NCBI RefSeq assembly: GCF_009789575.1
Contig: NZ_CP046908.1
Location: forward strand, 2,397,001 to 2,461,000
Source: Stappia indica
GTDB lineage: Bacteria; Pseudomonadota; Alphaproteobacteria; Rhizobiales; Stappiaceae
Reading direction: 5' to 3'
DNA: 64,000 nt
The translations under genes were made by a program, and so were the position numbers. Under the pieces are notes generated by a model, which was given only the letters and a program-made list of their open reading frames with translations, searched no databases and was not told the DNA's origin. Positions 1-64,000 of the stretch are shown piece after piece (within the stretch, counting starts at the first letter, position 1; every line of letters starts with the position of its first letter).

Positions 1-256
1 GGTCAAGCCGTTCCTCGCCCGGCTCAAGACGCTGCAGGACGTCTTCGGCTATCTCAACGATGTGGTGATGGCGGGCAAGCTCGCCGGCATGATCGCCGCC
101 GTCGGCAGCAGGCCGCAGGTGGGGCCGCAGGTGGAAACCGCCCTTGCCGCCGGCTTCGTGCTCGGCTGGCACGAGGCGCGCGCCGCCCGTGCCTTCGAAA
201 ACGCCCGCACCCTGTGGGACGAGACGAAACGCGCCCGCCGCTTCTGGCGCGACTGA
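1..256 (+). CDS. CHAD-domain protein, C-terminal end (5' truncated by window)
   Basis: The window opens inside this gene; the reading frame is entered at base 2 and about 84 codons remain before the TGA at 254-256. The peptide is helical and rich in Arg, His and Lys (for example HEARAARAFENARTLW and ending RRFWRD), which is how the last helices of CHAD domains look; CHAD domains bind polyphosphate and often follow a CYTH domain. Whether a CYTH half is present cannot be seen. It is convergent with the AsmA gene; the 45-bp gap holds a 16-bp GC palindrome at 276-291 that could serve as a shared hairpin but has no T-run. Confidence 0.65.
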   Translation, partial: VKPFLARLKTLQDVFGYLNDVVMAGKLAGMIAAVGSRPQVGPQVETALAAGFVLGWHEARAARAFENARTLWDETKRARRFWRD

Positions 257-301
257 GCCTGCCCGGACGGCAGTGCCCGCGGCGCCGCGGGATGCCGTAA
301 G

Positions 302-3300
302 TTACTGGATCGGCGCGCCCTGCTGCGGCGTCTCGCCCTGCGGGGCCTCGTCCTGCTGTTGCGGCGCGTCCTGCTGTTGCTGGCGGCGGCCGATGCCGAA
401 GGAGCCGAGGAAGCCGGACGGCAGGCCGAAGCCCTGCTCCACCGCTTCAAGCACTTCCTTGTCGTCGACCTCGCCGTCCAGCACCTTCTGCACGTCGATA
501 TTGGTGTTGCCGCCGGTCGCCCGGTTGATCGCCTCGTTGGCGACGCCCGCAAGCCCCTCCTGCGGGTTGCGCGCCTCCTGCAGCGACTTGAACAACCCGC
601 CGCCGAGATTTTCCAGCTGCTTCAGCGCCGCCTGCGGGTTTTCCAGGATGCCCTTGATGTCCGGATAGATCTGCGGCCGGTCCCAGGGCCCGCGCACGAT
701 CACCGGCACGCCGAGCCCTTCCAGCTCGCGCGCCTCGCCCTTGGCCAGCGGCACCGGCGCGCTGCCCTCCAGGCTCGCCACCACCCGCGGCTCCAGCCGC
801 CAGTCGAGCATCCGCTCCGGCATGTCGACCCGGCCCGTGCCGCTCATGCGCACCAAGGGGCCGATCAGCGCCAGGTCCTCGGTCGCGGCGATGCCGCGCG
901 TGATGGTGAAGCTCGCGCCCAGCGCCGAGAAATCCGTCTTCTGCGCCTCGTTCGAGGCCCAGCCGAGCAACGTGTCGACCGTCAGCCCGCGCACCATGCG
1001 CGGAATGTTGATGCCGCGGATGGCGCCGTCGGCGAAGTCGAAGCGGGCCGTGCCGTCGAGGCCGGAAATCAGCTCGTACTCGCTGACCCCGTGCGCCTTG
1101 ACGTCGAGCGCCGTCGTCACCCGGCCCTCGATCCAGTCGAAGCCGGCGACCGCGGCCAGGAACGGCCGCGCGCTGAGATCGGTGAGCGAGAAGCGGCCGG
1201 CCAGTTCCGGCACCTGCTGCGAGCCGTCGAGCACCAGCAGGCCGTTGCCCTGCCCGCCATAGAGCGACATTTCGGCAAGCTCCGCCGACAGCCGCCCGCC
1301 TTCCAGCGTCAGTTCCAGCCGGCTCGGCCCGATCTCCAGCTTGTCGCGGACGATCTGCTTCGCCGACAGCGACAGCTGCGCATCGACGGCCTTGAGGCCG
1401 GACAGGTCGATCGGCACCCGGCTCCAGGAGCTTCCCTCGGCCCCTGGCACCCGCGCCTCGCTGCGCCCGTCGCTCGCCCGGTCGGTCTCCACTGCGTAAG
1501 GGTCGAGCCCCAGCCGGTCGAGCTCCAGCCGCGCCGTCACCTTCGGCCTCGCGCCAAGGCGCAGCTCGCCCTCGCCGCGGCCGGTCGTGTCGTCGAGGCG
1601 GATTTCCGCGCCGGTGAAGCGCACCGCGTCCTCGCCCGCCGCCAGCCGGCCGGAGAAGGAGAAGGGCCCGAGCCCGCCGCCCTCGGCCAGCGGCACGCCG
1701 AGCCAGCTCGCCAGCGCCCTCAGATTCTGTGTTTCCAGCACCACCGCGCCGTCGACCGAACCGGCCGGCGACACGCTGCCGTCATAGCCGGCCTCGACCC
1801 GCGAGCCGGCGAGCCTCAGCTTGAGCGGCGTCGGCATGCCGGCCATGGCCAGCGCCGGCGTTGCCGATCCCTCGATGCGGAAGGCATCGCCCCGCCATGT
1901 CAGCCCGCCGCTCACCGAGACCGGGGCGTCGAGCCCGGCAAAGTCGACGGCGACCGCCAGGTCCTCGATCCGGCGCGAGGCCGCGTCGTCGCCGATCGGC
2001 GAAGGCACCGGCAGGCCGGAAATGCCGCCGCCGGCCAGCGACAGCCGGCCTTGCGCATCCAGCGATCCCATCAGGGTCGCCGCATCCGCCCCGCGCGCCG
2101 AAAACCGCAGCGAGCCGCCCAGCGTTCCTTGCGCGTCCTCGCTGCGCCCGGCCAGCGACAGCAGCGTTTCCAGCCGCGCATCGGCCAGCTCCAGCTGGCC
2201 CGTCACCTGCGGTTCGCCGGCCAGCGCCACATTGGCGGTGGAGCGCAGGGTCGCCCCGGCCAGCTGCGCCTCCAGGGCACCGATCTCGACCGCGCTCGCG
2301 CTCGCGGTCACGTCGCCCGTCATCCGGAAGGGGCCGGGCTCGCGCGGCAGGCCCGCGCCGAAGGCGGCCAGCGTCGCGCCCAGTTCCTCGCCTTCCACGG
2401 CGATGCGCAGGCGGCTCGCATCCTGCGGCGCCACGTCGCCCGTGATTTTCGCGCTCGCCCCGGCGCCGCCCACGGTCAGGTCGACCGCCGAGCTGCCGCC
2501 GCCGGCAAGGCGCATCGGCGCCTCCACCGTGCCGGCGACCGTCACCGCCACGCCGCCATAGCCGAGCCCGCCGTCCAGCGACAGGGCGCCGGAGAGCGAA
2601 GGCAGGCTCAGCACCAGATTGACATTGTCCGCCTCGTGGCGCGTGCCGTCGCGGCGGTCGGAATAGATCAGCCGGCCATTGGTGATTTCCAGCCGGTCGA
2701 CGCCGATGCGCGCCAGCGCCATGCCGTCGGCGGCAACGCCCGCCCCCGTTACGCTGTCGCCCGCGCCGCCCGGCGTCTCCGCCGGCACCCGCGACTGGTC
2801 GGTTGCACCGGCCGCCGGCCGAAGCGGGGCCTCGCCGTTGCTGTCGGCGATGGCCTGCGTTGCCGCGCTCCAGCGGTCGGCCGGAAAGCTCGGCTCGGGC
2901 CCGTCATTCGTCGCAATGGCCGCGCCCGCAAGGCCCGCCGTCCAGTTCGGCCGGCCGGTCTCGTCGATCTCGACGCTGACCACCGGCGCGTCGAGCCGCA
3001 CATGGGTGAGGCGAATATCGCCGCCGAACAGGCCCTGCCAGGCAAGACCGAAATCCACGGTGCCGGCGCGCAGGATCTCGCCCGCCTCGCCGGTCGACAC
3101 GCCGACATTTTCCGCGCTCATGCGGAATCCGGGCAGCAGCGACAGCCCGACCGGCCCGTCGAGGCGCAGCCGCCAGCCGGTCCGCTCCTCGATCTGGCTG
3201 ATCAGCTCGGCGCGGATCGCGTCCTTCGGCAGGAGCAGCGGCACCACGAAGAGGGCCGCAACGAGGAGGAAGAGCAGGCTGGCAAGGCCCGCGAGTGCGC

Positions 3301-3307
3301 GTTTCAA
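302..3307 (-). CDS. AsmA family envelope protein
   Basis: A 1001-residue protein of the AsmA/YhdP-like group, which are large periplasmic or inner-membrane-anchored proteins linked to outer-membrane assembly and lipid transfer. One N-terminal membrane anchor (about residues 5-27, LASLLFLLVAALFVVPLLL) is followed directly by the AsmA signature region with the ERTGWRLRLDGPVGLSLLP pattern, then long beta-rich repeats, and an AsmA_2-like C-terminal region (about 680-880, with GRVDMPERMLDWRLEP). The last 25 residues are a low-complexity Gln/Pro tail (QQQQDAPQQQDEAPQ), which is unusual. The ATG at 3307 gives the anchor at the very N terminus. The gene is divergent from the TerB-like gene. The long open frame on the opposite strand is a shadow caused by GC bias. 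Confidence 0.88.
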   Translation of the reverse strand: MKRALAGLASLLFLLVAALFVVPLLLPKDAIRAELISQIEERTGWRLRLDGPVGLSLLPGFRMSAENVGVSTGEAGEILRAGTVDFGLAWQGLFGGDIRLTHVRLDAPVVSVEIDETGRPNWTAGLAGAAIATNDGPEPSFPADRWSAATQAIADSNGEAPLRPAAGATDQSRVPAETPGGAGDSVTGAGVAADGMALARIGVDRLEITNGRLIYSDRRDGTRHEADNVNLVLSLPSLSGALSLDGGLGYGGVAVTVAGTVEAPMRLAGGGSSAVDLTVGGAGASAKITGDVAPQDASRLRIAVEGEELGATLAAFGAGLPREPGPFRMTGDVTASASAVEIGALEAQLAGATLRSTANVALAGEPQVTGQLELADARLETLLSLAGRSEDAQGTLGGSLRFSARGADAATLMGSLDAQGRLSLAGGGISGLPVPSPIGDDAASRRIEDLAVAVDFAGLDAPVSVSGGLTWRGDAFRIEGSATPALAMAGMPTPLKLRLAGSRVEAGYDGSVSPAGSVDGAVVLETQNLRALASWLGVPLAEGGGLGPFSFSGRLAAGEDAVRFTGAEIRLDDTTGRGEGELRLGARPKVTARLELDRLGLDPYAVETDRASDGRSEARVPGAEGSSWSRVPIDLSGLKAVDAQLSLSAKQIVRDKLEIGPSRLELTLEGGRLSAELAEMSLYGGQGNGLLVLDGSQQVPELAGRFSLTDLSARPFLAAVAGFDWIEGRVTTALDVKAHGVSEYELISGLDGTARFDFADGAIRGINIPRMVRGLTVDTLLGWASNEAQKTDFSALGASFTITRGIAATEDLALIGPLVRMSGTGRVDMPERMLDWRLEPRVVASLEGSAPVPLAKGEARELEGLGVPVIVRGPWDRPQIYPDIKGILENPQAALKQLENLGGGLFKSLQEARNPQEGLAGVANEAINRATGGNTNIDVQKVLDGEVDDKEVLEAVEQGFGLPSGFLGSFGIGRRQQQQDAPQQQDEAPQGETPQQGAPIQ

Positions 3308-3479
3308 ACCGTATCTCCAGAAGGACGAATCAGCGCCAGTCTACGCCAAAGCATGTCGACAGGATGGCGCGGGACGGGCCGTCGCGATAGCCGCCTGCAT
3401 GTTGTTTCCGCACAGCAGCATGGACAATCGCGCCCGGATTGCGGATGCTGCGGCGGTTGCGGACGGCACCGGAGGGGAT

Positions 3480-3968
3480 ATGTTTTCTGCGTTGAAGCGG
3501 TTTTTGCGCACCGCGGTCACGGGCGAGAGCGGCGAACTTACCTTCGCCGAGGACGACCACCGCCTCGCGGCGGCGGCCCTGCTCGTGCACATCATCTCCG
3601 TCGACGGCGTGGTCGACGACGTGGAGCGGGCGGCGCTGACCGAGGTCCTGCGGGCCAATTACAAGCTGACGCCCGAGATGACCACGGACCTGATCCGCGA
3701 GGCGACGCGCCGCGACAACGAGGCGGTCGACCTCTACGGCTTCACCTCGGTGCTCAAGCGCAGCCTGGAACTGGAAGAGCGGCTCAAGGTCATCGAGATG
3801 ATGTGGGAGCTGGTCTATGCCGACGGCACCGTCCACGAATTCGAGGACAACACGATCTGGCGCGTCGCCGAGCTGCTTGGCATTTCCTCGCGCGACCGGC
3901 TGGCCCTGCGCCGCAAGGTCGCCGGCGACACCCCCGCCGGGTCCGGCGACGCCTCGGGCGAGGCCTGA
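3480..3968 (+). CDS. TerB-like (tellurite resistance/Co-chaperone DjlA N-terminal type) protein
   Basis: A 162-residue acidic helical protein. The stretch from about residue 22 to 145 (AAALLVHIISVDGVVDDVE, then VIEMMWELVYADGTVHEFED) shows the two D-G-x-V/T helix-loop units of the TerB / DUF533-like fold, in which paired acidic loops are thought to bind metal. The start was set at the ATG at 3480 because a good GGAGG lies just before it; an upstream in-frame ATG at 3420 has no comparable site. The protein has no signal peptide and is probably cytosolic. Single stand-alone TerB genes of this type are common in Hyphomicrobiales and carry no proof of tellurite resistance. It ends 61 bp before the amidotransferase gene. 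Confidence 0.8.
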   Translation: MFSALKRFLRTAVTGESGELTFAEDDHRLAAAALLVHIISVDGVVDDVERAALTEVLRANYKLTPEMTTDLIREATRRDNEAVDLYGFTSVLKRSLELEERLKVIEMMWELVYADGTVHEFEDNTIWRVAELLGISSRDRLALRRKVAGDTPAGSGDASGEA

Positions 3969-4029
3969 CCGTGCGCCCGGCCGTGCTGTCCTCTCGACGT
4001 CGTATCGCCTTGCAATATAAACTGGTCCC

Positions 4030-4782
4030 ATGATCCTGGATCCCAAAGAGCTGGCCGCACGGCCCAAGGTTCTCATCGTCCTGCATCAGGAAACCTCGAC
4101 GCCCGGCCGCGTCGGGCAGGAGCTGGTGCGCCGGGGCTTCGCCCTCGACATCCGCCGCCCGCGCTTCGGCGAGCTGCTGCCCGAGACCCTCGCCGACCAC
4201 GCCGGCGCCGTCGTCTTCGGCGGGCCGATGAGCGCCAACGACACCGACGCCTTCATCGCCCGCGAGACCGACTGGATCGACGTGCCGCTGCGCGAGGAAA
4301 AGCCGTTCCTCGGCATCTGCCTCGGCGCGCAGATGCTGGCGCGCAATCTCGGCGCGCGCGTCTACGGCCATGACGACGGCCTCGTCGAGATCGGCTATTA
4401 CGACCTTTCGCCGACCGACAGCGGCCGCCGGCTGATGCCGAAATGGCCGGGCAAGGTCTACCAGTGGCACCGCGAGGGTTTCGACCTTCCGCAAGGCGCC
4501 GAGCTGCTCGCCACCGGCGAGACCTATCCCAACCAGGCGATCCGCGTCGGCCCCTGCGCCTACGGCATCCAGTTCCATCCCGAGCTGACCTATCAGATGA
4601 TGGTGCGCTGGACGACGCGCGGCGCCCCGCGCATGGCCCTGCCCGGCGCCCGCGACCGGCGCGACCATTTCGCCGGGCGCTTCGCCTTCGACCCGGCGGT
4701 GAAGGCCTGGCTCGACGCGTTCCTCGACAGCTGGATCGGCCGCGCCGACGCGCACTCCGCAGCCGCCATGGCCGCCGAGTAG
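4030..4782 (+). CDS. Class I glutamine amidotransferase (GMP-synthase-like GATase domain)
   Basis: A 250-residue stand-alone GATase1 domain. The nucleophile elbow GICLGAQ places the catalytic Cys at residue 97, and QFHPEL places the catalytic His at 183 with the Glu two residues later, so the triad is complete. The family hydrolyses glutamine to release ammonia or, in related peptidase-like members, cleaves gamma-glutamyl compounds; the acceptor is unknown here. A glutamine-dependent asparagine synthetase starts 65 bp downstream on the same strand, but that enzyme carries its own glutaminase domain, so a functional pairing is only suggested by proximity. Members of this stand-alone family are usually annotated as glutamine amidotransferase or gamma-glutamyl hydrolase-like. 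Confidence 0.88.
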   Translation: MILDPKELAARPKVLIVLHQETSTPGRVGQELVRRGFALDIRRPRFGELLPETLADHAGAVVFGGPMSANDTDAFIARETDWIDVPLREEKPFLGICLGAQMLARNLGARVYGHDDGLVEIGYYDLSPTDSGRRLMPKWPGKVYQWHREGFDLPQGAELLATGETYPNQAIRVGPCAYGIQFHPELTYQMMVRWTTRGAPRMALPGARDRRDHFAGRFAFDPAVKAWLDAFLDSWIGRADAHSAAAMAAE

Positions 4783-4847
4783 CCCGCGCCCTTGTCGCGT
4801 CCCTCTGTTAGCGTCCCCCTTTGCATCCCAGGCTGGAGCGCCCCTCG

Positions 4848-6803
4848 ATGTGCGGAATTGCCGGCATCTATGCCCCACATGGCTCGCCCGCCCTCGAGCC
4901 CTCCGCGCTTGCCGCCATGGGCGAGGCGATCCGCCATCGCGGTCCCGACGCCGGCGACATCTGGCGCGACGTCGAGGCCGGCATCGGCCTCGTCCATCGC
5001 CGCCTTGCGATCATCGACCTCAGCCCCGCCGGCGTGCAGCCGATGCATTCGCCCTGCGGGCGCTACGTCGTCTCCTACAATGGCGAGATCTACAATTACC
5101 TCGAGTTGCGCCGCGAGCTGGAGGAGGCCGGCCTTGCGCCCGAATGGCGCGGCCATTCCGACACCGAGGTGCTGCTCGCCGGCATCCGCGCATGGGGCCT
5201 TGCCGAGACCCTGAAGCGCACCGCCGGCATGTTCGCCATCGCCCTGTGGGACCGCGAGCGCCGGGTGCTGTCGCTCGCCCGCGACCGCTTCGGCGAAAAG
5301 CCGCTGCATGTCGGCCTGTTCGGCGGCGAGATCGCCTTCGCCTCCGAGATCAAGGCGCTGCGCACCCATCCCGCCTGGACCGGCGAGATCGACCGCCAGG
5401 CCATCGCCCTGTGCCTGCGCCACGGCTACATCCCCGCCCCGCGCACCGCCTTCACCCAGGCCGTGAAGATCGCGCCCGGCACCATCGTCGAGATCGACGC
5501 GGACGCGCTCACGCCCGAGAGCTGGCGCGTCACCCCCTGGTGGGACACGCTGGAAGAGGCGCGCATCGCCCGCCGCAACCGCTTTTCTGGCAGCGACCAG
5601 GAGGCCGTCGACCAGCTCGACGAGCTGCTGCGCGGTTCCGTCGCCCGGCAGATGATCTCCGACGTGCCGCTCGGCGCCTTCCTGTCGGGCGGCATCGATT
5701 CCTCCACCATCGCCGCGATGATGCAGTCGCTCAGCGCCGCACCGGTCGAGACCTTCTCCCTCGGCTTCCACGACAAGGCGACCAACGAGGCGGAGTTCGC
5801 CCGTGCCGTCGCAAACCACCTCGGCACCCGCCACAACGAGATCTTCCTCTCCGGCGAGGAGGCGCGCGACCTCGTCGACGAAATGCCGGACGTCTACGAC
5901 GAGCCCTTCACCGACCAGTCGCAGCTGCCGACCTACATGGTCGCCCGCTTCGCCCGCACCCGCGTCACCGTCAGCCTGTCGGGCGATGCCGCCGACGAGT
6001 TGTTTGCCGGCTACGGACGCTACCATTCCATCGACCGGCAGTGGCAGGGCACGATGTCGGCCCGCATCGGCCGCGCCGCCCGCCGCGCCTATGTCTCGGC
6101 CCAGCTTGCCGGCATCGTCGCCCCGGCAGAGCGTCTCGGCCTGTCGCGCATCGGGCGCAAGAGCCCGGCCGGCCTGCGCCTGCGGCTGGAGGAAAAGCTC
6201 GCGGGCCTCACGGCCCGCTCGGCGGTCGCCGCCTATGAGCGCAAGTTCACGCTGATGGACACCGCCCACCGGCTGGTTCCCGGCAGCACGCGCGAGACCC
6301 ACCCGCTCGCCGACACGGTGGCGCAGGAAACCGGCTGGAGCGTGCTGGAACAGGCGAGCCTGCTCGATCTCGTCCACTACCTGCCCGACGACATCCTGGT
6401 GAAGGTCGACCGCGCGGCGATGGCCCACGCGCTGGAAACCCGCGTGCCCTTCCTCGATCCGGCCGTGGTGCGCTTCGCGCTGTCGCTGCCCGACCGGGTG
6501 CGGCTGATGGGCGGCCAGCGCAAGGGCGTGGTCAAGCAGGTGCTGGATCGCTATGTGCCTGCCTCCCTGTGGGACCGGCCCAAGCGCGGCTTCGGCATTC
6601 CCTGCGCCGATTGGCTCAAGGGCCCGCTGCGCCCGCTCGCCGAGGACATGTTCTCGTCCGCGCAGATCGCCCGCCTCGGCCTGCTGGACGAGGAGCTGGT
6701 GCGCCTGTTCTGGGACGACTTCCTGGCCGGCGACCGCCGCCGCGCCAACATGGTCTGGGCGATGTTCGTGGTGCAGCTCACCCTCTCGCGCCACACCCGC
6801 TGA
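4848..6803 (+). CDS. asnB: Asparagine synthetase (glutamine-hydrolysing)
   Basis: A 651-residue protein with both halves of class B asparagine synthetase: an N-terminal nucleophile glutaminase domain (residues about 2-210) and a C-terminal synthetase domain. The start was placed at 4848 because processing exposes Cys2 (MCGIAGIY), the glutaminase nucleophile; an upstream in-frame ATG at 4821 would bury it. RHRGPD and YNGEIYN are the glutamine-site motifs. The ATP pyrophosphatase loop SGGIDSS is at about 280-286. It makes asparagine from aspartate, ATP and glutamine nitrogen, although close relatives in polysaccharide clusters amidate sugar acids. The length fits the longer bacterial AsnB group. 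Confidence 0.93.
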   Translation: MCGIAGIYAPHGSPALEPSALAAMGEAIRHRGPDAGDIWRDVEAGIGLVHRRLAIIDLSPAGVQPMHSPCGRYVVSYNGEIYNYLELRRELEEAGLAPEWRGHSDTEVLLAGIRAWGLAETLKRTAGMFAIALWDRERRVLSLARDRFGEKPLHVGLFGGEIAFASEIKALRTHPAWTGEIDRQAIALCLRHGYIPAPRTAFTQAVKIAPGTIVEIDADALTPESWRVTPWWDTLEEARIARRNRFSGSDQEAVDQLDELLRGSVARQMISDVPLGAFLSGGIDSSTIAAMMQSLSAAPVETFSLGFHDKATNEAEFARAVANHLGTRHNEIFLSGEEARDLVDEMPDVYDEPFTDQSQLPTYMVARFARTRVTVSLSGDAADELFAGYGRYHSIDRQWQGTMSARIGRAARRAYVSAQLAGIVAPAERLGLSRIGRKSPAGLRLRLEEKLAGLTARSAVAAYERKFTLMDTAHRLVPGSTRETHPLADTVAQETGWSVLEQASLLDLVHYLPDDILVKVDRAAMAHALETRVPFLDPAVVRFALSLPDRVRLMGGQRKGVVKQVLDRYVPASLWDRPKRGFGIPCADWLKGPLRPLAEDMFSSAQIARLGLLDEELVRLFWDDFLAGDRRRANMVWAMFVVQLTLSRHTR

Positions 6804-6897
6804 GGGGCGCGCGCGCGAGTTCACGCCCGCACGGCTCCCTATCGGCTGTCATCCCGCACACAACCGGCGGGACGCCCGGACCGTGCCCCGCGCGCCC

Positions 6898-6962
6898 GTC
6901 TCCCCCCTTGAGGGGGAGATGTCGGCACTAGCCGACAGAGGGGGGTGAGCAGGACCCGCGGC
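6898..6962. repeat. Interspersed intergenic repeat R1, copy 1
   Basis: A short GC-rich unit built around two nested inverted repeats: a C-run/G-run pair and GTCGGC...GCCGAC, followed by GGTGAGCAG. The same unit recurs at 7504-7583 with a small insertion near its 5' end. Both copies are outside genes. Units like this are typical of dispersed, hairpin-forming alphaproteobacterial repeats. Confidence 0.8.
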
Positions 6963-7016
6963 AAAACGCAACGCTCTGAAAGGGTCCTAAAGCCACACCG
7001 ACAGGCCTCCCCCGCG

Positions 7017-7265
7017 TCAATCACCTTCGATAAAGTAGGCTGCGAAAGCCATCAGCCACACGATGCTGAACACGGACTTCAAGATGAACACGATCGGAAA
7101 GTCTTCCGTCCCGTGCCGCGCCCCTCCAAATCGATAGTAATAACTAAAATAATTTCCCTTGCCGTAGTGTTTCCTCCACCTTCTATATCCTCTAATTTCA
7201 AATATGATTATCGGAAGAAATGCTATAATTAATTTTATTATAAAACCGGCAACATCATAGAGCAT
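7017..7265 (-). CDS. Small membrane protein, unknown function, AT-rich
   Basis: An 82-residue protein with no family I recognise. It has a hydrophobic N-terminal segment (about residues 6-24, GFIIKLIIAFLPIIIFEI), a basic and aromatic middle (RGYRRWRKHYGKGNYFSYYYRF) and a second hydrophobic segment near the C terminus (VFILKSVFSIVWLMAFAAYF), so it is probably a two-pass inner-membrane protein. The ATG at 7265 is preceded by GGAGA about eight bases upstream, which supports real translation. Its base composition is far more AT-rich than its neighbours and the gene sits between interspersed repeats, which suggests acquisition from elsewhere. No partner gene is adjacent. Confidence 0.65.
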   Translation of the reverse strand: MLYDVAGFIIKLIIAFLPIIIFEIRGYRRWRKHYGKGNYFSYYYRFGGARHGTEDFPIVFILKSVFSIVWLMAFAAYFIEGD

Positions 7266-7323
7266 TTACAAGTCTCCACCCACCCGGAATGGCGCACAAC
7301 CGGGGCAGTCCGCCTCTCACCCG

Positions 7324-7468
7324 CTGAGGGCACCAATGGTTCCCGGCTCTGCGCTGACGCGCGGCCGGGATGACAGCCGGTGAGACTGGCAAGAACCTCG
7401 CATCCCCTCGGCCGTCACCCCGGCCGCAGGCGAAGCCGGAGAGCCGGGGCCTATTGGCTTCCAGAGCG
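7324..7468. repeat. Interspersed intergenic repeat R2, copy 1
   Basis: This stretch matches 41744-41892 over nearly its whole length, including the GGTTCCCGGCTCTGCGCT and GAAGCCGGAGAGCCGGGGCC blocks, each of which can fold back on itself. The two copies differ mainly in the central 30 bases. Confidence 0.8.
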
Positions 7469-7503
7469 GCAGCTACGACACGCGGGCCGAGCCGCGCACT
7501 CCG

Positions 7504-7583
7504 GTCTCCCCCCCCGAGAAAGAGATGAGGGGGAGATGTCGGCGCAGCCGACAGAGGGGGGGGGTGAGCAGCACCCGCGACGG
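7504..7583. repeat. Interspersed intergenic repeat R1, copy 2
   Basis: Second copy of the unit at 6898-6962, sharing the GGGGGAGATGTCGGC and GCCGACAGAGGGGG blocks and the following GGTGAGCAG. The inverted GTCGGC/GCCGAC arms are kept, with a loop change. Confidence 0.8.
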
Positions 7584-7731
7584 AGCGCACCCCGACCGCC
7601 GGGGCTCCCCGATCCCGGATCTTCGGCCTACGGCCTCGTCCGGGAAGACGCGAGGAGAGGCATCAGCGGAAAAACACCAGCAGAAAAACTCCGCTGCGCA
7701 AAGTTACCCGACGCGAACCCCACCCGCAGGA

Positions 7732-7901
7732 TGTCATCCCGGTTTCGGCGCAGCCGAAGACCGGGAACCAGTAACCCCGAACGGTTCGGCTCAGACCTCA
7801 GCGCTGCCGTCGCAAGGCCGGAGGCTGCAGCCGTCGCACACTCATGCGTCCCAGCGGATACTGGACGCCTGCCTGCGCAGGCGTGACAGCCGAGGGGGTG
7901 G
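7732..7901. repeat. Interspersed intergenic repeat R3, copy 1
   Basis: About 170 bp that recur at 28770-28939 with the same order of blocks: CGGTTTCGGCGCAGCCGAAG (inverted TTCGGC...GCCGAA), AACCAGTAACCCCGAACGGT, and GGACGCCTGCCTGCGCAGGC (inverted GCCTGC/GCAGGC). It ends GTGACAGC(C/G)GAGGGGGTGG. The middle third has diverged. Confidence 0.85.
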
Positions 7902-7938
7902 CACCGCCTCGCCCCTCCCCGAGCCCCCCACAGCCCCC

Positions 7939-8952
7939 TCAGGCGAGGCGGCCGAACAGCCGCAGCCGGCTGATGCCGCCGTCGGGGTGGATGTTGAGGC
8001 GCACATGGGTGACCGGGCCGAGCGGCTTGACCGCTTCCCTGCCGATCTCGTGGATCGCGTCGGCGGAGAGCTTGGTGCGGCCCACCAGCTCCTCCCAGAA
8101 CATCGACGACGTGACGATGGCCCGGTCGAGATCGCCGGTCATGCCGGCAAGATCGGCCGCCTGCATCGAGCAGCTTTCCGGGAAATTGCCCTTGTAGAAG
8201 GCCGTGTCGACGCTGGCCCGCTCGATGATGCCGCGCGCGCCCAGCTCGACAATGATCCAGTCGTGCCCCGGCTCGCGGCGCCGGCGGGTTTCCCAGCCGT
8301 CGCCCATGTTGAGCCCGCGTCCCGGCGCCAGCATCCGGTGATAGGCGCCGTAATGCGCATCGGAAAAGGCGACGATGCGCGCGCCGTTCAGCGCCGAGGC
8401 GAGATCCAGTTCCGCAGCGCCCGCCGCCTGCCGGTCGAGCTCCGGCCGGCCATAGACGCGAAGGCGCGCAACGCCGCCGTCGGGATGGATGTGCAGCCGC
8501 ACATGGGTCCACACGCCGGCATCGAGGCAAGTGAAATAGTGATGGGCGCTCGGCCCCAGCGGCGACATCGGCAGCAACTCGGTCCACTGGGTCGCAGCGT
8601 CCGGATCGCCGGCACAGGAGGCTGCCTCGATGCGGCAGGCCGGCGGGTAGTTGCCGGTGAAATGCGAGGTGTCGACGTCGAAGCCGGTGATGCGGCCGCG
8701 CACGGCCAGGCGCACCACCGCGATGTCGTGGCCCGGACCCCGGCGGCGGCGCGATTCCCAGCCGTCCATCCACTTGCCGTTGTCGTCGTAGCGATCCGGA
8801 TAGAATACCGCCGCATCGTCCGCGAGCATCCGCGAGACCTCGGCGAAGAAGTCGTCGGTGACCGACACCGCGGCGGCACCGAGGCCGGCGGAGGCGAGGT
8901 TGATGTCCTTGCGGGCGAAATCCGGACGGCTGTCCGGCTGAGGAGACGTCAT
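7939..8952 (-). CDS. alc: Allantoicase
   Basis: A 337-residue protein with the duplicated jelly-roll architecture of allantoicase, which hydrolyses allantoate to ureidoglycolate and urea in purine breakdown. Both halves repeat the same signature: R-R-R...GHD near the start of each sheet and THVRLNIHPDGGI(S)RLRL(F/Y)GR at the end (first copy near residues 150-170, second at the C terminus). The ATG at 8952 is followed by DFARKDINLAS, the usual N-terminal start of the family, and has an AAGGA upstream. It lies 96 bp downstream of uraD on the same strand, so the two are probably co-transcribed. Confidence 0.93.
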   Translation of the reverse strand: MTSPQPDSRPDFARKDINLASAGLGAAAVSVTDDFFAEVSRMLADDAAVFYPDRYDDNGKWMDGWESRRRRGPGHDIAVVRLAVRGRITGFDVDTSHFTGNYPPACRIEAASCAGDPDAATQWTELLPMSPLGPSAHHYFTCLDAGVWTHVRLHIHPDGGVARLRVYGRPELDRQAAGAAELDLASALNGARIVAFSDAHYGAYHRMLAPGRGLNMGDGWETRRRREPGHDWIIVELGARGIIERASVDTAFYKGNFPESCSMQAADLAGMTGDLDRAIVTSSMFWEELVGRTKLSADAIHEIGREAVKPLGPVTHVRLNIHPDGGISRLRLFGRLA

Positions 8953-9048
8953 GACAGGGGTCCTTCAGGCTAAGGCGCGCGGGCGGCGCGCCGAAAGGCA
9001 GACAAGGGCGCGCAAGGCGCGCCGGAAAGGGCGACCGGACAACCCGGC

Positions 9049-9591
9049 TCAGCCGGCAACCAGATCCTTGAGCCGCAGCAGCGCGATCCGCTCCACCTGG
9101 GCACAGGCGGTAGAAAACTCGGCAGCCCGGTCGTTGGCGATGCGGGCCTCGAAATTCTCCAGGATTTCCGCCTTGCTGCGCCCCTTCACCGCCAGGATGA
9201 AGGGAAAGCCGAAGCGGGACGTGTAAGCCTCGTTGAGGGCGGTGAAGCGCGCGCGCTCCGCATCGGTCAGCGCGTCGAGCCCGGCGGAGGCCTGCTCGCC
9301 GGCGGACTCCGCCGTCAGGCGCCTGGCCGCCGCCAGCTTGCCGGCAAGATCGGGATGCGCCCGCAGGACGGCGAGCCGCTCGTCCTCGCTCGCCGCGCGG
9401 AACTCCGCAACCAGCCGGGCATGCAGCCCCTCGGCCGTGTCGGCGTCGGAGGCCAGCCCCTTCGCAAGCGCCCGCTCGGCGATCCACGGCGAATGTTCGA
9501 AGACCCCGCCGAACCGGGCAAGGAAGGCGGCGCGGTCCATCACTGAGGGACGCGTCGCGGAAGACGGATCGGGATGCTCGCTTGCGGTCAC
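9049..9591 (-). CDS. uraD: 2-oxo-4-hydroxy-4-carboxy-5-ureidoimidazoline (OHCU) decarboxylase
   Basis: A 180-residue protein of the UraD family, which decarboxylates OHCU to S-allantoin after urate oxidation. The catalytic-histidine segment LRAHPDLAGKL and the FGFPFILAVKGRSKAEIL segment (followed by LENFEARIANDRAAEF) are the two hallmark regions. The frame can open at a GTG at 9591, which has GGAGA upstream, or at an ATG at 9540 (MDRAAFLARFGG), where homologous proteins usually begin; the core is complete either way. A long dyad at 9642-9668 lies in its presumed promoter region. It works between PuuD (11111-12343) and allantoicase; no uraH is visible here. Confidence 0.92.
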   Translation of the reverse strand: MTASEHPDPSSATRPSVMDRAAFLARFGGVFEHSPWIAERALAKGLASDADTAEGLHARLVAEFRAASEDERLAVLRAHPDLAGKLAAARRLTAESAGEQASAGLDALTDAERARFTALNEAYTSRFGFPFILAVKGRSKAEILENFEARIANDRAAEFSTACAQVERIALLRLKDLVAG

Positions 9592-9641
9592 GGAAGGGTC
9601 TCCGGATGGGTTCGTCTATTGGTAATGCAAAACAATGATCC

Positions 9642-9668
9642 TCTCTTTCAAAATTTTCTTGAAAGAGA
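9642..9668. promoter_or_regulatory. Palindromic operator candidate upstream of uraD
   Basis: A perfect 10-bp inverted repeat (TCTCTTTCAA / TTGAAAGAGA) around a 7-base centre, about 50 bp upstream of the uraD start. Read on the minus strand its core TCAAGAAAATTTTGA matches 14 of 15 bases of the palindrome at 10919-10933 between lysR and puuD. The sharing of a core within one pathway points to a common regulator, plausibly the LysR protein encoded between them. Confidence 0.55.
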
Positions 9669-9755
9669 TGTCCGCCGCGCCGGGGCTTGCGGGCCTGCAC
9701 GAAACGCTCCCAGAAGCGACCTGCACTTGTCCCCGTTTGCGCGAGATTGATCCGG

Positions 9756-9810
9756 GTTTGCGACGGATTTTGCGCAGCTTTCTCGAAATCTCGCAGAATC
9801 CGTCGCAAAC
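9756..9810. repeat. 19-bp inverted repeat (strong hairpin) in uraD-lysR gap
   Basis: The arms GTTTGCGACGGATTTTGCG (9756-9774) and its complement at 9792-9810 pair at 18 of 19 positions around a 17-base loop. Outer TTTGCGC / GCGCAAA blocks at 9736-9742 and 9813-9819 could extend pairing. It lies between lysR (ending 9980, minus) and uraD (minus). There is no T-run, so it is not a classical terminator; RNA structure or a protein-binding dyad are both possible. Confidence 0.6.
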
Positions 9811-9979
9811 TGGCGCAAATTCCGCCGATTTCAGCGAAAATTTCAACCGGATTTCGGTTCTTTTCGGTACGCACGGGGATAGATTCCGCCTCGATTTGCC
9901 CCCTCGCCGGCAGGGAAACGGCCCTTGCAGCGGATTTACACCCGCACCACTCCCGGCCCGGCATGCAGCCAATCCCCCC

Positions 9980-10900
9980 TCAATCTCCGGCAAGGGCGGC
10001 ATCGACCGCCGCCTTGCAGCGCGCTGTCACGAAGTCGATGAACAGGCGGATCTTCGGATCCTGGTAGCGCTTGTGCGGGTAAAGGCAGGCGAGCTGCACC
10101 GGCAGCGGCGGCGTCGCCCGGCAGACCTCGACCAGCCGCCCGGCCCGCAGGTGATGCGCCACCTCGAACAGCGGCTTGTTGACGATGCCGCAGCCGGCAA
10201 GCGCCCAATCGGTGAGCACGTCGCCGTCGTCCGATTCGAACGGCCCCGACACCTCGTACCGCTCCGGCCCGCCCGGCTCCTTGAGCGTCCAGTTGAATTC
10301 GCTGGTGCCGGGAAAGCGCAGCAGCAGGCAGGAATGGCGGCCGCGCACCAGCTCCGCGCCGCTTTCCGGCGTGCCGTGGGCGGCCAGATAGTCGGGCGCG
10401 GCGCACAGCACCCGCGCGCAGTCGACGACGGGGCGCATCTTCAGGGCCGAATCGGCCGGCTGGCCCAGCACGAAGGCGATATCCAGCCCCTCGCCCAGCA
10501 CGTCGACCTTGCGGTCGGACAGCCGCAGCCGCACGTCGATATCCGGATATTCCGCCTTGAACGCCGGGATCAAGGGCGCCACCAGCCGCCGGCCGAGGCC
10601 GAGCGGTGCGGCCACGAAGATCGAGCCGCGCGGATGGCGGGCGACATCGGCCACCGCCGCCTCCGCCTCCTCGATGGCGTCGAGGATCTTCACCGCGCCC
10701 TTGTAGAAGATCGAGCCGTGCTCGGTCGGCGTCAGCTTGCGCGTCGTGCGGTTGAACAGGCGCACGCCGAGATGCTTTTCCAGCTCGCCGATGCGGCTGG
10801 ACACCACCGCCGGCGAGACCCGCTGGTCCCGCGCCGCCGCCGACATCGAGCCGAGATCGACAGCCCGCACGAAAACCCGGAGAGTGTTCACATAGGACAT
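9980..10900 (-). CDS. LysR-family transcriptional regulator
   Basis: A 306-residue LysR-type regulator: N-terminal winged helix-turn-helix (about residues 6-65, GSMSAAARDQRVSPAVVSSR then GVRLFNRTTRKLTPTEHG) and a periplasmic-binding-like effector domain from about 90 onward (IPAFKAEYPDIDVRLRLSDR). It sits between uraD and the divergent puuD, the classic arrangement of a LysR regulator next to its target. I infer that it controls urate/allantoin degradation; the effector is unknown. The start codon at 10900 leaves a 210-bp divergent gap with two dyads (10919-10933, 10951-10972) suited to LysR binding. Confidence 0.92.
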   Translation of the reverse strand: MSYVNTLRVFVRAVDLGSMSAAARDQRVSPAVVSSRIGELEKHLGVRLFNRTTRKLTPTEHGSIFYKGAVKILDAIEEAEAAVADVARHPRGSIFVAAPLGLGRRLVAPLIPAFKAEYPDIDVRLRLSDRKVDVLGEGLDIAFVLGQPADSALKMRPVVDCARVLCAAPDYLAAHGTPESGAELVRGRHSCLLLRFPGTSEFNWTLKEPGGPERYEVSGPFESDDGDVLTDWALAGCGIVNKPLFEVAHHLRAGRLVEVCRATPPLPVQLACLYPHKRYQDPKIRLFIDFVTARCKAAVDAALAGD

Positions 10901-10918
10901 GGGATGCCCTTACCGCCC

Positions 10919-10933
10919 TCAAGAAAATCTTGA
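10919..10933. promoter_or_regulatory. Palindromic operator candidate between lysR and puuD
   Basis: TCAAGAAAATCTTGA is a perfect 6-bp inverted repeat around AAA, placed 18 bp upstream of the lysR start codon on its transcribed side. The same core occurs upstream of uraD (9648-9662). A second dyad, CGCGA...TCGCG at 10951-10972, lies further into the gap. Confidence 0.55.
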
Positions 10934-11110
10934 TAGTGATCGAAGCATATCGCGACTTTTTTGCAAATCGCGGATCTGTCACTCTCGCGCGAAATCCGGC
11001 AGCGCGGCCCGCGGACGGTTGGCACGTTTCGTGATTGGACTTTGCGCCGAGCGGGCGCGGGCCCGTCGGGCGCGCGGCGCACCTCGAGTGCCCCAAGGAG
11101 GGAGAGAATC

Positions 11111-12343
11111 ATGGAAGTGGCGATTGCCTGGGACTGGCTGGCCTTTGCCTTGCGCTGGCTGCATGTGGTGACGGCCATCGCCTGGATCGGCTCGTCCTTC
11201 TATTTCATCGCCCTCGATCTGGGCTTGCGCAAGGCGCCCGACCTTCCCCCTGGCGCCCATGGCGAGGAATGGCAGGTCCATGGCGGCGGCTTCTACCATA
11301 TTCGCAAGTATCTGGTGGCGCCCGCCACCCTTCCCGAGCACCTGACCTGGTTCAAGTGGGAGAGCTACGCCACCTGGCTCTCGGGCTTCGCGCTGATGTG
11401 CGTCGTCTATTATGCCGGCGCCGATCTCTACATGATCGACCCCGCGGTGATGGAGATGTCGCGCTCCGGCGCCATTGCGCTCTCCATCGCCTCCATCGCC
11501 TTCGGCTGGATCGTCTACGATCTGCTCTGCCGCTCGCCGCTCGGGCTCAGCACCACCGGCTTGATGCTGCTGCTCTACGTCGTGCTGGTCGCCATGGCCT
11601 GGGGCTACACCCAGGTCTTCACGGGCCGCGCCGCCTTCCTGCATCTGGGCGCCTTCACCGCCACCATCATGTCGGCAAACGTCTTCCTGCTGATCATCCC
11701 CAACCAGAAGAAGGTGGTCGCCGCGCTTCTGGCGGGCGAGACGCCGGACCCGGCGCTCGGGGCCCAGGCCAAGCAGCGCTCGCTGCACAACAATTACCTC
11801 ACTCTCCCCGTCGTCTTCCTGATGCTGTCCAATCATTATCCCCTGGCCTTCGCGACGCAGTACAATTGGGCGATTGCCTCGCTGGTTTTCCTGATGGGCG
11901 TCACCATCCGGCACTTCTTCAACAGCACCCACGCCCGCAAGGATGCGCCGTGGTGGACCTGGTTCGTCACCGCCGCGCTCTTCCTCGCCGTCGTCTGGCT
12001 GTCGACCCTGCGCCCCGGCGAGGAGGCGAGCGACACGGCGGAACGCACCCACCGGCTGCCGCCGCAGATCGCCCGCTTCGTCGAGGACGAGCATTTCGAG
12101 GCGGCGCGCGACACGGTGCTGACGCGTTGCTCCATGTGCCATGCGGCCGAGCCCTTGTGGGAGGGAATGGCGGCGGCGCCCAAGGGCGTGCGGCTGGAAA
12201 GCGACGCGGAGATCGCCGAGCATGCCCGCGAGATCTACCTGCAGGCCGGCATCACCCACGCCATGCCGCCGGCCAACGTGACCTATATCGAACCGGACGA
12301 GCGCGCCGTTCTCGCCGCCTGGTATCGCAGCGCCACCCGCTGA
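11111..12343 (+). CDS. puuD: Urate hydroxylase/oxidase PuuD (membrane, cytochrome c fused)
   Basis: A 410-residue protein of the PuuD family, an integral-membrane urate oxidase with a C-terminal cytochrome c domain that oxidises urate to 5-hydroxyisourate and passes electrons to the respiratory chain. The first half has about eight membrane helices beginning LRWLHVVTAIAWIGSSFYFI, with the family segments HGGGFYHIRKYLVAP and LHNNYLTLPVVFLMLSNHYP. The haem c motif CSMCH is at about residue 340, after the last helix. The ATG at 11111 follows AGGAGGGAGAG; longer frames upstream read through the promoter region. It is divergent from lysR and completes the pathway with uraD and allantoicase. Confidence 0.93.
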   Translation: MEVAIAWDWLAFALRWLHVVTAIAWIGSSFYFIALDLGLRKAPDLPPGAHGEEWQVHGGGFYHIRKYLVAPATLPEHLTWFKWESYATWLSGFALMCVVYYAGADLYMIDPAVMEMSRSGAIALSIASIAFGWIVYDLLCRSPLGLSTTGLMLLLYVVLVAMAWGYTQVFTGRAAFLHLGAFTATIMSANVFLLIIPNQKKVVAALLAGETPDPALGAQAKQRSLHNNYLTLPVVFLMLSNHYPLAFATQYNWAIASLVFLMGVTIRHFFNSTHARKDAPWWTWFVTAALFLAVVWLSTLRPGEEASDTAERTHRLPPQIARFVEDEHFEAARDTVLTRCSMCHAAEPLWEGMAAAPKGVRLESDAEIAEHAREIYLQAGITHAMPPANVTYIEPDERAVLAAWYRSATR

Positions 12344-12557
12344 CCGGGCGCCCACCGGGTGTGCAGTTGCCCGAAAGACTTGCAATCTGTCCCCGGCCGG
12401 TGGATTGCCGATCCGTTTCGTATTAAGAAGATCCCATCATCAACAGGGATCCGCCCCGGCCGAAACGTCATCGACGTTCTTCGGCGCGCCGACGTATTTT
12501 TCATACGGAATATCGCGGTGCGCGGGTCCCGAACCTGACGGGAGGGACGACAGCACG

Positions 12558-13568
12558 ATGACGGTTCTGACAGAGGCCGAGGATATCTCGGACATCGCTT
12601 TCGGCTACATGGGATCGAAGGCGCTGTTCGCCGCGCTCCACTTCGGGGTCTTCACCCAGCTGGGCGAAGGCCCGGCCTCCGCCGACGATCTCGCCCCCAG
12701 GATCGGCCTGCCGCGTGAACGCTGCCGCACCCTGATGACCGCCCTCACCTCGCTCGGCCTGACCGGGATCCGGGATGGGCGCTATGCGAATTCCCCCGCC
12801 GCCGAGCGGTTCCTGGTCAAGGGCGCCCGCCACGACTTCGGCGACTACCTGCGCCTGCAGGTCGGCCAGCAGATGTACCCGCTGATGGACCAGATCGAAC
12901 CGGCGCTGGCCGGCGAGCTGCCGCAGGAGGCGACCGCCTCCTATGACGACTGGTTCTCCGACCCGGACGAGGCCCGCCTCTACTCCGAGAGCCAGCATGC
13001 CGGCTCGCTCGGCCCGGCGCGCGGCCTTGCCAAGCGGGTCGACCTTTCGGCGGCGCGCAGCCTGCTCGATGTCGGCGGCGGCACCGGCGCTTTCGCCATC
13101 ACCCTGTGCAAGGCCTTCCCGCAGCTGTCGGCAACGCTGGTCGAGTTTCCCAATGTCGCGGATATCGGCGAGGGCTTCGTCGCCCGCGCCGGCCTGTCGA
13201 AGCGCATTACCTACCGACGCGGCAACGCGCTCGAGGCCGAGTGGCCCAAGAACCAGGACGCGGTGCTGATGTCCTATCTCCTGTCCGGTGTGCCCGATCA
13301 TGCCCATGACGATCTCTTCGCCCGCGCCTTCGCGCATCTGGCGCCCGGCGGGTTGCTGATGATCCACGACTTCGTCGTCGATGCCGACCGCAAGGGCCCG
13401 CGCAACACCGCCCTGTGGCAGCTCCAGCACACCGCCTTCACGCCCGAGGCCCGCTCGATCGCCGACGACTGGCTGGCCAAGCGGCTCACAGCCGCCGGCT
13501 TTGCCGACGTCTCGGTCGAGCCGCTGATCCCCGGCATGACCAAGCTGGCGCTGGGGCGCCGCCCCTGA
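12558..13568 (+). CDS. SAM-dependent methyltransferase (O-methyltransferase, dimerisation-domain type)
   Basis: A 336-residue protein with the two-domain plan of plant-type/BchU-like O-methyltransferases: an N-terminal winged-helix dimerisation domain (about 10-95, ALHFGVFTQLGEGPASADDL) and a Rossmann domain with SAM motif I LLDVGGGTGAF at about 168-178, followed by ATLVEFPNV and LAPGGLLMIHDFV. It has no signal peptide and is presumably cytosolic. The substrate cannot be told; small hydroxylated aromatics or tetrapyrrole/carotenoid intermediates are the known substrates of this superfamily. The start at 12558 follows CGGGAGGGACGA. It stands alone, 214 bp after puuD. Confidence 0.85.
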   Translation: MTVLTEAEDISDIAFGYMGSKALFAALHFGVFTQLGEGPASADDLAPRIGLPRERCRTLMTALTSLGLTGIRDGRYANSPAAERFLVKGARHDFGDYLRLQVGQQMYPLMDQIEPALAGELPQEATASYDDWFSDPDEARLYSESQHAGSLGPARGLAKRVDLSAARSLLDVGGGTGAFAITLCKAFPQLSATLVEFPNVADIGEGFVARAGLSKRITYRRGNALEAEWPKNQDAVLMSYLLSGVPDHAHDDLFARAFAHLAPGGLLMIHDFVVDADRKGPRNTALWQLQHTAFTPEARSIADDWLAKRLTAAGFADVSVEPLIPGMTKLALGRRP

Positions 13569-13579
13569 TCCCGCGCGAC

Positions 13580-13621
13580 GCGCCACCCTGCAGGCGATGC
13601 AAGCCTGCAACAGGGTGGCGC
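13580..13621. terminator. Strong hairpin downstream of methyltransferase gene
   Basis: An 11-bp perfect stem (GCGCCACCCTG / CAGGGTGGCGC) with a nested CAGGC/GCCTG stem inside starts 11 bp after the methyltransferase stop. No T-run follows, so termination is inferred only from position and stability. Confidence 0.4.
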
Positions 13622-13728
13622 AAGCCGGTCACATTGCTGCGAAATCGCTTCGCGGTAAGGGTTCCGTCAGCTAAACCGGACTATAGAAGACCAGACACAG
13701 ACCGATTTCCGGAGCCGGCTGGACCGCC

Positions 13729-14559
13729 ATGCGCAAGAACACCTTCGTTTCCGCCCTTACCGCCGCCGCCATTCTGGCCGGCGCGAGCCTGGCCGCTCCG
13801 GCGGCTCTCGCCCAGGACGGCATGGCAGCGCCGCAGGACATGCCCCTGCCGTCCCGGCAGTATGTCATCGACGTCGGCGTCGGCGCGCTGGTCTCGCCGA
13901 GATACGAAGGCGCGGACAGGATGATGGTCTCGCCGCTGCCGATCATCTCGGTCGGCCGGTTCTACCTGCCGGGCTTCGGCCAGGTCAGCGACGGTGAAAA
14001 GACCACCCGCGGCGTCTTCTTCTTCCCCTCGTTCAGCTTCGTGGGCGAGCGCAAGGCCTCCGACAGCGTCAAGCTGACCGGCACCAACAAGATCGACTGG
14101 GCGCTGGAACTCGGCCTCGGCGCCGGCTTCCGCTACGACTGGTTCCGCGCCTTCGTCGAGCTGCGCCAGGGCATCAACGGCCATACGGGCCAGGTCGGCC
14201 AGGTCGGCGCCGATGTCATCCTGAACCCGCTGGAGCGGTTGGAAATCGCCTTCGGTCCCCGTGCCGACTTCGCCAGCGGCGATTACATGAGCACCTATTT
14301 CGGCGTCACCGCCGCCGAGGCGGCCGCCTCGCTCGGCAACCTGACCGCCTACAAGGCCAGCGGCGGCTTCAAGTCGATCGGCCTTTCGGCGCGTGCCAGC
14401 TATGCGGTCACCGACACCACCGCGCTGCACCTGCAGGCCGGCTGGGACCGCTATATCGGCGATGCCCGCAAGAGCCCGATCGTCCGCCGCGGCCACGAAA
14501 ACCAGTTCACCATCGGCGCCGGCGTCACCTACCGCTTCTCCTTCGACCTGTTCAACTGA
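13729..14559 (+). CDS. MipA/OmpV family outer-membrane protein
   Basis: A 276-residue precursor. Residues 1-28 are a signal peptide (basic start, hydrophobic core, cleavage after AALA). The mature part shows alternating beta-strands of a 12-strand MipA/OmpV barrel, beginning VIDVGVGALVSPRYEGAD, with YLPGFGQVSDGE and a C-terminal strand ending in an aromatic (TYRFSFDLFN), as required for outer-membrane assembly. In E. coli MipA scaffolds peptidoglycan enzymes, and other members are porins or adhesins; the role here is not determined. It precedes the DNA glycosylase gene by 34 bp. Confidence 0.9.
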   Translation: MRKNTFVSALTAAAILAGASLAAPAALAQDGMAAPQDMPLPSRQYVIDVGVGALVSPRYEGADRMMVSPLPIISVGRFYLPGFGQVSDGEKTTRGVFFFPSFSFVGERKASDSVKLTGTNKIDWALELGLGAGFRYDWFRAFVELRQGINGHTGQVGQVGADVILNPLERLEIAFGPRADFASGDYMSTYFGVTAAEAAASLGNLTAYKASGGFKSIGLSARASYAVTDTTALHLQAGWDRYIGDARKSPIVRRGHENQFTIGAGVTYRFSFDLFN

Positions 14560-14593
14560 GTCGGACCGCCCGTTTCACGGCCCCGGCGGACCG

Positions 14594-15247
14594 ATGACGC
14601 AAGTCCCCGCCCGGATCGACGACGAGCATGACCTCGCCGCGGGTCTTCGGGAGCTTCTGGCCATCGCGCCGGATCTCGGCCGCCTGGCAGCGGCCGGCGA
14701 CCCGCTGCCGCTGCGCCGCCATCCCCCGACCTTTGCCGAGCTTGCCCGCATCGTCACCGCCCAGCAGGTGTCGCTGGCGAGCGCCGCTGCCATCTACGGC
14801 CGGCTTGAAACGCTGATCGCCCCCTTCGATGCCGAGACCGTCCTGCGCCTGAGCGACGACGAGCTCGGCCAGGCGGGTCTGTCGCGGGCCAAGATCGCGG
14901 CGTTCCGGGCGGTGTCGGAAGCCATCGCCGACGGCCTCGATCTCGCCGGCCTCATCCGCCTGCCGGCGGAGGACGCCCGCGCCCGCCTCGTTTCCTTACG
15001 CGGCATCGGGCCGTGGACGGCGGATGTCTTCCTGCTGTTCTGCGCCGGGCACCCGGATGTCTTTCCCGCCGGCGATGTCGCCCTGCAGGAAGCCTTGCGC
15101 GACGCCCTCGCGCTCGATGCCCGCCCCGGCACCCGCGAGGCCGAACGGCTGGCCCGGCGCTGGTCGCCCTGGCGCGGCGTCGCGGCCCGGCTGCTTTGGG
15201 CGCATTACCGCCGCCTTACCGGCCGCGGGACCGGCCTGCCGGTCTGA
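14594..15247 (+). CDS. DNA-3-methyladenine glycosylase (AlkA-like HhH-GPD)
   Basis: A 217-residue base-excision repair enzyme that removes alkylated purines. It has the helix-hairpin-helix-GPD fold: TFAELARIVTAQQVSLASA at about 40-60, hairpin LRGIGPWTADVFLLF at about 135-150, and the catalytic aspartate in FPAGDVALQEAL (Asp about 161). It lacks the N-terminal beta domain of E. coli AlkA and so matches the shorter bacterial glycosylase II group. The ATG at 14594 overlaps no other gene. It may be read through from the MipA-like gene 34 bp upstream. Confidence 0.9.
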   Translation: MTQVPARIDDEHDLAAGLRELLAIAPDLGRLAAAGDPLPLRRHPPTFAELARIVTAQQVSLASAAAIYGRLETLIAPFDAETVLRLSDDELGQAGLSRAKIAAFRAVSEAIADGLDLAGLIRLPAEDARARLVSLRGIGPWTADVFLLFCAGHPDVFPAGDVALQEALRDALALDARPGTREAERLARRWSPWRGVAARLLWAHYRRLTGRGTGLPV

Positions 15248-15655
15248 TCAGGCCCTGCTGCCGGCTTGGCTGTTGCCGTCTTCGGTATCGGTCTTGCTCA
15301 GCGCTGCGCGCGCCGCCTCCCGGTGCTCCTCGCGCATGTAGCGGCCGATCAGGGCGAGCACGCCGAGCAGGATGCTGGCGTCGTCCGTGAAGCCGATGCC
15401 GAGGATGGCGTCGGGGATGATGTCGAAGGGTATGACGAAATAGGCAAGGCCGGCGAAGATCGTACCGCGCACGCGCACCGGCGTTGCCGGATCGACGGCG
15501 CAATAATAGGCGGCGATCACGTCCTCCATGAAGGGGATCTGCCGCGCCGCCTTGCGCGCCACCTTGAAGAGGCGCGCGCCGACCCGCTCCTCGCGACCCT
15601 TTTCGGGGCCGAGGATTTCCGGATCGATGCCGAGATCGTCGTAACGTGCCGCCAT
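15248..15655 (-). CDS. YkvA-family (DUF1232) membrane protein
   Basis: A 135-residue protein with the DUF1232 core: [16 protein letters not shown], then [22 protein letters not shown], which is the diagnostic Y-x-x-x-P-x-D-x-I-P-D pattern, and a second hydrophobic helix. The function of the family is unknown; the pattern suggests a small inner-membrane protein. The start was set at the ATG at 15655 because AAGGAGA lies eight bases upstream, and not at the earlier ATGs. It is convergent with the glycosylase gene, with no gap. Confidence 0.85.
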
Positions 15656-15756
15656 GCCTGCCGTCTCCTTGCCGGACCTTGCGAAGGTCCTGCGGACAGC
15701 CCCCATCACGGGCCGAAATGGCCCGCTTTTTACCCCATGCGTGGGCCGAAACGGCC

Positions 15757-15786
15757 CGCGCCCGCCCCTTATGTGGGGCGGGCGCG
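15757..15786. terminator. GC-rich hairpin between purH and DUF1232 gene
   Basis: A perfect 12-bp stem (CGCGCCCGCCCC / GGGGCGGGCGCG) with a six-base loop. Two shorter GGGCC...GGCCC hairpins follow toward 15709. On the plus strand GTGTGTTTT follows. The position 55 bp past the purH stop suggests a purH terminator or attenuating structure. Confidence 0.5.
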
Positions 15787-15841
15787 GTGTGTTTTCAAAG
15801 AGGCAGGCAGGGAGGCCCCGAGCAGGCCTTCATGAATACCG

Positions 15842-17458
15842 TCAGTGGCGGAAGTGCCGCATGCCGGTGAAGACCATGGCGAGCCCGGCCTCGTCGGCCG
15901 CCGCGATCACTTCCGCATCGCGCATCGAGCCGCCCGGCTGGATCACCGCCGTCGCCCCGGCGGCCGCTGCCGCCAGAAGACCGTCGGCGAAGGGGAAGAA
16001 GGCATCGGACGCCACCACCGAGCCGATGGTGTTCGGCCGGTCGGCGCCGGCCGCCTCCGCCGCGTCCTCGGCCTTGCGCGCGGCGATCCGGGCACTGTCG
16101 ATGCGGCTCATCTGGCCGGCGCCGATGCCGGCGGTCGCGCCCTCGCGCACATAGACGATGGCGTTCGACTTGACGTGCTTGGCGACGCGGAAGGCGAACT
16201 TGAGGTCGGCCATTTCCTGCTCGGTCGGGGCGCGCTTCGTCACCACCTTGAGGTCGAGATCCTCCACCGTGCCGGTGTCGCGGTCCTGCACCAGGAGGCC
16301 GCCGGCGACCGACTTGACGATACGCGCGCCGGCGCGCGGATCGGCGAGCCCGCCGGTGATCAGCAGGCGCAGGTTCTTCTTTGCCGCCACGATGGCGAGC
16401 GCCTCGTCGCTGGCCTCCGGCGCGATGATCACCTCGGTGAAGATCTTGACGATCTCCTCGGCCGCGGCCGCATCCAGCTTGCTGTTGAGCGCGACGATGC
16501 CGCCGAAGGCCGAGACCGGGTCGCAGGCCAGCGCCTTCAGATAGGCGTCCTTGAGGCTTGCGCCCGTGGCGACGCCGCAAGGGTTGGCGTGCTTGATGAT
16601 GGCGACCGCCGGCGACACGCCCGGATCGAACTCGCTGACCAGCTCGAACGCGGCGTCCGTGTCGTTGATGTTGTTGTAGGACAGTTCCTTGCCCTGCACC
16701 TGGCGGGCGGTGGCGACGCCGAAGCGGCGCTCCGGCGTCAGGTAGAACGCCGCCTTCTGATGCGGGTTCTCGCCGTAGCGCATGACGGAAGCGAGACGGC
16801 CGCCGAAGGCCACATGGGCCGGCGCGTCCTCGCCGATGGCGGCGGCGAACCAGTTGGAAACCGCCGCGTCATAGGCCGCCGTGCGGGCGAAGGCCTTCTG
16901 TGCCAGCCGCTTGCGCAGCGCCAGCGGCACCTTGCCCTCGTGCTCGCCGAGCGCCTCGATCACCTCGCCATAGTCGGCCGGATCGCTGACCATCGTCACA
17001 TAGGCGTGGTTCTTGGCCGCCGCGCGGGTCATCGCCGGGCCGCCGATGTCGATGTTCTCGATGGCGAGCGCGAAGTCGGCGCCGGAGGCGACCGTCTCCT
17101 CGAAGGGATAGAGATTGACGCAGACGAGGTCGATGCCGGTGATGCCGTGTTCCTGCATGGCCGTGGCATGCTCGGCATCGTCGCGGATGGCGAGCAGCCC
17201 GCCATGCACGGCCGGATGCAGCGTCTTGACGCGCCCGTCCATGATCTCGGGAAAGCCGGTGACCTCCGAAATGTCGAGCACCTTCAGCCCGGCATCAGCC
17301 AGCGTCTTGCGCGTGCCGCCGGTCGAGACCAGCTCGACGCCGAGCCCTGCAAGCGCGGTCGCGAACTCGATGAGGCCTGTCTTGTCGGAGACGGAGAGCA
17401 GGGCGCGCCTGACGGGAACGAGATCGGGAACGGGAATGCGTTTCGACACCACGGCCAT
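15842..17458 (-). CDS. purH: Bifunctional AICAR transformylase / IMP cyclohydrolase
   Basis: A 538-residue PurH, which performs the last two steps of IMP synthesis. The N-terminal cyclohydrolase domain starts [17 protein letters not shown] and includes GTRKTL and [15 protein letters not shown]. The C-terminal transformylase domain contains [12 protein letters not shown] and the active-site motif IKHANPCG near residue 288, and ends GMRHFRH, as is normal. The start at the ATG at 17458 gives the standard length; the frame stays open 831 bp further upstream, but that part is shadow of the next gene. It follows the heparinase-like gene, an order conserved in Hyphomicrobiales. Confidence 0.96.
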
Positions 17459-17598
17459 TGCGGAGGGTCCTTCGGGTTTTCGGCGGGACAGTGATCTGCG
17501 TGCGCCTAGCACGAAGCGCGGAAAACCGGAAGCCGAGGAAGGGGGATTGGGTAAAAAATGCGCAAGAGCACGGACGGTGCGGCAATGCGCGCGGGGCT

Positions 17599-19338
17599 CT
17601 ACAGGTCGAGCTCGCCGCTGGTCGCATCGCTGACGCGCCGCCGCGTCGCCCGCCCCGCCGCCGTGCGGCAGAACTGCCAGGCCGCCTCGCGGCGATGGGC
17701 AAGCCGGCCGTAGAGCACGATCTGCTCGCAGCGCCGATGGCCGGAACTGTCGGAAAGATAGATGGATTCCTCGATCCCCATCTCGCAGCCCGGCGCGGTG
17801 AACTCCCACGCCTCGCCGTCCGGCGCCACCAGGAGGATGCCGGTGCCCGAACGGATCGAGCTTGCCTTGATCGAGGGATGCAGATGGAAGCGGACGGCGA
17901 ACTCGTGGTCGCGCCCGGTACGCGCGGTCGGGCGGAACCGGTCGATGCCGTCCAGCACGCTGCCGTCCTGCGACAACGTGACGTCGCGCTCGTGGATGAG
18001 GCGCAGAGTGTCCTGGTAGCCGTTGTGGCTGGCAATGATGCGGATGCCCGACGGCCCTTCCTCGCGCTCCACCGGCACGCTGGTCGGCCCGGTCAGGATC
18101 GGCGCGCCGAGCCAGCCGCCGAAGCGGGTCTCCGACAGGAAGCGCGCGGACGAGGTGTCGTCGATCGTCGCGGTGGAATGGGCGGCCGTTGCCCGCGAGA
18201 CCGAGCGCCAGGCACCGCGCTCGCTGTTCGAGACGCCGCAATTGACGACGATGCGGGTGCGCCGCGACGACATTTCGAAGGACAGGCACCCGGCATGGGC
18301 GGTTAGGCTCAGCGCCGGCTCCGGCGGCACGCCCGTATCCATCAGCAGCAGCGTATCGCCGCAGGTGACGCGCTGATAGCCCGAATGCGGCGCATTGCCG
18401 GGCGGCCCGCCGCGCGCATCGTCATAGGCAAGGATCGTCGCGACGAGGTCGACCGGTGTCGCACCCATGCCGTTGAAATGCGCGAAGGTGCCGTCGCCGT
18501 GGCGGAAGAAGCGGACCATCGGCATCATCCGGTCGATGGCCTGCATCACCGTCGGCGAGGCCGGCATGCCCTGCACGGTCAGCGCCTGGCGAACCGGCAA
18601 CAGGTCGACGAGAATATCCAGCAGCGCCGCCGGGTTGCGCGAGATATGGCCGCCATCGGCAAGGATCTGGCGGGCCAGTTCCTGGTCCAGCCGTCTCAGG
18701 CTCTGGCGCACGAAGCGCCCCTGCCCCGACATGGAGACGGTGGCCGCGGCAACGGCCATGGCCGCCTGCAGGCGCGGCACCCCGTCCGGCGTTTCGTTCA
18801 TGGTGCGGCGAAGATAGCGGACCTGGCGCGCGAGCGAGCGCAGGAAGCGGCGATAGAACTCGCGGTCGCAGCCCTCCAGGATCAGCGGCGATTGCGACAG
18901 CCAGGCCAGCACCCGGCGCGCCACCACCTGCTGCTCCCAGGCCGCATCCTGCCAGTAGCCGCAGCTTCTTATCCAGTCGTCGACCAGCGCCCGCGCATTC
19001 TGCCGCGCGACCACGGTCTCCGCCGCCTTGAGGTGGCGCAGCCAGCCGAAGCCGTGCAGGGCGCGGGCCCAGTCGGCGGACGGTGCATGCACCTCGAAGG
19101 GGGACTGGCCGGATGTCTCGACGAGCTGGCCGGCGAACAGGAAGCGCCCGGCATAGATGTCGGCGGCATTGGTACCGTCGGCGGTGCGCAGATCCTGCGG
19201 GGCGATGATCAGGCGGGCGGGCGTGCCGGAAAACAGCCGCCAGCGGAACAGCGGCCCGCCATGCATCCATCTGAGCAGGGACTGCCAGGCGGCCTGCGCG
19301 AGGAGACGCCACACCCGTGCCCGTTCGGTCACCGACAT
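17599..19338 (-). CDS. Heparinase II/III family protein
   Basis: A 579-residue protein with an N-terminal (alpha/alpha) toroid (about residues 60-290) and a C-terminal beta-sandwich (about 310-560) carrying [10 protein letters not shown] and the [16 protein letters not shown] segment, the family's metal/substrate region. Heparinase II/III enzymes cleave uronate polysaccharides, but the copy fixed between rsmB and purH in alphaproteobacteria has no secretion signal here and its substrate is unproved. The start ATG at 19338 was preferred over a TTG at 19416. The C terminus is Arg-rich. An RsmB gene lies 171 bp upstream and purH 140 bp downstream on the same strand. Confidence 0.88.
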
Positions 19339-19509
19339 TAGCGTCACCTGTGCCACCTTCCCTCCAGCCGCGCTGCCGTCGTGCCGAGCCCTTTCGCGAA
19401 TCCACTTCGCCTGCAAACTTCAGTTTCCGGCAACAGGGTTAGCGATCCGTTACCCATTTCAGCACGATTCGAGGGATTCACAGCGGATGCAAGGCGTCTT
19501 GAGGGCGGA

Positions 19510-20916
19510 TCAGCGACGGACGAGGCGGGCGGCGAAGAAGCCGTCCATGCCGCCGTCCTGGCGCGGCTCGCGCGGCAAAGACACCGGCAGCGTCCGCAGG
19601 TCGCCCTCCGCCGTCACCAGACCCGCAAAGCCGGTCTCCGCCTCCGCGATGGGCAGGCGCGCGAAATCGGGATTGGCGGCAAGGAACCGGGCGACGACAA
19701 GCTCGCCCTCCGCCGGCTCCAGCGAGCAGGTGCAGTAGACGAGGCGCCCGCCCGGCTTCAGCCATCCGCTCACCCGCTCCAGCAGCAGCGCCTGGGCGGC
19801 GGCAAGGCTCGCGATGTCCTCCGCCCGCCGGTTCCAGGCGACGTCCGGGTGGCGGCGGATCGTGCCGGTCGCCGAACAGGGCGCGTCCAGCAGGATGGCG
19901 TCGAACGGCTCGGCCGGTTCGTACTCGGCAAGATCGGCGGCCACCACTTCGGCGGCCAGGCCCAGCCTTGCAAGGTTCTGCGAGAGCCGCTCCAGGCGGC
20001 GGGCGGAAATATCGACGGCGGTGACATGGCCGCCGGCCACAGCCAGCTGCGCGGTCTTGCCGCCGGGCGCCGCGCACAGGTCGGCAACGCGCAGGCCCGC
20101 GACATCGCCGAGCAACCGCGCAGGGATCGCGGCGGCCGCGTCCTGCACCCACCAGGTGCCGGCGTCATAGCCCTCCAGCGCCTCGATGCGACCGCCCGGC
20201 CGGGCGAGCCGCACTGTGTTGCCGCCGATGGCCGTACCACCGAGCGGTTCGGCCCATCCTTGCGGGTCGGCCTTCACGGTGAGATCGAGATTGGGCTCCA
20301 TCAGGTGCATCTCGGCAAGGGCGAGCGCCACCTCCTCGCCATAGGCCTTCTGCCAGCCGGCGAAGAGCCAGACCGGCGTGTTGCGCCAGGGCTGTGACGT
20401 GGCGGCGAGCAGCTCCTCGCGCTCGGCCACCATCCGCCGCAACACCGCATTGACAAGGCCCTTGTAGCGCCGCGAGCGGTTGTCCGCATCGGCCAGCGCC
20501 ACGGCGATGGCCAATGCCGCCCGGTCCGGCACTTCCATGAACAGAACCTGCGCGGCCGCGACATGCAGGATGTCGAGAACGAAGCCGGTCTTTTCCGGCA
20601 CCGGCCGCTCCAGCAGCCGGTCGACAATGGCGGAAATCTGCCCGCGCCGGCGCAGCGCCGTGCCCAGCATTGCGCGTACCAGGCCCCGGTCGCGGGCGAT
20701 CAGCGCGGAAAAACCGGGATGCCCGCCGGCCTCCTTCAGTTCGTCGTCGAGCGGACGGCGCCCGGTGACGACACGGCCGAGGATTTCCACCGCGACGCGG
20801 CGCGCCGCCAGCCCCACCGTCGAATGGTCCGGCTGGTAGCGGGTGCGTATGGGCTTCCCCGCCTGCCCCTTGCGGGGCCGGGAGTTGCGCTCGCGGTTGT
20901 CGGTCTTGTCGCTCAC
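19510..20916 (-). CDS. rsmB: 16S rRNA m5C methyltransferase RsmB/NOL1/NOP2/sun family
   Basis: A 468-residue RNA cytosine-5 methyltransferase. An N-terminal NusB-like helical domain (about 25-150, VAVEILGRVVTGRRPLDDEL) precedes the Rossmann domain with SAM motif LCAAPGGKTAQL, motif IV DAPCSATG at about 342 and the nucleophile motif YCTCSLEP at about 394. Both catalytic cysteines are present. The start was placed at a GTG at 20916 (SDKTDNRERN); an ATG at 20964 would add 16 basic residues. The protein modifies C967 of 16S rRNA in E. coli. It is followed by the heparinase-like gene in a conserved order. Confidence 0.92.
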   Translation of the reverse strand: MSDKTDNRERNSRPRKGQAGKPIRTRYQPDHSTVGLAARRVAVEILGRVVTGRRPLDDELKEAGGHPGFSALIARDRGLVRAMLGTALRRRGQISAIVDRLLERPVPEKTGFVLDILHVAAAQVLFMEVPDRAALAIAVALADADNRSRRYKGLVNAVLRRMVAEREELLAATSQPWRNTPVWLFAGWQKAYGEEVALALAEMHLMEPNLDLTVKADPQGWAEPLGGTAIGGNTVRLARPGGRIEALEGYDAGTWWVQDAAAAIPARLLGDVAGLRVADLCAAPGGKTAQLAVAGGHVTAVDISARRLERLSQNLARLGLAAEVVAADLAEYEPAEPFDAILLDAPCSATGTIRRHPDVAWNRRAEDIASLAAAQALLLERVSGWLKPGGRLVYCTCSLEPAEGELVVARFLAANPDFARLPIAEAETGFAGLVTAEGDLRTLPVSLPREPRQDGGMDGFFAARLVRR

Positions 20917-21019
20917 CGGCTCGGATCGCCTCACGGGGCGGGCAGCGCGCGAAGCGCACGGCACCGCCGCATCAAAAGAAGGATAGGCGGTATGCCCGCA
21001 AACGGCAGGCGATCACAAC

Positions 21020-21051
21020 CCCTAAAGCAACATGGCCCTAAAGCAGCATGG
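21020..21051. repeat. Two tandem 16-bp repeats
   Basis: CCCTAAAGCAACATGG is followed directly by CCCTAAAGCAGCATGG, then by a degenerate third unit. They lie in the 194-bp gap between the htpX end and the rsmB start. Confidence 0.75.
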
Positions 21052-21110
21052 CCCCAAAGCCCTGAAGCAAAACCATCCCGGCGCGGCCCGCCCGGTGGGC
21101 CGCGACCGGC

Positions 21111-22142
21111 TCAGCCCCAGGGCCCGCGCCGGCCGGAACTGCCCCCGGCACCTCCGCCATTGCCGCCATCGTCGCGGCGGCGCGAGCGCCCCCACGGCCC
21201 CGGAGGATCGCTGCGCACCGGACCCTCGCCGGCCGGGCCGCGATCGCGCGGCCCCGTGGACGCATAGGCGGCCCCGCCGCGCGAATAACCGCCGCCGCCC
21301 ATCGATCCGGCCAGCTCCTGCAGCGCACGGATGCGGTTGTCGGTGTTGGGGTGGGTGGAGAACAGATTGTCCATCCGCTCGCCCGACAGCGGGTTGATGA
21401 TGAACATATGCGCGGTCGCCGGATTGCGCTCCGCATCCGGATTGTGGACCCGCGCCGCGCCGCCGGCGATCTTTCCCAGCGCCGAGGCGAGCCAGATCGG
21501 ATTGCCGCAGATCTCCGCGCCCATGCGGTCGGCGGCATATTCGCGGGTGCGGCTGATCGCCATCTGCACCAGCATCGCCGCAAGCGGGGCGACGATCATC
21601 GCGATCAGCACGCCGATGAAGCCGAGCGGGTTGTTGTTCTCCCGGTTGCCGCCGAAGAAGAAGGCGAAATTCGCGAGCATCGAGATTGCGCCGGCAATCG
21701 TCGCCGTCATGGTCATGATCAAGGTGTCGCGGTTCTTCACATGGGCGAGCTCGTGCGACATCACGCCGGCGACCTCTTCCATGGTCAGGCTTTCCAGCAG
21801 GCCGGTGGTGGCCGCGACCGCCGCGTTCTGCGGATTGCGGCCCGTGGCGAAGGCGTTGGGCTGCGGATTGTTGATGAGGTAGACCTTCGGCATCGGCAGG
21901 TCCGCACGCGCGGCCAGCTGCCGCACCATGTGGAACAGCTCCGGCGCCTGGCTCTCGTTGGCCTCCACCGCATGGTGCATGCGCAGCACCATCTTGTCGG
22001 AGTTCCAATAGCTGAACAGGTTCATCGCGGCGGCAACGGCGAGCGCGATCATCATGCCGCCCTCGCCGCCGATCAGGAAGCCGACGCCCATGAACAGCGC
22101 CGTCATCGCGGCGAGAAGAAGTGCGGTGCGGAAGTAGTTCAT
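21111..22142 (-). CDS. htpX: Membrane zinc metalloprotease HtpX
   Basis: A 343-residue M48 protease for inner-membrane quality control. Two N-terminal membrane helices (about 5-40) are followed by the zinc motif HELAH at about 130-134, preceded by MEEVAGVMS and followed by KNRDTLIMT; two further helices follow (about 147-200). The C-terminal soluble part carries the [12 protein letters not shown] glutamate ligand region. A Gly/Arg/Ser-rich low-complexity tail of about 55 residues (from [10 protein letters not shown] on) is longer than in E. coli HtpX. The ATG at 22142 starts directly at the first helix. The gene is divergent from the SdhAF4-like gene. Confidence 0.95.
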
Positions 22143-22292
22143 CTCACCTGCCTGTGTCGTGGGGCCACTATGGCGACAGCTGCATCTTTGACCCTATATG
22201 TTGGCGGCAACGCGATTTTCTGCAAGAGAGCAACGCGAGCCCACCGCAGGACGGCGGCCGAAACGGCCGGCCCGGACCGGAGCACGACGACA

Positions 22293-22538
22293 ATGACCGA
22301 GACCGAAGACACCGCCATGACCCCGCACGCGGTCGCCGCAAACGACGATACGGCCCCGCAGCGCCGTTTCGAGGACCTGCCGCCGGCCGCCCAGCGGGCG
22401 CTTCAGGAAGCCGAGGCGCGCCGCCGCGAGATCGATGCGAAGGGCGAGGCCCTGCCGCGCGAGATCGACGGGCGCGGCGGGCTGGAGCCGACCCGCTACG
22501 AGGACTGGGAGATCAAGGGCCTGGCCTGCGATTTCTGA
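22293..22538 (+). CDS. DUF1674 / SdhAF4-like succinate dehydrogenase assembly factor
   Basis: An 81-residue protein ending in the conserved DUF1674 block (GEALPREIDGRGGLEPTRY, then EDWEIKGLACDF). The eukaryotic homologue SdhAF4 (Sdh8) binds flavinylated SdhA during succinate dehydrogenase assembly, and alphaproteobacterial members are assumed to do the same. The N-terminal half is Ala/Glu-rich and weakly conserved, as in the family. The ATG at 22293 was chosen; a second ATG eight codons later is possible. It is divergent from htpX by 150 bp. Confidence 0.85.
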   Translation: MTETEDTAMTPHAVAANDDTAPQRRFEDLPPAAQRALQEAEARRREIDAKGEALPREIDGRGGLEPTRYEDWEIKGLACDF

Positions 22539-22750
22539 CGCTCTCGCTCTCGGCCAATCGCACCGCCCGCCGGCAGGACGGCTGATCGCGGCTTGGTTAA
22601 TGAGGGATTTACCATCGGCGAATAGGCTTGGCGCTGCAGCCGGTCTTCCGTCCGTCGCCCCGTCCGGGCGCCGGCACGGTCGGCCTGACGTCAACAGGCC
22701 GGGAGGTCCGCCGCAGGGCTGGCGGGATCCCGGTGAATGGTTCGAGCCGA

Positions 22751-23968
22751 ATGTCTTCTGACGCCGCCCCCCAGGCCGCAAGGTCCGCTTCCCTGCCCTC
22801 CTCGAACCCGTTCGAGCGGCTGGCCGCGCTGATTGCCGACCTTTCACCGGGCATGGACCCGGTCGTGATGACCATCGGCGAGCCGCGCCATGCCGTGCCC
22901 GGCTTCGTCGCGCCGGTCCTGGCCGGATCCATCGGCGATTTCAGCCGCTACCCCAACATTCGTGGCACCGACGCCTTCCGCGAATCGGTGGGCCGCTGGC
23001 TCGACCGCCGTTACGGCCTCGGCGGCACGCTGGACGTTGCCCGCGGCATCCTGCCGCTGAACGGCTCGCGCGAGGGACTGACCTTCGCAGCCCTCGGCGC
23101 CCGCGATTATCTCGCGAAAACCGGCGCCCGGCCGGCCGTGCTGATGCCCAATCCGTTCTACCAGACCTATGCCGCCGCCGCCCATGTGGCCGGCGCCGAG
23201 CTGGTCGCGCTCGATGCGCGCGCCGAAACGGGCTTCCTGCCCGATCTCGATGCGCTGTCGCCCGAGCTGCTCGACCGCACTACCGCCTTCTACTATGCCT
23301 CGCCGGCCAATCCGCAGGGCGTCGCCGCCGACCTTGCCACCTGGCAGCGGGTGATCGCGCTGGCCCGCCGCCACCGCTTCCTGGTGGTCGCCGACGAGTG
23401 CTACTCGGAGATCTACCGCGATGCGCCGCCCGCCGGCGTGCTGGAGGCCGCCCATGCCATGGGCGAGGGCTTCGCCAACGTGGTCAGTATCAACTCGCTG
23501 TCGAAGCGTTCGAACCTTGCCGGCCTGCGCGTCGGGTTCGCGGCTGGCGATCCGGACTTCCTGGAAGCCTGGGCACGCTTTCGCGGGCTTGCCGCACCGC
23601 AGGTCTCCATGCCGCTGCAGGCGGTGGCCGCCGCCGCCTTCGCCGACGAGGCGCATGTTGCCGAGAACCGGCGGCTCTACAACGCGAAATACGAGGTCGC
23701 GCAGCGCCTGCTGGCGCCGCTGTTCGGCCCGGTCGTGCCGCAGGCCGGCTTCTTCCTGTGGCTCGACGTCGCCCGCTGGGGCGGCGGCGTGACCGTCACC
23801 CGGCGGCTGTGGGCCGAGGCCGGCGTCAAGGTGCTGCCGGGCGCCTATCTGGCGATGGACGGGGCATCGGGCAATCCGGGCGCGGACTATATCCGCATTG
23901 CCCTCGTCGACGACGAGACGACCATCGAGCGGGCGCTGTCCCGCGTGGTTGCGGTACTGGGAGACTAG
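22751..23968 (+). CDS. PLP-dependent aminotransferase class I/II (DapC-like)
   Basis: A 405-residue fold-type I aminotransferase. It shows NPFYQTYAAAAHVAGAE, the PLP-stacking and N-binding blocks YYASPANPQG and VVADECYSEIY, the Schiff-base lysine in SLSKRSNLAGLRVG (Lys about 252), and a substrate-carboxylate Arg in ADYIRIAL. In this genomic position (just before ftsK) the enzyme is often annotated as N-succinyldiaminopimelate aminotransferase of the lysine/peptidoglycan pathway, but substrate cannot be fixed from sequence. The ATG at 22751 was used; longer frames extend into non-conserved sequence. ftsK starts three bases after its stop. Confidence 0.88.
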   Translation: MSSDAAPQAARSASLPSSNPFERLAALIADLSPGMDPVVMTIGEPRHAVPGFVAPVLAGSIGDFSRYPNIRGTDAFRESVGRWLDRRYGLGGTLDVARGILPLNGSREGLTFAALGARDYLAKTGARPAVLMPNPFYQTYAAAAHVAGAELVALDARAETGFLPDLDALSPELLDRTTAFYYASPANPQGVAADLATWQRVIALARRHRFLVVADECYSEIYRDAPPAGVLEAAHAMGEGFANVVSINSLSKRSNLAGLRVGFAAGDPDFLEAWARFRGLAAPQVSMPLQAVAAAAFADEAHVAENRRLYNAKYEVAQRLLAPLFGPVVPQAGFFLWLDVARWGGGVTVTRRLWAEAGVKVLPGAYLAMDGASGNPGADYIRIALVDDETTIERALSRVVAVLGD

Positions 23969-23971
23969 AGG

Positions 23972-26794
23972 ATGCGTCGCGCCACTCCGATGAGAAGCGG
24001 CCGGGCCGCAGCGCTCGGCCTCGAGGACACCGAGGCACCGCTCAAGCGCTTCCTCAGACGTAACATCATCGGCGCGGCCGGGCTGTCGCTGATCGCGCTG
24101 TGCGCCGCGCTCGCCGCCGCGCTCGCCACCTGGTCGACGGGCGATCCGAGCCTCAGCCACGCCACTTCCGCGCCGGTGCGCAACGCGCTCGGCCAGCCCG
24201 GCGCGATCATCGCCGACATGTTCATGCAGGCGATCGGCCTTGCCTCGGCCGTGTTCCTCATCCCGGTGGTCCTGTGGGGCTGGCGGCTGGTCGCGGCCCG
24301 CGCCACCCGCATCGCCACCCGCCGCATCGTCTTCTGGGGCCTCGGCACCCTGCTTGCCGCCGGCGCGCTTGCCGCCCTTCCCGTTCCTTCCGGCTGGCCG
24401 CTGCCCACCGGCCTCGGCGGCTTCCTCGGCGATTTCGTCCACCGCCTGCCGGCGTTGCTGACCAGTGAGCTCACCGACGGCATGGCGATGATCGTCGGCA
24501 TGCTCGGCCTCGGCGTTCCGGCCGCGATCTGCATGCTGCGCGCCGCCGGCTGGCTCGGCCGCGATCCGGAGCCCGTGCGGGCTCCCCTGCCCGAACCCTC
24601 GCACCATGCCCGCTCCGTCGGCGCGGTGCCGGATTTCGACGAGGACGACGACGAGGATGCCGGCGAGAGCCGCTTCGGCGCGCTGAGGGGCGCCGTCACC
24701 CATTGGGGCCTGCTGGCGCGCGCCAATGCCCGCCGCCTGCTCGGCCGCCGCGCCGCCCCGCGCCGCGCTTCCGACCCTTACGACGATGCCTTCATCGACG
24801 AGGACGGCGAGGACTGGGACGAGGAGCGCGGTGCCCGCGCGCAGGACCCGGCGGAGCACGAGGACGAGGATCCGGTCGGCCGCCGCGGCGGCTTCTCCGC
24901 CCTGCGCCGCCGCCTCGCCAGCAAGCTGCTGCCCAGGGAAGACGACGGTCTCGACGCCTTCTACGACACCAACGCCCCGGCCGAGCCGGCCTTTGCCGAC
25001 GCCTATGGCGAAGACTATGACGAGGAGGCCGGCGAGGCCGACGACGGCTATGCGGACGAGACCGGCGCCACCATCGACGACCTGCCGGATCTCGACGACG
25101 ACGGCCCGCTCGACGAGCTGTCGACGCCGCTGCCGCGCGCCATTGCGGGTCCCGCAAGCCGCGGCCCGGCGGCGCAGCTGCCGAGCCGCGTCGTGCCGCC
25201 CGCCGGCCGGCCCAAGCCCGGCCGCCGCGCCACCGAGGAGGCGCAGCCCTCCTTCCTGCGCAATCCGTCCGTCTACGAGCTGCCGCCGCTGCACCTTTTG
25301 TCCGAGCCGAAGGCGGCCGGCAAGCAGACGGCCGTCAACACCGACGCGCTGGAGCAGAACGCGCGCATCCTGGAGGGCGTGCTGGAAGATTTCGGCGTGC
25401 GCGGCGAGATCATCGAGGTCCGCCCCGGCCCGGTCGTCACCCTGTACGAACTGGAGCCGGCACCGGGCATCAAGTCGAGCCGCGTCATCGGCCTTGCCGA
25501 CGACATCGCCCGCTCGATGAGCGCCATTTCGGCCCGCGTCGCGGTGATCCCGGGCAAGAACGCCATCGGCATCGAACTGCCCAACCAGCGCCGCGAGATG
25601 GTGTTCCTGCGCGAGCTGCTGGCCGCCAGCGACTACGAGAAGACCAAGGCCAAGCTGGCGCTGACGCTGGGCAAGACCATCGGCGGCGAACCGGTGATCG
25701 CCGACCTTGCGCGCATGCCGCACCTGCTCGTTGCCGGCACCACCGGCTCGGGCAAGTCGGTCGCCATCAACACCATGATCCTGTCGCTGCTCTACCGGCT
25801 TGAGCCGGAGCAGTGCAAGCTGATCATGATCGATCCCAAGATGCTCGAACTGTCGATCTACGACGGCATCCCGCATCTTCTGACGCCGGTCGTCACCGAC
25901 CCGAAGAAGGCCGTCGTCGCGCTCAAGTGGACCGTCCGCGAGATGGAGGAGCGCTACAAGAAGATGTCGAAGATGGGCGTGCGCAACATCGACGGCTACA
26001 ACACCCGCGTCTCCCAAGCGCTGGAAAAGGGCGAAGTCTTCAATCGCACGGTGCAGACCGGGTTCGACCGCAACACCGGCGAGCCGATCTTCGAGAACGA
26101 GGAACTGCCGCTGGAGACGATGCCCTATATCGTCGTCATCGTCGACGAGATGGCCGACCTGATGATGGTCGCCGGCAAGGACATCGAGGGCGCGATCCAG
26201 CGCCTGGCGCAGATGGCCCGTGCCGCCGGCATCCACCTGATCATGGCGACCCAGCGCCCGTCGGTGGACGTCATCACCGGCACGATCAAGGCCAACTTCC
26301 CGACCCGCATCTCCTTCCAGGTGACCTCGAAGATCGACAGCCGCACCATTCTCGGCGAGCAGGGCGCGGAGCAGCTGCTGGGCCAGGGCGACATGCTCTA
26401 CATGGCCGGCGGCGGCCGCATCCAGCGCGTCCACGGTCCGTTCGTCGCCGACGAGGAGGTGGAGGATATCGTCAGCCACCTGAAGCGCCAGGGCACGCCG
26501 CAATATCTCGAGGCGGTGACGGAAGAGGACGACGGCGGCGACAGCCCCTACGACGCGCTGGCCGGCGGCAGCGGCGGCGACGACGACGGCAACGACCTTT
26601 ACGACAAGGCGGTCGCCGTGGTGCTGCGCGACAAGAAGGCCTCGACCTCCTACATCCAGCGGCGCCTGTCGATCGGCTACAACCGCGCCGCCTCGATCAT
26701 CGAGCGGATGGAGCGCGAGGGGCTGGTGGGCGCGGCCAACCATGCCGGCAAGCGCGAGATCCTGGTCCAGAACGGGGTCGAGGACGACTATTGA
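23972..26794 (+). CDS. ftsK: DNA translocase FtsK
   Basis: A 940-residue septal DNA pump that resolves chromosome dimers and moves termini at division. The N terminus has about four membrane helices (up to ~185). A long acidic and proline-rich linker (about 205-400) leads to the motor: Walker [14 protein letters not shown] with Lys about 595, Walker [12 protein letters not shown], and [13 protein letters not shown]. The C-terminal winged-helix gamma domain (about 870-940, [19 protein letters not shown]) reads KOPS polarity sites. The start overlaps the aminotransferase end almost exactly (TAGAGGATG), so the two are translationally linked. lolA follows, a conserved order. Confidence 0.97.
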
Positions 26795-26928
26795 CCGCGC
26801 AAGGCACGCAGCCCGTGGCCCGTCGCAACTTTGCCACAGCTGCCTGTTAGCGCATCCTGACAATTGACGGTATGCGGCGCGCTCATTCGGTGAGCCGCAT
26901 ACCCGACCGAGCCGACGGAGCCGTTTCG

Positions 26929-27573
26929 ATGACCAGCATCGCCCGCCGCACGCTGATTGCCCTTGCTGCCAGCGCGGCCCTTGCCCTTTCCGGCCTCGCA
27001 CCCGCGGGTGCCGCCGCGCTGAGCTCTGACCAGAAGACCAAGCTCGCCGAGGTGAATTCCTACTTCAACTCGGTGAAGACCATGCATGGCGACTTCATCC
27101 AGTTCGGCCCCAATGGCGAGCGGGCGGAAGGCAAGTTCTATCTCGCCCGGCCGGGCAAGATCCGCTTCTACTACAACCCGCCCTCCAAGGTGGACATCGT
27201 CGCCGACGGCAAGTCGGTCTCGGTCAAGGACCGCAAGCTCGCCACCCAGGACATCTGGCCGCTGAACGAGACGCCGCTGCGCTTCCTGCTGGCCGACCGG
27301 ATCAACCTGGAAGCGGATGCGGAAGTCGCCAGCGTCTCGGTCGAGCCGGATCTGGTCACCGTGGTGCTGGCCGACAATTCCACCTTCGGCACCGGCAAGC
27401 TGACGCTGATCTTCGACGCCGCCACCACCGAGCTGAAGCAGTGGACGGTGACGGACGCGCAGGGCTACGACACCTCGGTGGCGATCTACAACACCAAGGT
27501 CAACGGCCCGACCGACCCGAAGCTCTTCAACATCGACTACAACGCCAACACGATGCAGCGCCGCGGCAACTGA
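26929..27573 (+). CDS. lolA: Outer-membrane lipoprotein carrier protein LolA
   Basis: A 214-residue precursor with a signal peptide (residues 1-27, ending PAGAAA) and the LolA beta-barrel-like fold: TMHGDFIQFGPNGERAEGKF, then YLARPGKIRFYYNPPSKVDIV, and a C-terminal LFNIDYNANTM. LolA ferries lipoproteins through the periplasm from LolCDE to the outer membrane; alphaproteobacteria lack LolB, and LolA may act alone. The ATG at 26929 gives a normal signal peptide; an in-frame ATG at 26872 would put a charged extension before it. It is 134 bp after ftsK. Confidence 0.92.
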   Translation: MTSIARRTLIALAASAALALSGLAPAGAAALSSDQKTKLAEVNSYFNSVKTMHGDFIQFGPNGERAEGKFYLARPGKIRFYYNPPSKVDIVADGKSVSVKDRKLATQDIWPLNETPLRFLLADRINLEADAEVASVSVEPDLVTVVLADNSTFGTGKLTLIFDAATTELKQWTVTDAQGYDTSVAIYNTKVNGPTDPKLFNIDYNANTMQRRGN

Positions 27574-27609
27574 CCGCCCGGCAGACGCTCTTCCACAGGC
27601 GCATTTCGC

Positions 27610-28635
27610 GTGAGCACAGCCGAGGCGACCGTGCGACGGCCCGTCTTTGTCGAGATCCTCGAGCGCCTCGCCGCCCAGCGCGGCGCGCGCATCGAGACCG
27701 AACCGCTCTACGGCTATGCCGGGGCGGTGATCGATGCGGTTGGCCGCCGGCATTTCTTCAAGGGCACCCATTTCGACATCAACCGGGCGGGCGCTGCCGC
27801 CCTTGCCCGCGACAAGGACTATGCCGGCCGCTTCCTGGCGGCCGCCGGGCTCGCGACCCCGCGCGGCGTGCTGCTGCACGGGCCGCGCCGCACCGTCCAG
27901 CTTTCCCTCAAGAACCCGTTAGTCGCCGCCCGCCTGCCGGACCGCGCGGCCGCGCATGCCTTCGCCGAGGAGGTCGGCTATCCCCTTTTCGCCAAGCCGA
28001 ACGAGGGATCGGAGGGCGACGGGGTGACCCGCGTCGGCGATGCCGCCGGCCTCGACCTTGCCCTCGATGCGCTGCTGGCGCTGCACGACCGGGTGCTGGT
28101 GCAGCAGGCGGTCGCCGGCGAGGACCTGCGCGTCGTCGTGCTCGACGGCAGGGTCAAGGCCGCCTTCGCGCGTCGCCCGCTGTCGGTCACAGGCGACGGC
28201 GCCAGCCCGCTTTCCGCGCTGATCGCCGCTCGGCTTGCGGAGTTCGCCAGCGACGGCAAGGGCGCGCGCATCGCCGCCGACGACCCCCGCATTCTCAGCG
28301 AGCTCGCCGCCTCGGGCTTCACGCCGGACAGCATCGCGGAAAAAGGCGCGACCATCGCCCTGCTGGCCAATGCCAACCTGTCGACCGGCGGCAGCGCCAG
28401 CGACATCACCGACACGCTCAATCCCGCCGCCGCTGATGCCGCGATCCGCGCCGCCGCGGCGCTCGGCCTGCGCTTTGCCGGCGTCGACCTGCTCGCCGCG
28501 CCCGGTGCGCCGCCGGTGGTTCTGGAGGTCAATGCCGCCCCCGGCCTTGCCTATTTCCACCGCATGGGCCCGCAGGCCGCCGCCCGCGTCGAGGCGATCT
28601 ACGCCGACCTGCTGGACGCGCTGCTGGCGTCCTGA
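27610..28635 (+). CDS. ATP-grasp domain protein (cyanophycin-synthetase/glutathione-synthetase-like)
   Basis: A 341-residue protein starting with GTG at 27610. It has the ATP-grasp layout: a lid/ATP-binding segment FAKPNEGSEGDGVTRV (about 133-149), VLVQQAVAGEDLRVVVLDG, and the Mg-binding end FAGVDLL...PVVLEVNAAPGLAYFHRMG (about 290-320), where the last Asn of EVNAAPG is the metal ligand. Such enzymes join a carboxylate to an amine through an acylphosphate. The similarity in the last block is to CphA-type and RimK-type ligases, but no muramyl-ligase domain is present, so it is not a full cyanophycin synthetase. It lies 36 bp after lolA; substrate unknown. Confidence 0.75.
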   Translation: MSTAEATVRRPVFVEILERLAAQRGARIETEPLYGYAGAVIDAVGRRHFFKGTHFDINRAGAAALARDKDYAGRFLAAAGLATPRGVLLHGPRRTVQLSLKNPLVAARLPDRAAAHAFAEEVGYPLFAKPNEGSEGDGVTRVGDAAGLDLALDALLALHDRVLVQQAVAGEDLRVVVLDGRVKAAFARRPLSVTGDGASPLSALIAARLAEFASDGKGARIAADDPRILSELAASGFTPDSIAEKGATIALLANANLSTGGSASDITDTLNPAAADAAIRAAAALGLRFAGVDLLAAPGAPPVVLEVNAAPGLAYFHRMGPQAAARVEAIYADLLDALLAS

Positions 28636-28769
28636 GGGCTTTTCCGCCTTCCCTGCCATGAACGTCATCACCTCATGGTGTCGAGCTGGCGTCCCGGTCC
28701 GGCTTTGAAGAGGGCGACGATCTTTGGCAAGTCGGCGGGGAAAGCACACCGCCCGCCCCGCCCACAGAG

Positions 28770-28939
28770 TGTCGTCCCGGTTTCGGCGCAGCCGAAGACC
28801 GGGAACCAGTAACCCCGAACGGTTCGGCTCAGGCCGCAAGGTTGCCGCCGCAAGGCCGGAGGTTGCTGCCTGCGTGCCATCATTCGCCCCAGCGGATACT
28901 GGACGCCTGCCTGCGCAGGCGTGACAGCGGAGGGGGTGG
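28770..28939. repeat. Interspersed intergenic repeat R3, copy 2
   Basis: Matches 7732-7901 block for block (CGGTTTCGGCGCAGCCGAAG; AACCAGTAACCCCGAACGGT; GGACGCCTGCCTGCGCAGGC). Same orientation in the window. The outer thirds are close to identical; the centre has diverged. Confidence 0.85.
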
Positions 28940-28969
28940 CCAGGGCCGTCCCGCCTCACGCAAGCACAG

Positions 28970-29030
28970 CCCTCCCCCGCGTCTTCCCGGGCAAGCGAAG
29001 CGCGACCCGGGACCGACGAGCCGAAAGCCT
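28970..29030. repeat. Interspersed intergenic repeat R4, copy 1
   Basis: GCGTCTTCCCGGGCAAGCG followed by GCGACCCGGGACC, an inverted CCCGGG-based hairpin. Other copies are at 41677-41724 (inverted) and 56379-56438. Confidence 0.8.
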
Positions 29031-29130
29031 TCCGGTACTCCATAACCGCCCGGACCTCCCCGATCCCGGCTCGGCGCTGACGCGCCCTCCGGGAGGACGC
29101 GGGGACAGGCATCGGTTTCCCCAAAAGCAA

Positions 29131-29160
29131 AAGGGCCAGCGAATGCCGGCCCTTCTTTTT
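29131..29160 (-). terminator. Rho-independent terminator of acnA
   Basis: On the minus strand AAGGGCCGGCATTCGCTGGCCCTT forms a GC-rich stem followed by TTGCTTTTG; on the plus strand CTTTTT follows, so it may work both ways. It lies about 50 bp after the acnA stop. Confidence 0.8.
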
Positions 29161-29211
29161 CGTATCGCAGTGTCCGGACGCGCTCTGGCGAGCCGGAGCG
29201 CGGTCTCCAAA

Positions 29212-31962
<2,751 letters not shown>

Positions 31963-32355
31963 GGCTGGCGGTCCCCTTGTTGTCCTCGGGCGGATGCGGC
32001 CCCATGGCCGCCTGGCACCCAACGAATGCGCATCCCCGGCGGAAAGCGTCGTCTTGGGATACGCCGCCGGCCGGGTTTGCCGTCTCGCGTCTGCGGGCAC
32101 CTGGGTGCGCCGCGTGCGGGTTGGCGCCCGTATAGCGAATTTCGGCGCGCGGGGCCAGCGGTTAGCGGCGCGAGCCGTCTCGTCATTATGGCGAGGTCGC
32201 GCGGCCGGCAGGCGCGCCGGCAGCGACGCATTGCCGCTTGATCGCCGCCGGCCTGCATGCCATGCCTCGTCCTGCCGGGCGGACCATCCGTGCGGGCACG
32301 AAAACCGCCGCTGCCGGCCATGACCGGCCCGGCGCGCGCAGCAGATCCGGGGCCG
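31963..32355. other. acnA-ccmA divergent intergenic region
   Basis: About 390 bp with no credible gene. It must hold the promoters of acnA (minus) and the ccm operon (plus). A locally AT-richer CGTATAGCGAATTTCGG stretch at 32139-32155 reads as a possible -10 in either direction, but I see no well-spaced -35 for it. Confidence 0.4.
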
Positions 32356-33006
32356 ATGCGTCTTCTTGCCGAACAGCTTGCCTGCGACCGCGGAGGCCGC
32401 AGGGTCTTCGCAGGCCTCTCGCTCGCGGTCTCGAGCGGCGAGGCGATGGCCGTCACCGGACCGAACGGCGTCGGCAAGTCGAGCCTGCTGCGCGTGCTGG
32501 CGGGCCTGGTGCCGCCGGCCGAGGGCACGGTCCGCGTCGAGGGCGGCGAGGCGGAGGCCGAGCCTTTCGAGCATTGCCACTATGCCGGCCATCTCGACGC
32601 GGTGAAGCCGGCCCTCTCGGTCATCGAGAACCTTGCCTTCTGGCGCGACTTCCTGGCCGGGCTGCCGGCGCTCGGCGGTCTTTCCCCGCGTTCTCCGCAG
32701 GCGGCGCTCGACCTGCTCGGCATCGGCCACACCGCCGACCTGCCGGCCGCCTATCTGTCCGCCGGCCAGCGCCGCCGTCTGGCGCTCGCCCGGCTGCTGA
32801 CCATCCCGCGTCCCGTCTGGCTGCTCGACGAGCCGACCGCCGCGCTCGACGCCGCCTCGGAGGCGCAGCTGACCGAGCTGATGCGCGACCATGTCGCCGG
32901 CGGCGGCATCATTCTCGCCGCCACCCACCAGGCGCTCGGCCTCGACGGCTTGCTGAGGCTGCATCTCGAGGCTCCCGAGCCCGCCGACACGGAAATCCCG
33001 GCATGA
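32356..33006 (+). CDS. ccmA: Haem exporter ATP-binding protein CcmA
   Basis: A 216-residue ABC ATPase of the cytochrome c maturation system I. Walker A is GPNGVGKSS (35-43); the signature is [14 protein letters not shown] and Walker [12 protein letters not shown]; the switch His is in ATHQAL. With CcmB, CcmC and CcmD it releases haem-loaded CcmE from the membrane. The ATG at 32356 was chosen because homologues start MRLLAEQL; an upstream ATG at 32257 adds 33 non-conserved residues. Its stop overlaps the ccmB start (ATGA), so the two are translationally coupled. Confidence 0.95.
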
Positions 33007-33692
33007 CCGCGGCCGACCGCCCGCGCGGCTGGGTCGCCGCCCTGTTCTCCCGCGAGCTGCGCCTGTCGCTGCGCTCGGGCGGCGGCGCGCTGATCGGCGT
33101 GCTGTTCTTCCTGGCCGTCGTCACGGTCATTCCCTTCGGCGTCGGACCGGATCTCAACCTGCTCGCCCGCATCGGCCCGGCCGTGCTGTGGATCGGCGCC
33201 CTGCTCGCCACGCTGCTCGGCCTCGACCGCCTGTTCCAGGCCGACCGCGACGACGGATCGCTCGACCTCGTGCTGATGGCCGGCCGGCCGCTGGAGATCG
33301 TCGTGCTGATCAAGTGCCTCGCTCATTGGGCCGGCACCTGCCTGCCGCTGGTCGCCGCCGCCCCGGTTCTGGCGATCTTCCTCAACCTGGAGCCGCTGGC
33401 CATCGGCGCGGTGACGCTGACGCTGGCCGTCGGCACCCCGGCCCTGACGCTGATCGGCGCGGTCGGCGCGGCGCTGACCGTCAGCCTTCGCCGCGGCGGG
33501 CTGCTGCTGGCCGTGCTCGTGGTGCCCTTCTCGATACCCGTGCTGATCTTCGGGGTCAGCGCGTCCGGGGCGGCGGTGAGCGACCCGGCCCCCTTCCTGG
33601 CGCCGTTTCTCTATCTCTGCGCGGTCACGCTGATCACCGCCGTGGTCGGCCCCTTTGCCGCTGCGGCAGGCCTGCGCTTCTCCGCCGACTGA
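33003..33692 (+). CDS. ccmB: Haem exporter membrane protein CcmB
   Basis: A 229-residue inner-membrane protein with six predicted helices, beginning with the cytoplasmic amphipathic region [18 protein letters not shown] typical of Ccm[21 protein letters not shown] is the conserved loop that contacts CcmA. Four-base overlap with ccmA. ccmC follows after 66 bp. Confidence 0.95.
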
Positions 33693-33723
33693 GGGACACG
33701 CAAAGGTGTCGCATTCTCCCCGA

Positions 33724-33752
33724 TTGAAAGCAGGCTCCAGCGACACTAGAAC
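33724..33752 (+). promoter_or_regulatory. Possible internal sigma-70-type promoter before ccmC
   Basis: TTGAAA (33724-33729) and TAGAAC (33747-33752) are spaced by 17 bases in the ccmB-ccmC gap. Transcription would begin at or very near the ccmC ATG at 33759, giving a nearly leaderless message, so the match may be chance. Confidence 0.3.
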
Positions 33753-33758
33753 AGTTCC

Positions 33759-34517
33759 ATGGGATTGATGGATCTTGCCAACCCGACGCGCTTCATGTCG
33801 TTCTCCGGCCGGCTTCTGCCGTGGCTGGGAGGCGCCTGCGCGCTCGCCTTCGCCGCCGGGCTCTACATGACCTTCTTCGTCGCGCCCGACGACTACCAAC
33901 AGGGTGCCACGGTCAAGATCATGTTCCTGCATGTGCCGGCCGCCTGGCTCGCCATGATGTGCTACTCGATCATGGCGATCTCCGCGCTCGGCACCCTGGT
34001 GTGGAAGCATCCGCTCGCCGACGTCTCGGCACGCGCCGCCGCCCCCATCGGCGCGGCCTTCACCTTCCTGTCGCTGGTCACCGGCTCGCTCTGGGGCAAG
34101 CCGATGTGGGGCACTTACTGGGTCTGGGACGCGCGCCTGACCTCGGTCCTCGTGCTCTTCGTCATGTATCTGGGGCTGATCGCCCTGTGGCGGACGATGG
34201 AAGACCCGATCCGCGCCGGCAAGGCGGCGGCGGTCCTCACCCTGGTGGGCGCGGTCAACCTGCCGATCATCAAGTTCTCCGTCGACTGGTGGAACACGCT
34301 GCACCAGCCGGCCAGCGTGATGCGGCTCGACGGCCCGACCATCCATCCGACGATCCTCTGGCCGCTGCTGACGATGGCGCTCGCCTTCACCCTTCTGTTC
34401 CTCGTCATGCACCTGATGGCGATGCGCAACGAGATCCTGCGCCGCCGCCTGCGCACGCTGCAGCTCGGCGCCGCCAGCACCCGCGTCGCCGCGGCACGAC
34501 CACAGGCCGCCGAATGA
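33759..34517 (+). CDS. ccmC: Haem transporter CcmC
   Basis: A 252-residue haem-handling protein with six membrane helices and the tryptophan-rich periplasmic segment MWGTYWVWDARLTS (about 112-125), the WWD-type haem-binding motif. Haem-ligand histidines lie in FLHVPAAW and WWNTLHQPAS. CcmC loads haem onto CcmE. An internal ATG at 33768 (MDLANPTRF) is an alternative start. Its stop overlaps the ccmD start. Confidence 0.96.
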   Translation: MGLMDLANPTRFMSFSGRLLPWLGGACALAFAAGLYMTFFVAPDDYQQGATVKIMFLHVPAAWLAMMCYSIMAISALGTLVWKHPLADVSARAAAPIGAAFTFLSLVTGSLWGKPMWGTYWVWDARLTSVLVLFVMYLGLIALWRTMEDPIRAGKAAAVLTLVGAVNLPIIKFSVDWWNTLHQPASVMRLDGPTIHPTILWPLLTMALAFTLLFLVMHLMAMRNEILRRRLRTLQLGAASTRVAAARPQAAE

Positions 34518-34708
34518 CCGAGCTTCTCGACCTCGGAGCCCATGCGGGCTTCATCCTCGCCTGCTACGCGATCACGCTGGCGACCATCGTCGGCCTGTTC
34601 GCCTGGCTCGCCGCCGACCGCAGGACCCTCACCGCCGCACTGGCGAAGCTGGAGGCGGACGGCGTGCGCCGCCGTTCGAACGCGACTGCCTCCGGAGAGC
34701 GCGGATGA
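34514..34708 (+). CDS. ccmD: Haem exporter protein CcmD
   Basis: A 64-residue single-pass membrane protein; the helix is about 10-32 (AGFILACYAITLATIVGLFA), with a basic C-terminal cytoplasmic tail. Its length and place between ccmC and ccmG identify it. CcmD is needed to release holo-CcmE from the CcmABCD complex. It overlaps ccmC by four bases and ccmG by four bases. Confidence 0.93.
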   Translation: MTELLDLGAHAGFILACYAITLATIVGLFAWLAADRRTLTAALAKLEADGVRRRSNATASGERG

Positions 34709-35337
34709 GCACCGAACTGGAAACCAGGACCGAAACCGGCGGCCAGCCGGACGGCGCCCCCCCGCGCCGCCGCGTGCCCTTGCTGGCCTTGCTGCCGCTC
34801 ATCGTCTTCGGCCTGCTCGCCGTGCTGTTCCTGATCCAGCTGCTCAGCGGCAAGGACACCTCGCAGGTTCCCTCCGCCCTGATCGACAGGCCCGCACCCG
34901 AATTCTCGCTGCCGCCCGTGCCCGAGCTGGTCGACGGCGGCGCGCCCGTCCCCGGCGTTTCCCGCGCCGATCTCGTCGGCAAGGTCAGCATCGTCAACAT
35001 CTTCGCCTCCTGGTGCGTGCCCTGCCGCCAGGAGCATCCGCTGCTGGAGGAGCTTGCCCGCTCCGGCCAGGCGCAGATGATCGGCATCAACTACAAGGAC
35101 AAGGCGGAGAACGCCCGCCGCTTCCTCGGCACGCTCGGCAACCCCTATTCGCGCGTCGGCGCCGACGAGAACGGCCGCGCCGCCATCGAGTGGGGCGTCT
35201 ACGGCGTGCCCGAGACCTTCATCGTCGATGCCGCCGGCACCATCCGCTTCAAGTTCATCGGCCCGCTGTCGCCGGAAACCTACCGCGACGTCTTCCTGCC
35301 GCAGCTGGAAGACGTCCTGGCGAGCCCGAACGGCTGA
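34705..35337 (+). CDS. ccmG: Thiol:disulfide interchange protein CcmG/DsbE
   Basis: A 210-residue membrane-anchored thioredoxin that reduces apocytochrome c thiols for haem ligation. A single N-terminal helix (about 25-48) leads to the periplasmic domain with active site SWCVPCRQEHP (Cys104, Cys107) and the cis-proline segment YGVPETFIVD. The gene overlaps ccmD (ATGA-type). The operon lacks ccmE, ccmF and ccmH here, which must be elsewhere, as is normal in this group. Confidence 0.95.
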   Translation: MSTELETRTETGGQPDGAPPRRRVPLLALLPLIVFGLLAVLFLIQLLSGKDTSQVPSALIDRPAPEFSLPPVPELVDGGAPVPGVSRADLVGKVSIVNIFASWCVPCRQEHPLLEELARSGQAQMIGINYKDKAENARRFLGTLGNPYSRVGADENGRAAIEWGVYGVPETFIVDAAGTIRFKFIGPLSPETYRDVFLPQLEDVLASPNG

Positions 35338-35476
35338 CCCCGGAACCGCCGTTCCCGATTGCGTGATTTCAAGCCCTCGTGAGTGGCCTTCGCCTGCGAC
35401 CCAACCTATTGTCGGGGCTCTCGGGCTGCGGCATCCGCTGCGGTCGCCGCTTTCACAGGAATGGTCAGATCCCCCG

Positions 35477-36199
35477 ATGCGGGCACCGGCACATCTCATT
35501 CTGTCCGTCTTTCTGGCGCTGGCTGCGGCGCTCCCGGCAGCGCAGGCCGGCGAGCAGCGCGCCGTCGTCGAGCTGTTCACCAGCCAGGGCTGCTCCTCCT
35601 GCCCGCCGGCCGACAAGCTGATGGGCGAGCTCGCCCGCCGCGGCGATCTCGTCACCCTCACCTATCCCGTCGACTACTGGGATTATCTCGGCTGGCGCGA
35701 CACGCTCGCCTCGCCCGATTACGGCGCCCGCCAGCGCGCCTATGCGGAGGCGCGCGGAGATCGCGCCGTCTATACGCCGCAGATCGTCGTCAACGGCAGC
35801 GGCCATGTGGTCGGCAGCGACCGCAGCGCCCTGCAGGCCGAGCTGGACAAGCAGGCGCCTCTGCCGGTCACCGTCGATCTCGAGATGGCCGGCGATCTTC
35901 TCGAAGTCCATGTCGACGGCGCGTTGCCCGCTTCGGTGAAGATGGCGACGATCTATTTCGTCTTCGTCTCCCGCCCGGTCGAGGTGGAGATCGACCGCGG
36001 CGAGAACAGCGGCCGGAGCGTCACCTATCACCATGTGGTGCGCGGCATCCGCGCCATCGGCATGTGGGAAGGCGGGCCCGCCAGCTACCGCCTGCCGGCC
36101 AGCGAGATGCGCAAGATGAAGGCCGGCCATTGCGCCGTGCTGGTCCAGGTGGAGCCGGGCGGCCGGCCGGGCATGATCCTCGGCGCGGCGATGCAGTGA
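35477..36199 (+). CDS. DUF1223 family secreted thioredoxin-like protein
   Basis: A 240-residue precursor with a signal peptide (residues 1-25, ending AAQAG). The mature N terminus reads AVVELFTSQGCSSCPPADKL, with the CxxC pair at Cys39 and Cys42, then VDYWDYLGWRD and YTPQIVVNGSGHVVGSD. This is the DUF1223 family, a thioredoxin-like fold, biochemically uncharacterised, often close to acnA and ccm genes in Hyphomicrobiales. A redox role is an inference from the CxxC. The ATG at 35477 gives the signal peptide directly. Confidence 0.9.
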   Translation: MRAPAHLILSVFLALAAALPAAQAGEQRAVVELFTSQGCSSCPPADKLMGELARRGDLVTLTYPVDYWDYLGWRDTLASPDYGARQRAYAEARGDRAVYTPQIVVNGSGHVVGSDRSALQAELDKQAPLPVTVDLEMAGDLLEVHVDGALPASVKMATIYFVFVSRPVEVEIDRGENSGRSVTYHHVVRGIRAIGMWEGGPASYRLPASEMRKMKAGHCAVLVQVEPGGRPGMILGAAMQ

Positions 36200-36297
36200 A
36201 GAGGCCCGGCAGGTTTGTCTTGAGGGCAAAAAAGGGTTAGGGCTTTGCCCGCAATCGGGGCCCTCGTGTCCCGGACCACTTGCGAGGCTGCCCTTCC

Positions 36298-37185
36298 ATG
36301 ACCCTTCGCCTGCGCGTTGCGCTCGCCAGCATCTTCGTCGGCCTCGCCGTCCTCGCGCTGAAATACCTGGCCTATCGCTGGACCGGGTCGGTGGCGCTGT
36401 ATTCCGACGCGCTGGAATCGATCGTCAACGTCGCCTCCGCGATCGCCGCCTTCCTCGCCGTCTGGTTCGCCGCCAAGCCCGCCGACAGCAACCATCCTTA
36501 CGGCCACCACAAGGCCGAATACATGGCCGCCGTCCTCGTCGGCGTGCTGATCGTGCTGGCGGCCCTGTCCATCGGCCACGAGGCCTGGAAGAACTATCTC
36601 GACCCGCAGCCGGTCGATTTCACGCCGGAAGGCCTGGGGGTCAACGCGCTTGCCACCGTGCTCAACGGCATCTGGGCAACCGTCCTGGTGCGCATCGGCC
36701 GCGGCCATCGCTCCATGGCGCTGGTCGCCGACGGCAAGCATCTCTACACCGACGTCTTCTCCTCGCTCGGCGTGCTGGCCGGCGTCATCCTGGTGATGCT
36801 GACCGGCATTCGCGAGCTCGATTCGCTGCTGGCCGGCCTCGTCGCGCTCAACATCCTGTGGTCGGGCTGGGGGTTGATGAAGGAATCGCTCGGCGGGCTG
36901 ATGGACGAGGCGGTCGCCCCGGCGCTGCAGGACCGCATCCGCGAGGTCATTTCCACCTCCGCGGACGGGGCCATCGAGGCGCACGACCTGCGCACCCGCT
37001 CGGCCGGCCACGTCGTCTTCGTGGATTTCCACCTGGTCGTGCCGGCCGACATGACGGTCGAGCGCGCCCACGACATCTGCGACCGCATCGAGGCGGCGAT
37101 CTCCAAGGAGGTGCCGGGCGCGCGCACGACGATCCATGTCGAGCCCGAGCACAAGGCCAAGCATACCGGCATCGTGGTGATCTGA
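36298..37185 (+). CDS. Cation diffusion facilitator family metal exporter
   Basis: A 295-residue CDF transporter that exports divalent metals (Zn, Fe, Mn, Co or Ni) in exchange for protons. Six helices are seen; metal-site segments YSDALESIVNVAS (helix 2) and HLYTDVFSSLGVLAG (helix 5) match the D-x-x-x-D-type site, and HPYGHHKAEYMAA is the usual loop. The cytoplasmic C-terminal domain (about 205-295) has VVFVDFHLVVPADMTVERAH. Metal preference is not clear from these residues. The ATG at 36298 is the first plausible start. It ends 29 bp before the kinase remnant. Confidence 0.93.
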   Translation: MTLRLRVALASIFVGLAVLALKYLAYRWTGSVALYSDALESIVNVASAIAAFLAVWFAAKPADSNHPYGHHKAEYMAAVLVGVLIVLAALSIGHEAWKNYLDPQPVDFTPEGLGVNALATVLNGIWATVLVRIGRGHRSMALVADGKHLYTDVFSSLGVLAGVILVMLTGIRELDSLLAGLVALNILWSGWGLMKESLGGLMDEAVAPALQDRIREVISTSADGAIEAHDLRTRSAGHVVFVDFHLVVPADMTVERAHDICDRIEAAISKEVPGARTTIHVEPEHKAKHTGIVVI

Positions 37186-37213
37186 AGCTTCTCGCGCCGG
37201 GACGGCAGCCGGA

Positions 37214-37321
37214 TCAGCCCGCCCGCCCCGCAATCGCCCGGTCGAGGGCGGAGAACAGCGCCGCCGGCAGCACCGGCTTCTCCAGCAGCAGGTCGAAGCC
37301 CGACGGCCCCTCGCGCTCCTC
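37214..37321 (-). pseudogene. 3'-end remnant of a hybrid histidine kinase gene (repeat copy A)
   Basis: On the minus strand this fragment reads EEREGPSGFDLLLEKPVLPA followed by ALFSALDRAIAGRAG and TGA, the end of a receiver domain. It aligns to the 3' end of the intact kinase (38369-38459) without gaps over 91 bp, with 8 base differences, none of which changes the 28 shared codons apart from the stop (TGA versus TAG). The similarity stops abruptly near 37305-37321, where AT-rich sequence begins. It is either the left-over end of the resident gene or a remnant of a paralogue. Confidence 0.8.
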
Positions 37322-38368
37322 CTAAGGTTGAGTTGAGACCCGGAGTCTGTGCACTATACGAGCAGCTATCATCGGCTGCGGTAGACTTCTTTCGTGCAGG
37401 GGGCGGGAATGGAGAATTATAGCCAATACCGCCGAAATAACATCTCCCAGGTGTGAAGAATGATTGGAATCTTTGAAAAGTCCGCCTTTAAATCGAAGTT
37501 GTTTGCATGTTTCTTGGCTTTTCATTCATGCTCCGCAACCGGAAGAACATCGGCTGCGGATGATGTTGAATTTAAGTTGCAATTCCTAAACGAAGAAGAA
37601 GAAGAAGTAAATCCGAGATTGGATTTGAGTTACATACTTAGCAAGTGCCCTGATGACAGCAACGGATCCGTATTCGTTCGGCTTCGTAGTGGGCGATCGT
37701 TCGCAGTTCCTGTGGATCTTATATCGATTTTCAAACAAGAGATTGTAGAGCCGGCGGAGATTCAAGCGAATAACGTCGCACCCCCCGGATGTAAAGATAA
37801 CCCGTTTTACGTGAAGCTAATCAATTTAGTAATTAAGAGCCGGGAATTTGGTGGCTATACGGTAATATTATCGGATTCCCCAGGGGTATTAATGCTTTAC
37901 AACTCAACAGCCAGAGGATTCGAGCGCCTCTGCAGAAAATACCCCTCGAACAAGAAAATAATGAAAGGGATTACTGCGTGTTACGGGCCGGGAGAGGGGA
38001 ATAGATCGGCAGCTTATTATAGGACAGACCCCGTTGTTCATGGTTCAAATTTAAAGCCAATCTATTGGAGTTGCCCTGCTGCTATGCATAAGGATGGTGC
38101 AAGGCTCTACTGTACTGTCTGGTACATGTATGACGAGTATTTTGGTGTTCGCTATAGATATCATGAGACCAATATAACGCCAGATAAATTCATAAAATTC
38201 GACCGATACATTCAGTCGCAAGTTAGGTCCATAAGATACCCCGAAATCGACATGACGAAACCACGAGATTAAAATCCTAGATTACACGTGCGGAACTAGC
38301 AGAACTATGCCCCGGCGGATCATTGCCGGAAACGGACGCCGTTTCCGGCACAATTATGAGTCCACGAC
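37322..38368. mobile_element. AT-rich foreign insert with orphan gene and solo element end
   Basis: About 1.05 kb of visibly AT-richer DNA inside an otherwise GC-rich window. It starts where kinase remnant A breaks off and ends at the CTAG that forms the stop codon of the intact kinase gene. It holds one open reading frame (37460-38272) and, at the right, a terminal repeat (38317-38368) shared with the MITE at 59783-60051. No transposase or integrase is present. Confidence 0.65.
37460..38272 (+). CDS. Orphan hypothetical protein, probably exported
   Basis: A 270-residue protein I do not recognise. The N terminus (KSKLFACFLAFHSCSATGRT, then SAADD) resembles a weak signal peptide. The rest has no membrane helix, is mixed alpha/beta with an acidic patch (NEEEEEVNPR) and seven Cys after residue 50, and carries RLRSGRSFAVPVDLIS, RTDPVVHGSNLKPIYWSCP and YDEYFGVRYRYHETN. 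Codon use is AT-rich and unlike all neighbours. The ATG at 37460 follows CAGGTGTGAAGA. The gene fills the AT-rich insert. A cargo gene of unknown selective value is the most I can say. Confidence 0.65.
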   Translation: MIGIFEKSAFKSKLFACFLAFHSCSATGRTSAADDVEFKLQFLNEEEEEVNPRLDLSYILSKCPDDSNGSVFVRLRSGRSFAVPVDLISIFKQEIVEPAEIQANNVAPPGCKDNPFYVKLINLVIKSREFGGYTVILSDSPGVLMLYNSTARGFERLCRKYPSNKKIMKGITACYGPGEGNRSAAYYRTDPVVHGSNLKPIYWSCPAAMHKDGARLYCTVWYMYDEYFGVRYRYHETNITPDKFIKFDRYIQSQVRSIRYPEIDMTKPRD

Positions 38369-38372
38369 CTAG
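38317..38372 (-). repeat. Solo terminal repeat of the CTAG-flanked element
   Basis: Reading from the CTAG at 38369-38372 inward on the minus strand, GTCGTGGACTCATAATTGTG and the next 25 bases match the right end of the element at 60018-60047. An 11-bp hairpin (GCCGGAAACGG / CCGTTTCCGGC, 38325-38349) lies inside it. The partner end is not found at the other side of the insert. Confidence 0.75.
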
Positions 38373-39592
38373 CCCGCCCGCCCGGCGATCGCCCGGTCGA
38401 GGGCAGAGAACAGCGCCGCCGGCAGCACCGGCTTTTCCAGCAGGAGATCGAAGCCCGACAGGTCTTCCCTTTCGCGCGCAGAGAGCGTCGCGGCGGTGAT
38501 GCCCAGCACCGGGAGGCGGGCGGCGGCGTCCCCCCGACCACGGATTTCCGCCAGCGTCTCGATCCCGTCCATGCCGGGCATGTTGATGTCGAGCAGCACC
38601 GCATCCACCGGCTCGCGCGCCAGCAGCTCCAGCGCCTCGCGCCCACCGCTCGCCAGCAGCGTGTCGCAGCCGAAGGCGCCGAGCATCGCCTCCATCATCT
38701 TGCGGTTCGCCTCGTTGTCGTCGACCACCAGCAGCCGCCTGCGCACCAGGCAGCGGATGTTCGGCCTCTCGCGGCGCCCGCCCGGCTTGCCGTTCCCTCG
38801 CACCGCGCCGCCGCCCTCGAACGGGCGCAGCGGCAGGCGCAGGGAAAACCGGCTTCCCGCCGGCGAGCTCTCGGCCAGCTCCAGCCGCCCGCCCTGGGCG
38901 ACCGCCAGCCGGCTGGCGCTCCACAGGCCGAGCCCGCTGCCCGTCGCCGTATCGCGGGCGAGTTCCCCGCGCCGCCGGGCGCGAAACAGCAGCCCGCGTT
39001 CCTCGCCCGGAATGCCGATCCCGGTATCGGCAAGGCTCAGCTCGAGCTCGGGCGCCCCCGCGCCGCCCCCCTCGCGCGCCCCCTCGCCGCCGACACGGGC
39101 GGTGAGCGTCAGCCCGCCCTCGGCCGTGTATTTCAGCGCATTGTCGTAGAGAACGGAGAGGATGCGGCGCAGCGCCAGCGGATCGGCGACCCGGTAATTC
39201 GCCAGCCCGGCGGCGATGTCGCGCCGCTCGGCCAGCCCGCGCACCCGCGCCTCGGCGGAAAACAGCTCGCATACGGACAGGATGTCGGTGGCGACGTCGC
39301 AGGCGTCCTCGTCCTCCGGCGTGGTGCCGGCGAGCCCCTGCGTCGTCATCGACAGCAGCGCGTCGATGGCCATTTCCAGGGTCCTCAGCGCCGAGGCCTG
39401 GCGCTGGGTGGTGGGATCGGCGCCGATCATCTCGGCCGCTGTGCGCATGGCCGCCAGCGGCGTGCGCAGGTCGTGCAGCAGCACCGCCACCCGGTCGACG
39501 GAAGCCGCCTCCTGCGCCGCCTCCCTGTCACCGGCGCCGGCTTGCGGACCGGCTGTGGGCGCCTCGCCCTCCGGTGCGATCGTTCCGACCAT
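38369..39592 (-). CDS. Soluble hybrid histidine kinase / response regulator
   Basis: A 407-residue protein with a dimerisation/phosphoacceptor domain (LLHDLRTPLAAM, His40), an HATPase_c domain (about 105-255: N box LYDNALKYTAEGG, G1 LADTGIGIPG, G2 GSGLGLWSAS) and a C-terminal receiver (about 285-405: DDNEANRKMM, phospho-Asp about 335 in LLDINMPGMDG, Lys in EKPVLP). There is no membrane segment and no PAS, HAMP or GAF domain, so the input is not apparent. The stop codon TAG lies in the CTAG at the edge of the foreign insert. It is divergent from an AEC permease gene by 127 bp. Confidence 0.88.
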   Translation of the reverse strand: MVGTIAPEGEAPTAGPQAGAGDREAAQEAASVDRVAVLLHDLRTPLAAMRTAAEMIGADPTTQRQASALRTLEMAIDALLSMTTQGLAGTTPEDEDACDVATDILSVCELFSAEARVRGLAERRDIAAGLANYRVADPLALRRILSVLYDNALKYTAEGGLTLTARVGGEGAREGGGAGAPELELSLADTGIGIPGEERGLLFRARRRGELARDTATGSGLGLWSASRLAVAQGGRLELAESSPAGSRFSLRLPLRPFEGGGAVRGNGKPGGRRERPNIRCLVRRRLLVVDDNEANRKMMEAMLGAFGCDTLLASGGREALELLAREPVDAVLLDINMPGMDGIETLAEIRGRGDAAARLPVLGITAATLSAREREDLSGFDLLLEKPVLPAALFSALDRAIAGRAG

Positions 39593-39719
39593 GGTGCAGA
39601 ATCTCCTCGCGTCCCCTTGCCTGCCATGGTGCCCTACCTGCCGGGCAAATCAAGCGGGGCATGGCGGGCATGCCCGACTGCGGCTTGTCGGCGCACCCCG
39701 GGCGTGCGAAAGAGCCTTC

Positions 39720-40673
39720 ATGGTCGACCAGATCCTCTCCATCGTTCTACCCGTCTTCGCGCTGATCGGCATCGGCTATGCCGCCGCCCGTTTCGGCATT
39801 CTCGATGCGAAGATCGGCGATGCCCTCGGCCAGTTCATCTATGTGATCGCCATCCCCGTGCTGATCTTCCGCACCCTGGCGACGAGTTCGCTCGGCGGCG
39901 TCTCGCCCTGGGGTTTCTGGATCTCCTATTTCACCGGCGTCGCCGTGGTCTGGGCGCTCGGCACGGTGATCGTCCGGCACGTGTTCGGGCGCGAGGCGCG
40001 CGCCGGGGTGATCGCCGGCATCAGCGCCGGCTTCGCCAACACGGTTCTGGTCGGCATCCCCCTGATCACCGCGATCTACGGCGACGAGGGGCTGGTACCG
40101 CTCTTCGTGCTGATCTCCATCCACCTGCCGGTGCTGACCGTGGTCTGCGCCGTCCTGATGGAGCGGGCCGCCGTGCTCGACGGCACCCAGGAGGCGAAGC
40201 CCTTGGGCGAGCTGCTGGTCGGCATCGCCCGCAATCTCGCCACCAATCCGATCGTCATCGGCATCGTCGCCGGCGGCATCTGGCGCGTGACCGGCCTGCC
40301 GATCGAAGGCGTCTTCGCCGACGTGCTCGCGCGCATTGCCGGTTCGGCGATCCCGGTCGCCCTGTTCTCGCTCGGCATGAGTATCGTCGCCTACGGCATC
40401 CGCGGCAATCTGGTGCCCGGCCTGCTGCTCAGCGTGCTGAAGATCGGCGTGATGCCGGCGGTGGTCTACCTGATGGCGGCGCATGTGGTGCACCTGCCGC
40501 CCCTGTGGGTTTCGGTGGCGACGCTCACGGCCGCCTGCCCGACCGGCATCAACGCCTTCCTCTTCGCCAACCGCTACGGCACCGGCCATGCCATGTCGGC
40601 GAACTCGATCACCATGACGACCGGCCTTGCGGTCGTCTCCACCGTGCTGTGGATGGCCTTCCTCGGGCTGTAA
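39720..40673 (+). CDS. AEC (auxin efflux carrier) family transporter
   Basis: A 317-residue ten-helix permease of the AEC family. The N-terminal half begins VLPVFALIGIGYAAARFGIL, and the family signature AGFANTVLVGIPLITAIYGD lies at the fourth helix; the second half repeats the topology (ACPTGINAFLFANRYGTGHA). Bacterial AEC proteins export small organic acids such as malonate or malate; the substrate here is not known. The ATG at 39720 opens at the first helix. It is divergent from the hybrid kinase, which may regulate it, but nothing in the sequence proves that. Confidence 0.92.
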   Translation: MVDQILSIVLPVFALIGIGYAAARFGILDAKIGDALGQFIYVIAIPVLIFRTLATSSLGGVSPWGFWISYFTGVAVVWALGTVIVRHVFGREARAGVIAGISAGFANTVLVGIPLITAIYGDEGLVPLFVLISIHLPVLTVVCAVLMERAAVLDGTQEAKPLGELLVGIARNLATNPIVIGIVAGGIWRVTGLPIEGVFADVLARIAGSAIPVALFSLGMSIVAYGIRGNLVPGLLLSVLKIGVMPAVVYLMAAHVVHLPPLWVSVATLTAACPTGINAFLFANRYGTGHAMSANSITMTTGLAVVSTVLWMAFLGL

Positions 40674-40691
40674 GGATCAGGGCTGCAGGGA

Positions 40692-41579
40692 TCAGGGCTC
40701 CAGCCCGACCAGCCGCCGGATCTCTTCCGGCGTCGCGCCCTTTTTCCGCAGCTCGGCCAGCGCGGTATCGCCCTGCGACTTCGACAGCTTGCGCCCGTCC
40801 TCGCCCATCACCAGCCGGTGGTGGCGATAGAGCGGCTCGGGCAGGCCGAGCAGCGCCTGCAGCAGCCGGTGCACCGCCGTTGCCTCATAAAGGTCGCGCC
40901 CGCGCACCACATGGGTGATGCCCTGCAACGCGTCGTCGACCACCACGGACAGGTGATAGCTCGTCGGCGTGTCCTTGCGCGCCAGCACCACATCGCCCCA
41001 GCGCGCCGGATCGGCGGCGATGGGTGTGGGCGCCTGTCGTCCCTCGTCGTCTTGCAACTCCTGCCAGGACAGCGGCGCCTTGCAGCGGGCGAGCGCAGCG
41101 CGCATGTCGAGCCGCAGCGCGAACGGCGCCCCTTGCGCTTCGCGCGCCGCGATCTCCTGCGGGCTCAAGACCGCCTCGTCGCCGGGATAGAGCGGCGCCC
41201 CGTCCGGGTCGCACGGCCAGGGCTGCCCGCGCGTCTCTGCCAGCTGCGCCACCGCGCGCGCGATCTCGCCGCGGGTCAGGAAGGCCTTGCGCACCAGCCC
41301 CATGGCGGAAAGACGGTCAAGCGCCGCCGCATACTCGTTGAAATGCTCCGACTGCCGGCGCACCGGGCGCTCCCAGTCGAGCCCGAGCCAGGCGAGATCC
41401 TCCAGCACCCCGGCCTCGAGTTCCGGCGTGCAGCGGGTCCGGTCGATGTCCTCGATGCGGATCAGCAGCCGCCCACCGAGCGCCCTCGCCATGCGCGCAT
41501 TCAGCAGCGCCGACAGGGCATGGCCCAGATGCAGGCGGCCGTTCGGCGAGGGGGCGAAGCGGAAGGCAGGTCGGCTCAT
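40692..41579 (-). CDS. gluQ: Glutamyl-Q tRNA(Asp) synthetase
   Basis: A 295-residue truncated GluRS paralogue that glutamylates queuosine in tRNA(Asp). It keeps the catalytic core: FAPSPNGRLHLGHALSALLN (HIGH-type motif), IEDIDRTRCTPE, and GRKLSKSQGD (KLSKS), and has no anticodon-binding domain, as expected. The zinc-ligand Cys residues of the E. coli YadB type are mostly absent, as in many alphaproteobacterial forms. The ATG at 41579 is followed by SRPAFRFAPSPNG. It is convergent with the AEC gene, 18 bp apart. A YhhQ-type queuosine-precursor transporter is encoded at 55601-56275. Confidence 0.93.
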   Translation of the reverse strand: MSRPAFRFAPSPNGRLHLGHALSALLNARMARALGGRLLIRIEDIDRTRCTPELEAGVLEDLAWLGLDWERPVRRQSEHFNEYAAALDRLSAMGLVRKAFLTRGEIARAVAQLAETRGQPWPCDPDGAPLYPGDEAVLSPQEIAAREAQGAPFALRLDMRAALARCKAPLSWQELQDDEGRQAPTPIAADPARWGDVVLARKDTPTSYHLSVVVDDALQGITHVVRGRDLYEATAVHRLLQALLGLPEPLYRHHRLVMGEDGRKLSKSQGDTALAELRKKGATPEEIRRLVGLEP

Positions 41580-41676
41580 GGCGTGATCTTGTTGGCGATC
41601 CCCGCCGCCGCGTCAATCTTCCCGCGAGGGCGTACGAGGCGCGCGCCCGAACCACGCCGCAACGTCTTTGCCTCCC

Positions 41677-41724
41677 CGGTCCCGGGTCGCGCTCCGCTTG
41701 CCCGGGAAGACGCTAGAGGAAGGC
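41677..41724. repeat. Interspersed intergenic repeat R4, copy 2 (inverted)
   Basis: Reverse complement of the R4 unit at 28970-29030 (GGTCCCGGGTCGC ... GCCCGGGAAGACGC), including the CCCGGG-based hairpin. Confidence 0.8.
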
Positions 41725-41743
41725 TGGAGCGACAAAACACCTG

Positions 41744-41892
41744 CCGAGGGTGCCAATGGTTCCCGGCTCTGCGCTGGCGCGCGGCCGGGATGACATCCTG
41801 AGAGAGAGGCAGCGCCTCGCCCCACCCTCCGCCGTCACCCCGGCCGCAGGCGAAGCCGGAGAGCCGGGGCCTATTGGCTCCCGGAGCGGAGG
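41744..41892. repeat. Interspersed intergenic repeat R2, copy 2
   Basis: Matches 7324-7468 in the same orientation, with the shared GAAGCCGGAGAGCCGGGGCC and CTATTGGCT blocks. Confidence 0.8.
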
Positions 41893-41921
41893 CGAGGGCA
41901 CACCGACGCACACCCCACGCC

Positions 41922-42842
41922 TCAGCGGTCCTTGTCGTCCATGTCGCTGCAGGTCTTGAGCGAAATGCCGTAGGGCAGCTTCGTGGTCGCGTCGCCGCAG
42001 GCCCCGACCATGCGCGCCCCGTCGAGGCCGCTGGCGCCCGAAAGATCGGCCCCCACCAGCCGCGTGCGCCGCATCAAGGCCCCGTCGAGCCGCGCGCCCG
42101 ACAGGTTGGCGCCGGTCAGGTCGGCGCTGGAAAAATGCGCGCCGGTCAGATCCGCATCGCGGAAATCCGCCCCCACCGCGCTCACCCGGTCGAAATCCGC
42201 ATTGGGCAGCCGCGCGCCGGCGAATGTCGCCGACATCAGGTTGGCGCGTTCCAGGTTGACGCCCTCCATCTTCGCCTTGCTGAAATCGGCACCCGACGCG
42301 TTGGCACGGATCAGCAGCGCCTGGCGCAGGTCCGCCCCTTGCAGGCCGGCGCCCACCAGATTGGTCTCGATCATGTCGGCATTGCGCAGGTCCGCGCCCG
42401 CAAGGCTCGCCTCGGTCAGGATCGCCTTTTCCAGATCGACGCCGCGCATCGATCCCTTGGACAGGTCGGCGCCGGTCAGGTCCGTGCGCTCCAGCTCGGT
42501 GCGCCGCAGGTCCGCGCCCGCAAGGTTCGCGCCGATGAGCGAAGCCTCCTTGAGGTCCGTCTCGCGCAGGTTCGCCCCTGCCAGTTGCGCCCTCTCGAGG
42601 GTCAACCCGCGCAGCTCGGACAGGCGCAAATCGCAGCCTGCGCATTCGCCGCTGCGCTTCAACCGCTCCAGATCGCTTTCGGAAAGCGCAGGACCGGTCG
42701 CCGCCAGCAGCGCGATCATTGCCGCCGCTGCGGCACCCGCTTTCGCCTGGCCCTTCCCGCGCGCGAAACTGGCCCAGCGCGCCTGGCGCGCAAAACTGGC
42801 CCGGCGCGCCTGGCGCGCAAAACTGGCACCGAATATCGTCAT
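41922..42842 (-). CDS. Pentapeptide-repeat protein
   Basis: A 306-residue protein. From about residue 70 to 290 it is a long run of pentapeptide repeats, A(D/N)Lxx pattern (GANLR, GADLR, TGADL, GADFR), which fold as a right-handed quadrilateral beta-helix. Near residues 38-55 a hydrophobic stretch (AGAAAAAMIALLAATGPALS) acts as a signal peptide or anchor. The start at the ATG at 42842 is supported by GGGAGAGG. The N-terminal region consists of a 9-residue tandem repeat (ASFARQARR, ASFARQARW, ASFARG), encoded by a 27-bp DNA repeat, which is odd ahead of a signal peptide. Two Cys (ECAGCD) precede the repeats. Function unknown. Confidence 0.85.
   Translation of the reverse strand: MTIFGASFARQARRASFARQARWASFARGKGQAKAGAAAAAMIALLAATGPALSESDLERLKRSGECAGCDLRLSELRGLTLERAQLAGANLRETDLKEASLIGANLAGADLRRTELERTDLTGADLSKGSMRGVDLEKAILTEASLAGADLRNADMIETNLVGAGLQGADLRQALLIRANASGADFSKAKMEGVNLERANLMSATFAGARLPNADFDRVSAVGADFRDADLTGAHFSSADLTGANLSGARLDGALMRRTRLVGADLSGASGLDGARMVGACGDATTKLPYGISLKTCSDMDDKDR
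42766..42828. repeat. 27-bp in-frame tandem repeat in the pentapeptide-repeat gene
   Basis: About 2.4 copies of AAACTGGCCC(A/G)GCGCGCCTG plus GCGCGCA, period 27 bp. The repeat is in frame, so gain or loss of a unit would change the N-terminal region by nine residues without shifting frame. Confidence 0.85.
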
Positions 42843-43043
42843 TACGAACCTCTCCCGTCGGCCCGGCGCCTCTCCCTGTGTCACAGTTAGGGCTGTGGAG
42901 CGGGCAATTTAAGGGCGCGGCGGCGCAATGGAGCGAGAATTCGCACCCTTGCCCGAACGGGCCTTGCGGCATTGTGGAAAACGACTGTTAATACCCTGTG
43001 GAAAATCCGGAGGGAGCCGGCACGAAGAGAATTGGGGGGAGAC

Positions 43044-43517
43044 ATGAACCATCCAGGTCTTGCACCGGCTTTTGCGCGTGCGCGAAAGCTCCTGGCCGCG
43101 CTGTCCTGCGCGCTCGTCCTGATGCTTGCGCCCGGCCTTGCCGGCCCGGCAAAGGCCGCCGGCCTCATCGCCCGCATCGATCTGTCCGACCAGCGCATGC
43201 GGGTCTACAGGGACGGACGGCAGATCCACGACTGGCCGGTTTCCACCGCCCGGCGCGGCTATCGCACCCCGGTCGGCACCTTTCGGCCCGGCCGCATGCA
43301 CCGCCGCTATTTCTCGCGCAAGTATCACGGCTCGCCGATGCCGCATTCGGTGTTCTTCCTCGGCGGCTATGCCATCCACGGCACCAATGACATCCGCAAT
43401 CTCGGCCGCCCCGCCTCTCATGGCTGCGTCCGTCTGCACCCGGACAATGCCCGCCGGCTGTTCGGTTTGATCCGCGACGGCGGCAAACAGAATGCGCGAA
43501 TCGTCATCACCCGGTAA
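43044..43517 (+). CDS. L,D-transpeptidase (YkuD domain)
   Basis: A 157-residue exported peptidoglycan cross-linking enzyme. A signal peptide (about 1-38, LLAALSCALVLMLAPGLAGP) precedes the YkuD domain: IDLSDQRMRVYRDGRQ, RRGYRTPVGTFRPG, and the catalytic HGTNDIRNLGRPASHGCVRL with Cys and His in place. It makes 3-3 cross-links or attaches proteins to peptidoglycan, as L,D-transpeptidases do in Hyphomicrobiales. The ATG at 43044 follows TTGGGGGGAGAC, a strong ribosome site; the earlier ATG at 42972 has none. It is divergent from the pentapeptide-repeat gene. Confidence 0.92.
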   Translation: MNHPGLAPAFARARKLLAALSCALVLMLAPGLAGPAKAAGLIARIDLSDQRMRVYRDGRQIHDWPVSTARRGYRTPVGTFRPGRMHRRYFSRKYHGSPMPHSVFFLGGYAIHGTNDIRNLGRPASHGCVRLHPDNARRLFGLIRDGGKQNARIVITR

Positions 43518-43989
43518 CCTTTACCGGCGATGGCCGGCCCGGCCGGTTGCGCAAGCGACTGGAAATGGGGAATAATCACCGGACGTAGCAGCCGAGCGGT
43601 GCGCCTTGCGCAGTTCTCGGCAGTCGTCATCCGGTTTCAGCAGCACTTGCGTGCCGGATGAGATGCTGGCGGGACGAAGGAAGACAGCGGGGTCGCATTT
43701 GCCGCCTTCCCTCGTCCGCCAATCGCTGACGACGCACAACCTGACTATCAGCGTGCCAATAATGCGGCAAAACCCTTGCCAAATCGTTGGCACGCTGATT
43801 TCGCAGATGTGGTGCGCGCACCTTCCAGAACCGCAACATACCGGGGTCGTTAACGGGTCGCTAACCGCCCCGCGACGCAATCTGCAAGGCGAAGCGCAAA
43901 ACGCGGTTAAGGGGCGTTAACGAAGCGCGCAAAACGCCGTTCGGACGCGAATCACCTTCGCGAAAAACGAATCACCCGGCGGGCGCGCG
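43518..43989. other. Intergenic region with nested inverted repeats
   Basis: About 470 bp without a credible gene, between two convergent genes. It is AT-richer than its surroundings from 43600 on. A 13-bp perfect inverted repeat (ATCAGCGTGCCAA, 43747-43759 / 43787-43799) encloses a GGCAA/TTGCC pair. Farther right are several TTAAC words (43851-43920). Confidence 0.6.
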
Positions 43990-45006
43990 TCACAGGAACT
44001 CGGCGCGCAGATCGACGCTCGAGCGCTTGCCGACGGCCTCGTAATGCGCGTCCGCCCAGTCCTGCGCCGCCGCGCGGCCGATGTCGCGCAGATGGGTGAG
44101 GAACCGCCATTCCGCGTTGACCTTGGAGGACGCCTGCAGCGGGTTCAGCTCGGTCGCCGAGATCCGGTGCATGTGGACCTTCTGGTAGTGCCCGGCCTCC
44201 AGCTTGCCGTCCTCGATCAGCCGGGTGACGAACTCGATGGCGCGCATTTCGCGCAAGAGCGTCGAGTTGAAGGTGATCTCGTTGAGCCGGTTGAGGATCT
44301 CGCGCGCCGTGCGCGGCGTTTCCTTGCGCTCCACCGGGTTGATCTGCACCAGCACCGTGTCGCTGCTTCCGGTCGTGCCGAACAGCGGGAACAGCGGCGG
44401 GTTGCCCATGTAGCCGCCGTCCCAATAGGGCACGCCGTCGATCTCCACCGCCTGGAACACATGCGGCAGGCAGGCCGAGGCCATCACCGCATCGAGCGTG
44501 ATCTCGCCGTCGGAAAACACCTTGATCTTGCCCGACTGCACGTTGGTGGCGCTGATGAAGATCTTCAGCCGGTCGCAGGCGCGCACCGCCTCGAAGTCGA
44601 CCGTCTGCTCCACCACGTCGCGCAGCGGATTGATGTTGAGCGGGTTGAACTCGTAAGGAGAGGCGAAGCGCGAGGCGATGTCGAAGGCGAGATAGCTCGG
44701 CGACATGTCGAGGCTCCACTGCCCCATGATGATGTCGATGGGCGAGCGCCGCAGCGGGCTGAGCCAGGCCTGGTCGCTGACCGCCTTCCAGAACTTCTCC
44801 AGCGCCTCGCGCGCCCCGTCCTCGCCGCCCTTGTGGAAGCCGTCGGCCAGCACCACCGCGTTCATCGCCCCGGCCGAGGTGCCGCTGATGCCCTCGATGG
44901 TGAAGCGGCCGCTCTCCAGCATCCAGTCGAGCACGCCCCAGGTGAAGGCGCCATGCGCCCCGCCGCCCTGCAGGGCGAGATTGATCGGCTTGGGAGCTTT
45001 GCTCAT
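43990..45006 (-). CDS. Patatin-like phospholipase/hydrolase
   Basis: A 338-residue patatin-fold serine hydrolase. The oxyanion loop ALQGGGAHGAFTWGV, the nucleophile elbow GTSAG (Ser44) and the catalytic Asp in YWDGGYMGNPP (about 193) are all present. The start at the ATG at 45006 (SKAPKPINLAL) was used because homologues start there. A 3-hydroxybutyrate dehydrogenase gene lies 91 bp upstream on the same strand; a patatin-like protein next to such a gene is seen in many alphaproteobacteria, and a role in polyhydroxybutyrate mobilisation is possible, but a phospholipase activity is equally so. Confidence 0.9.
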   Translation of the reverse strand: MSKAPKPINLALQGGGAHGAFTWGVLDWMLESGRFTIEGISGTSAGAMNAVVLADGFHKGGEDGAREALEKFWKAVSDQAWLSPLRRSPIDIIMGQWSLDMSPSYLAFDIASRFASPYEFNPLNINPLRDVVEQTVDFEAVRACDRLKIFISATNVQSGKIKVFSDGEITLDAVMASACLPHVFQAVEIDGVPYWDGGYMGNPPLFPLFGTTGSSDTVLVQINPVERKETPRTAREILNRLNEITFNSTLLREMRAIEFVTRLIEDGKLEAGHYQKVHMHRISATELNPLQASSKVNAEWRFLTHLRDIGRAAAQDWADAHYEAVGKRSSVDLRAEFL

Positions 45007-45097
45007 GGGTCGCCTCGGGCTGTCGCAGGAATGGGAGAACGGCATCGCCCGGCGCGGGGGCCGGGCGATCCGGGTAGGTCGTCGTGCCGGGCGCCCT

Positions 45098-45880
45098 TTA
45101 CTGGGCGACCCAGCCGCCATCCATCTGCAGCATGGTGCCGGTGATCGAGGCCGCCTGGTCGCCGGCCAGGTACAGCGCCAGCGAGGCCACCTGGTCGACG
45201 GTGACGAATTCCTTGGTCGGCTGGGCGGCCAGCAGCACGTCGCGCTTGACCTGTTCCTCGGTCAGCCCACGCGCCTTCATCGTGTCGGGGATCTGGCGCT
45301 CGACCAGCGGCGTCCAGACATAGCCCGGGCAGATCGCGTTGACGGTGATGCCGCACTGGGCGACTTCCAGCGCGATGGTCTTGGTGAAGCCGGCGATGCC
45401 GTGCTTGGCCGCCACATAGGCGCTCTTGAACGGCGAGGCGACCAGCGCATGGGCCGAGCCGGTGTTGATGATGCGGCCCCAGCCGCGGGCCTTCATGCCC
45501 GGCACCGCCGCGCGCGTCGTGTGAAAGGCCGAGGACAGGTTGATCGCGATGATCGCGTCCCACTTCTCGATGGGGAATTCCTCGACCGGCGAGACGTGCT
45601 GGATGCCGGCATTGTTGACCAGGATGTCGAGCGAGCCGAACGCCGCCTCGGCCTCCGTCACCATCGCGGCGATCTCGTCCGGCTTGGTCATGTCGGCGGA
45701 CGAATAGCGGCACTTGACGCCGAACTCGCTCTCGATGCCGGCGCGCTCCGCCTCGATCGCCTCGGCATCGCCGAACCCGTTGATCGTCACATTGGCGCCG
45801 TTCGCCGCATAGATGCGGGCGATGGCAAGGCCGATGCCCGAGGTCGAGCCGGTGACGAGGGCGGACTTGTTGGTGAGCAT
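45098..45880 (-). CDS. bdhA: 3-hydroxybutyrate dehydrogenase
   Basis: A 260-residue short-chain dehydrogenase that converts D-3-hydroxybutyrate to acetoacetate in polyhydroxybutyrate and ketone-body use. TGSTSGIGLA near residue 10 is the NAD site, NNAGIQHVSPVEEFP the family-specific central block, and the catalytic YVAAKHG pair is Tyr155/Lys159. The C-terminal MLQMDGGWVAQ is diagnostic of BdhA. The ATG at 45880 gives MLTNKSALVTG; a longer frame to 45958 adds non-conserved sequence. It lies upstream of the patatin-like gene in a probable operon. Confidence 0.94.
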   Translation of the reverse strand: MLTNKSALVTGSTSGIGLAIARIYAANGANVTINGFGDAEAIEAERAGIESEFGVKCRYSSADMTKPDEIAAMVTEAEAAFGSLDILVNNAGIQHVSPVEEFPIEKWDAIIAINLSSAFHTTRAAVPGMKARGWGRIINTGSAHALVASPFKSAYVAAKHGIAGFTKTIALEVAQCGITVNAICPGYVWTPLVERQIPDTMKARGLTEEQVKRDVLLAAQPTKEFVTVDQVASLALYLAGDQAASITGTMLQMDGGWVAQ

Positions 45881-46060
45881 GCGAAGAGATCTCCTGTCCT
45901 GGCGGACGCTGGAAACGGTCCGAAAATCGGTGCCGCCTGCGCCGGACCGGCGCGGCAAGGCCGCCCGTTCAGGCGGCCCGCCACATAGAACATGAGATCG
46001 CGCTGCACTGCAACAAGAGGCGGCGGGCCGCCCGGGTCACCCTGTCGCAGGCAGTTCCGG

Positions 46061-46813
46061 TCAGTCGGCCGGCGGTGCCGCCGGCGGCGCCATGTCGCGT
46101 TCGCGCAGGATGTAGTAGCCGCCGGACAGGATGCCGATCTGCAGCGCGGTCAGGGCGATCTGCAGCGCCAGCGACAGGATCAGCACGGCGATCGCGGCGA
46201 ACACCGCTCCCCCGCCAATCGTGTTGGCGACGAAGGACAGGACCATGTCCACGGCGCCGATACACAGGCCGGTACCGACGCCGGCCAGCGCCATGGGCAG
46301 ACCCAGCCCCTCGCTGCGATAAAACGCATCGCTGATGCCCAGCGGCTCGTCCAGCGCCGTTGCCGGCAGGATGAGGCACAGCCGCATGAAGGACGGCAGG
46401 ATCAGCAGCACCAGTATACCGGCAGCGATGATCAAGCCCATCCAGCCCTGCATGAACAGGGTCGCGACGGTCATCACCACGATGGACGGGATCAGCATGA
46501 TGAGAAACGCCAGCAGCGTCTTGCCGAGATAGGCGATCTCGCGCCGGCCGAAGCTGAGATTCACCGGCCCGGGCCGCTCGCCGAGCAGCAGGTTGCGGTG
46601 CCAGGCGACGGCGATGGAGGCGGAGGAGCACAGCCAGACCGCAACGACCACGAACCCGACCGCGATGGAATTGGCGGCAAGCAGCGTGCCGAGTACGCCG
46701 AGCACGGCGACCAGCGCATACCAGGCCCAGACGATCCGCAGGAACCCGTCGAAATCGGAAAACAATGCCTTGAACGCACCGGTGAACAGCCGGGCGGTTG
46801 TCCTTGCAAACAT
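46061..46813 (-). CDS. Multipass membrane protein, unknown function (paralogue 1)
   Basis: A 250-residue protein with about six membrane helices. It is a paralogue of the next gene upstream: both share a conserved LLLGER segment after helix 2 (HRNLLLGERPGPVNLSFGRR here) and a second one (RLCLILPATALDEPLGISDA here). The family is not one I can name; such multi-pass proteins are annotated as hypothetical membrane proteins in Hyphomicrobiales. The ATG at 46813 was chosen because it starts the first conserved region (FARTTARLFTGAFKALF). Confidence 0.8.
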   Translation of the reverse strand: MFARTTARLFTGAFKALFSDFDGFLRIVWAWYALVAVLGVLGTLLAANSIAVGFVVVAVWLCSSASIAVAWHRNLLLGERPGPVNLSFGRREIAYLGKTLLAFLIMLIPSIVVMTVATLFMQGWMGLIIAAGILVLLILPSFMRLCLILPATALDEPLGISDAFYRSEGLGLPMALAGVGTGLCIGAVDMVLSFVANTIGGGAVFAAIAVLILSLALQIALTALQIGILSGGYYILRERDMAPPAAPPAD

Positions 46814-46917
46814 GGAGCCCCCTTCAAAAAGACCTTCCACTTCTGCGACAGGCTGGCGCCTCAGGCAAGTCATGATCGCATCTGCACCGTCGGCGGGGCG
46901 GGCAACTCCTGCGCGGC

Positions 46918-47832
46918 TCAATCCCGACGGGAGCGGGTCTCGATGACCGAGCGCACCGCCTGGCGCGCCTTGTCGCGGCCGGCCTCCGCCCGCCGTTCGG
47001 CCGCCCGTTCCGCGTCAGCGATCTTCAGGCCGGCCTGTTCCACGAACCGCTCGCGCGTCAGGGCATAGGCGGTGGCATGCATCGAGGCGAAGAGCCAGGT
47101 GACGATCACCATCACGCCCATCGGCACCAGCGCCGAGCGCAGCTCCGCGGCCATGCCCGTCGCCGGCACGAAGGCTTCGCCGACCAGCCAGACCAGGCCG
47201 ACCCACAGGCCCGCCGCCAGCCCCGCCACCAGCGCCACGGCCAGCGCGGCGAGAACCAGCGCCCAGCCGATACCGGCGGTCAGGCGCCAGGAGTCTCCCA
47301 GCGACATGCGGTCGTCGAGCGCGGCCGCCGGCAGCACCAGCGACAGCCGCTGCACCAGCATCACCGTCAGGAACGGGCTGGCCAGCAGCAGGGCGAAGCC
47401 GGCCGGCGCCAGCACCGGCAGCAACAGCCCGGCGACCAGCAGCATCGGCACGAAGAAGACGCCGGAAAGCGCGCCGAGCAGCAGCAGCTTCCACGCGACC
47501 CGCAGGTTGCGCGCGCCGAAGGCGAAAGGAAACGCCCGCTCGCCAAGCAGGATGCGCCGCAGATAGGCCACCGCAATGGAAAAGCCGGTGGCGACATTGG
47601 CCACCCCCGCCAGGATGCGCAGCGCCCGTTCGCGGTCGCCGCCCAGCCCCTCGCCGGCCAGCGGCTCCATCATGTAGGAGCCGGTGGAAAAGCCCGTTTC
47701 CGGCATCAACTGGCCGCTGATCGCCAGGTTCAGCGCCAGCAGCAGCAGCATGTAGCCCCAGCCGGCGGCGAACAGCGTGCCGAACCGGTCGCGGGCAAGC
47801 TCAAGGGTCCGGCTGAGAACGACGAGCAGCAT
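46918..47832 (-). CDS. Multipass membrane protein, unknown function (paralogue 2)
   Basis: A 304-residue protein with about six to seven membrane helices and a charged C-terminal tail ([18 protein letters not shown]). It matches the downstream gene at [20 protein letters not shown] and [20 protein letters not shown]. The N terminus ([19 protein letters not shown]) resembles that of YciC-like or regulator-type membrane proteins. The two genes are 104 bp apart and probably arose by tandem duplication. The ATG at 47832 opens [13 protein letters not shown]. Confidence 0.8.
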
Positions 47833-48025
47833 GGGCGGGCTCCCTGCCCCTTTTTGGAAAATGGCGCCCATTTCAGATGCTGTCTCGCACCGCCCGCGTC
47901 AAGCAGGCAGGGGCGGTGCTCTCTGCTGCGGCCTTGCGAAAGCACGTGGCGCGCCCTATTCAATCGGGCGGTATCCTTGCAGGGCGGGAGCGCAGGCCTT
48001 CCGCAAGATCGGGACGATCGGCGAC

Positions 48026-49294
48026 ATGCAGAGCAACAGCCCCATCCGCGAAACGCAGGCCGGACCGGCCGCACGGCGCGTCTCGGTCCCGGTGAAGGTC
48101 GGCTCGGTCACCGTCGGCGGCGGCGCCCCGGTCGTCGTCCAGTCGATGACCAACACCGACACGGCCGATATCGACGCCACCGTCGCCCAGGTCTCGGCAC
48201 TGGCGCGGGCCGGCTCGGAAATCGTGCGCATCACCGTCGACCGCGACGAGAGCGCCGCCGCCGTGCCGCGCATCCGCGAGCGGCTGGAGCGGATCGGCGT
48301 CCATGTGCCGCTGGTCGGCGACTTCCACTATATCGGCCACAAGCTCCTGAGCGATCATCCGGCCTGTGCCGAGGCGCTGGAGAAATACCGCATCAATCCG
48401 GGCAATGTCGGCTTTCGCGACAAGCGCGACCGGCAGTTCTCCGAGATCGTCGAGATCGCCCTCAAGCACGACAAGCCGGTGCGCATCGGCGTCAACTGGG
48501 GCTCGCTCGACCAGGAGCTGCTGACCCACCTGATGGACGAGAACGCCGCCAGCCCCGCGCCCGTCTCGGCCGCCGCGGTGATGCGCGAGGCGATCGTGCG
48601 CTCCGGGCTTCTGTCGGCCGCCAGGGCCGAGGAGCTCGGCATGGGCCGCGACAAGATCATCCTGTCGGCCAAGGTCAGCCAGGTGCAGGACCTCATCGCC
48701 GTCTATGCGGACCTTGCCGCGCGCTGCGACTACGCCCTCCATCTCGGCCTGACCGAGGCCGGCATGGGCACCAAGGGCATCGTCGCCTCCGCCGCCTCCA
48801 TGGGCATCCTGCTGCAGCAGGGCATCGGCGACACGATCCGCGTGTCGCTGACGCCGGAGCCCGGCGGCGACCGCACCCGCGAGGTGCAGGTGGCGCAGGA
48901 ACTGCTGCAGGTGATGGGCTTCCGCGCCTTCATCCCCGTCGTCGCCGCCTGTCCGGGGTGCGGCCGCACCACCTCCACCGTGTTCCAGGAGCTGGCCCGC
49001 GACATCCAGGACGACATCCGCCGCTCCATGCCGGTGTGGCGCGAGAAATATCCCGGCGTCGAGGCGCTCAACGTCGCGGTGATGGGTTGCATCGTCAACG
49101 GTCCGGGCGAGAGCAAGTTCGCCGATATCGGCATCTCCCTGCCCGGCACGGGCGAGGCGCCCTCCGCCCCCGTCTTCGTCGACGGCAAGAAGGTCGCGAC
49201 CCTGCGCGGCGCCGGTATCGCCGAGGAGTTCAAGGCGATGGTCGACGCCTATATCCGCAACCGCTTCGGCGGCGAACGGTCCGCTGCGGAATGA
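48026..49294 (+). CDS. ispG: 4-hydroxy-3-methylbut-2-en-1-yl diphosphate synthase (flavodoxin)
   Basis: A 422-residue GcpE/IspG of the non-mevalonate isoprenoid pathway, which reductively converts MEcPP to HMBPP. The N-terminal TIM barrel has [20 protein letters not shown] and [14 protein letters not shown]; the C-terminal [4Fe-4S] domain has Cys in ACPGCGRTT and [10 protein letters not shown]. The ATG at 48026 is the best start; in-frame sequence upstream is promoter. Its last base is shared with pdxY (ATGA overlap), which suggests coupled translation. Confidence 0.96.
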
Positions 49295-50175
49295 CCAAGC
49301 TCATGCCCGCCGCGGCCGACGCGCGCGACGTCCTCGTCATCAATTCGCAGGTCGTTCGCGGCTCCGTCGGCGGCCGCGTCACGCTCTTCGCGCTGGAACG
49401 GCTCGGCCACCAGGTCTGGTTCCTGCCCACCATCCTGCTGCCGTGGAACCCGGACGAAGGGCGCGGCCACCGCCATGTGCAGGACGATGCGGGCTTTGCC
49501 GCGCTCGCCGACAACCTGATTGGCGCCGACCTGCTGCCGCGCATCGGCGCGGTCGTCTCCGGCTATCTCGGCAGCCCCTCGCAGGCCGCCGCCGTCGCCC
49601 GCCTCGTTGCGGCGGTGCGCAAGGCCAATCCGCGCGCGCTCTATCTCTGCGATCCGATCAGCGGCGACGACGGCGACCTCTACGTGCCGCAGGAAACCGC
49701 CGCCGCCGTGCGCGACACGCTGCTGCCGCTCGCCGATGTGGCAACGCCCAACCTCTTCGAGCTGCAATGGATGAGCGGCCGCCGGATCGAGAGCGAGGCG
49801 GACACCATCGCCGCCGCCCGCGCGCTCGGGCCGCAGCGCGTGCTGGTCACCTCCGCCCCCGCCATGCGCCGCAACTCCACCTGCAACCTGCTGGTGACGC
49901 CGCGCGCCACCATCGCCGCCGAGCACGGGCTGGTGCCGAACGCACCGCATGGCACCGGCGACCTGATGGCCGCCACCTTCACCGCCGGCCTGTTGGCCGG
50001 GCTCGACGACGAGACCGCGTTGAAGCGCTCCGCCGGCACCGTCTTCGAGATGGTCGCCCGCTCGGTCAAGCGCCATGCCCGCGACCTGCTGCTTGCCGAC
50101 GAGCAGTCCTCGCTGATCAATCCGATGGCGCTCGTTTCCTGCCGGCGCGTGCTCGACGCGCCGCTGCGCGCCTGA
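49291..50175 (+). CDS. pdxY: Pyridoxal kinase
   Basis: A 294-residue ribokinase-fold kinase that phosphorylates pyridoxal to [19 protein letters not shown] opens the substrate site, [15 protein letters not shown] supplies the Asp/Tyr active-site segment, and [14 protein letters not shown] is the anion-hole/catalytic-Asp motif. It fits the PdxY/PdxK group; PdxY is the usual annotation. It overlaps ispG by four bases; the DUF429 gene follows by 20 bp, so the three may form one transcript. Confidence 0.94.
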
Positions 50176-50195
50176 GCGGCCGGGACGCGAAGCCC

Positions 50196-50924
50196 ATGCT
50201 GCGGGTCGCCGGCATCGACGGCTGCCGCTCGGGATGGATCGCGGTCCTGCGCGAATTCGCGGCGCCGGATGCTCCGCCCCGCCACACGCTGCTGCAGCTG
50301 CGCGCCTTCGGTGAGCTTCTCGCCGATCCTGGCATTTCCGTCCTTGCCGTCGACATGCCCATCGGCCTGCCGGAGCGTGCCGGCCTTGGCGGGCGCGGGC
50401 CGGAGCGCTGCGTGCGCCCGCTGCTCGGCGAGCGCCAGTCCTCGGTCTTTTCCGTGCCCTCGCGCGCTGCCGTCTTCTGCGAGGACTACGGCGAGGCCTG
50501 CAGCACCGCGCTCGCGACCTCAGAGCCGCCGCGCAAGGTGTCCCGCCAGGCCTTCCACCTCTTCCCGAAGATCCGCGAGATCGACGCGCTGATGACCCCG
50601 GCGCTGGAGGCGCGCGTCTTCGAGGTGCACCCCGAGCTCGCCTTCTGGCGGCTCAACGGCGAACGGGCAATGAGCCTGCCGAAAAAGGTGAAAAGCGCGG
50701 CCAGCATGCCGGGCCTCGAGGAGCGCATCGCCCTATTGTGCCGCTACGGCTACGACGAGGCATTCCTGCGCCAGCGCCCGCCATCCGGGGCCGGCCGCGA
50801 CGATCTGATCGATGCCTGCGTCAATGCGGTGATCGCCGAGCGCATCGCGCAGGGGCGTGCGACGCCGTTCCCGCGCGAGCCGGAGCGCGACGCAAGAGGC
50901 CTGCGCATGGCGATCTGGGCGTAA
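50196..50924 (+). CDS. DUF429 family protein (RNase H-like fold)
   Basis: A 242-residue protein of the DUF429 family, predicted to have an RNase H-like nuclease fold but with no known substrate. Diagnostic motifs are GIDGCRSGWI near the N terminus, AVDMPIGLPE (acidic residue of the fold), SVFSVPSRAAVF, FEVHPELAFW and RDDLIDACVNAV. All conserved acidic positions are present. The ATG at 50196 is 20 bp after pdxY, which suggests co-transcription. Confidence 0.9.
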   Translation: MLRVAGIDGCRSGWIAVLREFAAPDAPPRHTLLQLRAFGELLADPGISVLAVDMPIGLPERAGLGGRGPERCVRPLLGERQSSVFSVPSRAAVFCEDYGEACSTALATSEPPRKVSRQAFHLFPKIREIDALMTPALEARVFEVHPELAFWRLNGERAMSLPKKVKSAASMPGLEERIALLCRYGYDEAFLRQRPPSGAGRDDLIDACVNAVIAERIAQGRATPFPREPERDARGLRMAIWA

Positions 50925-50945
50925 AACCTACGACAGTTCCAATGA

Positions 50946-52181
50946 TCACGGCTTGGCCGGGGGCACCGGCGCATTCGGGTCCGGCGTGCCGTCGGCAGCC
51001 TCGGCCTCGTCGCTGCTGCCCCCTGAGAACAGCCGGCTGAAGAACCCGCCGGACGTCTTCTTCTCGGTCGCAGCGAAGGCCGTCTGCTGCGTGGCAGCCT
51101 CGGTCGTCGCCGTGGCTGCTGTCGCCGTAGCTTCTCGGGCCGTTGCAGCGGCAGGCGCCGCCGTGGTCGCGGCCACCGCGACGGGCTGGCTGGTGCCGGC
51201 CGCCGGGGTCGTCTCGCCCGGCGTCTCTGCCGTCTCGCCGGCCTTGTCCGCCTCGCTGTTGCCGAAGAGCGCGGCGATCTGCGCGCGCCGGCGCTCGGCC
51301 CGCTCCTCTGCCGCGGCGATCTCGATGATCTTCTGCTCGTCCTTGCGCTGCTTCTGCGCGACTGCGACCTCGATGGCGTCGGGAATGTCGTATTCCGGGC
51401 ACTTGGCGGTGGCGCGGAACGGTACGCCCTCCACCAGCGGCACCGCGTCGAAGACATAGCGCTTCTCGCAGACGGCGATCTTCGGCGGCTGCTTGGTCAC
51501 CTCGAAATGGTCGTAGCCGCTCTTCAGCATCCGCCAGAAGTCATAATGCTCGGACTTGCGGTGCTTGGCCATGTTCTCCGCGGTCATGCGGAAGGGAAAG
51601 GCCTGCACCTGGAACGAGCGCTGGCCGCCCTTGAAGCTCTCGCGCGCCAGGCCGTAGATGTCCTGCACCTGCTGGTCGGTCATCGCGTAGCACCCGCGCG
51701 AGGAGCAGGCGCCATGCACCATCAGATGCGTGCCGGTGCGGTTGTGCGAGCGGTCGTACTGGTTGGGATAGCCGAGGTTGAACGCCAGGTGATAGCTGGA
51801 ATTCGGGTTCATCAATGCCGGGGTGATCTCGTAGAAGCCTTCCGGCGCCTGGCGGTCGCCTTCCTTGACCTTCGGACCCAGCTCGCCGGACCACTTGCAG
51901 ATCTCGAACGTCTCCAGCAGCGCATATCGGCCGTTGCGCGTCTGCTTCCACACTTCAAGGGTGGATTCTTCCTTGAAGATGCGCAGCATGATCGGGCTGG
52001 TCGTCGACATGTCGAGGCCCGGCATCTTCTGCCGGATGCTGGCGCTGATCTCGCGCAGGTGCTTCGGCCCGGAGGTGATCATCTCGTCGGCCTGGCAACC
52101 GGCGAGCGCGCCGGCAAGCGCCAGCGCCACAAGCGTCCTGCGGGTGTTTGTGCGAAGCCGTGCGATCCCCTGCACCATCAT
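50946..52181 (-). CDS. L,D-transpeptidase lipoprotein
   Basis: A 411-residue exported lipoprotein; the lipobox is ALAGC with Cys29. The L,D-transpeptidase domain (about 70-245) includes RYALLETFEICKWSGELGPK and the catalytic VHGACSSRGCYAMTD with both His and Cys. This YafK/ErfK-type enzyme acts on the peptidoglycan stem peptides. A coiled-coil region (VAQKQRKDEQKIIEIAAAEE) follows, then a long Ala/Thr low-complexity linker and a short conserved tail (GGFFSRLFSGGS). It is convergent with the DUF429 gene. A second L,D-transpeptidase is at 43044-43517. Confidence 0.92.
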   Translation of the reverse strand: MMVQGIARLRTNTRRTLVALALAGALAGCQADEMITSGPKHLREISASIRQKMPGLDMSTTSPIMLRIFKEESTLEVWKQTRNGRYALLETFEICKWSGELGPKVKEGDRQAPEGFYEITPALMNPNSSYHLAFNLGYPNQYDRSHNRTGTHLMVHGACSSRGCYAMTDQQVQDIYGLARESFKGGQRSFQVQAFPFRMTAENMAKHRKSEHYDFWRMLKSGYDHFEVTKQPPKIAVCEKRYVFDAVPLVEGVPFRATAKCPEYDIPDAIEVAVAQKQRKDEQKIIEIAAAEERAERRRAQIAALFGNSEADKAGETAETPGETTPAAGTSQPVAVAATTAAPAAATAREATATAATATTEAATQQTAFAATEKKTSGGFFSRLFSGGSSDEAEAADGTPDPNAPVPPAKP

Positions 52182-52484
52182 GCCTGTCTGCCTAAAACCC
52201 TGCCGAAACTGAGCCCGAACCCTGCCCGAAACCTGTCAGGGACCCTGTTCGAAATCCCTGCCCCGCGACCGTCATGCCTGCCTGCCATGCCGCCACTATC
52301 GGTCGGCGCGGCCCGCACTTCCAGTCACTTGGGAGTTACCCCGCCAGCGGTCCTGCCCTCAGCGGCGGCCGGAAACACAACGGTTCCAGCGCCGCCCTGC
52401 GGACGGATTTCACAATGCTCGCGTCTTGCTGACGCAAGATTCTGGCGTTTTGGCGGCAGAGCGCGATCGAAGCCCCTGGCGGGC
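52182..52484. other. accA-L,D-transpeptidase intergenic region
   Basis: About 300 bp without a gene. It has four degenerate tandem CCCTGCC(C)GAAAC-like words (52195-52265) and a small TCTTGC/GCAAGA hairpin at 52424-52439 that could end accA transcription. Confidence 0.5.
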
Positions 52485-53438
52485 TTACAGCGACCGGCCG
52501 ATGGCCAGGAACTTGTCGCGGCGATGGGCGCGGATCTCGGCGCCGCTCATCCCGTCGAACCGGGCGAGCGCCTTGTCGATGGCCCCGCCCGCACGGTCGA
52601 TGACGATGGCCTTGGCCCGGTGCGCGCCGCCCAGCGGCTCCTCGACGATCTCGTCGATCACCTTGAGCTGGATCAGGTCCTGCGCGGTGATCTTCATGTT
52701 GGTGGCCGCGTCCTGCGCCCTGGCGCTGTCGCGCCACAGGATCGAGGCGCCGGCCTCCGGCGAGATCACGCTGTAGATCGCGTGCTCCAGCATGGCGACG
52801 TGGTTGGCGGTGGCGATGGCGATGGCACCGCCCGAGCCGCCTTCGCCGATGATCAGGGCAAGGTTCGCCGTCCCCAGCGCCAGGCAGGCATCGGTCGAGC
52901 GGGCGATCGCCTCGGCCTGGCCGCGCTCCTCGGCGCCGATGCCCGGATAGGCGCCGGCAGTGTCGACGAAGGAAATCACCGGCAGCGAGAACCGCTCGGC
53001 CATCTGCATGATGCGCACCGCCTTGCGGTAGCCCTCGGGCCGCGCCATGCCGAAATTGTGCTTGAGCCGCGACTGGGTGTCGGCGCCCTTCTCCTGGCCC
53101 AGGATCGCCACCGAGCGGCCGCGGAACCGGCCGATGCCGGCGATGATCGCCGCGTCCTCGGCATAGCTGCGGTCGCCGGCCAGCGGCGTGAAGTCCTCGA
53201 TCAGCCCGGTGATGTAGTCCGCCGCATGCGGACGGTCCGGATGGCGCGCCACCAGCGTCTTCTGCCAGGGCGTCAGCCGCGAATAGAGGTCGCGCAGCGT
53301 CTGCTCGGCCTTCTTTTCCAGCCGTTCGATCTCGCCCGATATCTCGACCGCCTCGCCCGAACCCGCGACCGACCGCAACTCGTGGACCTTGCCCTGCAGG
53401 TCGGCGACGGGTTTTTCGAACTCGAGGAAGCTGTGCAT
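52485..53438 (-). CDS. accA: Acetyl-CoA carboxylase carboxyltransferase alpha subunit
   Basis: A 317-residue AccA, which with AccD transfers carboxyl groups from biotin to acetyl-CoA, the first step in fatty-acid synthesis. The start HSFLEFEKPVADLQGKVHEL and the carboxyltransferase core FGMARPEGYRKAVRIM, then ISFVDTAGAYPGIGAEERGQ, are diagnostic. The oxyanion-loop ISPEAGASILWRDS is intact. The ATG at 53438 is used; an earlier ATG would add 31 residues absent from the family. Confidence 0.96.
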   Translation of the reverse strand: MHSFLEFEKPVADLQGKVHELRSVAGSGEAVEISGEIERLEKKAEQTLRDLYSRLTPWQKTLVARHPDRPHAADYITGLIEDFTPLAGDRSYAEDAAIIAGIGRFRGRSVAILGQEKGADTQSRLKHNFGMARPEGYRKAVRIMQMAERFSLPVISFVDTAGAYPGIGAEERGQAEAIARSTDACLALGTANLALIIGEGGSGGAIAIATANHVAMLEHAIYSVISPEAGASILWRDSARAQDAATNMKITAQDLIQLKVIDEIVEEPLGGAHRAKAIVIDRAGGAIDKALARFDGMSGAEIRAHRRDKFLAIGRSL

Positions 53439-53572
53439 CGGTTTACCGGTCCAGAAAGTCTGCGGCGCGGCCTCATGCCGGCGCCGGGTCATTTGCGGCG
53501 CGACACTGGCGAGGGAGGCTGCCGCTGTCAAGTTGCCCGCCGCGTCGACATGGCGTGCGCGAGGCGAAAATG

Positions 53573-53607
53573 CAAGCGCCGGCGGGAGCGATCCGCGCCG
53601 GCGCTTG
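53573..53607 (-). terminator. Terminator downstream of the DUF3108 gene
   Basis: A 12-bp perfect stem (CAAGCGCCGGCG / CGCCGGCGCTTG) with an 11-base loop; on the minus strand it is followed by CATTTTCG. It lies 33 bp past the DUF3108 stop. Confidence 0.65.
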
Positions 53608-53639
53608 TGAAATCGGGGGCGTCAGAAGCAGTTTTCGCT

Positions 53640-54503
53640 TCAGCGGGCGGCCTGGTCCTGGCCGGCCTTGAAGTCGAGCTGGCGCGGTTCCACCACCAGC
53701 GTGCCGCTGTTGGTGCCCATCTCTATGCGGTAGGGCACGAAGACGCGGCCGGAGCCGAGAGGAGCGAGCCAGGCTTCCATGCGGCGGTTTTCGGCCATGT
53801 ACTTCACCGACTTGGTGGAGGGGCGATGGCCGGCGACCGGGATCCAGCGCGCCGAGCACACCACCACCTTGCCGTCGTAGCCCTTGCCCGAGACCTCGCG
53901 GATTTCCTTGAAGCCGAGCTGGATGTCGAAGCGCGTCCAGCCGTCGAACACCGGGATGCGGCGGTCGCAGACCGAGGCGTCCGGCTGGCCCTTGGCCGCC
54001 TTCACCGGCATCAGGATGGCGCTGAGCGGGTCGACGACGTTGCGCGTGTGCTTCTTGGTGACCTCGATCCGCTCCGGATTGGGCTTGAACTTCGGCGTCA
54101 CGCGCATCGAGCGCACCTTGCCCGAGCCCTGCGCCAGGTCGACGAAGAAGTCGCGGTCGGCCGCACGCGAGGCCATCTTGTAGCTCGACGGCACCACCTT
54201 CTTCCCCGACACCCAGCCGGAGGCCTCCGCCCCGCCCTTGCCGGCGGAAAACAGCGTGCCGATGCCGGCCGGCTCCATGCCGACCTTTGCGGAATAGGCG
54301 TTGGCCTGCAGCACCAGCGACAGCGAGCCGCGGGCGATCTTGAAGCCGGAGACGGAGATATCGTAGACGCCGCCGAGCCGTGCGGTCTCGGCGCTGGCCG
54401 GAACGGACGCCAACGGGGCGGCCAGCATGGCGGCGGCGGCAAAGCCGGCGGGAAGCAGGCGGCGGGCCTGTGACCTTGCAGACGAAAGGAAGAGCCTGGA
54501 CAT
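53640..54503 (-). CDS. DUF3108 family periplasmic protein
   Basis: A 287-residue protein with a signal peptide (residues 1-38, GFAAAAMLAAPLASVPASA) and the DUF3108 domain (about 45-275: GGVYDISVSGFKIARGSLS, then RIEVTKKHTRNVVDPLSAIL, RRIPVFDGWTRFDIQLGF and PYRIEMGTNSGTLVVEPRQL). It is a beta-rich, lipocalin/LolA-like periplasmic family of unknown function. The ATG at 54503 opens the signal peptide; the frame extends 201 bp further upstream through shadow sequence. rpmB is divergent, an order conserved in the group. Confidence 0.9.
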   Translation of the reverse strand: MSRLFLSSARSQARRLLPAGFAAAAMLAAPLASVPASAETARLGGVYDISVSGFKIARGSLSLVLQANAYSAKVGMEPAGIGTLFSAGKGGAEASGWVSGKKVVPSSYKMASRAADRDFFVDLAQGSGKVRSMRVTPKFKPNPERIEVTKKHTRNVVDPLSAILMPVKAAKGQPDASVCDRRIPVFDGWTRFDIQLGFKEIREVSGKGYDGKVVVCSARWIPVAGHRPSTKSVKYMAENRRMEAWLAPLGSGRVFVPYRIEMGTNSGTLVVEPRQLDFKAGQDQAAR

Positions 54504-55119
54504 CGGAACCTCACACTCCGCGCGGCCGCGGCCGGCCGGACAACACACTCGACTTCCGGCCCTGCCTGCGCACCCGCTTCGGGCGGCCCGTCGCCGATGC
54601 ACGCGCGCCCTCGAGCTTGAGGACGCGGCGGGCCCGGTGGACCGAAGGAACCGACCCGACAAGACCGACCCGAAGAGCCGAAAAGGGACCCCGGGGGGAC
54701 GCAAAGCATTTTCCCGCGAGAGGATGGCCTGCGGCCTGAAACCCTGCGGGACGGCGAACCGTTCGTGCTGGCATTCTCGCGAAACACGGTAACCGCATGG
54801 TTAACGGACTGCAAATGTCGTCGAGGCCTCTTCCGGCGATGGGCGCGCCGCGTTGCGCCCGCGCCACTCTTGCGGTATCGGGACTTGCGTCCTTGGTCGC
54901 CGGCGCGCGGACGGTCCGCCGCTTTCGCGCGATTTCGCGTGCAAGACGCCTTGACGGCGCGTCGCTCGCCCCGTATAGCAAGCCGACTTTTCGACCATTG
55001 CCGGACAATGGGCGCCGGGCCGTGCGGGTCCGCGAACGCCCCGGCAATCTCCAGCAGGGGCATCCGCCCCGTCTTGAAACGATCGGGGCTCGCTCCGAGA
55101 AGAAAGAAAAAGGTGTCCC
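54504..55119. other. DUF3108-rpmB divergent intergenic region
   Basis: About 616 bp without a credible gene. It contains the rpmB promoter (54951-54979) and a 134-base leader. The open frames across it are GC-bias shadows with Arg/Pro-rich peptides. Confidence 0.6.
54951..54979 (+). promoter_or_regulatory. Sigma-70-type promoter for rpmB
   Basis: TTGACG (54951-54956) and TATAGC (54974-54979) are spaced by 17 bases. Transcription from about 54986 leaves a ~134-base leader before rpmB, which could hold translation control. Confidence 0.65.
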
Positions 55120-55419
55120 ATGGCACGCCGTTGCGAACTCACCGGCAAGGACGTGATGACCGGTAACAACGTCAGCCACGCCAACAACAAGTCGCGCCGC
55201 CGGTTCCTGCCGAACCTGTGCAACGTGTCGCTGATTTCCGACGCGCTGGGCGAGACCTACAAGCTGCGCATCTCCGCGCATGCGCTGCGCTCGGTCGAGC
55301 ATCGCGGCGGCCTCGACGCCTTCCTCATGAAGGCTGCCGAGAGCGACCTGTCGCCGAAGGCCCGCATCCTGCGCACCGAGATCCGGCGCCGCCTGGCCGC
55401 TTCGGCTGCCGCGGCCTGA
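55120..55419 (+). CDS. rpmB: 50S ribosomal protein L28
   Basis: A 99-residue L28, a large-subunit ribosomal protein. [33 protein letters not shown] and [20 protein letters not shown] match the alphaproteobacterial form. It has the long variant's C-terminal helix ([16 protein letters not shown]). The ATG at 55120 follows AAGAAAAAGGTG. A clear terminator at 55496 ends the single-gene transcript. Confidence 0.97.
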
Positions 55420-55495
55420 TACGGCCCGTCTTCGCAACCGTCCGGCAGGCTCGCCCCGCCGGACGCGGCGCGATCATCGACGAACGAGCTTGCAG

Positions 55496-55525
55496 GAGGC
55501 GCCATGGCGCCTCTTTTCGCGTTTT
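55496..55525 (+). terminator. Rho-independent terminator of rpmB
   Basis: The perfect palindrome GAGGCGCCATGGCGCCTC is followed by TTTTCGCGTTTT. It lies 77 bp after the rpmB stop. Confidence 0.8.
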
Positions 55526-55600
55526 CCGGTCGCGGTTCCGGCATCGGCCGGGCCGTACCGCACCCGGCCGGCACGCGGCCGAAGGTCAGGACCCATCGAC

Positions 55601-56275
55601 ATGACGCAGACCCGCTTCGCACCGGCACCCTTCACCCTTTCGCAGGCCGTCCCGGCGGTCCTTGCCATGGCGGTCGTCGTCGTCGCCTCCAACATCCTGG
55701 TCCAGTATCCGCTGGAAGCGACGCTGGGCGGGCTGAACCTTGCCGACCTGCTGACCTGGGGCGCCTTCACCTATCCGGCCGCCTTCCTCGTCACCGATCT
55801 CACCAACCGCCGCTTCGGCCCGAGCGCCGCACGCAAGGTCGTGCTGGTCGGCTTCGCGCTGGCCGTGCTGCTGTCGATCTGGCTTGCGACCCCGCGCATC
55901 GCGGTCGCCTCCGGCTCGGCCTTCCTGATGGCCCACCTGCTGGACATTGCCGTCTTCGACCGGCTGCGCCGCTTCACCTGGTGGCTGGCCCCGGCCGTCT
56001 CCTCGACGCTGGCCTCGATCCTCGACACGGTGCTGTTCTTCGGCCTCGCCTTCTCGCTCGCGGCGACCCCGCTGCTCGGCTATGGCGACGAGTTCGCCAC
56101 CTCGTCCGCGCCCTTCCTCGGCGTCTTTTCCCTGGAACTGCCGCGCTGGCTGTCCTGGGCCGCCGGCGATTTCACGGTGAAGCTGCTGGTCGCCGCCGCC
56201 CTGCTCCTGCCCTACCGGCTGATGCTCGCGGTCCTGCTGCCTGCGCCGGCCGGCGGCAACGCCAACCGCGCCTGA
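55601..56275 (+). CDS. YhhQ-family (VUT) queuosine-precursor transporter
   Basis: A 224-residue inner-membrane protein with six helices of the VUT/YhhQ family, members of which import 7-cyano-7-deazaguanine and related queuosine precursors. The conserved VQYPLEATLGGLNLADLLTW, TYPAAFLVTDLTNRRFG and SGSAFLMAHLLDIAVFDRLR segments are all present. The ATG at 55601 opens just ahead of helix 1. A gluQ gene at 40692-41579 uses queuosine in tRNA, consistent with a queuosine pathway in this organism. A terminator follows at 56297. Confidence 0.88.
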   Translation: MTQTRFAPAPFTLSQAVPAVLAMAVVVVASNILVQYPLEATLGGLNLADLLTWGAFTYPAAFLVTDLTNRRFGPSAARKVVLVGFALAVLLSIWLATPRIAVASGSAFLMAHLLDIAVFDRLRRFTWWLAPAVSSTLASILDTVLFFGLAFSLAATPLLGYGDEFATSSAPFLGVFSLELPRWLSWAAGDFTVKLLVAAALLLPYRLMLAVLLPAPAGGNANRA

Positions 56276-56296
56276 TCCAGCCCAGCTCAGCCAAAC

Positions 56297-56325
56297 AAAA
56301 AGCGCGCCCTCCGGCGCGCTTTTTC
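56297..56325 (+). terminator. Bidirectional rho-independent terminator
   Basis: AAAAAGCGCGCCCTCCGGCG and the complementary CGCTTTTT form a GC stem flanked by A-run and T-run, so it can end both the YhhQ transcript and the convergent folD transcript. Confidence 0.85.
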
Positions 56326-56378
56326 GTTTTCGGGGTACTGTTCAGGACGCTCTTTCGGAGCAGCCTCTCTCCCGGCCC

Positions 56379-56438
56379 TCTCCTGCGTCTTCCCGGGCAA
56401 GGCGCAGCCGCGACCCGGGACCGGCCAGCCGACAGCCT
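56379..56438. repeat. Interspersed intergenic repeat R4, copy 3
   Basis: GCGTCTTCCCGGGCAAGGCG then GCGACCCGGGACCGG, as at 28970-29030. It lies in the convergent YhhQ-folD gap. Confidence 0.8.
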
Positions 56439-56483
56439 CTCCGCAGCGCTCATCCGCCTGTGGAGATCCTCAAAGCGCTGATC

Positions 56484-57380
56484 TTACAGCGCCGGGGCGG
56501 GCAGCCCCCGGCGGGCACAGGCCGCCTGCACGGTGTTGGCCAGCAGGCAGGCGATGGTCATCGGCCCGACGCCGCCCGGCACCGGGGTGATCGCCCCGGC
56601 GACCTTCACCGCCTCGTCGAAGGCGACGTCGCCGACGAGCCGCGTCTTGCCCTCGCCGCGCTCGGGCGCCGGCACCCGGTTGATGCCGACATCGATCACC
56701 GTCGCCCCCGGCTTCACCCAGTCGCCGCGCACCATCTGCGGCCGGCCGACGGCCGCGACCAGAATATCGGCGCGCCGGCACAGGTCGGCGATGTCGCGCG
56801 TGCGCGAATGCGCCATGGTCACCGTGCAATTGGCGTTCTGCAGCAGCAGCGCAACCGGCTTGCCGACCAGGATCGAGCGGCCGAGCACCACCGCGTCGAG
56901 GCCGGAGAGATCCCCGCCATGCGCCTCGCTCGCCAGCATCACGCAGCCCTTCGGCGTGCAGGGTACCAGGCCCGGCCGGCCGAGCACGATCCGCCCGGCA
57001 TTGGTCGGGTGCAGCCCGTCGACATCCTTGGCCGGGTCGATGGCCAGCACCACCTTGTCCGTGTCGATCTGCGCCGGCAGCGGCATCTGCACCAGGATGC
57101 CGTCGACCTCCGGGTCCGCATTGAGCCGCGCCACCAGATCCAGCAGCTCCGCCTCGGGCGTCTCCGCCGGCAGCCGGTGCTCGATCGAGCGCATGCCGCA
57201 TTCCTCGGTCTGGCGCACCTTGTTGGCGACATAGACCTGGCTCGCCGGGTCCTCGCCGACCAGCACCACCGCAAGGCCGGGCATCACGCCGTGACCGGCC
57301 TTCAGCGCGGAAACGGCCTCGCGCACATCGCCGCGCAGGCGCGCCGCCCGCGCCTTGCCGTCGATCAGCTTTGCAGTCAT
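56484..57380 (-). CDS. folD: Methylenetetrahydrofolate dehydrogenase / methenyl-THF cyclohydrolase
   Basis: A 298-residue bifunctional FolD of one-carbon metabolism. [20 protein letters not shown] then KVRQ holds the catalytic lysine, VQMPLPAQI and GLVPCTPKG are cofactor/substrate motifs, [18 protein letters not shown] is the NADP site and [17 protein letters not shown] the C-terminal signature. The ATG at 57380 fits homologues. The DUF167 and yggT genes lie just upstream on the same strand, a conserved cluster. Confidence 0.96.
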
Positions 57381-57416
57381 GGAACCTCCGGAAGACACCG
57401 CCAAAGTAAAGTTGGG

Positions 57417-57767
57417 TTACTCTAGCCGCCCGCTGCCGGCGATGTCGGCAAGGCGAGCGGCAATCGCTTGCGCATCCGCGTCATCGCGGGCGCCAAGGAG
57501 AAACGTCTTGAGCCGCGCCGTCGCGCCCGCGGTCAGCCGCACGTCGCGCTTCGCAAGGCCGAGTTCGGCGGCCAGCACGCTGGCGACGGCCGCATTGGCC
57601 GCGCCCTTGTCGGCGACCGCCCGCACCCGCACGCAGAGCACGGCCCGCCCGTCGGACAGCCGCGTCACCCCGTCGATGCCGTCGCGCGCGGCGCGCGGCG
57701 TTGCCCGCACCGCAAGGCGCACCCCGTCCCGCGTCACGCTCCACGCCGTCTCCGCATCGCCGGTCAT
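57417..57767 (-). CDS. DUF167 (YggU-like) protein
   Basis: A 116-residue protein of the DUF167 family (small alpha/beta fold of unknown function). The family block LAVRATPRAARDGIDG near the N terminus and KGAANAAVASVLAAELGLAK with VRLTAGATARLKT are all present. It sits between yggT and folD, as in many bacteria. The ATG at 57767 was chosen; a longer frame overlaps yggT. Confidence 0.9.
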   Translation of the reverse strand: MTGDAETAWSVTRDGVRLAVRATPRAARDGIDGVTRLSDGRAVLCVRVRAVADKGAANAAVASVLAAELGLAKRDVRLTAGATARLKTFLLGARDDADAQAIAARLADIAGSGRLE

Positions 57768-57789
57768 CGCGGCCGGGCCGGCCAAGGCG

Positions 57790-58080
57790 TCAGAAGACGT
57801 TGGGATAGACGTAATAGGCCAGCACCCGCTGCAGCAGGAAGATGCCGAGCAGCAGGATGATCGGCGACAGGTCGAGCCCGCCCATCGACGGCACATAGCG
57901 GCGGATCGGCCGCAGCAAGGGTTCGGTCAGGTTGTAGAGCACCTGCCCGATCATCGCGACGAACTGGTTGCGCGAGTTGATCACGTTGAAGGCATAGAGC
58001 CAGGAGAAGATCGCGCTGGCGATGATCACCCACGTATAGAGATTGAGGATGAGGAAGATCACGTCGAGGATGGCACGCAT
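57790..58080 (-). CDS. YggT family membrane protein
   Basis: A 96-residue protein with two membrane helices: residues about 3-24 ([19 protein letters not shown]) and 70-90 ([20 protein letters not shown]). The conserved [17 protein letters not shown] and [19 protein letters not shown] segments identify YggT. Family members are linked to cell shape, division or photosystem complexes in other groups; the role here is unknown. It precedes DUF167 and folD. Confidence 0.93.
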
Positions 58081-58241
58081 GGGCGGCGGGTCTCCGGCTT
58101 GGACCGTCGGGGGGCTTGGACAAACGGGCGATTTCCCCTCATGTAGCCGCCGCGCGCGCCCGCCGCAAGGCTCCAGAGACCCGCATCCCGGCCCGCAAGC
58201 CGGGCTTGTCTACAGGCTGTCCTCACGCACCGGGGAAATGC

Positions 58242-58270
58242 TTGACAGGGGCACCTGCCCTCTCCTAAAT
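58242..58270 (+). promoter_or_regulatory. Sigma-70-type promoter of tRNA-Ala
   Basis: TTGACA (58242-58247) and CTAAAT (58265-58270) are spaced by exactly 17 bases; the predicted start at about 58277 is 14 bases before the tRNA. Confidence 0.75.
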
Positions 58271-58290
58271 GCCGCTCACGCTCGAAGAGC

Positions 58291-58366
58291 GGGGCCGTAG
58301 CTCAGATGGGAGAGCGCTGCAATCGCACTGCAGAGGTCAGGGGTTCGATTCCCCTCGGCTCCACCA
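58291..58366 (+). tRNA. tRNA-Ala (anticodon CGC)
   Basis: A 76-base cloverleaf: acceptor GGGGCCG/CGGCTCC, D arm GCTC...GAGC, anticodon stem CTGCA/TGCAG with loop ATCGCAC (anticodon CGC, codon GCG), T arm GGGTTCGATTCCC within CAGGGG/CCCCTC, and an encoded CCA end. Identity element G3-U70-type pairing was checked by eye only. A good promoter precedes it. No duplicate of its 3' end was found, so I see no integration at this site. Confidence 0.93.
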
Positions 58367-58616
58367 ATTTTCCCCTTCCGTTGAAAACATTGGCCGAAAG
58401 CGCCCGCCTCGGGCCTTCGCGATGACCGGCAAGGTCGCCGCGCGGGCATAATCTCCTGCGCCGCGAACGGCTTGGGGACAAGGCCGGGGCAGCCTCTCGC
58501 CTTGCATCGCGGCGCAGTGTCCACCGCCCCTTCCGCCGATCCCTAAAATTGCAACGATCCGGTTCAGCCGATGTTCATCCGCCCTCTCCTACTGGGAGGC
58601 GACAGGATGACACCCG

Positions 58617-59786
58617 ATGCCCGCTCTCGACTTTCAGACCCTTTATATCCTGATCTTCCTCAACTCGCTGGCCGTGACCGCGGTCTGGGCGGGGTTTGCC
58701 TGGATGTACCGCCCGCACACCGCCGCCCGGCACTGGCTCGCCGGTACGCTTCTGTCGCTGGTGGGCGGGCTCGTGCTGGCGACCCAGGGCAATGCGGGCG
58801 CGCTGGTGCCCGCCGTCCTCGGCAACACGATCATCCTTTTCGGTTTCGCGCAGTTCTGGATCGGCTTGCGGCGCTTTTCCCGGCAAGACGGCGGACAGGT
58901 GCTCGCCGTTGCCTTTTCCCTCGCCGCCGCGGTCGTGATGATCGCCCTGCACGACAGCGGCCGCGGCCGCGCCATCGTCTATGCCTCGGGCCAGTCCGCC
59001 GTGATGCTGGCCTGCCTTGTCCAGCTGCTGCGCAACCGGGTCTCGGGCATCGGCGCGGTGATTGCCGCCACCGCCTTCGCCGTGGCGCTTGCCGGCCAGA
59101 CCCTCATCGTCGCCTCGAACGGGGCGGTGCTCGCGGGCGCGCTGGACTACGAGGTCTATTACGCGCTCGCCTCCTATGCCCTGCTCTGCACGGTGTTCAG
59201 CGCCACCGTCTGGAACCTCGGCTTTGCGCTGATGGCCGTCGACAGTCTGCACCGGCAACTGAAGAGCCTTTCGGAAACCGACGCGCTGACGGGCCTTGCC
59301 AACCGCCGGGCCTTCGCGGCCCGCATGGACCGGTTGCAGCAACAGGCGAACGAGCGCCCCTGGTGCCTGGTGCTGATCGATCTCAACGACTTCAAGCCCC
59401 TCAACGACCGCTTCGGCCATCTGGCCGGCGACCGGGCGCTGGCGCATTTCGCGCAAGTTCTGCTCTCCTGCGCAAGGCCCGGCGACCTGGTCGCGCGTCT
59501 CGGCGGCGACGAGTTCGCCCTGCTGCTTCCCGCTGCGCCCCTTGCCGAGGCCGGCACGCTGGCCCAGGCGATCCGCCGGAAGGTGGCCTCGTCGCCGCTG
59601 GCCGTGGACGGCGAGACCGTGCCGATGTCCGCCGCCATCGGCCTTGCGGGGTCCGGCGAGGAGCCCGCCAGCGGCGACCGGCTGTTCTCCCTCGCCGACG
59701 CGCGGCTTTACGAGGACAAGACGGCGTCGAAGGCGCAGCGCCCGCGCTCGGCTCCGCCGCGGCTCCAGCTCGCCACGCAGGGCTAG
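58617..59786 (+). CDS. Membrane GGDEF protein (probable diguanylate cyclase)
   Basis: A 389-residue protein with about six to seven membrane helices (residues 5-205) and a C-terminal GGDEF domain (about 225-375). The active-site motif RLGGDEFALLL is at about 294-304, and LIDLNDFKPLNDRFGH gives the substrate site, so it should make cyclic di-GMP. RPGD, five residues before GGDEF, is the product-inhibition I-site. No EAL domain. The membrane half is an MHYT-like or 7TM sensor that I cannot name. The TAG stop lies in the CTAG at the edge of the MITE-like element. Confidence 0.92.
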   Translation: MPALDFQTLYILIFLNSLAVTAVWAGFAWMYRPHTAARHWLAGTLLSLVGGLVLATQGNAGALVPAVLGNTIILFGFAQFWIGLRRFSRQDGGQVLAVAFSLAAAVVMIALHDSGRGRAIVYASGQSAVMLACLVQLLRNRVSGIGAVIAATAFAVALAGQTLIVASNGAVLAGALDYEVYYALASYALLCTVFSATVWNLGFALMAVDSLHRQLKSLSETDALTGLANRRAFAARMDRLQQQANERPWCLVLIDLNDFKPLNDRFGHLAGDRALAHFAQVLLSCARPGDLVARLGGDEFALLLPAAPLAEAGTLAQAIRRKVASSPLAVDGETVPMSAAIGLAGSGEEPASGDRLFSLADARLYEDKTASKAQRPRSAPPRLQLATQG

Positions 59787-60051
59787 GTCGTGAACTCATA
59801 ATTCTGACGAGAAACGGTATGCCCGAACCCGATCGGATACAAGGAGCAAGGCCGCAGGAAACCATTAGGTTTTCAAGGGCTTGCGACGCTGTTGCCGGCG
59901 GGTTCCGGCATACCCGAAGGGCGCCGTTCGAGCTTCGATCTGCGGCGTCGGATCGCTCGGCCGGGGGACTGCCCCGGCCATCGCGCTCCTCCTAGCATAT
60001 CATTGCCCGACCGGACGCCGTTTCCGGCACAATTATGAGTCCACGACCTAG
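59783..60051. mobile_element. CTAG-flanked MITE-like element (~265 bp)
   Basis: Terminal inverted repeats of about 31 bp: left end 59787-59817 (GTCGTGAACTCATAATTCTG...) and right end 60018-60047, its inverted match with five or six differences. Both ends abut CTAG (59783-59786 and 60048-60051), consistent with a four-base target duplication as made by IS5-group transposases (YTAR). No transposase fits inside. The interior lacks a gene. A solo right end occurs at 38317-38372. Confidence 0.65.
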
Positions 60052-60075
60052 GTCGTGGACTCATAATTGTGCCGG
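60024..60075. repeat. 52-bp perfect palindrome
   Basis: Positions 60024-60049 are the exact reverse complement of 60050-60075, centred on CCTAGG. The left arm is the right end of the MITE-like element; the right arm is a second copy of the same end in opposite orientation and encodes the last residues (HNYESTT) of the TPR protein gene. Confidence 0.95.
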
Positions 60076-62987
60076 GCGAGGCTGAGATCGTCCTTCTTCA
60101 GCATCAGATAGCGGTACATGACCGAGGAGAAATTCTGGTTGTCCGCGCCCGACGTCATGACGCCGGCAAGAAGGTCCAGATAGTCCTGCGCCCAGCGCGC
60201 GGCCCAGCTATCGGTGTCTTCGTCCGGCAAGGCGTCCGCCATGCGCCGCACATCGACCCGCACGTCCGTGCCCGACCGCAGGGCCTGCATCCAGTAGATC
60301 GGCACCCCCAGCGCCTGGGCGACCTTCGGCACCGTGTCGAGCAGCGTGCAGCGCACACCGAACAGGCTGCCGGCCGCCTCGCTCCTGAAGCCTGCCTTCG
60401 TGTTGGCCTCGGCCGGAAAATCGGGGGTGGAGAAGACGCTCATCCCGCCTTTCAGGCATTTGACGATCCGTGCCGCAGCCAGTCGGTCTGTCGGTAGGAT
60501 GATCTCGTAATTGCTGTTCAGGTCCTCGTGACGGGTCACCGAGCTCACCAGGAACGCGGTGTTCTGAAAATAACTCCCGCGAAAAATCAGGTTGCCGATA
60601 CCCAGATGCGTTCCGACGATCAGCGTGGGAACGCGCGACCTCATGCGCTCCTCCAGCTCGGCGAAGGCATCGCTGCGCTCGAATGCGAGCCGGGCATCGC
60701 GGCACACATTGCGCGGGCCGATGACCCGGTGGAGGTAAGTCGCGTACTGCGCGCGTGCGAGCCACGCCGCCCGGTCGGCGCGCGCCTCGCCCTGCAGCTG
60801 CCATGCAATCAGCCCGGCGGCCGAGGGCGTGCCCGGTTCGGACTGCCCGGCTTCCGCCGCCGCGAACAGATCGTGCAGGTCCTCGCCGCTCAAGGGTCGG
60901 TATCGGGGATAGGATGACGGAGCCAGCCTGGTCGGATCGTCCTCGTGGCGCAGAAAGTACCGTGCAAGCCTCGTGGCGTTGGACACGTCCGGGCTCTGCA
61001 AGGCCGCATGGCGCGCGATCCACTCGCGAAGCCCGGTCAGGCGATCCACGAGGGGGATGTAGCGCGCCATCCAGATCCAATGCTCGGCAGGCAGCGCGCC
61101 GGAGCAGATCTGCTCGATGAGAAACGCCGCCCCGCCCTCGGCATCGCCGAACACGAAGAACAGTTCGTGACGCAGCTTCAATGCCGCGACATCGGCCGGG
61201 TTATGCGAAAGGACAGTCTCGGTCGCCGCCAGCGACCTTGCGAACTCTTCCGTCTCGAACTGTGCCCGTGCCTTGAGCGCCAGCAGCTGGATATCGCGGG
61301 GCGACTGGCCGCAGGCGCGCCCGGTGCGCGTCAGCAGCTCGGCCCAGGCGCTCGTTCCCATGGCGACCTGCGCCCGCAGGACGCCCAGCGTAAAGTCGGG
61401 AAGGCGATGCTCTGCCTCGGCCAGCAGGTGCTCGAGCCTTGCCATCACCGCGCGCGACGGCGCCGTCCCGAAGCCCCACCGCCCCGCGGCCGCCACCAGT
61501 CTCCTGACATGGTCCAGAAGCGAGGGGGCGTGCCTTGCATCCTCGATCAGGAGGTCCGTGGAGGTCTCGATGTCACTGAGCGTCAGCGCAAGATGGGCGA
61601 GCGCCCGCCTGACCGCGGTGTGGTCTCTCAAGGCGTCCGGCAACCCTGCGGCAAAGGCCTCCGCCTCCTCGATGCGCTCCGTGCTGACGAGGCCGTTCAC
61701 GACCAGCGCCGCGGCTTCCGGGGATCCGGCGTTCCGGTTCCAATAGGCCAGCATCCGCGCATGGGCGTCGTCGGCACGGCCCTCGTTTCGCAGGAGGCGG
61801 ATCTCCAGCCGCTGCAGCGCCGGGCTCAAGCCCTCCCCTTTCGCGATCTGCTCGTCGAGCCGGCCCCGCGCATGGTCGAAGTGGCGCAGGTCCAGGTCCA
61901 GCCCGATCCACAGGTCGGCATGCGGGTGACGCGAGGCGGCAAGGGCTGCCTGCGCGCCCGTCATGTCGCCCGCCTGCATCAAGGTCGTGACCTTCTGGCG
62001 AACGATGCCGTCGTCGTCCGGCCAGCGGGCCAGGCCCTCGTCGCAGAGCCGGAGGGCCGCGGTATGATCGAGGGCGAACCGTTCCAGCTGTATCGCCTGC
62101 ACCACGGCCTCGCGGCTGCCCGGCGCCTCCTTCAGGGCCGCCCGCACGGCCTCCAGCGCGGCCCGTATCTCGCCCCTGTCGGTGAGACAGCGCGACGCCT
62201 CAACGCGCAATCTCGCCCGCGCCTGCGGCTGGAGAGCGTCCGGCCGTGCCAGGATCCGCTCGATGATGCCGCGCGCGCCCAGCGGATCGCCGGCATGGCG
62301 CAGCGCCACCGCATGACGCAGCTGCGCCTGCCACTCGTCCGGATGCCGTTCCGACAGTGCCGCGCCGGCGGCGGCGGCCGCGGCGAAGTCCTTCATCCGC
62401 GTCAGGATTTCGACCCGGGCATAGAGCGCCGGCTTGTGCGACGGCGCGGCGACGAGGACCTCCTCGGTCAGCACCAGGCTCTCGGCATGCTCGCCGTTCC
62501 AGTGCAGCGACACCGCCAACTCGTGCTTGATCGGAAGGTTGTCCGGATGGCGCCGCAAAGCCTCGGAGAGGTGACGGATGCTCTCGTCCACGCGCCGGCC
62601 CTGCCGCAATGCCTCGCCCTTTTTTGCGAGCGCGGCGGGATCGCCGGGAAAGCGCGCCAGCATCTGCCGGGCCGCCTCCAGCGCGGCATCGAAATCCCGC
62701 GCCTGCATCAAGGTGTCGACCCTCGCGTAGAGCGCCGGCTTGTGGGCCGGCTCGGCCGCGAGGATCTCCTCCACCAGCGCCAGGCTTTGCGCATGCTCGC
62801 CCTGCCAGCGCAGGGACAGCGCCAGCTCGTACCTGATCGCGAGGCCGCCGGGATGGCGCAGCATGGCCTTTGAAAGATACCGGACGCTCTCGTCCACGCG
62901 CCGGCCCTGCCGCAGCGCGGCCCCCTGTCTGGCGACCGCCGCCGGATCGTCGGGCTCCGGCCTTGCGGCGTCTGGCATGTCTGACAT
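60048..62987 (-). CDS. TPR-repeat protein with C-terminal LpxL-like acyltransferase region
   Basis: A 979-residue cytosolic-looking protein. Residues 10-700 are tetratricopeptide-like helices; the first 220 residues hold two copies of a ~102-residue block (AALRQGRRVDESVRYLSKAM and EALRQGRRVDESIRHLSEAL) duplicated at DNA level too. The C-terminal 220 residues contain TLIVGTHLGIGNLIFRGSYF at about 783-802, then FSTPDFPAEANTKAG and GVRCTLLDTVPKVAQALGVP, reminiscent of Kdo-lipid A acyltransferases, though the usual H-x4-D/E acid is not obvious. It follows the carbamoyltransferase by 30 bp, so one operon is likely. The stop and last residues come from a mobile-element end. Confidence 0.8.
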   Translation of the reverse strand: MSDMPDAARPEPDDPAAVARQGAALRQGRRVDESVRYLSKAMLRHPGGLAIRYELALSLRWQGEHAQSLALVEEILAAEPAHKPALYARVDTLMQARDFDAALEAARQMLARFPGDPAALAKKGEALRQGRRVDESIRHLSEALRRHPDNLPIKHELAVSLHWNGEHAESLVLTEEVLVAAPSHKPALYARVEILTRMKDFAAAAAAGAALSERHPDEWQAQLRHAVALRHAGDPLGARGIIERILARPDALQPQARARLRVEASRCLTDRGEIRAALEAVRAALKEAPGSREAVVQAIQLERFALDHTAALRLCDEGLARWPDDDGIVRQKVTTLMQAGDMTGAQAALAASRHPHADLWIGLDLDLRHFDHARGRLDEQIAKGEGLSPALQRLEIRLLRNEGRADDAHARMLAYWNRNAGSPEAAALVVNGLVSTERIEEAEAFAAGLPDALRDHTAVRRALAHLALTLSDIETSTDLLIEDARHAPSLLDHVRRLVAAAGRWGFGTAPSRAVMARLEHLLAEAEHRLPDFTLGVLRAQVAMGTSAWAELLTRTGRACGQSPRDIQLLALKARAQFETEEFARSLAATETVLSHNPADVAALKLRHELFFVFGDAEGGAAFLIEQICSGALPAEHWIWMARYIPLVDRLTGLREWIARHAALQSPDVSNATRLARYFLRHEDDPTRLAPSSYPRYRPLSGEDLHDLFAAAEAGQSEPGTPSAAGLIAWQLQGEARADRAAWLARAQYATYLHRVIGPRNVCRDARLAFERSDAFAELEERMRSRVPTLIVGTHLGIGNLIFRGSYFQNTAFLVSSVTRHEDLNSNYEIILPTDRLAAARIVKCLKGGMSVFSTPDFPAEANTKAGFRSEAAGSLFGVRCTLLDTVPKVAQALGVPIYWMQALRSGTDVRVDVRRMADALPDEDTDSWAARWAQDYLDLLAGVMTSGADNQNFSSVMYRYLMLKKDDLSLARHNYESTT

Positions 62988-63017
62988 GGAACGACTTCTT
63001 GATTGTGCTGCGCCGGC

Positions 63018-64000
63018 TCAGACTGCTGCCGACTTCTCGATCAAGGTGGTCTCGATCACCACCGCGGACAGGCCCGAGGTCATGAACACCGCCAGGGCAT
63101 CCTCGACCGAGTGGACGATGGGCTTGCCCATGATGTTGAAGCTGGTGTTGAGGACGATCGGAACGCCGGTCCGCTCGCCGAAGCGTCGCACCACCCCATG
63201 CATCCAGGGCGCACTGTTTGGTGTGACGGTCTGCAACCGCCCGGTGCCGTCGGCATGGACGACCGCCGGGACCAGCATCTGCCTGTCCTCGCGCCAGCGA
63301 AGTGTCACCGACATGTAGGGCGCGGGCTGCGGGTTGTCGAACCAGTCCGCGACCTCCTCTTCGCAGACCACCGGCGCGAAGGGGCGGTAGGGCTCGCGCC
63401 CCTTTACCAGCCGGTTGATCCGGTCCTTCATGTCGGCCGGGCGCGGATCGGCCAGGATGGAGCGGTTGCCGAGCGCACGCGGACCGAACTCCGCCCGCCC
63501 GCGCATGACACCGACGATCTTTCCCTCCGCCAGCAGTTCGGCAACCCGGTCCTCGCCATCCGCCGAGATATCGCTCACCCGCGCGATGCCGCCGAGAGTG
63601 TCCAGCCTCGACAGCGCAGCCGTGGCGGCGACCGACCCCAGATACGGCGTCGCCGGCAGCAGGGGCACGCAGGTTGTCTTCGCCGTTTCCATCCAGCTCA
63701 GCAGCGCCGCACCGACCGCATTGCCGTCGTCGGCGGGCGCGGGCGGCACGAACAGCCGGTCGTAGCCCATGCGCCCGGCGATGGTGCCGTTATAGGACGA
63801 GTTGAGCGCGCAGCCGCCGCCGAGGATCAGGTTTCCCTCCGCCCCGTCCGCGCTCTCCGACAGGATCCGGTCGGCGAGGATCGCGTAGGCGGCCTGCCCG
63901 CTCGCGGCAAGGTCCGCCGCGCTCATCAAGGGTTCGCCCGCCGGGCGAGCGAAGGTCCTGATCCTCTCCGCAAGGGCCGGAAGCGCGTCCTTGTCGACGA
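63018..64000 (-). CDS. NodU/CmcH-type carbamoyltransferase, C-terminal part (5' truncated by window)
   Basis: About 327 codons are visible and the frame is open to the window edge, so the N terminus lies outside. NLILGGGCALNSSYNGTIAG belongs to the ASKHA-fold carbamoyl-adenylate part; GRAEFGPRALGNRSILADPR, RINRLVKGREPYRPFAPVV and GVPIVLNTSFNIMGKPIVHS belong to the C-terminal carbamoyl-phosphate-binding domain. The enzymes carbamoylate sugar hydroxyls (NodU on Nod factors) or antibiotic cores. The TTG at 63929 is not the true start. The acyltransferase-like TPR gene lies 30 bp downstream; the two may modify the same glycan or metabolite. Confidence 0.92.
   Translation of the reverse strand, partial: VDKDALPALAERIRTFARPAGEPLMSAADLAASGQAAYAILADRILSESADGAEGNLILGGGCALNSSYNGTIAGRMGYDRLFVPPAPADDGNAVGAALLSWMETAKTTCVPLLPATPYLGSVAATAALSRLDTLGGIARVSDISADGEDRVAELLAEGKIVGVMRGRAEFGPRALGNRSILADPRPADMKDRINRLVKGREPYRPFAPVVCEEEVADWFDNPQPAPYMSVTLRWREDRQMLVPAVVHADGTGRLQTVTPNSAPWMHGVVRRFGERTGVPIVLNTSFNIMGKPIVHSVEDALAVFMTSGLSAVVIETTLIEKSAAV

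Follow-up and report, generated by a model that had tools for sequence, protein, structure and literature searches.

We read the insert beside the 3′ end of a hybrid histidine kinase gene, with moderate confidence, as a cargo island that is bounded at the kinase stop codon by a single IS630-like inverted-repeat end, its other end being ordinary DNA. At its right edge the insert carries an end of an inverted-repeat element that is dispersed in the genome; two other solo ends of this element border islands elsewhere, findings that go beyond the initial annotation of the locus. The stretch of DNA that was analysed (the window, 64,000 nt) comprises positions 2397001-2461000 of the single 5.1-Mb contig of the source genome (G000:C1). 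Feature coordinates within the window are compiled in Table 1.

The 3′-terminal 91 bp of the kinase gene are present twice in direct orientation with a spacing of 1155 bp (copies A and B). This repeat is the longest direct repeat listed within positions 36500-39500 (89 nt, 93% identity) and gave a BLAST E value of 1e-33 in a 7-kb self-comparison. The copies differ at eight positions, six of them synonymous third-position changes and two within the stop codon, where copy A reads TGA and copy B reads TAG. Homology between the copies extends for about 18 bp further, to approximately 37322, with amino-acid changes (EEREGPSG vs. AREREDLSG). Copy A retains the native stop TGA together with the native spacer and is separated by 28 bp from the end of a CDF cation-efflux gene, which adjoins the kinase gene in relatives too. 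Since two copies of the tail flank the insert, the kinase stays whole. The DNA between the tails amounts to about 1.05 kb of low GC content with a single sizeable ORF; 500-bp intervals lying mostly inside the insert have a GC content of 44-51%, compared to 66-77% for those clear of it (33000-43000). The initial annotation, which had described a 91-bp direct repeat with eight silent substitutions around about 1 kb of AT-rich DNA with an orphan gene, is borne out on these points.

Table 1 Features at the kinase locus and related elements (positions in the window)
Feature	Position	Strand	Evidence
CDF cation-efflux gene, left neighbour	36280..37185	+	ORF; Pfam Cation_efflux 1.3e-39 and ZT_dimer
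Copy A, native kinase 3′ end, now detached	37214..37304	-	Repeat and spacer like empty sites
TA at left junction	37323..37324	.	Sequence; comparison with G012
Insert, about 1045 bp, low GC	37325..38369	+	GC, relatives, repeat searches
Orphan gene, 270 aa, lipoprotein-like	37460..38272	+	ORF, relatives' homologues
Insert right end, solo end of an approximately 264-bp inverted-repeat (MITE-like) element	38311..38369	+	Genome matches
Hairpin with 12-bp perfect arms just inside insert right end	38324..38350	.	Repeat listing
18-bp terminal repeat GGTCGTGGACTCATAATT, exact	38352..38369	-	Genome 18-mer matches
Kinase stop TAG, target TA plus the element's first base (G)	38369..38371	-	Junction comparison
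Copy B, 3′ end of intact kinase	38369..38459	-	Repeat comparison
Hybrid histidine kinase/receiver gene, 407 aa, intact	38369..39592	-	ORF, Pfam
Complete element copy elsewhere in the window	59786..60048	.	Paired-end matches
			

Comparison with 13 other genomes of the genus identified the insert in a single one, Stappia indica SBBC 49 (G012), where it is likewise accompanied by both tails. Four genomes (G005, G008, G003 and G002) have an empty site, in which one kinase tail adjoins the CDF gene across a spacer of about 23-28 bp similar to that of copy A, and the remaining eight carry a more diverged kinase at the corresponding place. The empty sites support the view that the 1-kb segment is an insertion. 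A tblastn search of the 14 genus loci revealed a single kinase per locus and, in G000 and G012, the additional tail, and the proposal that the second tail remained from a mostly deleted paralogue was therefore rejected. In aligned blocks covering about 36 kb, identity to G000 was 93-96% for G005, 91-92% for the main G012 blocks, 89-92% for G008 and 80-92% for G003. Thus, the closest relative (G005) lacks the insert and the more distant G012 carries it, so that the insert would either be old and have been lost in G005 and G008 or have moved between strains.

For comparison of the tails between genomes, 87 columns outside the stop codon were used. Copies A and B differ at six of these columns in G000 and at one in G012, while G000 and G012 differ from each other at five columns in copy A and at four in copy B. 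The G005 tail deviates from copy B of G012 at one site and from copies A and B of G000 at five sites each. An empty-site strain had been expected to show a single kinase end next to the CDF gene with the sequence of copy A: the single end was found, the match to copy A was not. Likewise, the six silent differences in G000 fit the earlier idea of two diverged alleles, but such alleles are not required, as the copies in the corresponding structure of G012 differ at only one of 87 columns. All five differences between the A copies of G000 and G012 lie at third codon positions, and one of them changes a residue (D/E). Copy A is not translated, yet its changes sit at third codon positions. Under free drift about 14 differences between the A copies are expected (Poisson P 0.006 for the five seen, in a rough test whose drift rate of 0.16 per site is our own estimate from the copy-B differences), and this deficit suggests that copy A exchanged sequence with working tails, namely its own copy B or the empty-site alleles of other strains. 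The 18 bp of copy A proximal to the insert are nearly common to G000 and G012 (two differences), and the matching 18 bp of copy B in G000 are identical to G005.

The right edge of the insert belongs to a repeat family. The segment 38311-38372 matches at least 35 other places in the genome, with 40 of the 113 candidates scored, and some of these places represent the two ends of the same element. In G000 the end matches (n=55) resolve into 25 pairs, 24 of them spaced by 245-247 bp and one by 116 bp, and five solo ends; full copies of the element are about 264 bp long with inverted repeats at both ends. End matches are also present in G012 (9), G008 (9), G005 (20), G002 (10) and G003 (8), and the remaining eight genus genomes have none. 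Aligned with seven other element copies, the right edge of the insert shows 88-96% identity over 53-67 bases, ending at about 38372. Neither an autonomous element with these ends nor a transposase was found by an 18-mer search of the 14 genus genomes, and paired ends more than about 0.5 kb apart did not occur among the matches listed for these genomes.

Target sites were evaluated for 18 distinct paired copies out of the 25 in G000. TA is present on both sides in 16 of the 18, the target is CTAG in 11, and 16 fit YTAR. In 15 of the 18 the target TA lies within the stop codon of an open frame, the criterion being a frame open over at least 100 codons and not an annotated gene. The motif CTAG is rare in the window (12 sites observed vs. 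about 185 expected from base composition). Nine of these 12 CTAG sites, or four of six when the six sites in the insert or in element copies are left out, sit in such stop codons as well. As this control gives a similar share, stop-codon targeting beyond the CTAG preference was rejected. The element is often found at stop codons because it inserts at TA mostly within CTAG, and since it starts with G, the joint TA/G always yields TAG; the stop codon of the kinase gene is such a TAG.

The left edge of the insert is of a different kind. Its terminal sequence, GGTTGAGTTGAGACCC..., is single-copy and does not match the right end, and no inverted likeness between the left end and the insert's own right end was detected (shuffle P 0.59 in G000 and 0.28 in G012). 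Elsewhere in the genus the left end occurs in G012 only, as judged by an exact 18-mer and by a 161-bp query. The insert occupies the identical locus position in G012, the right junction is like that of G000 and TA likewise stands just before GGTTGAG at the left, where the junctions differ by a few bases. On the kinase side the boundary is the outer base of the solo element end, followed by TA. TA is therefore found at both edges of the insert, although these edges adjoin the two tail copies and not the halves of a single target. No transposase is encoded inside the insert (ORF listing, Pfam) and no recombinase or integrase was found, its one sizeable ORF lacking a recombinase match in Pfam, NCBIfam, PADLOC and PHROGs. 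An Rfam search over 37200-38480 gave no match.

The five solo ends in G000 are located at contig positions 247887, 1970329, 2435352 (the kinase insert), 2457051 and 2951503. At 247887 (G000:C1) the solo end bounds a 1.84-kb low-GC DUF1254/DUF1214 island between two convergent genes, and the other 13 genus genomes gave no match across the island. In G012 the empty site has the sequence TTCTAGCC, and the filled site in G000 reads TTCTA/ACGC...CGACC/TAGCC (slashes at the junctions). The island is flanked by an exact TA duplication; one of its edges is the solo end, and the opposite one consists of non-repeat DNA. At 2951503 the solo end bounds a roughly 0.6-kb low-GC island, whose left edge is placed only approximately. 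The island adjoins the TAG stop of a luciferase-like monooxygenase gene and carries a small Cys-rich ORF whose product is, by its look, secreted. It is absent from G012, G005, G008, G003 and G002, all of which match both flanks. Neither of these two islands comes with a directly repeated gene end within the 6-kb stretches compared, so that among the three islands a duplicated tail was seen at the kinase locus only.

The right end of the kinase insert resembles the right ends of both other islands (0 of 2000 shuffles in each comparison). Left and right ends of the islands are not alike (shuffle P 0.25-0.82, with an estimated left edge for one island). The left ends of the kinase and DUF1254 islands show a weak likeness (P 0.04), so that a degenerate left end common to these two is conceivable. 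The solo end at 1970329 has no stop codon beside it, and that at 2457051 is nested against a full element copy. The other genus genomes contain nine further unpaired or odd ends, none of them demonstrated as an island boundary; three ends, besides that of the G012 kinase insert, lie at a TAG stop. For the end at C34 of G005, the sole one compared for an empty site, the surrounding region is continuous in G000 and G012. Judging from ends of this kind, for which no island was demonstrated, some solo ends are only decayed copies.

According to our preferred reading, the end of a TA-targeting (IS630-like) element would have joined the cargo to the kinase stop codon. TA/G at the joint would rebuild a TAG stop, and as the element begins with G the host gene would not be damaged. 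The side without a transposon end would not have been joined opposite the first cut and would instead sit about 108 bp inside the kinase gene. Two routes to this arrangement can be envisaged. In one, the free end was joined within the kinase gene of a sister or an incoming copy; in the other, a tandem duplication of the tail came first and the element then inserted at its junction. By both routes the tail between the joints would be present twice, with copy A as the native outer end and copy B as the working end. The native kinase stop TGA contains no TA, so that a change from TGA to TAA or TAG, or an imprecise joint, has to be assumed. Subsequently the tails would continue to exchange sequence, either mutually or with alleles from empty sites; this would account for the third-position changes in the non-coding copy A, and recombination between the tails would remove the insert cleanly. 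The near-identity of copies A and B in G012 together with TA at both edges favours those versions that take place within one genome.

A different origin, which we consider possible but on the whole not probable, is one-sided recombination between strains, also termed homology-facilitated illegitimate recombination. It is close to the view of the initial annotation: a donor would have delivered cargo plus kinase through a homologous joint within the kinase gene and an illegitimate joint in the resident tail, which was left behind as copy A. The resident context of copy A, which is contiguous with the resident spacer and stop codon, and the six silent differences between A and B in G000, as expected for two functional alleles, make such an event possible. 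It would also account for the insert-proximal 18 bp, which in copy A resemble copy A of G012 and in copy B equal G005, and the process is documented in other bacteria (PMC3240628, PMC5361080). Against it, the two copies are nearly identical in G012, and the left joint at TA beside GGTTGAG in both genomes becomes a coincidence. On its own it also leaves the transposon-type end unexplained and needs an earlier insertion in the donor. PMC5361080 attributes the displacement of effector modules in type VI clusters of Vibrio cholerae to this process; there, as at the kinase locus, a remnant of the resident gene region lies beside added DNA, but the DNA added in Stappia terminates in a transposon-type repeat, next to a host gene that is intact.

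The two edges of the insert might also have independent histories, in that a full 264-bp element at the kinase stop lost its left part and the AT-rich gene arrived separately, the solo end being a fossil without a role in bringing the cargo. The existence of solo ends without a demonstrated island agrees with this, as does the length of the element remnant, which is about 62 bp at the kinase insert and 26 and 22-24 bp at the other two islands. We nevertheless regard independent histories as unlikely, given that at 247887 a precise TA duplication encloses an island of which only one edge is a solo end, the opposite edge being non-repeat DNA, and that a decayed copy would hardly keep the left target base intact beside foreign DNA. 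Integrative elements leave a displaced native end, a restored gene and the element in between, and the layout of the locus matches this pattern, with the kinase 3′ end as attachment site, the native tail displaced as copy A and copy B supplied; nevertheless an integrase-type element was rejected as very improbable for want of a recombinase, and it is further contradicted by the right edge, a transposon-type end dispersed all over the genome, by the 5′ edge of copy B in G000, which is identical to G005 so that at least this part was not supplied by an element, and by the genus loci examined, where no other kind of element was seen at the kinase-tail site.

Returning to the cargo island with one inverted-repeat end, the element itself resembles IS630/Tc1-mariner transposons and their MITEs in its duplicated TA target, its CTAG preference and its short inverted repeats. 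TA duplication is described for this group in PMC2170065, the reference list of which includes the titles of Tenzen (1990 and 1991) on CTAG. In vitro, the ISY100 transposase yielded mostly one-end insertions (PMC2170065). The TA duplication is found in 16 of the 18 element copies and at the 247887 island. Inverted repeats at two ends are present in the 264-bp element, whereas a single end of this kind and no transposase were found in the insert. Mobile insertion cassettes provide a second parallel, with a passenger gene, no transposase and an IS-like end. These cassettes have inverted repeats at both ends by definition; the insert differs in having only one. MITEPsy1 of Pseudomonas syringae is likewise a short inverted-repeat element with a CTAG/YTAA target, for which PMC3189936 describes a 4-nt duplication, whereas a duplication of TA (2 nt) fits 16 of 18 copies of the Stappia element. 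One-ended transposition of the IS91 type, as described for IS801 of Pseudomonas syringae, shares with the insert a constant end, a variable end and the mobilisation of adjacent DNA, and its products end at a tetranucleotide resembling the left end of IS801 (PMC3189936). The islands show the constant and the variable end of IS91/ISCR elements, one left edge being estimated. They deviate from these elements, which make no target duplication, since 16 of 18 paired copies and the island at 247887 have TA on both sides, and, unlike IS801, full copies of the Stappia element have inverted repeats. Among the titles listed for the open-licence literature, no paper dealt with such Stappia elements or with one-ended islands at TA targets.

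As a general mechanism we tentatively propose one-ended capture, an idea that we ourselves hold to be rather doubtful: a TA-targeting transposase would join the single repeat of a foreign fragment to a CTAG stop, and the host would seal the free end either opposite the cut or some distance away. Against a one-ended origin of the kinase insert, also in the form preferred above, it counts that no transposase was found and that the tail duplication is unique to the kinase locus; the solo ends at 1970329 and 2457051 and the further solo ends without a demonstrated island do so as well. If one-ended capture is true, one would expect islands that combine a constant with a random end and a restored TAG stop, in some cases together with a long duplication of host sequence like that of the kinase tail, and it would offer a low-cost route for the acquisition of single genes at gene ends. 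Should one-ended islands recur, GC-rich genomes could take up foreign genes one at a time at stop codons with the host gene unharmed, and such acquisitions could be located directly by searching for solo ends. The duplicated kinase end would then be a concrete case in which the host gene is kept working and a clean exit by recombination is provided. It also illustrates that a gene tail found on both sides of foreign DNA does not by itself imply two alleles or the loss of a paralogue.

The cargo is, by its sequence features, an uncharacterised lipoprotein-like gene. Searches with the orphan protein gave no significant match in Pfam (best E 0.15, under the curated cut-off), and nothing significant in NCBIfam, PADLOC and PHROGs. 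Among PDB sequences the best match was tau (E 1e-4), with no single stretch passing alone. The structure prediction was poor (mean pLDDT 44). Plasmid and phage collections and viral contigs contained no match. Its copy in G012 shows 76% identity, and remote relatives were detected in two other genera of the family, G031 (25% identity) and G456 (profile match). The orphan profile matched two of 397 genomes drawn from the order (G000 and G012) and four of 87 family genomes (G000, G012, G031 and G456, with G031 itself contributing one row to the profile). The N-terminal motif is LLSC in the G012 copy and LAGC in the G031 homologue, both of which we take to be lipoboxes of the lipoprotein type. 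The G031 homologue does not adjoin a kinase gene, and its neighbours are presumably an EamA-like transporter ORF and a rhodanese-like ORF.

The two halves of the orphan gene have diverged differently between G000 and G012. For the first half dS is 0.68 and dN 0.23, for the second half dS is 0.24 and dN 0.03, and the difference between the halves holds for either kind of site (Fisher P 0.001 and 2e-12, with counts rounded from 15.5 to 16 and from 7.5 to 8). The fact that dN is lower than dS in both halves indicates purifying selection. In the flanking genes dS between G000 and G012 is 0.24 (CDF) and 0.31 (kinase). Judged by these values, the second half of the orphan gene is about as old as the split between G000 and G012, and the first half seems to stem, by recombination, from a more diverged allele.

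Divergence of the 270-aa orphan gene (window 37460-38272, compared with locus L040) between the source genome and Stappia indica SBBC 49 is far higher in the first half than in the second, with the shift near codon 147. The gene appears to be a mosaic between these two genomes.

The whole window contains 12 CTAG sites, compared to about 185 expected from base composition, and the majority of these 12 are stop codons. A complete inverted-repeat element of 264 bp and an additional solo end lie next to each other, together spanning window 59786-60068; here, one element entered at the TA of another element's edge.

Locations of element copies, solo ends and islands (G000, source genome; G003, another genome of the genus)
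Feature	Locus	Genome position	Adjoining
Solo end	window 60051-60068		directly abuts complete element
Tiny element, 53 bp	L149	G003:C49:462809-462861	TA on flanks
Solo end	L108 3030-3047	G000:C1:1970329	neither TA nor stop codon
Small low-GC island	L109 about 2440-3021	G000:C1 about 2950939-2951520	
DUF1254/DUF1214 gene island	L110 1166-3005	G000:C1:246065-247904	

The tiny element consists of hardly more than its two terminal repeats, and the solo end in L108 may be a fragment.

The low-GC island contains a Cys-rich ORF of 105 aa and lies where a luciferase-like monooxygenase gene has its stop codon; it is absent from five genus genomes, each of which matches both flanks. The DUF1254/DUF1214 island is an insertion between two convergent genes, whose stop codons overlap in strain SBBC 49 and have a CTAG in common.
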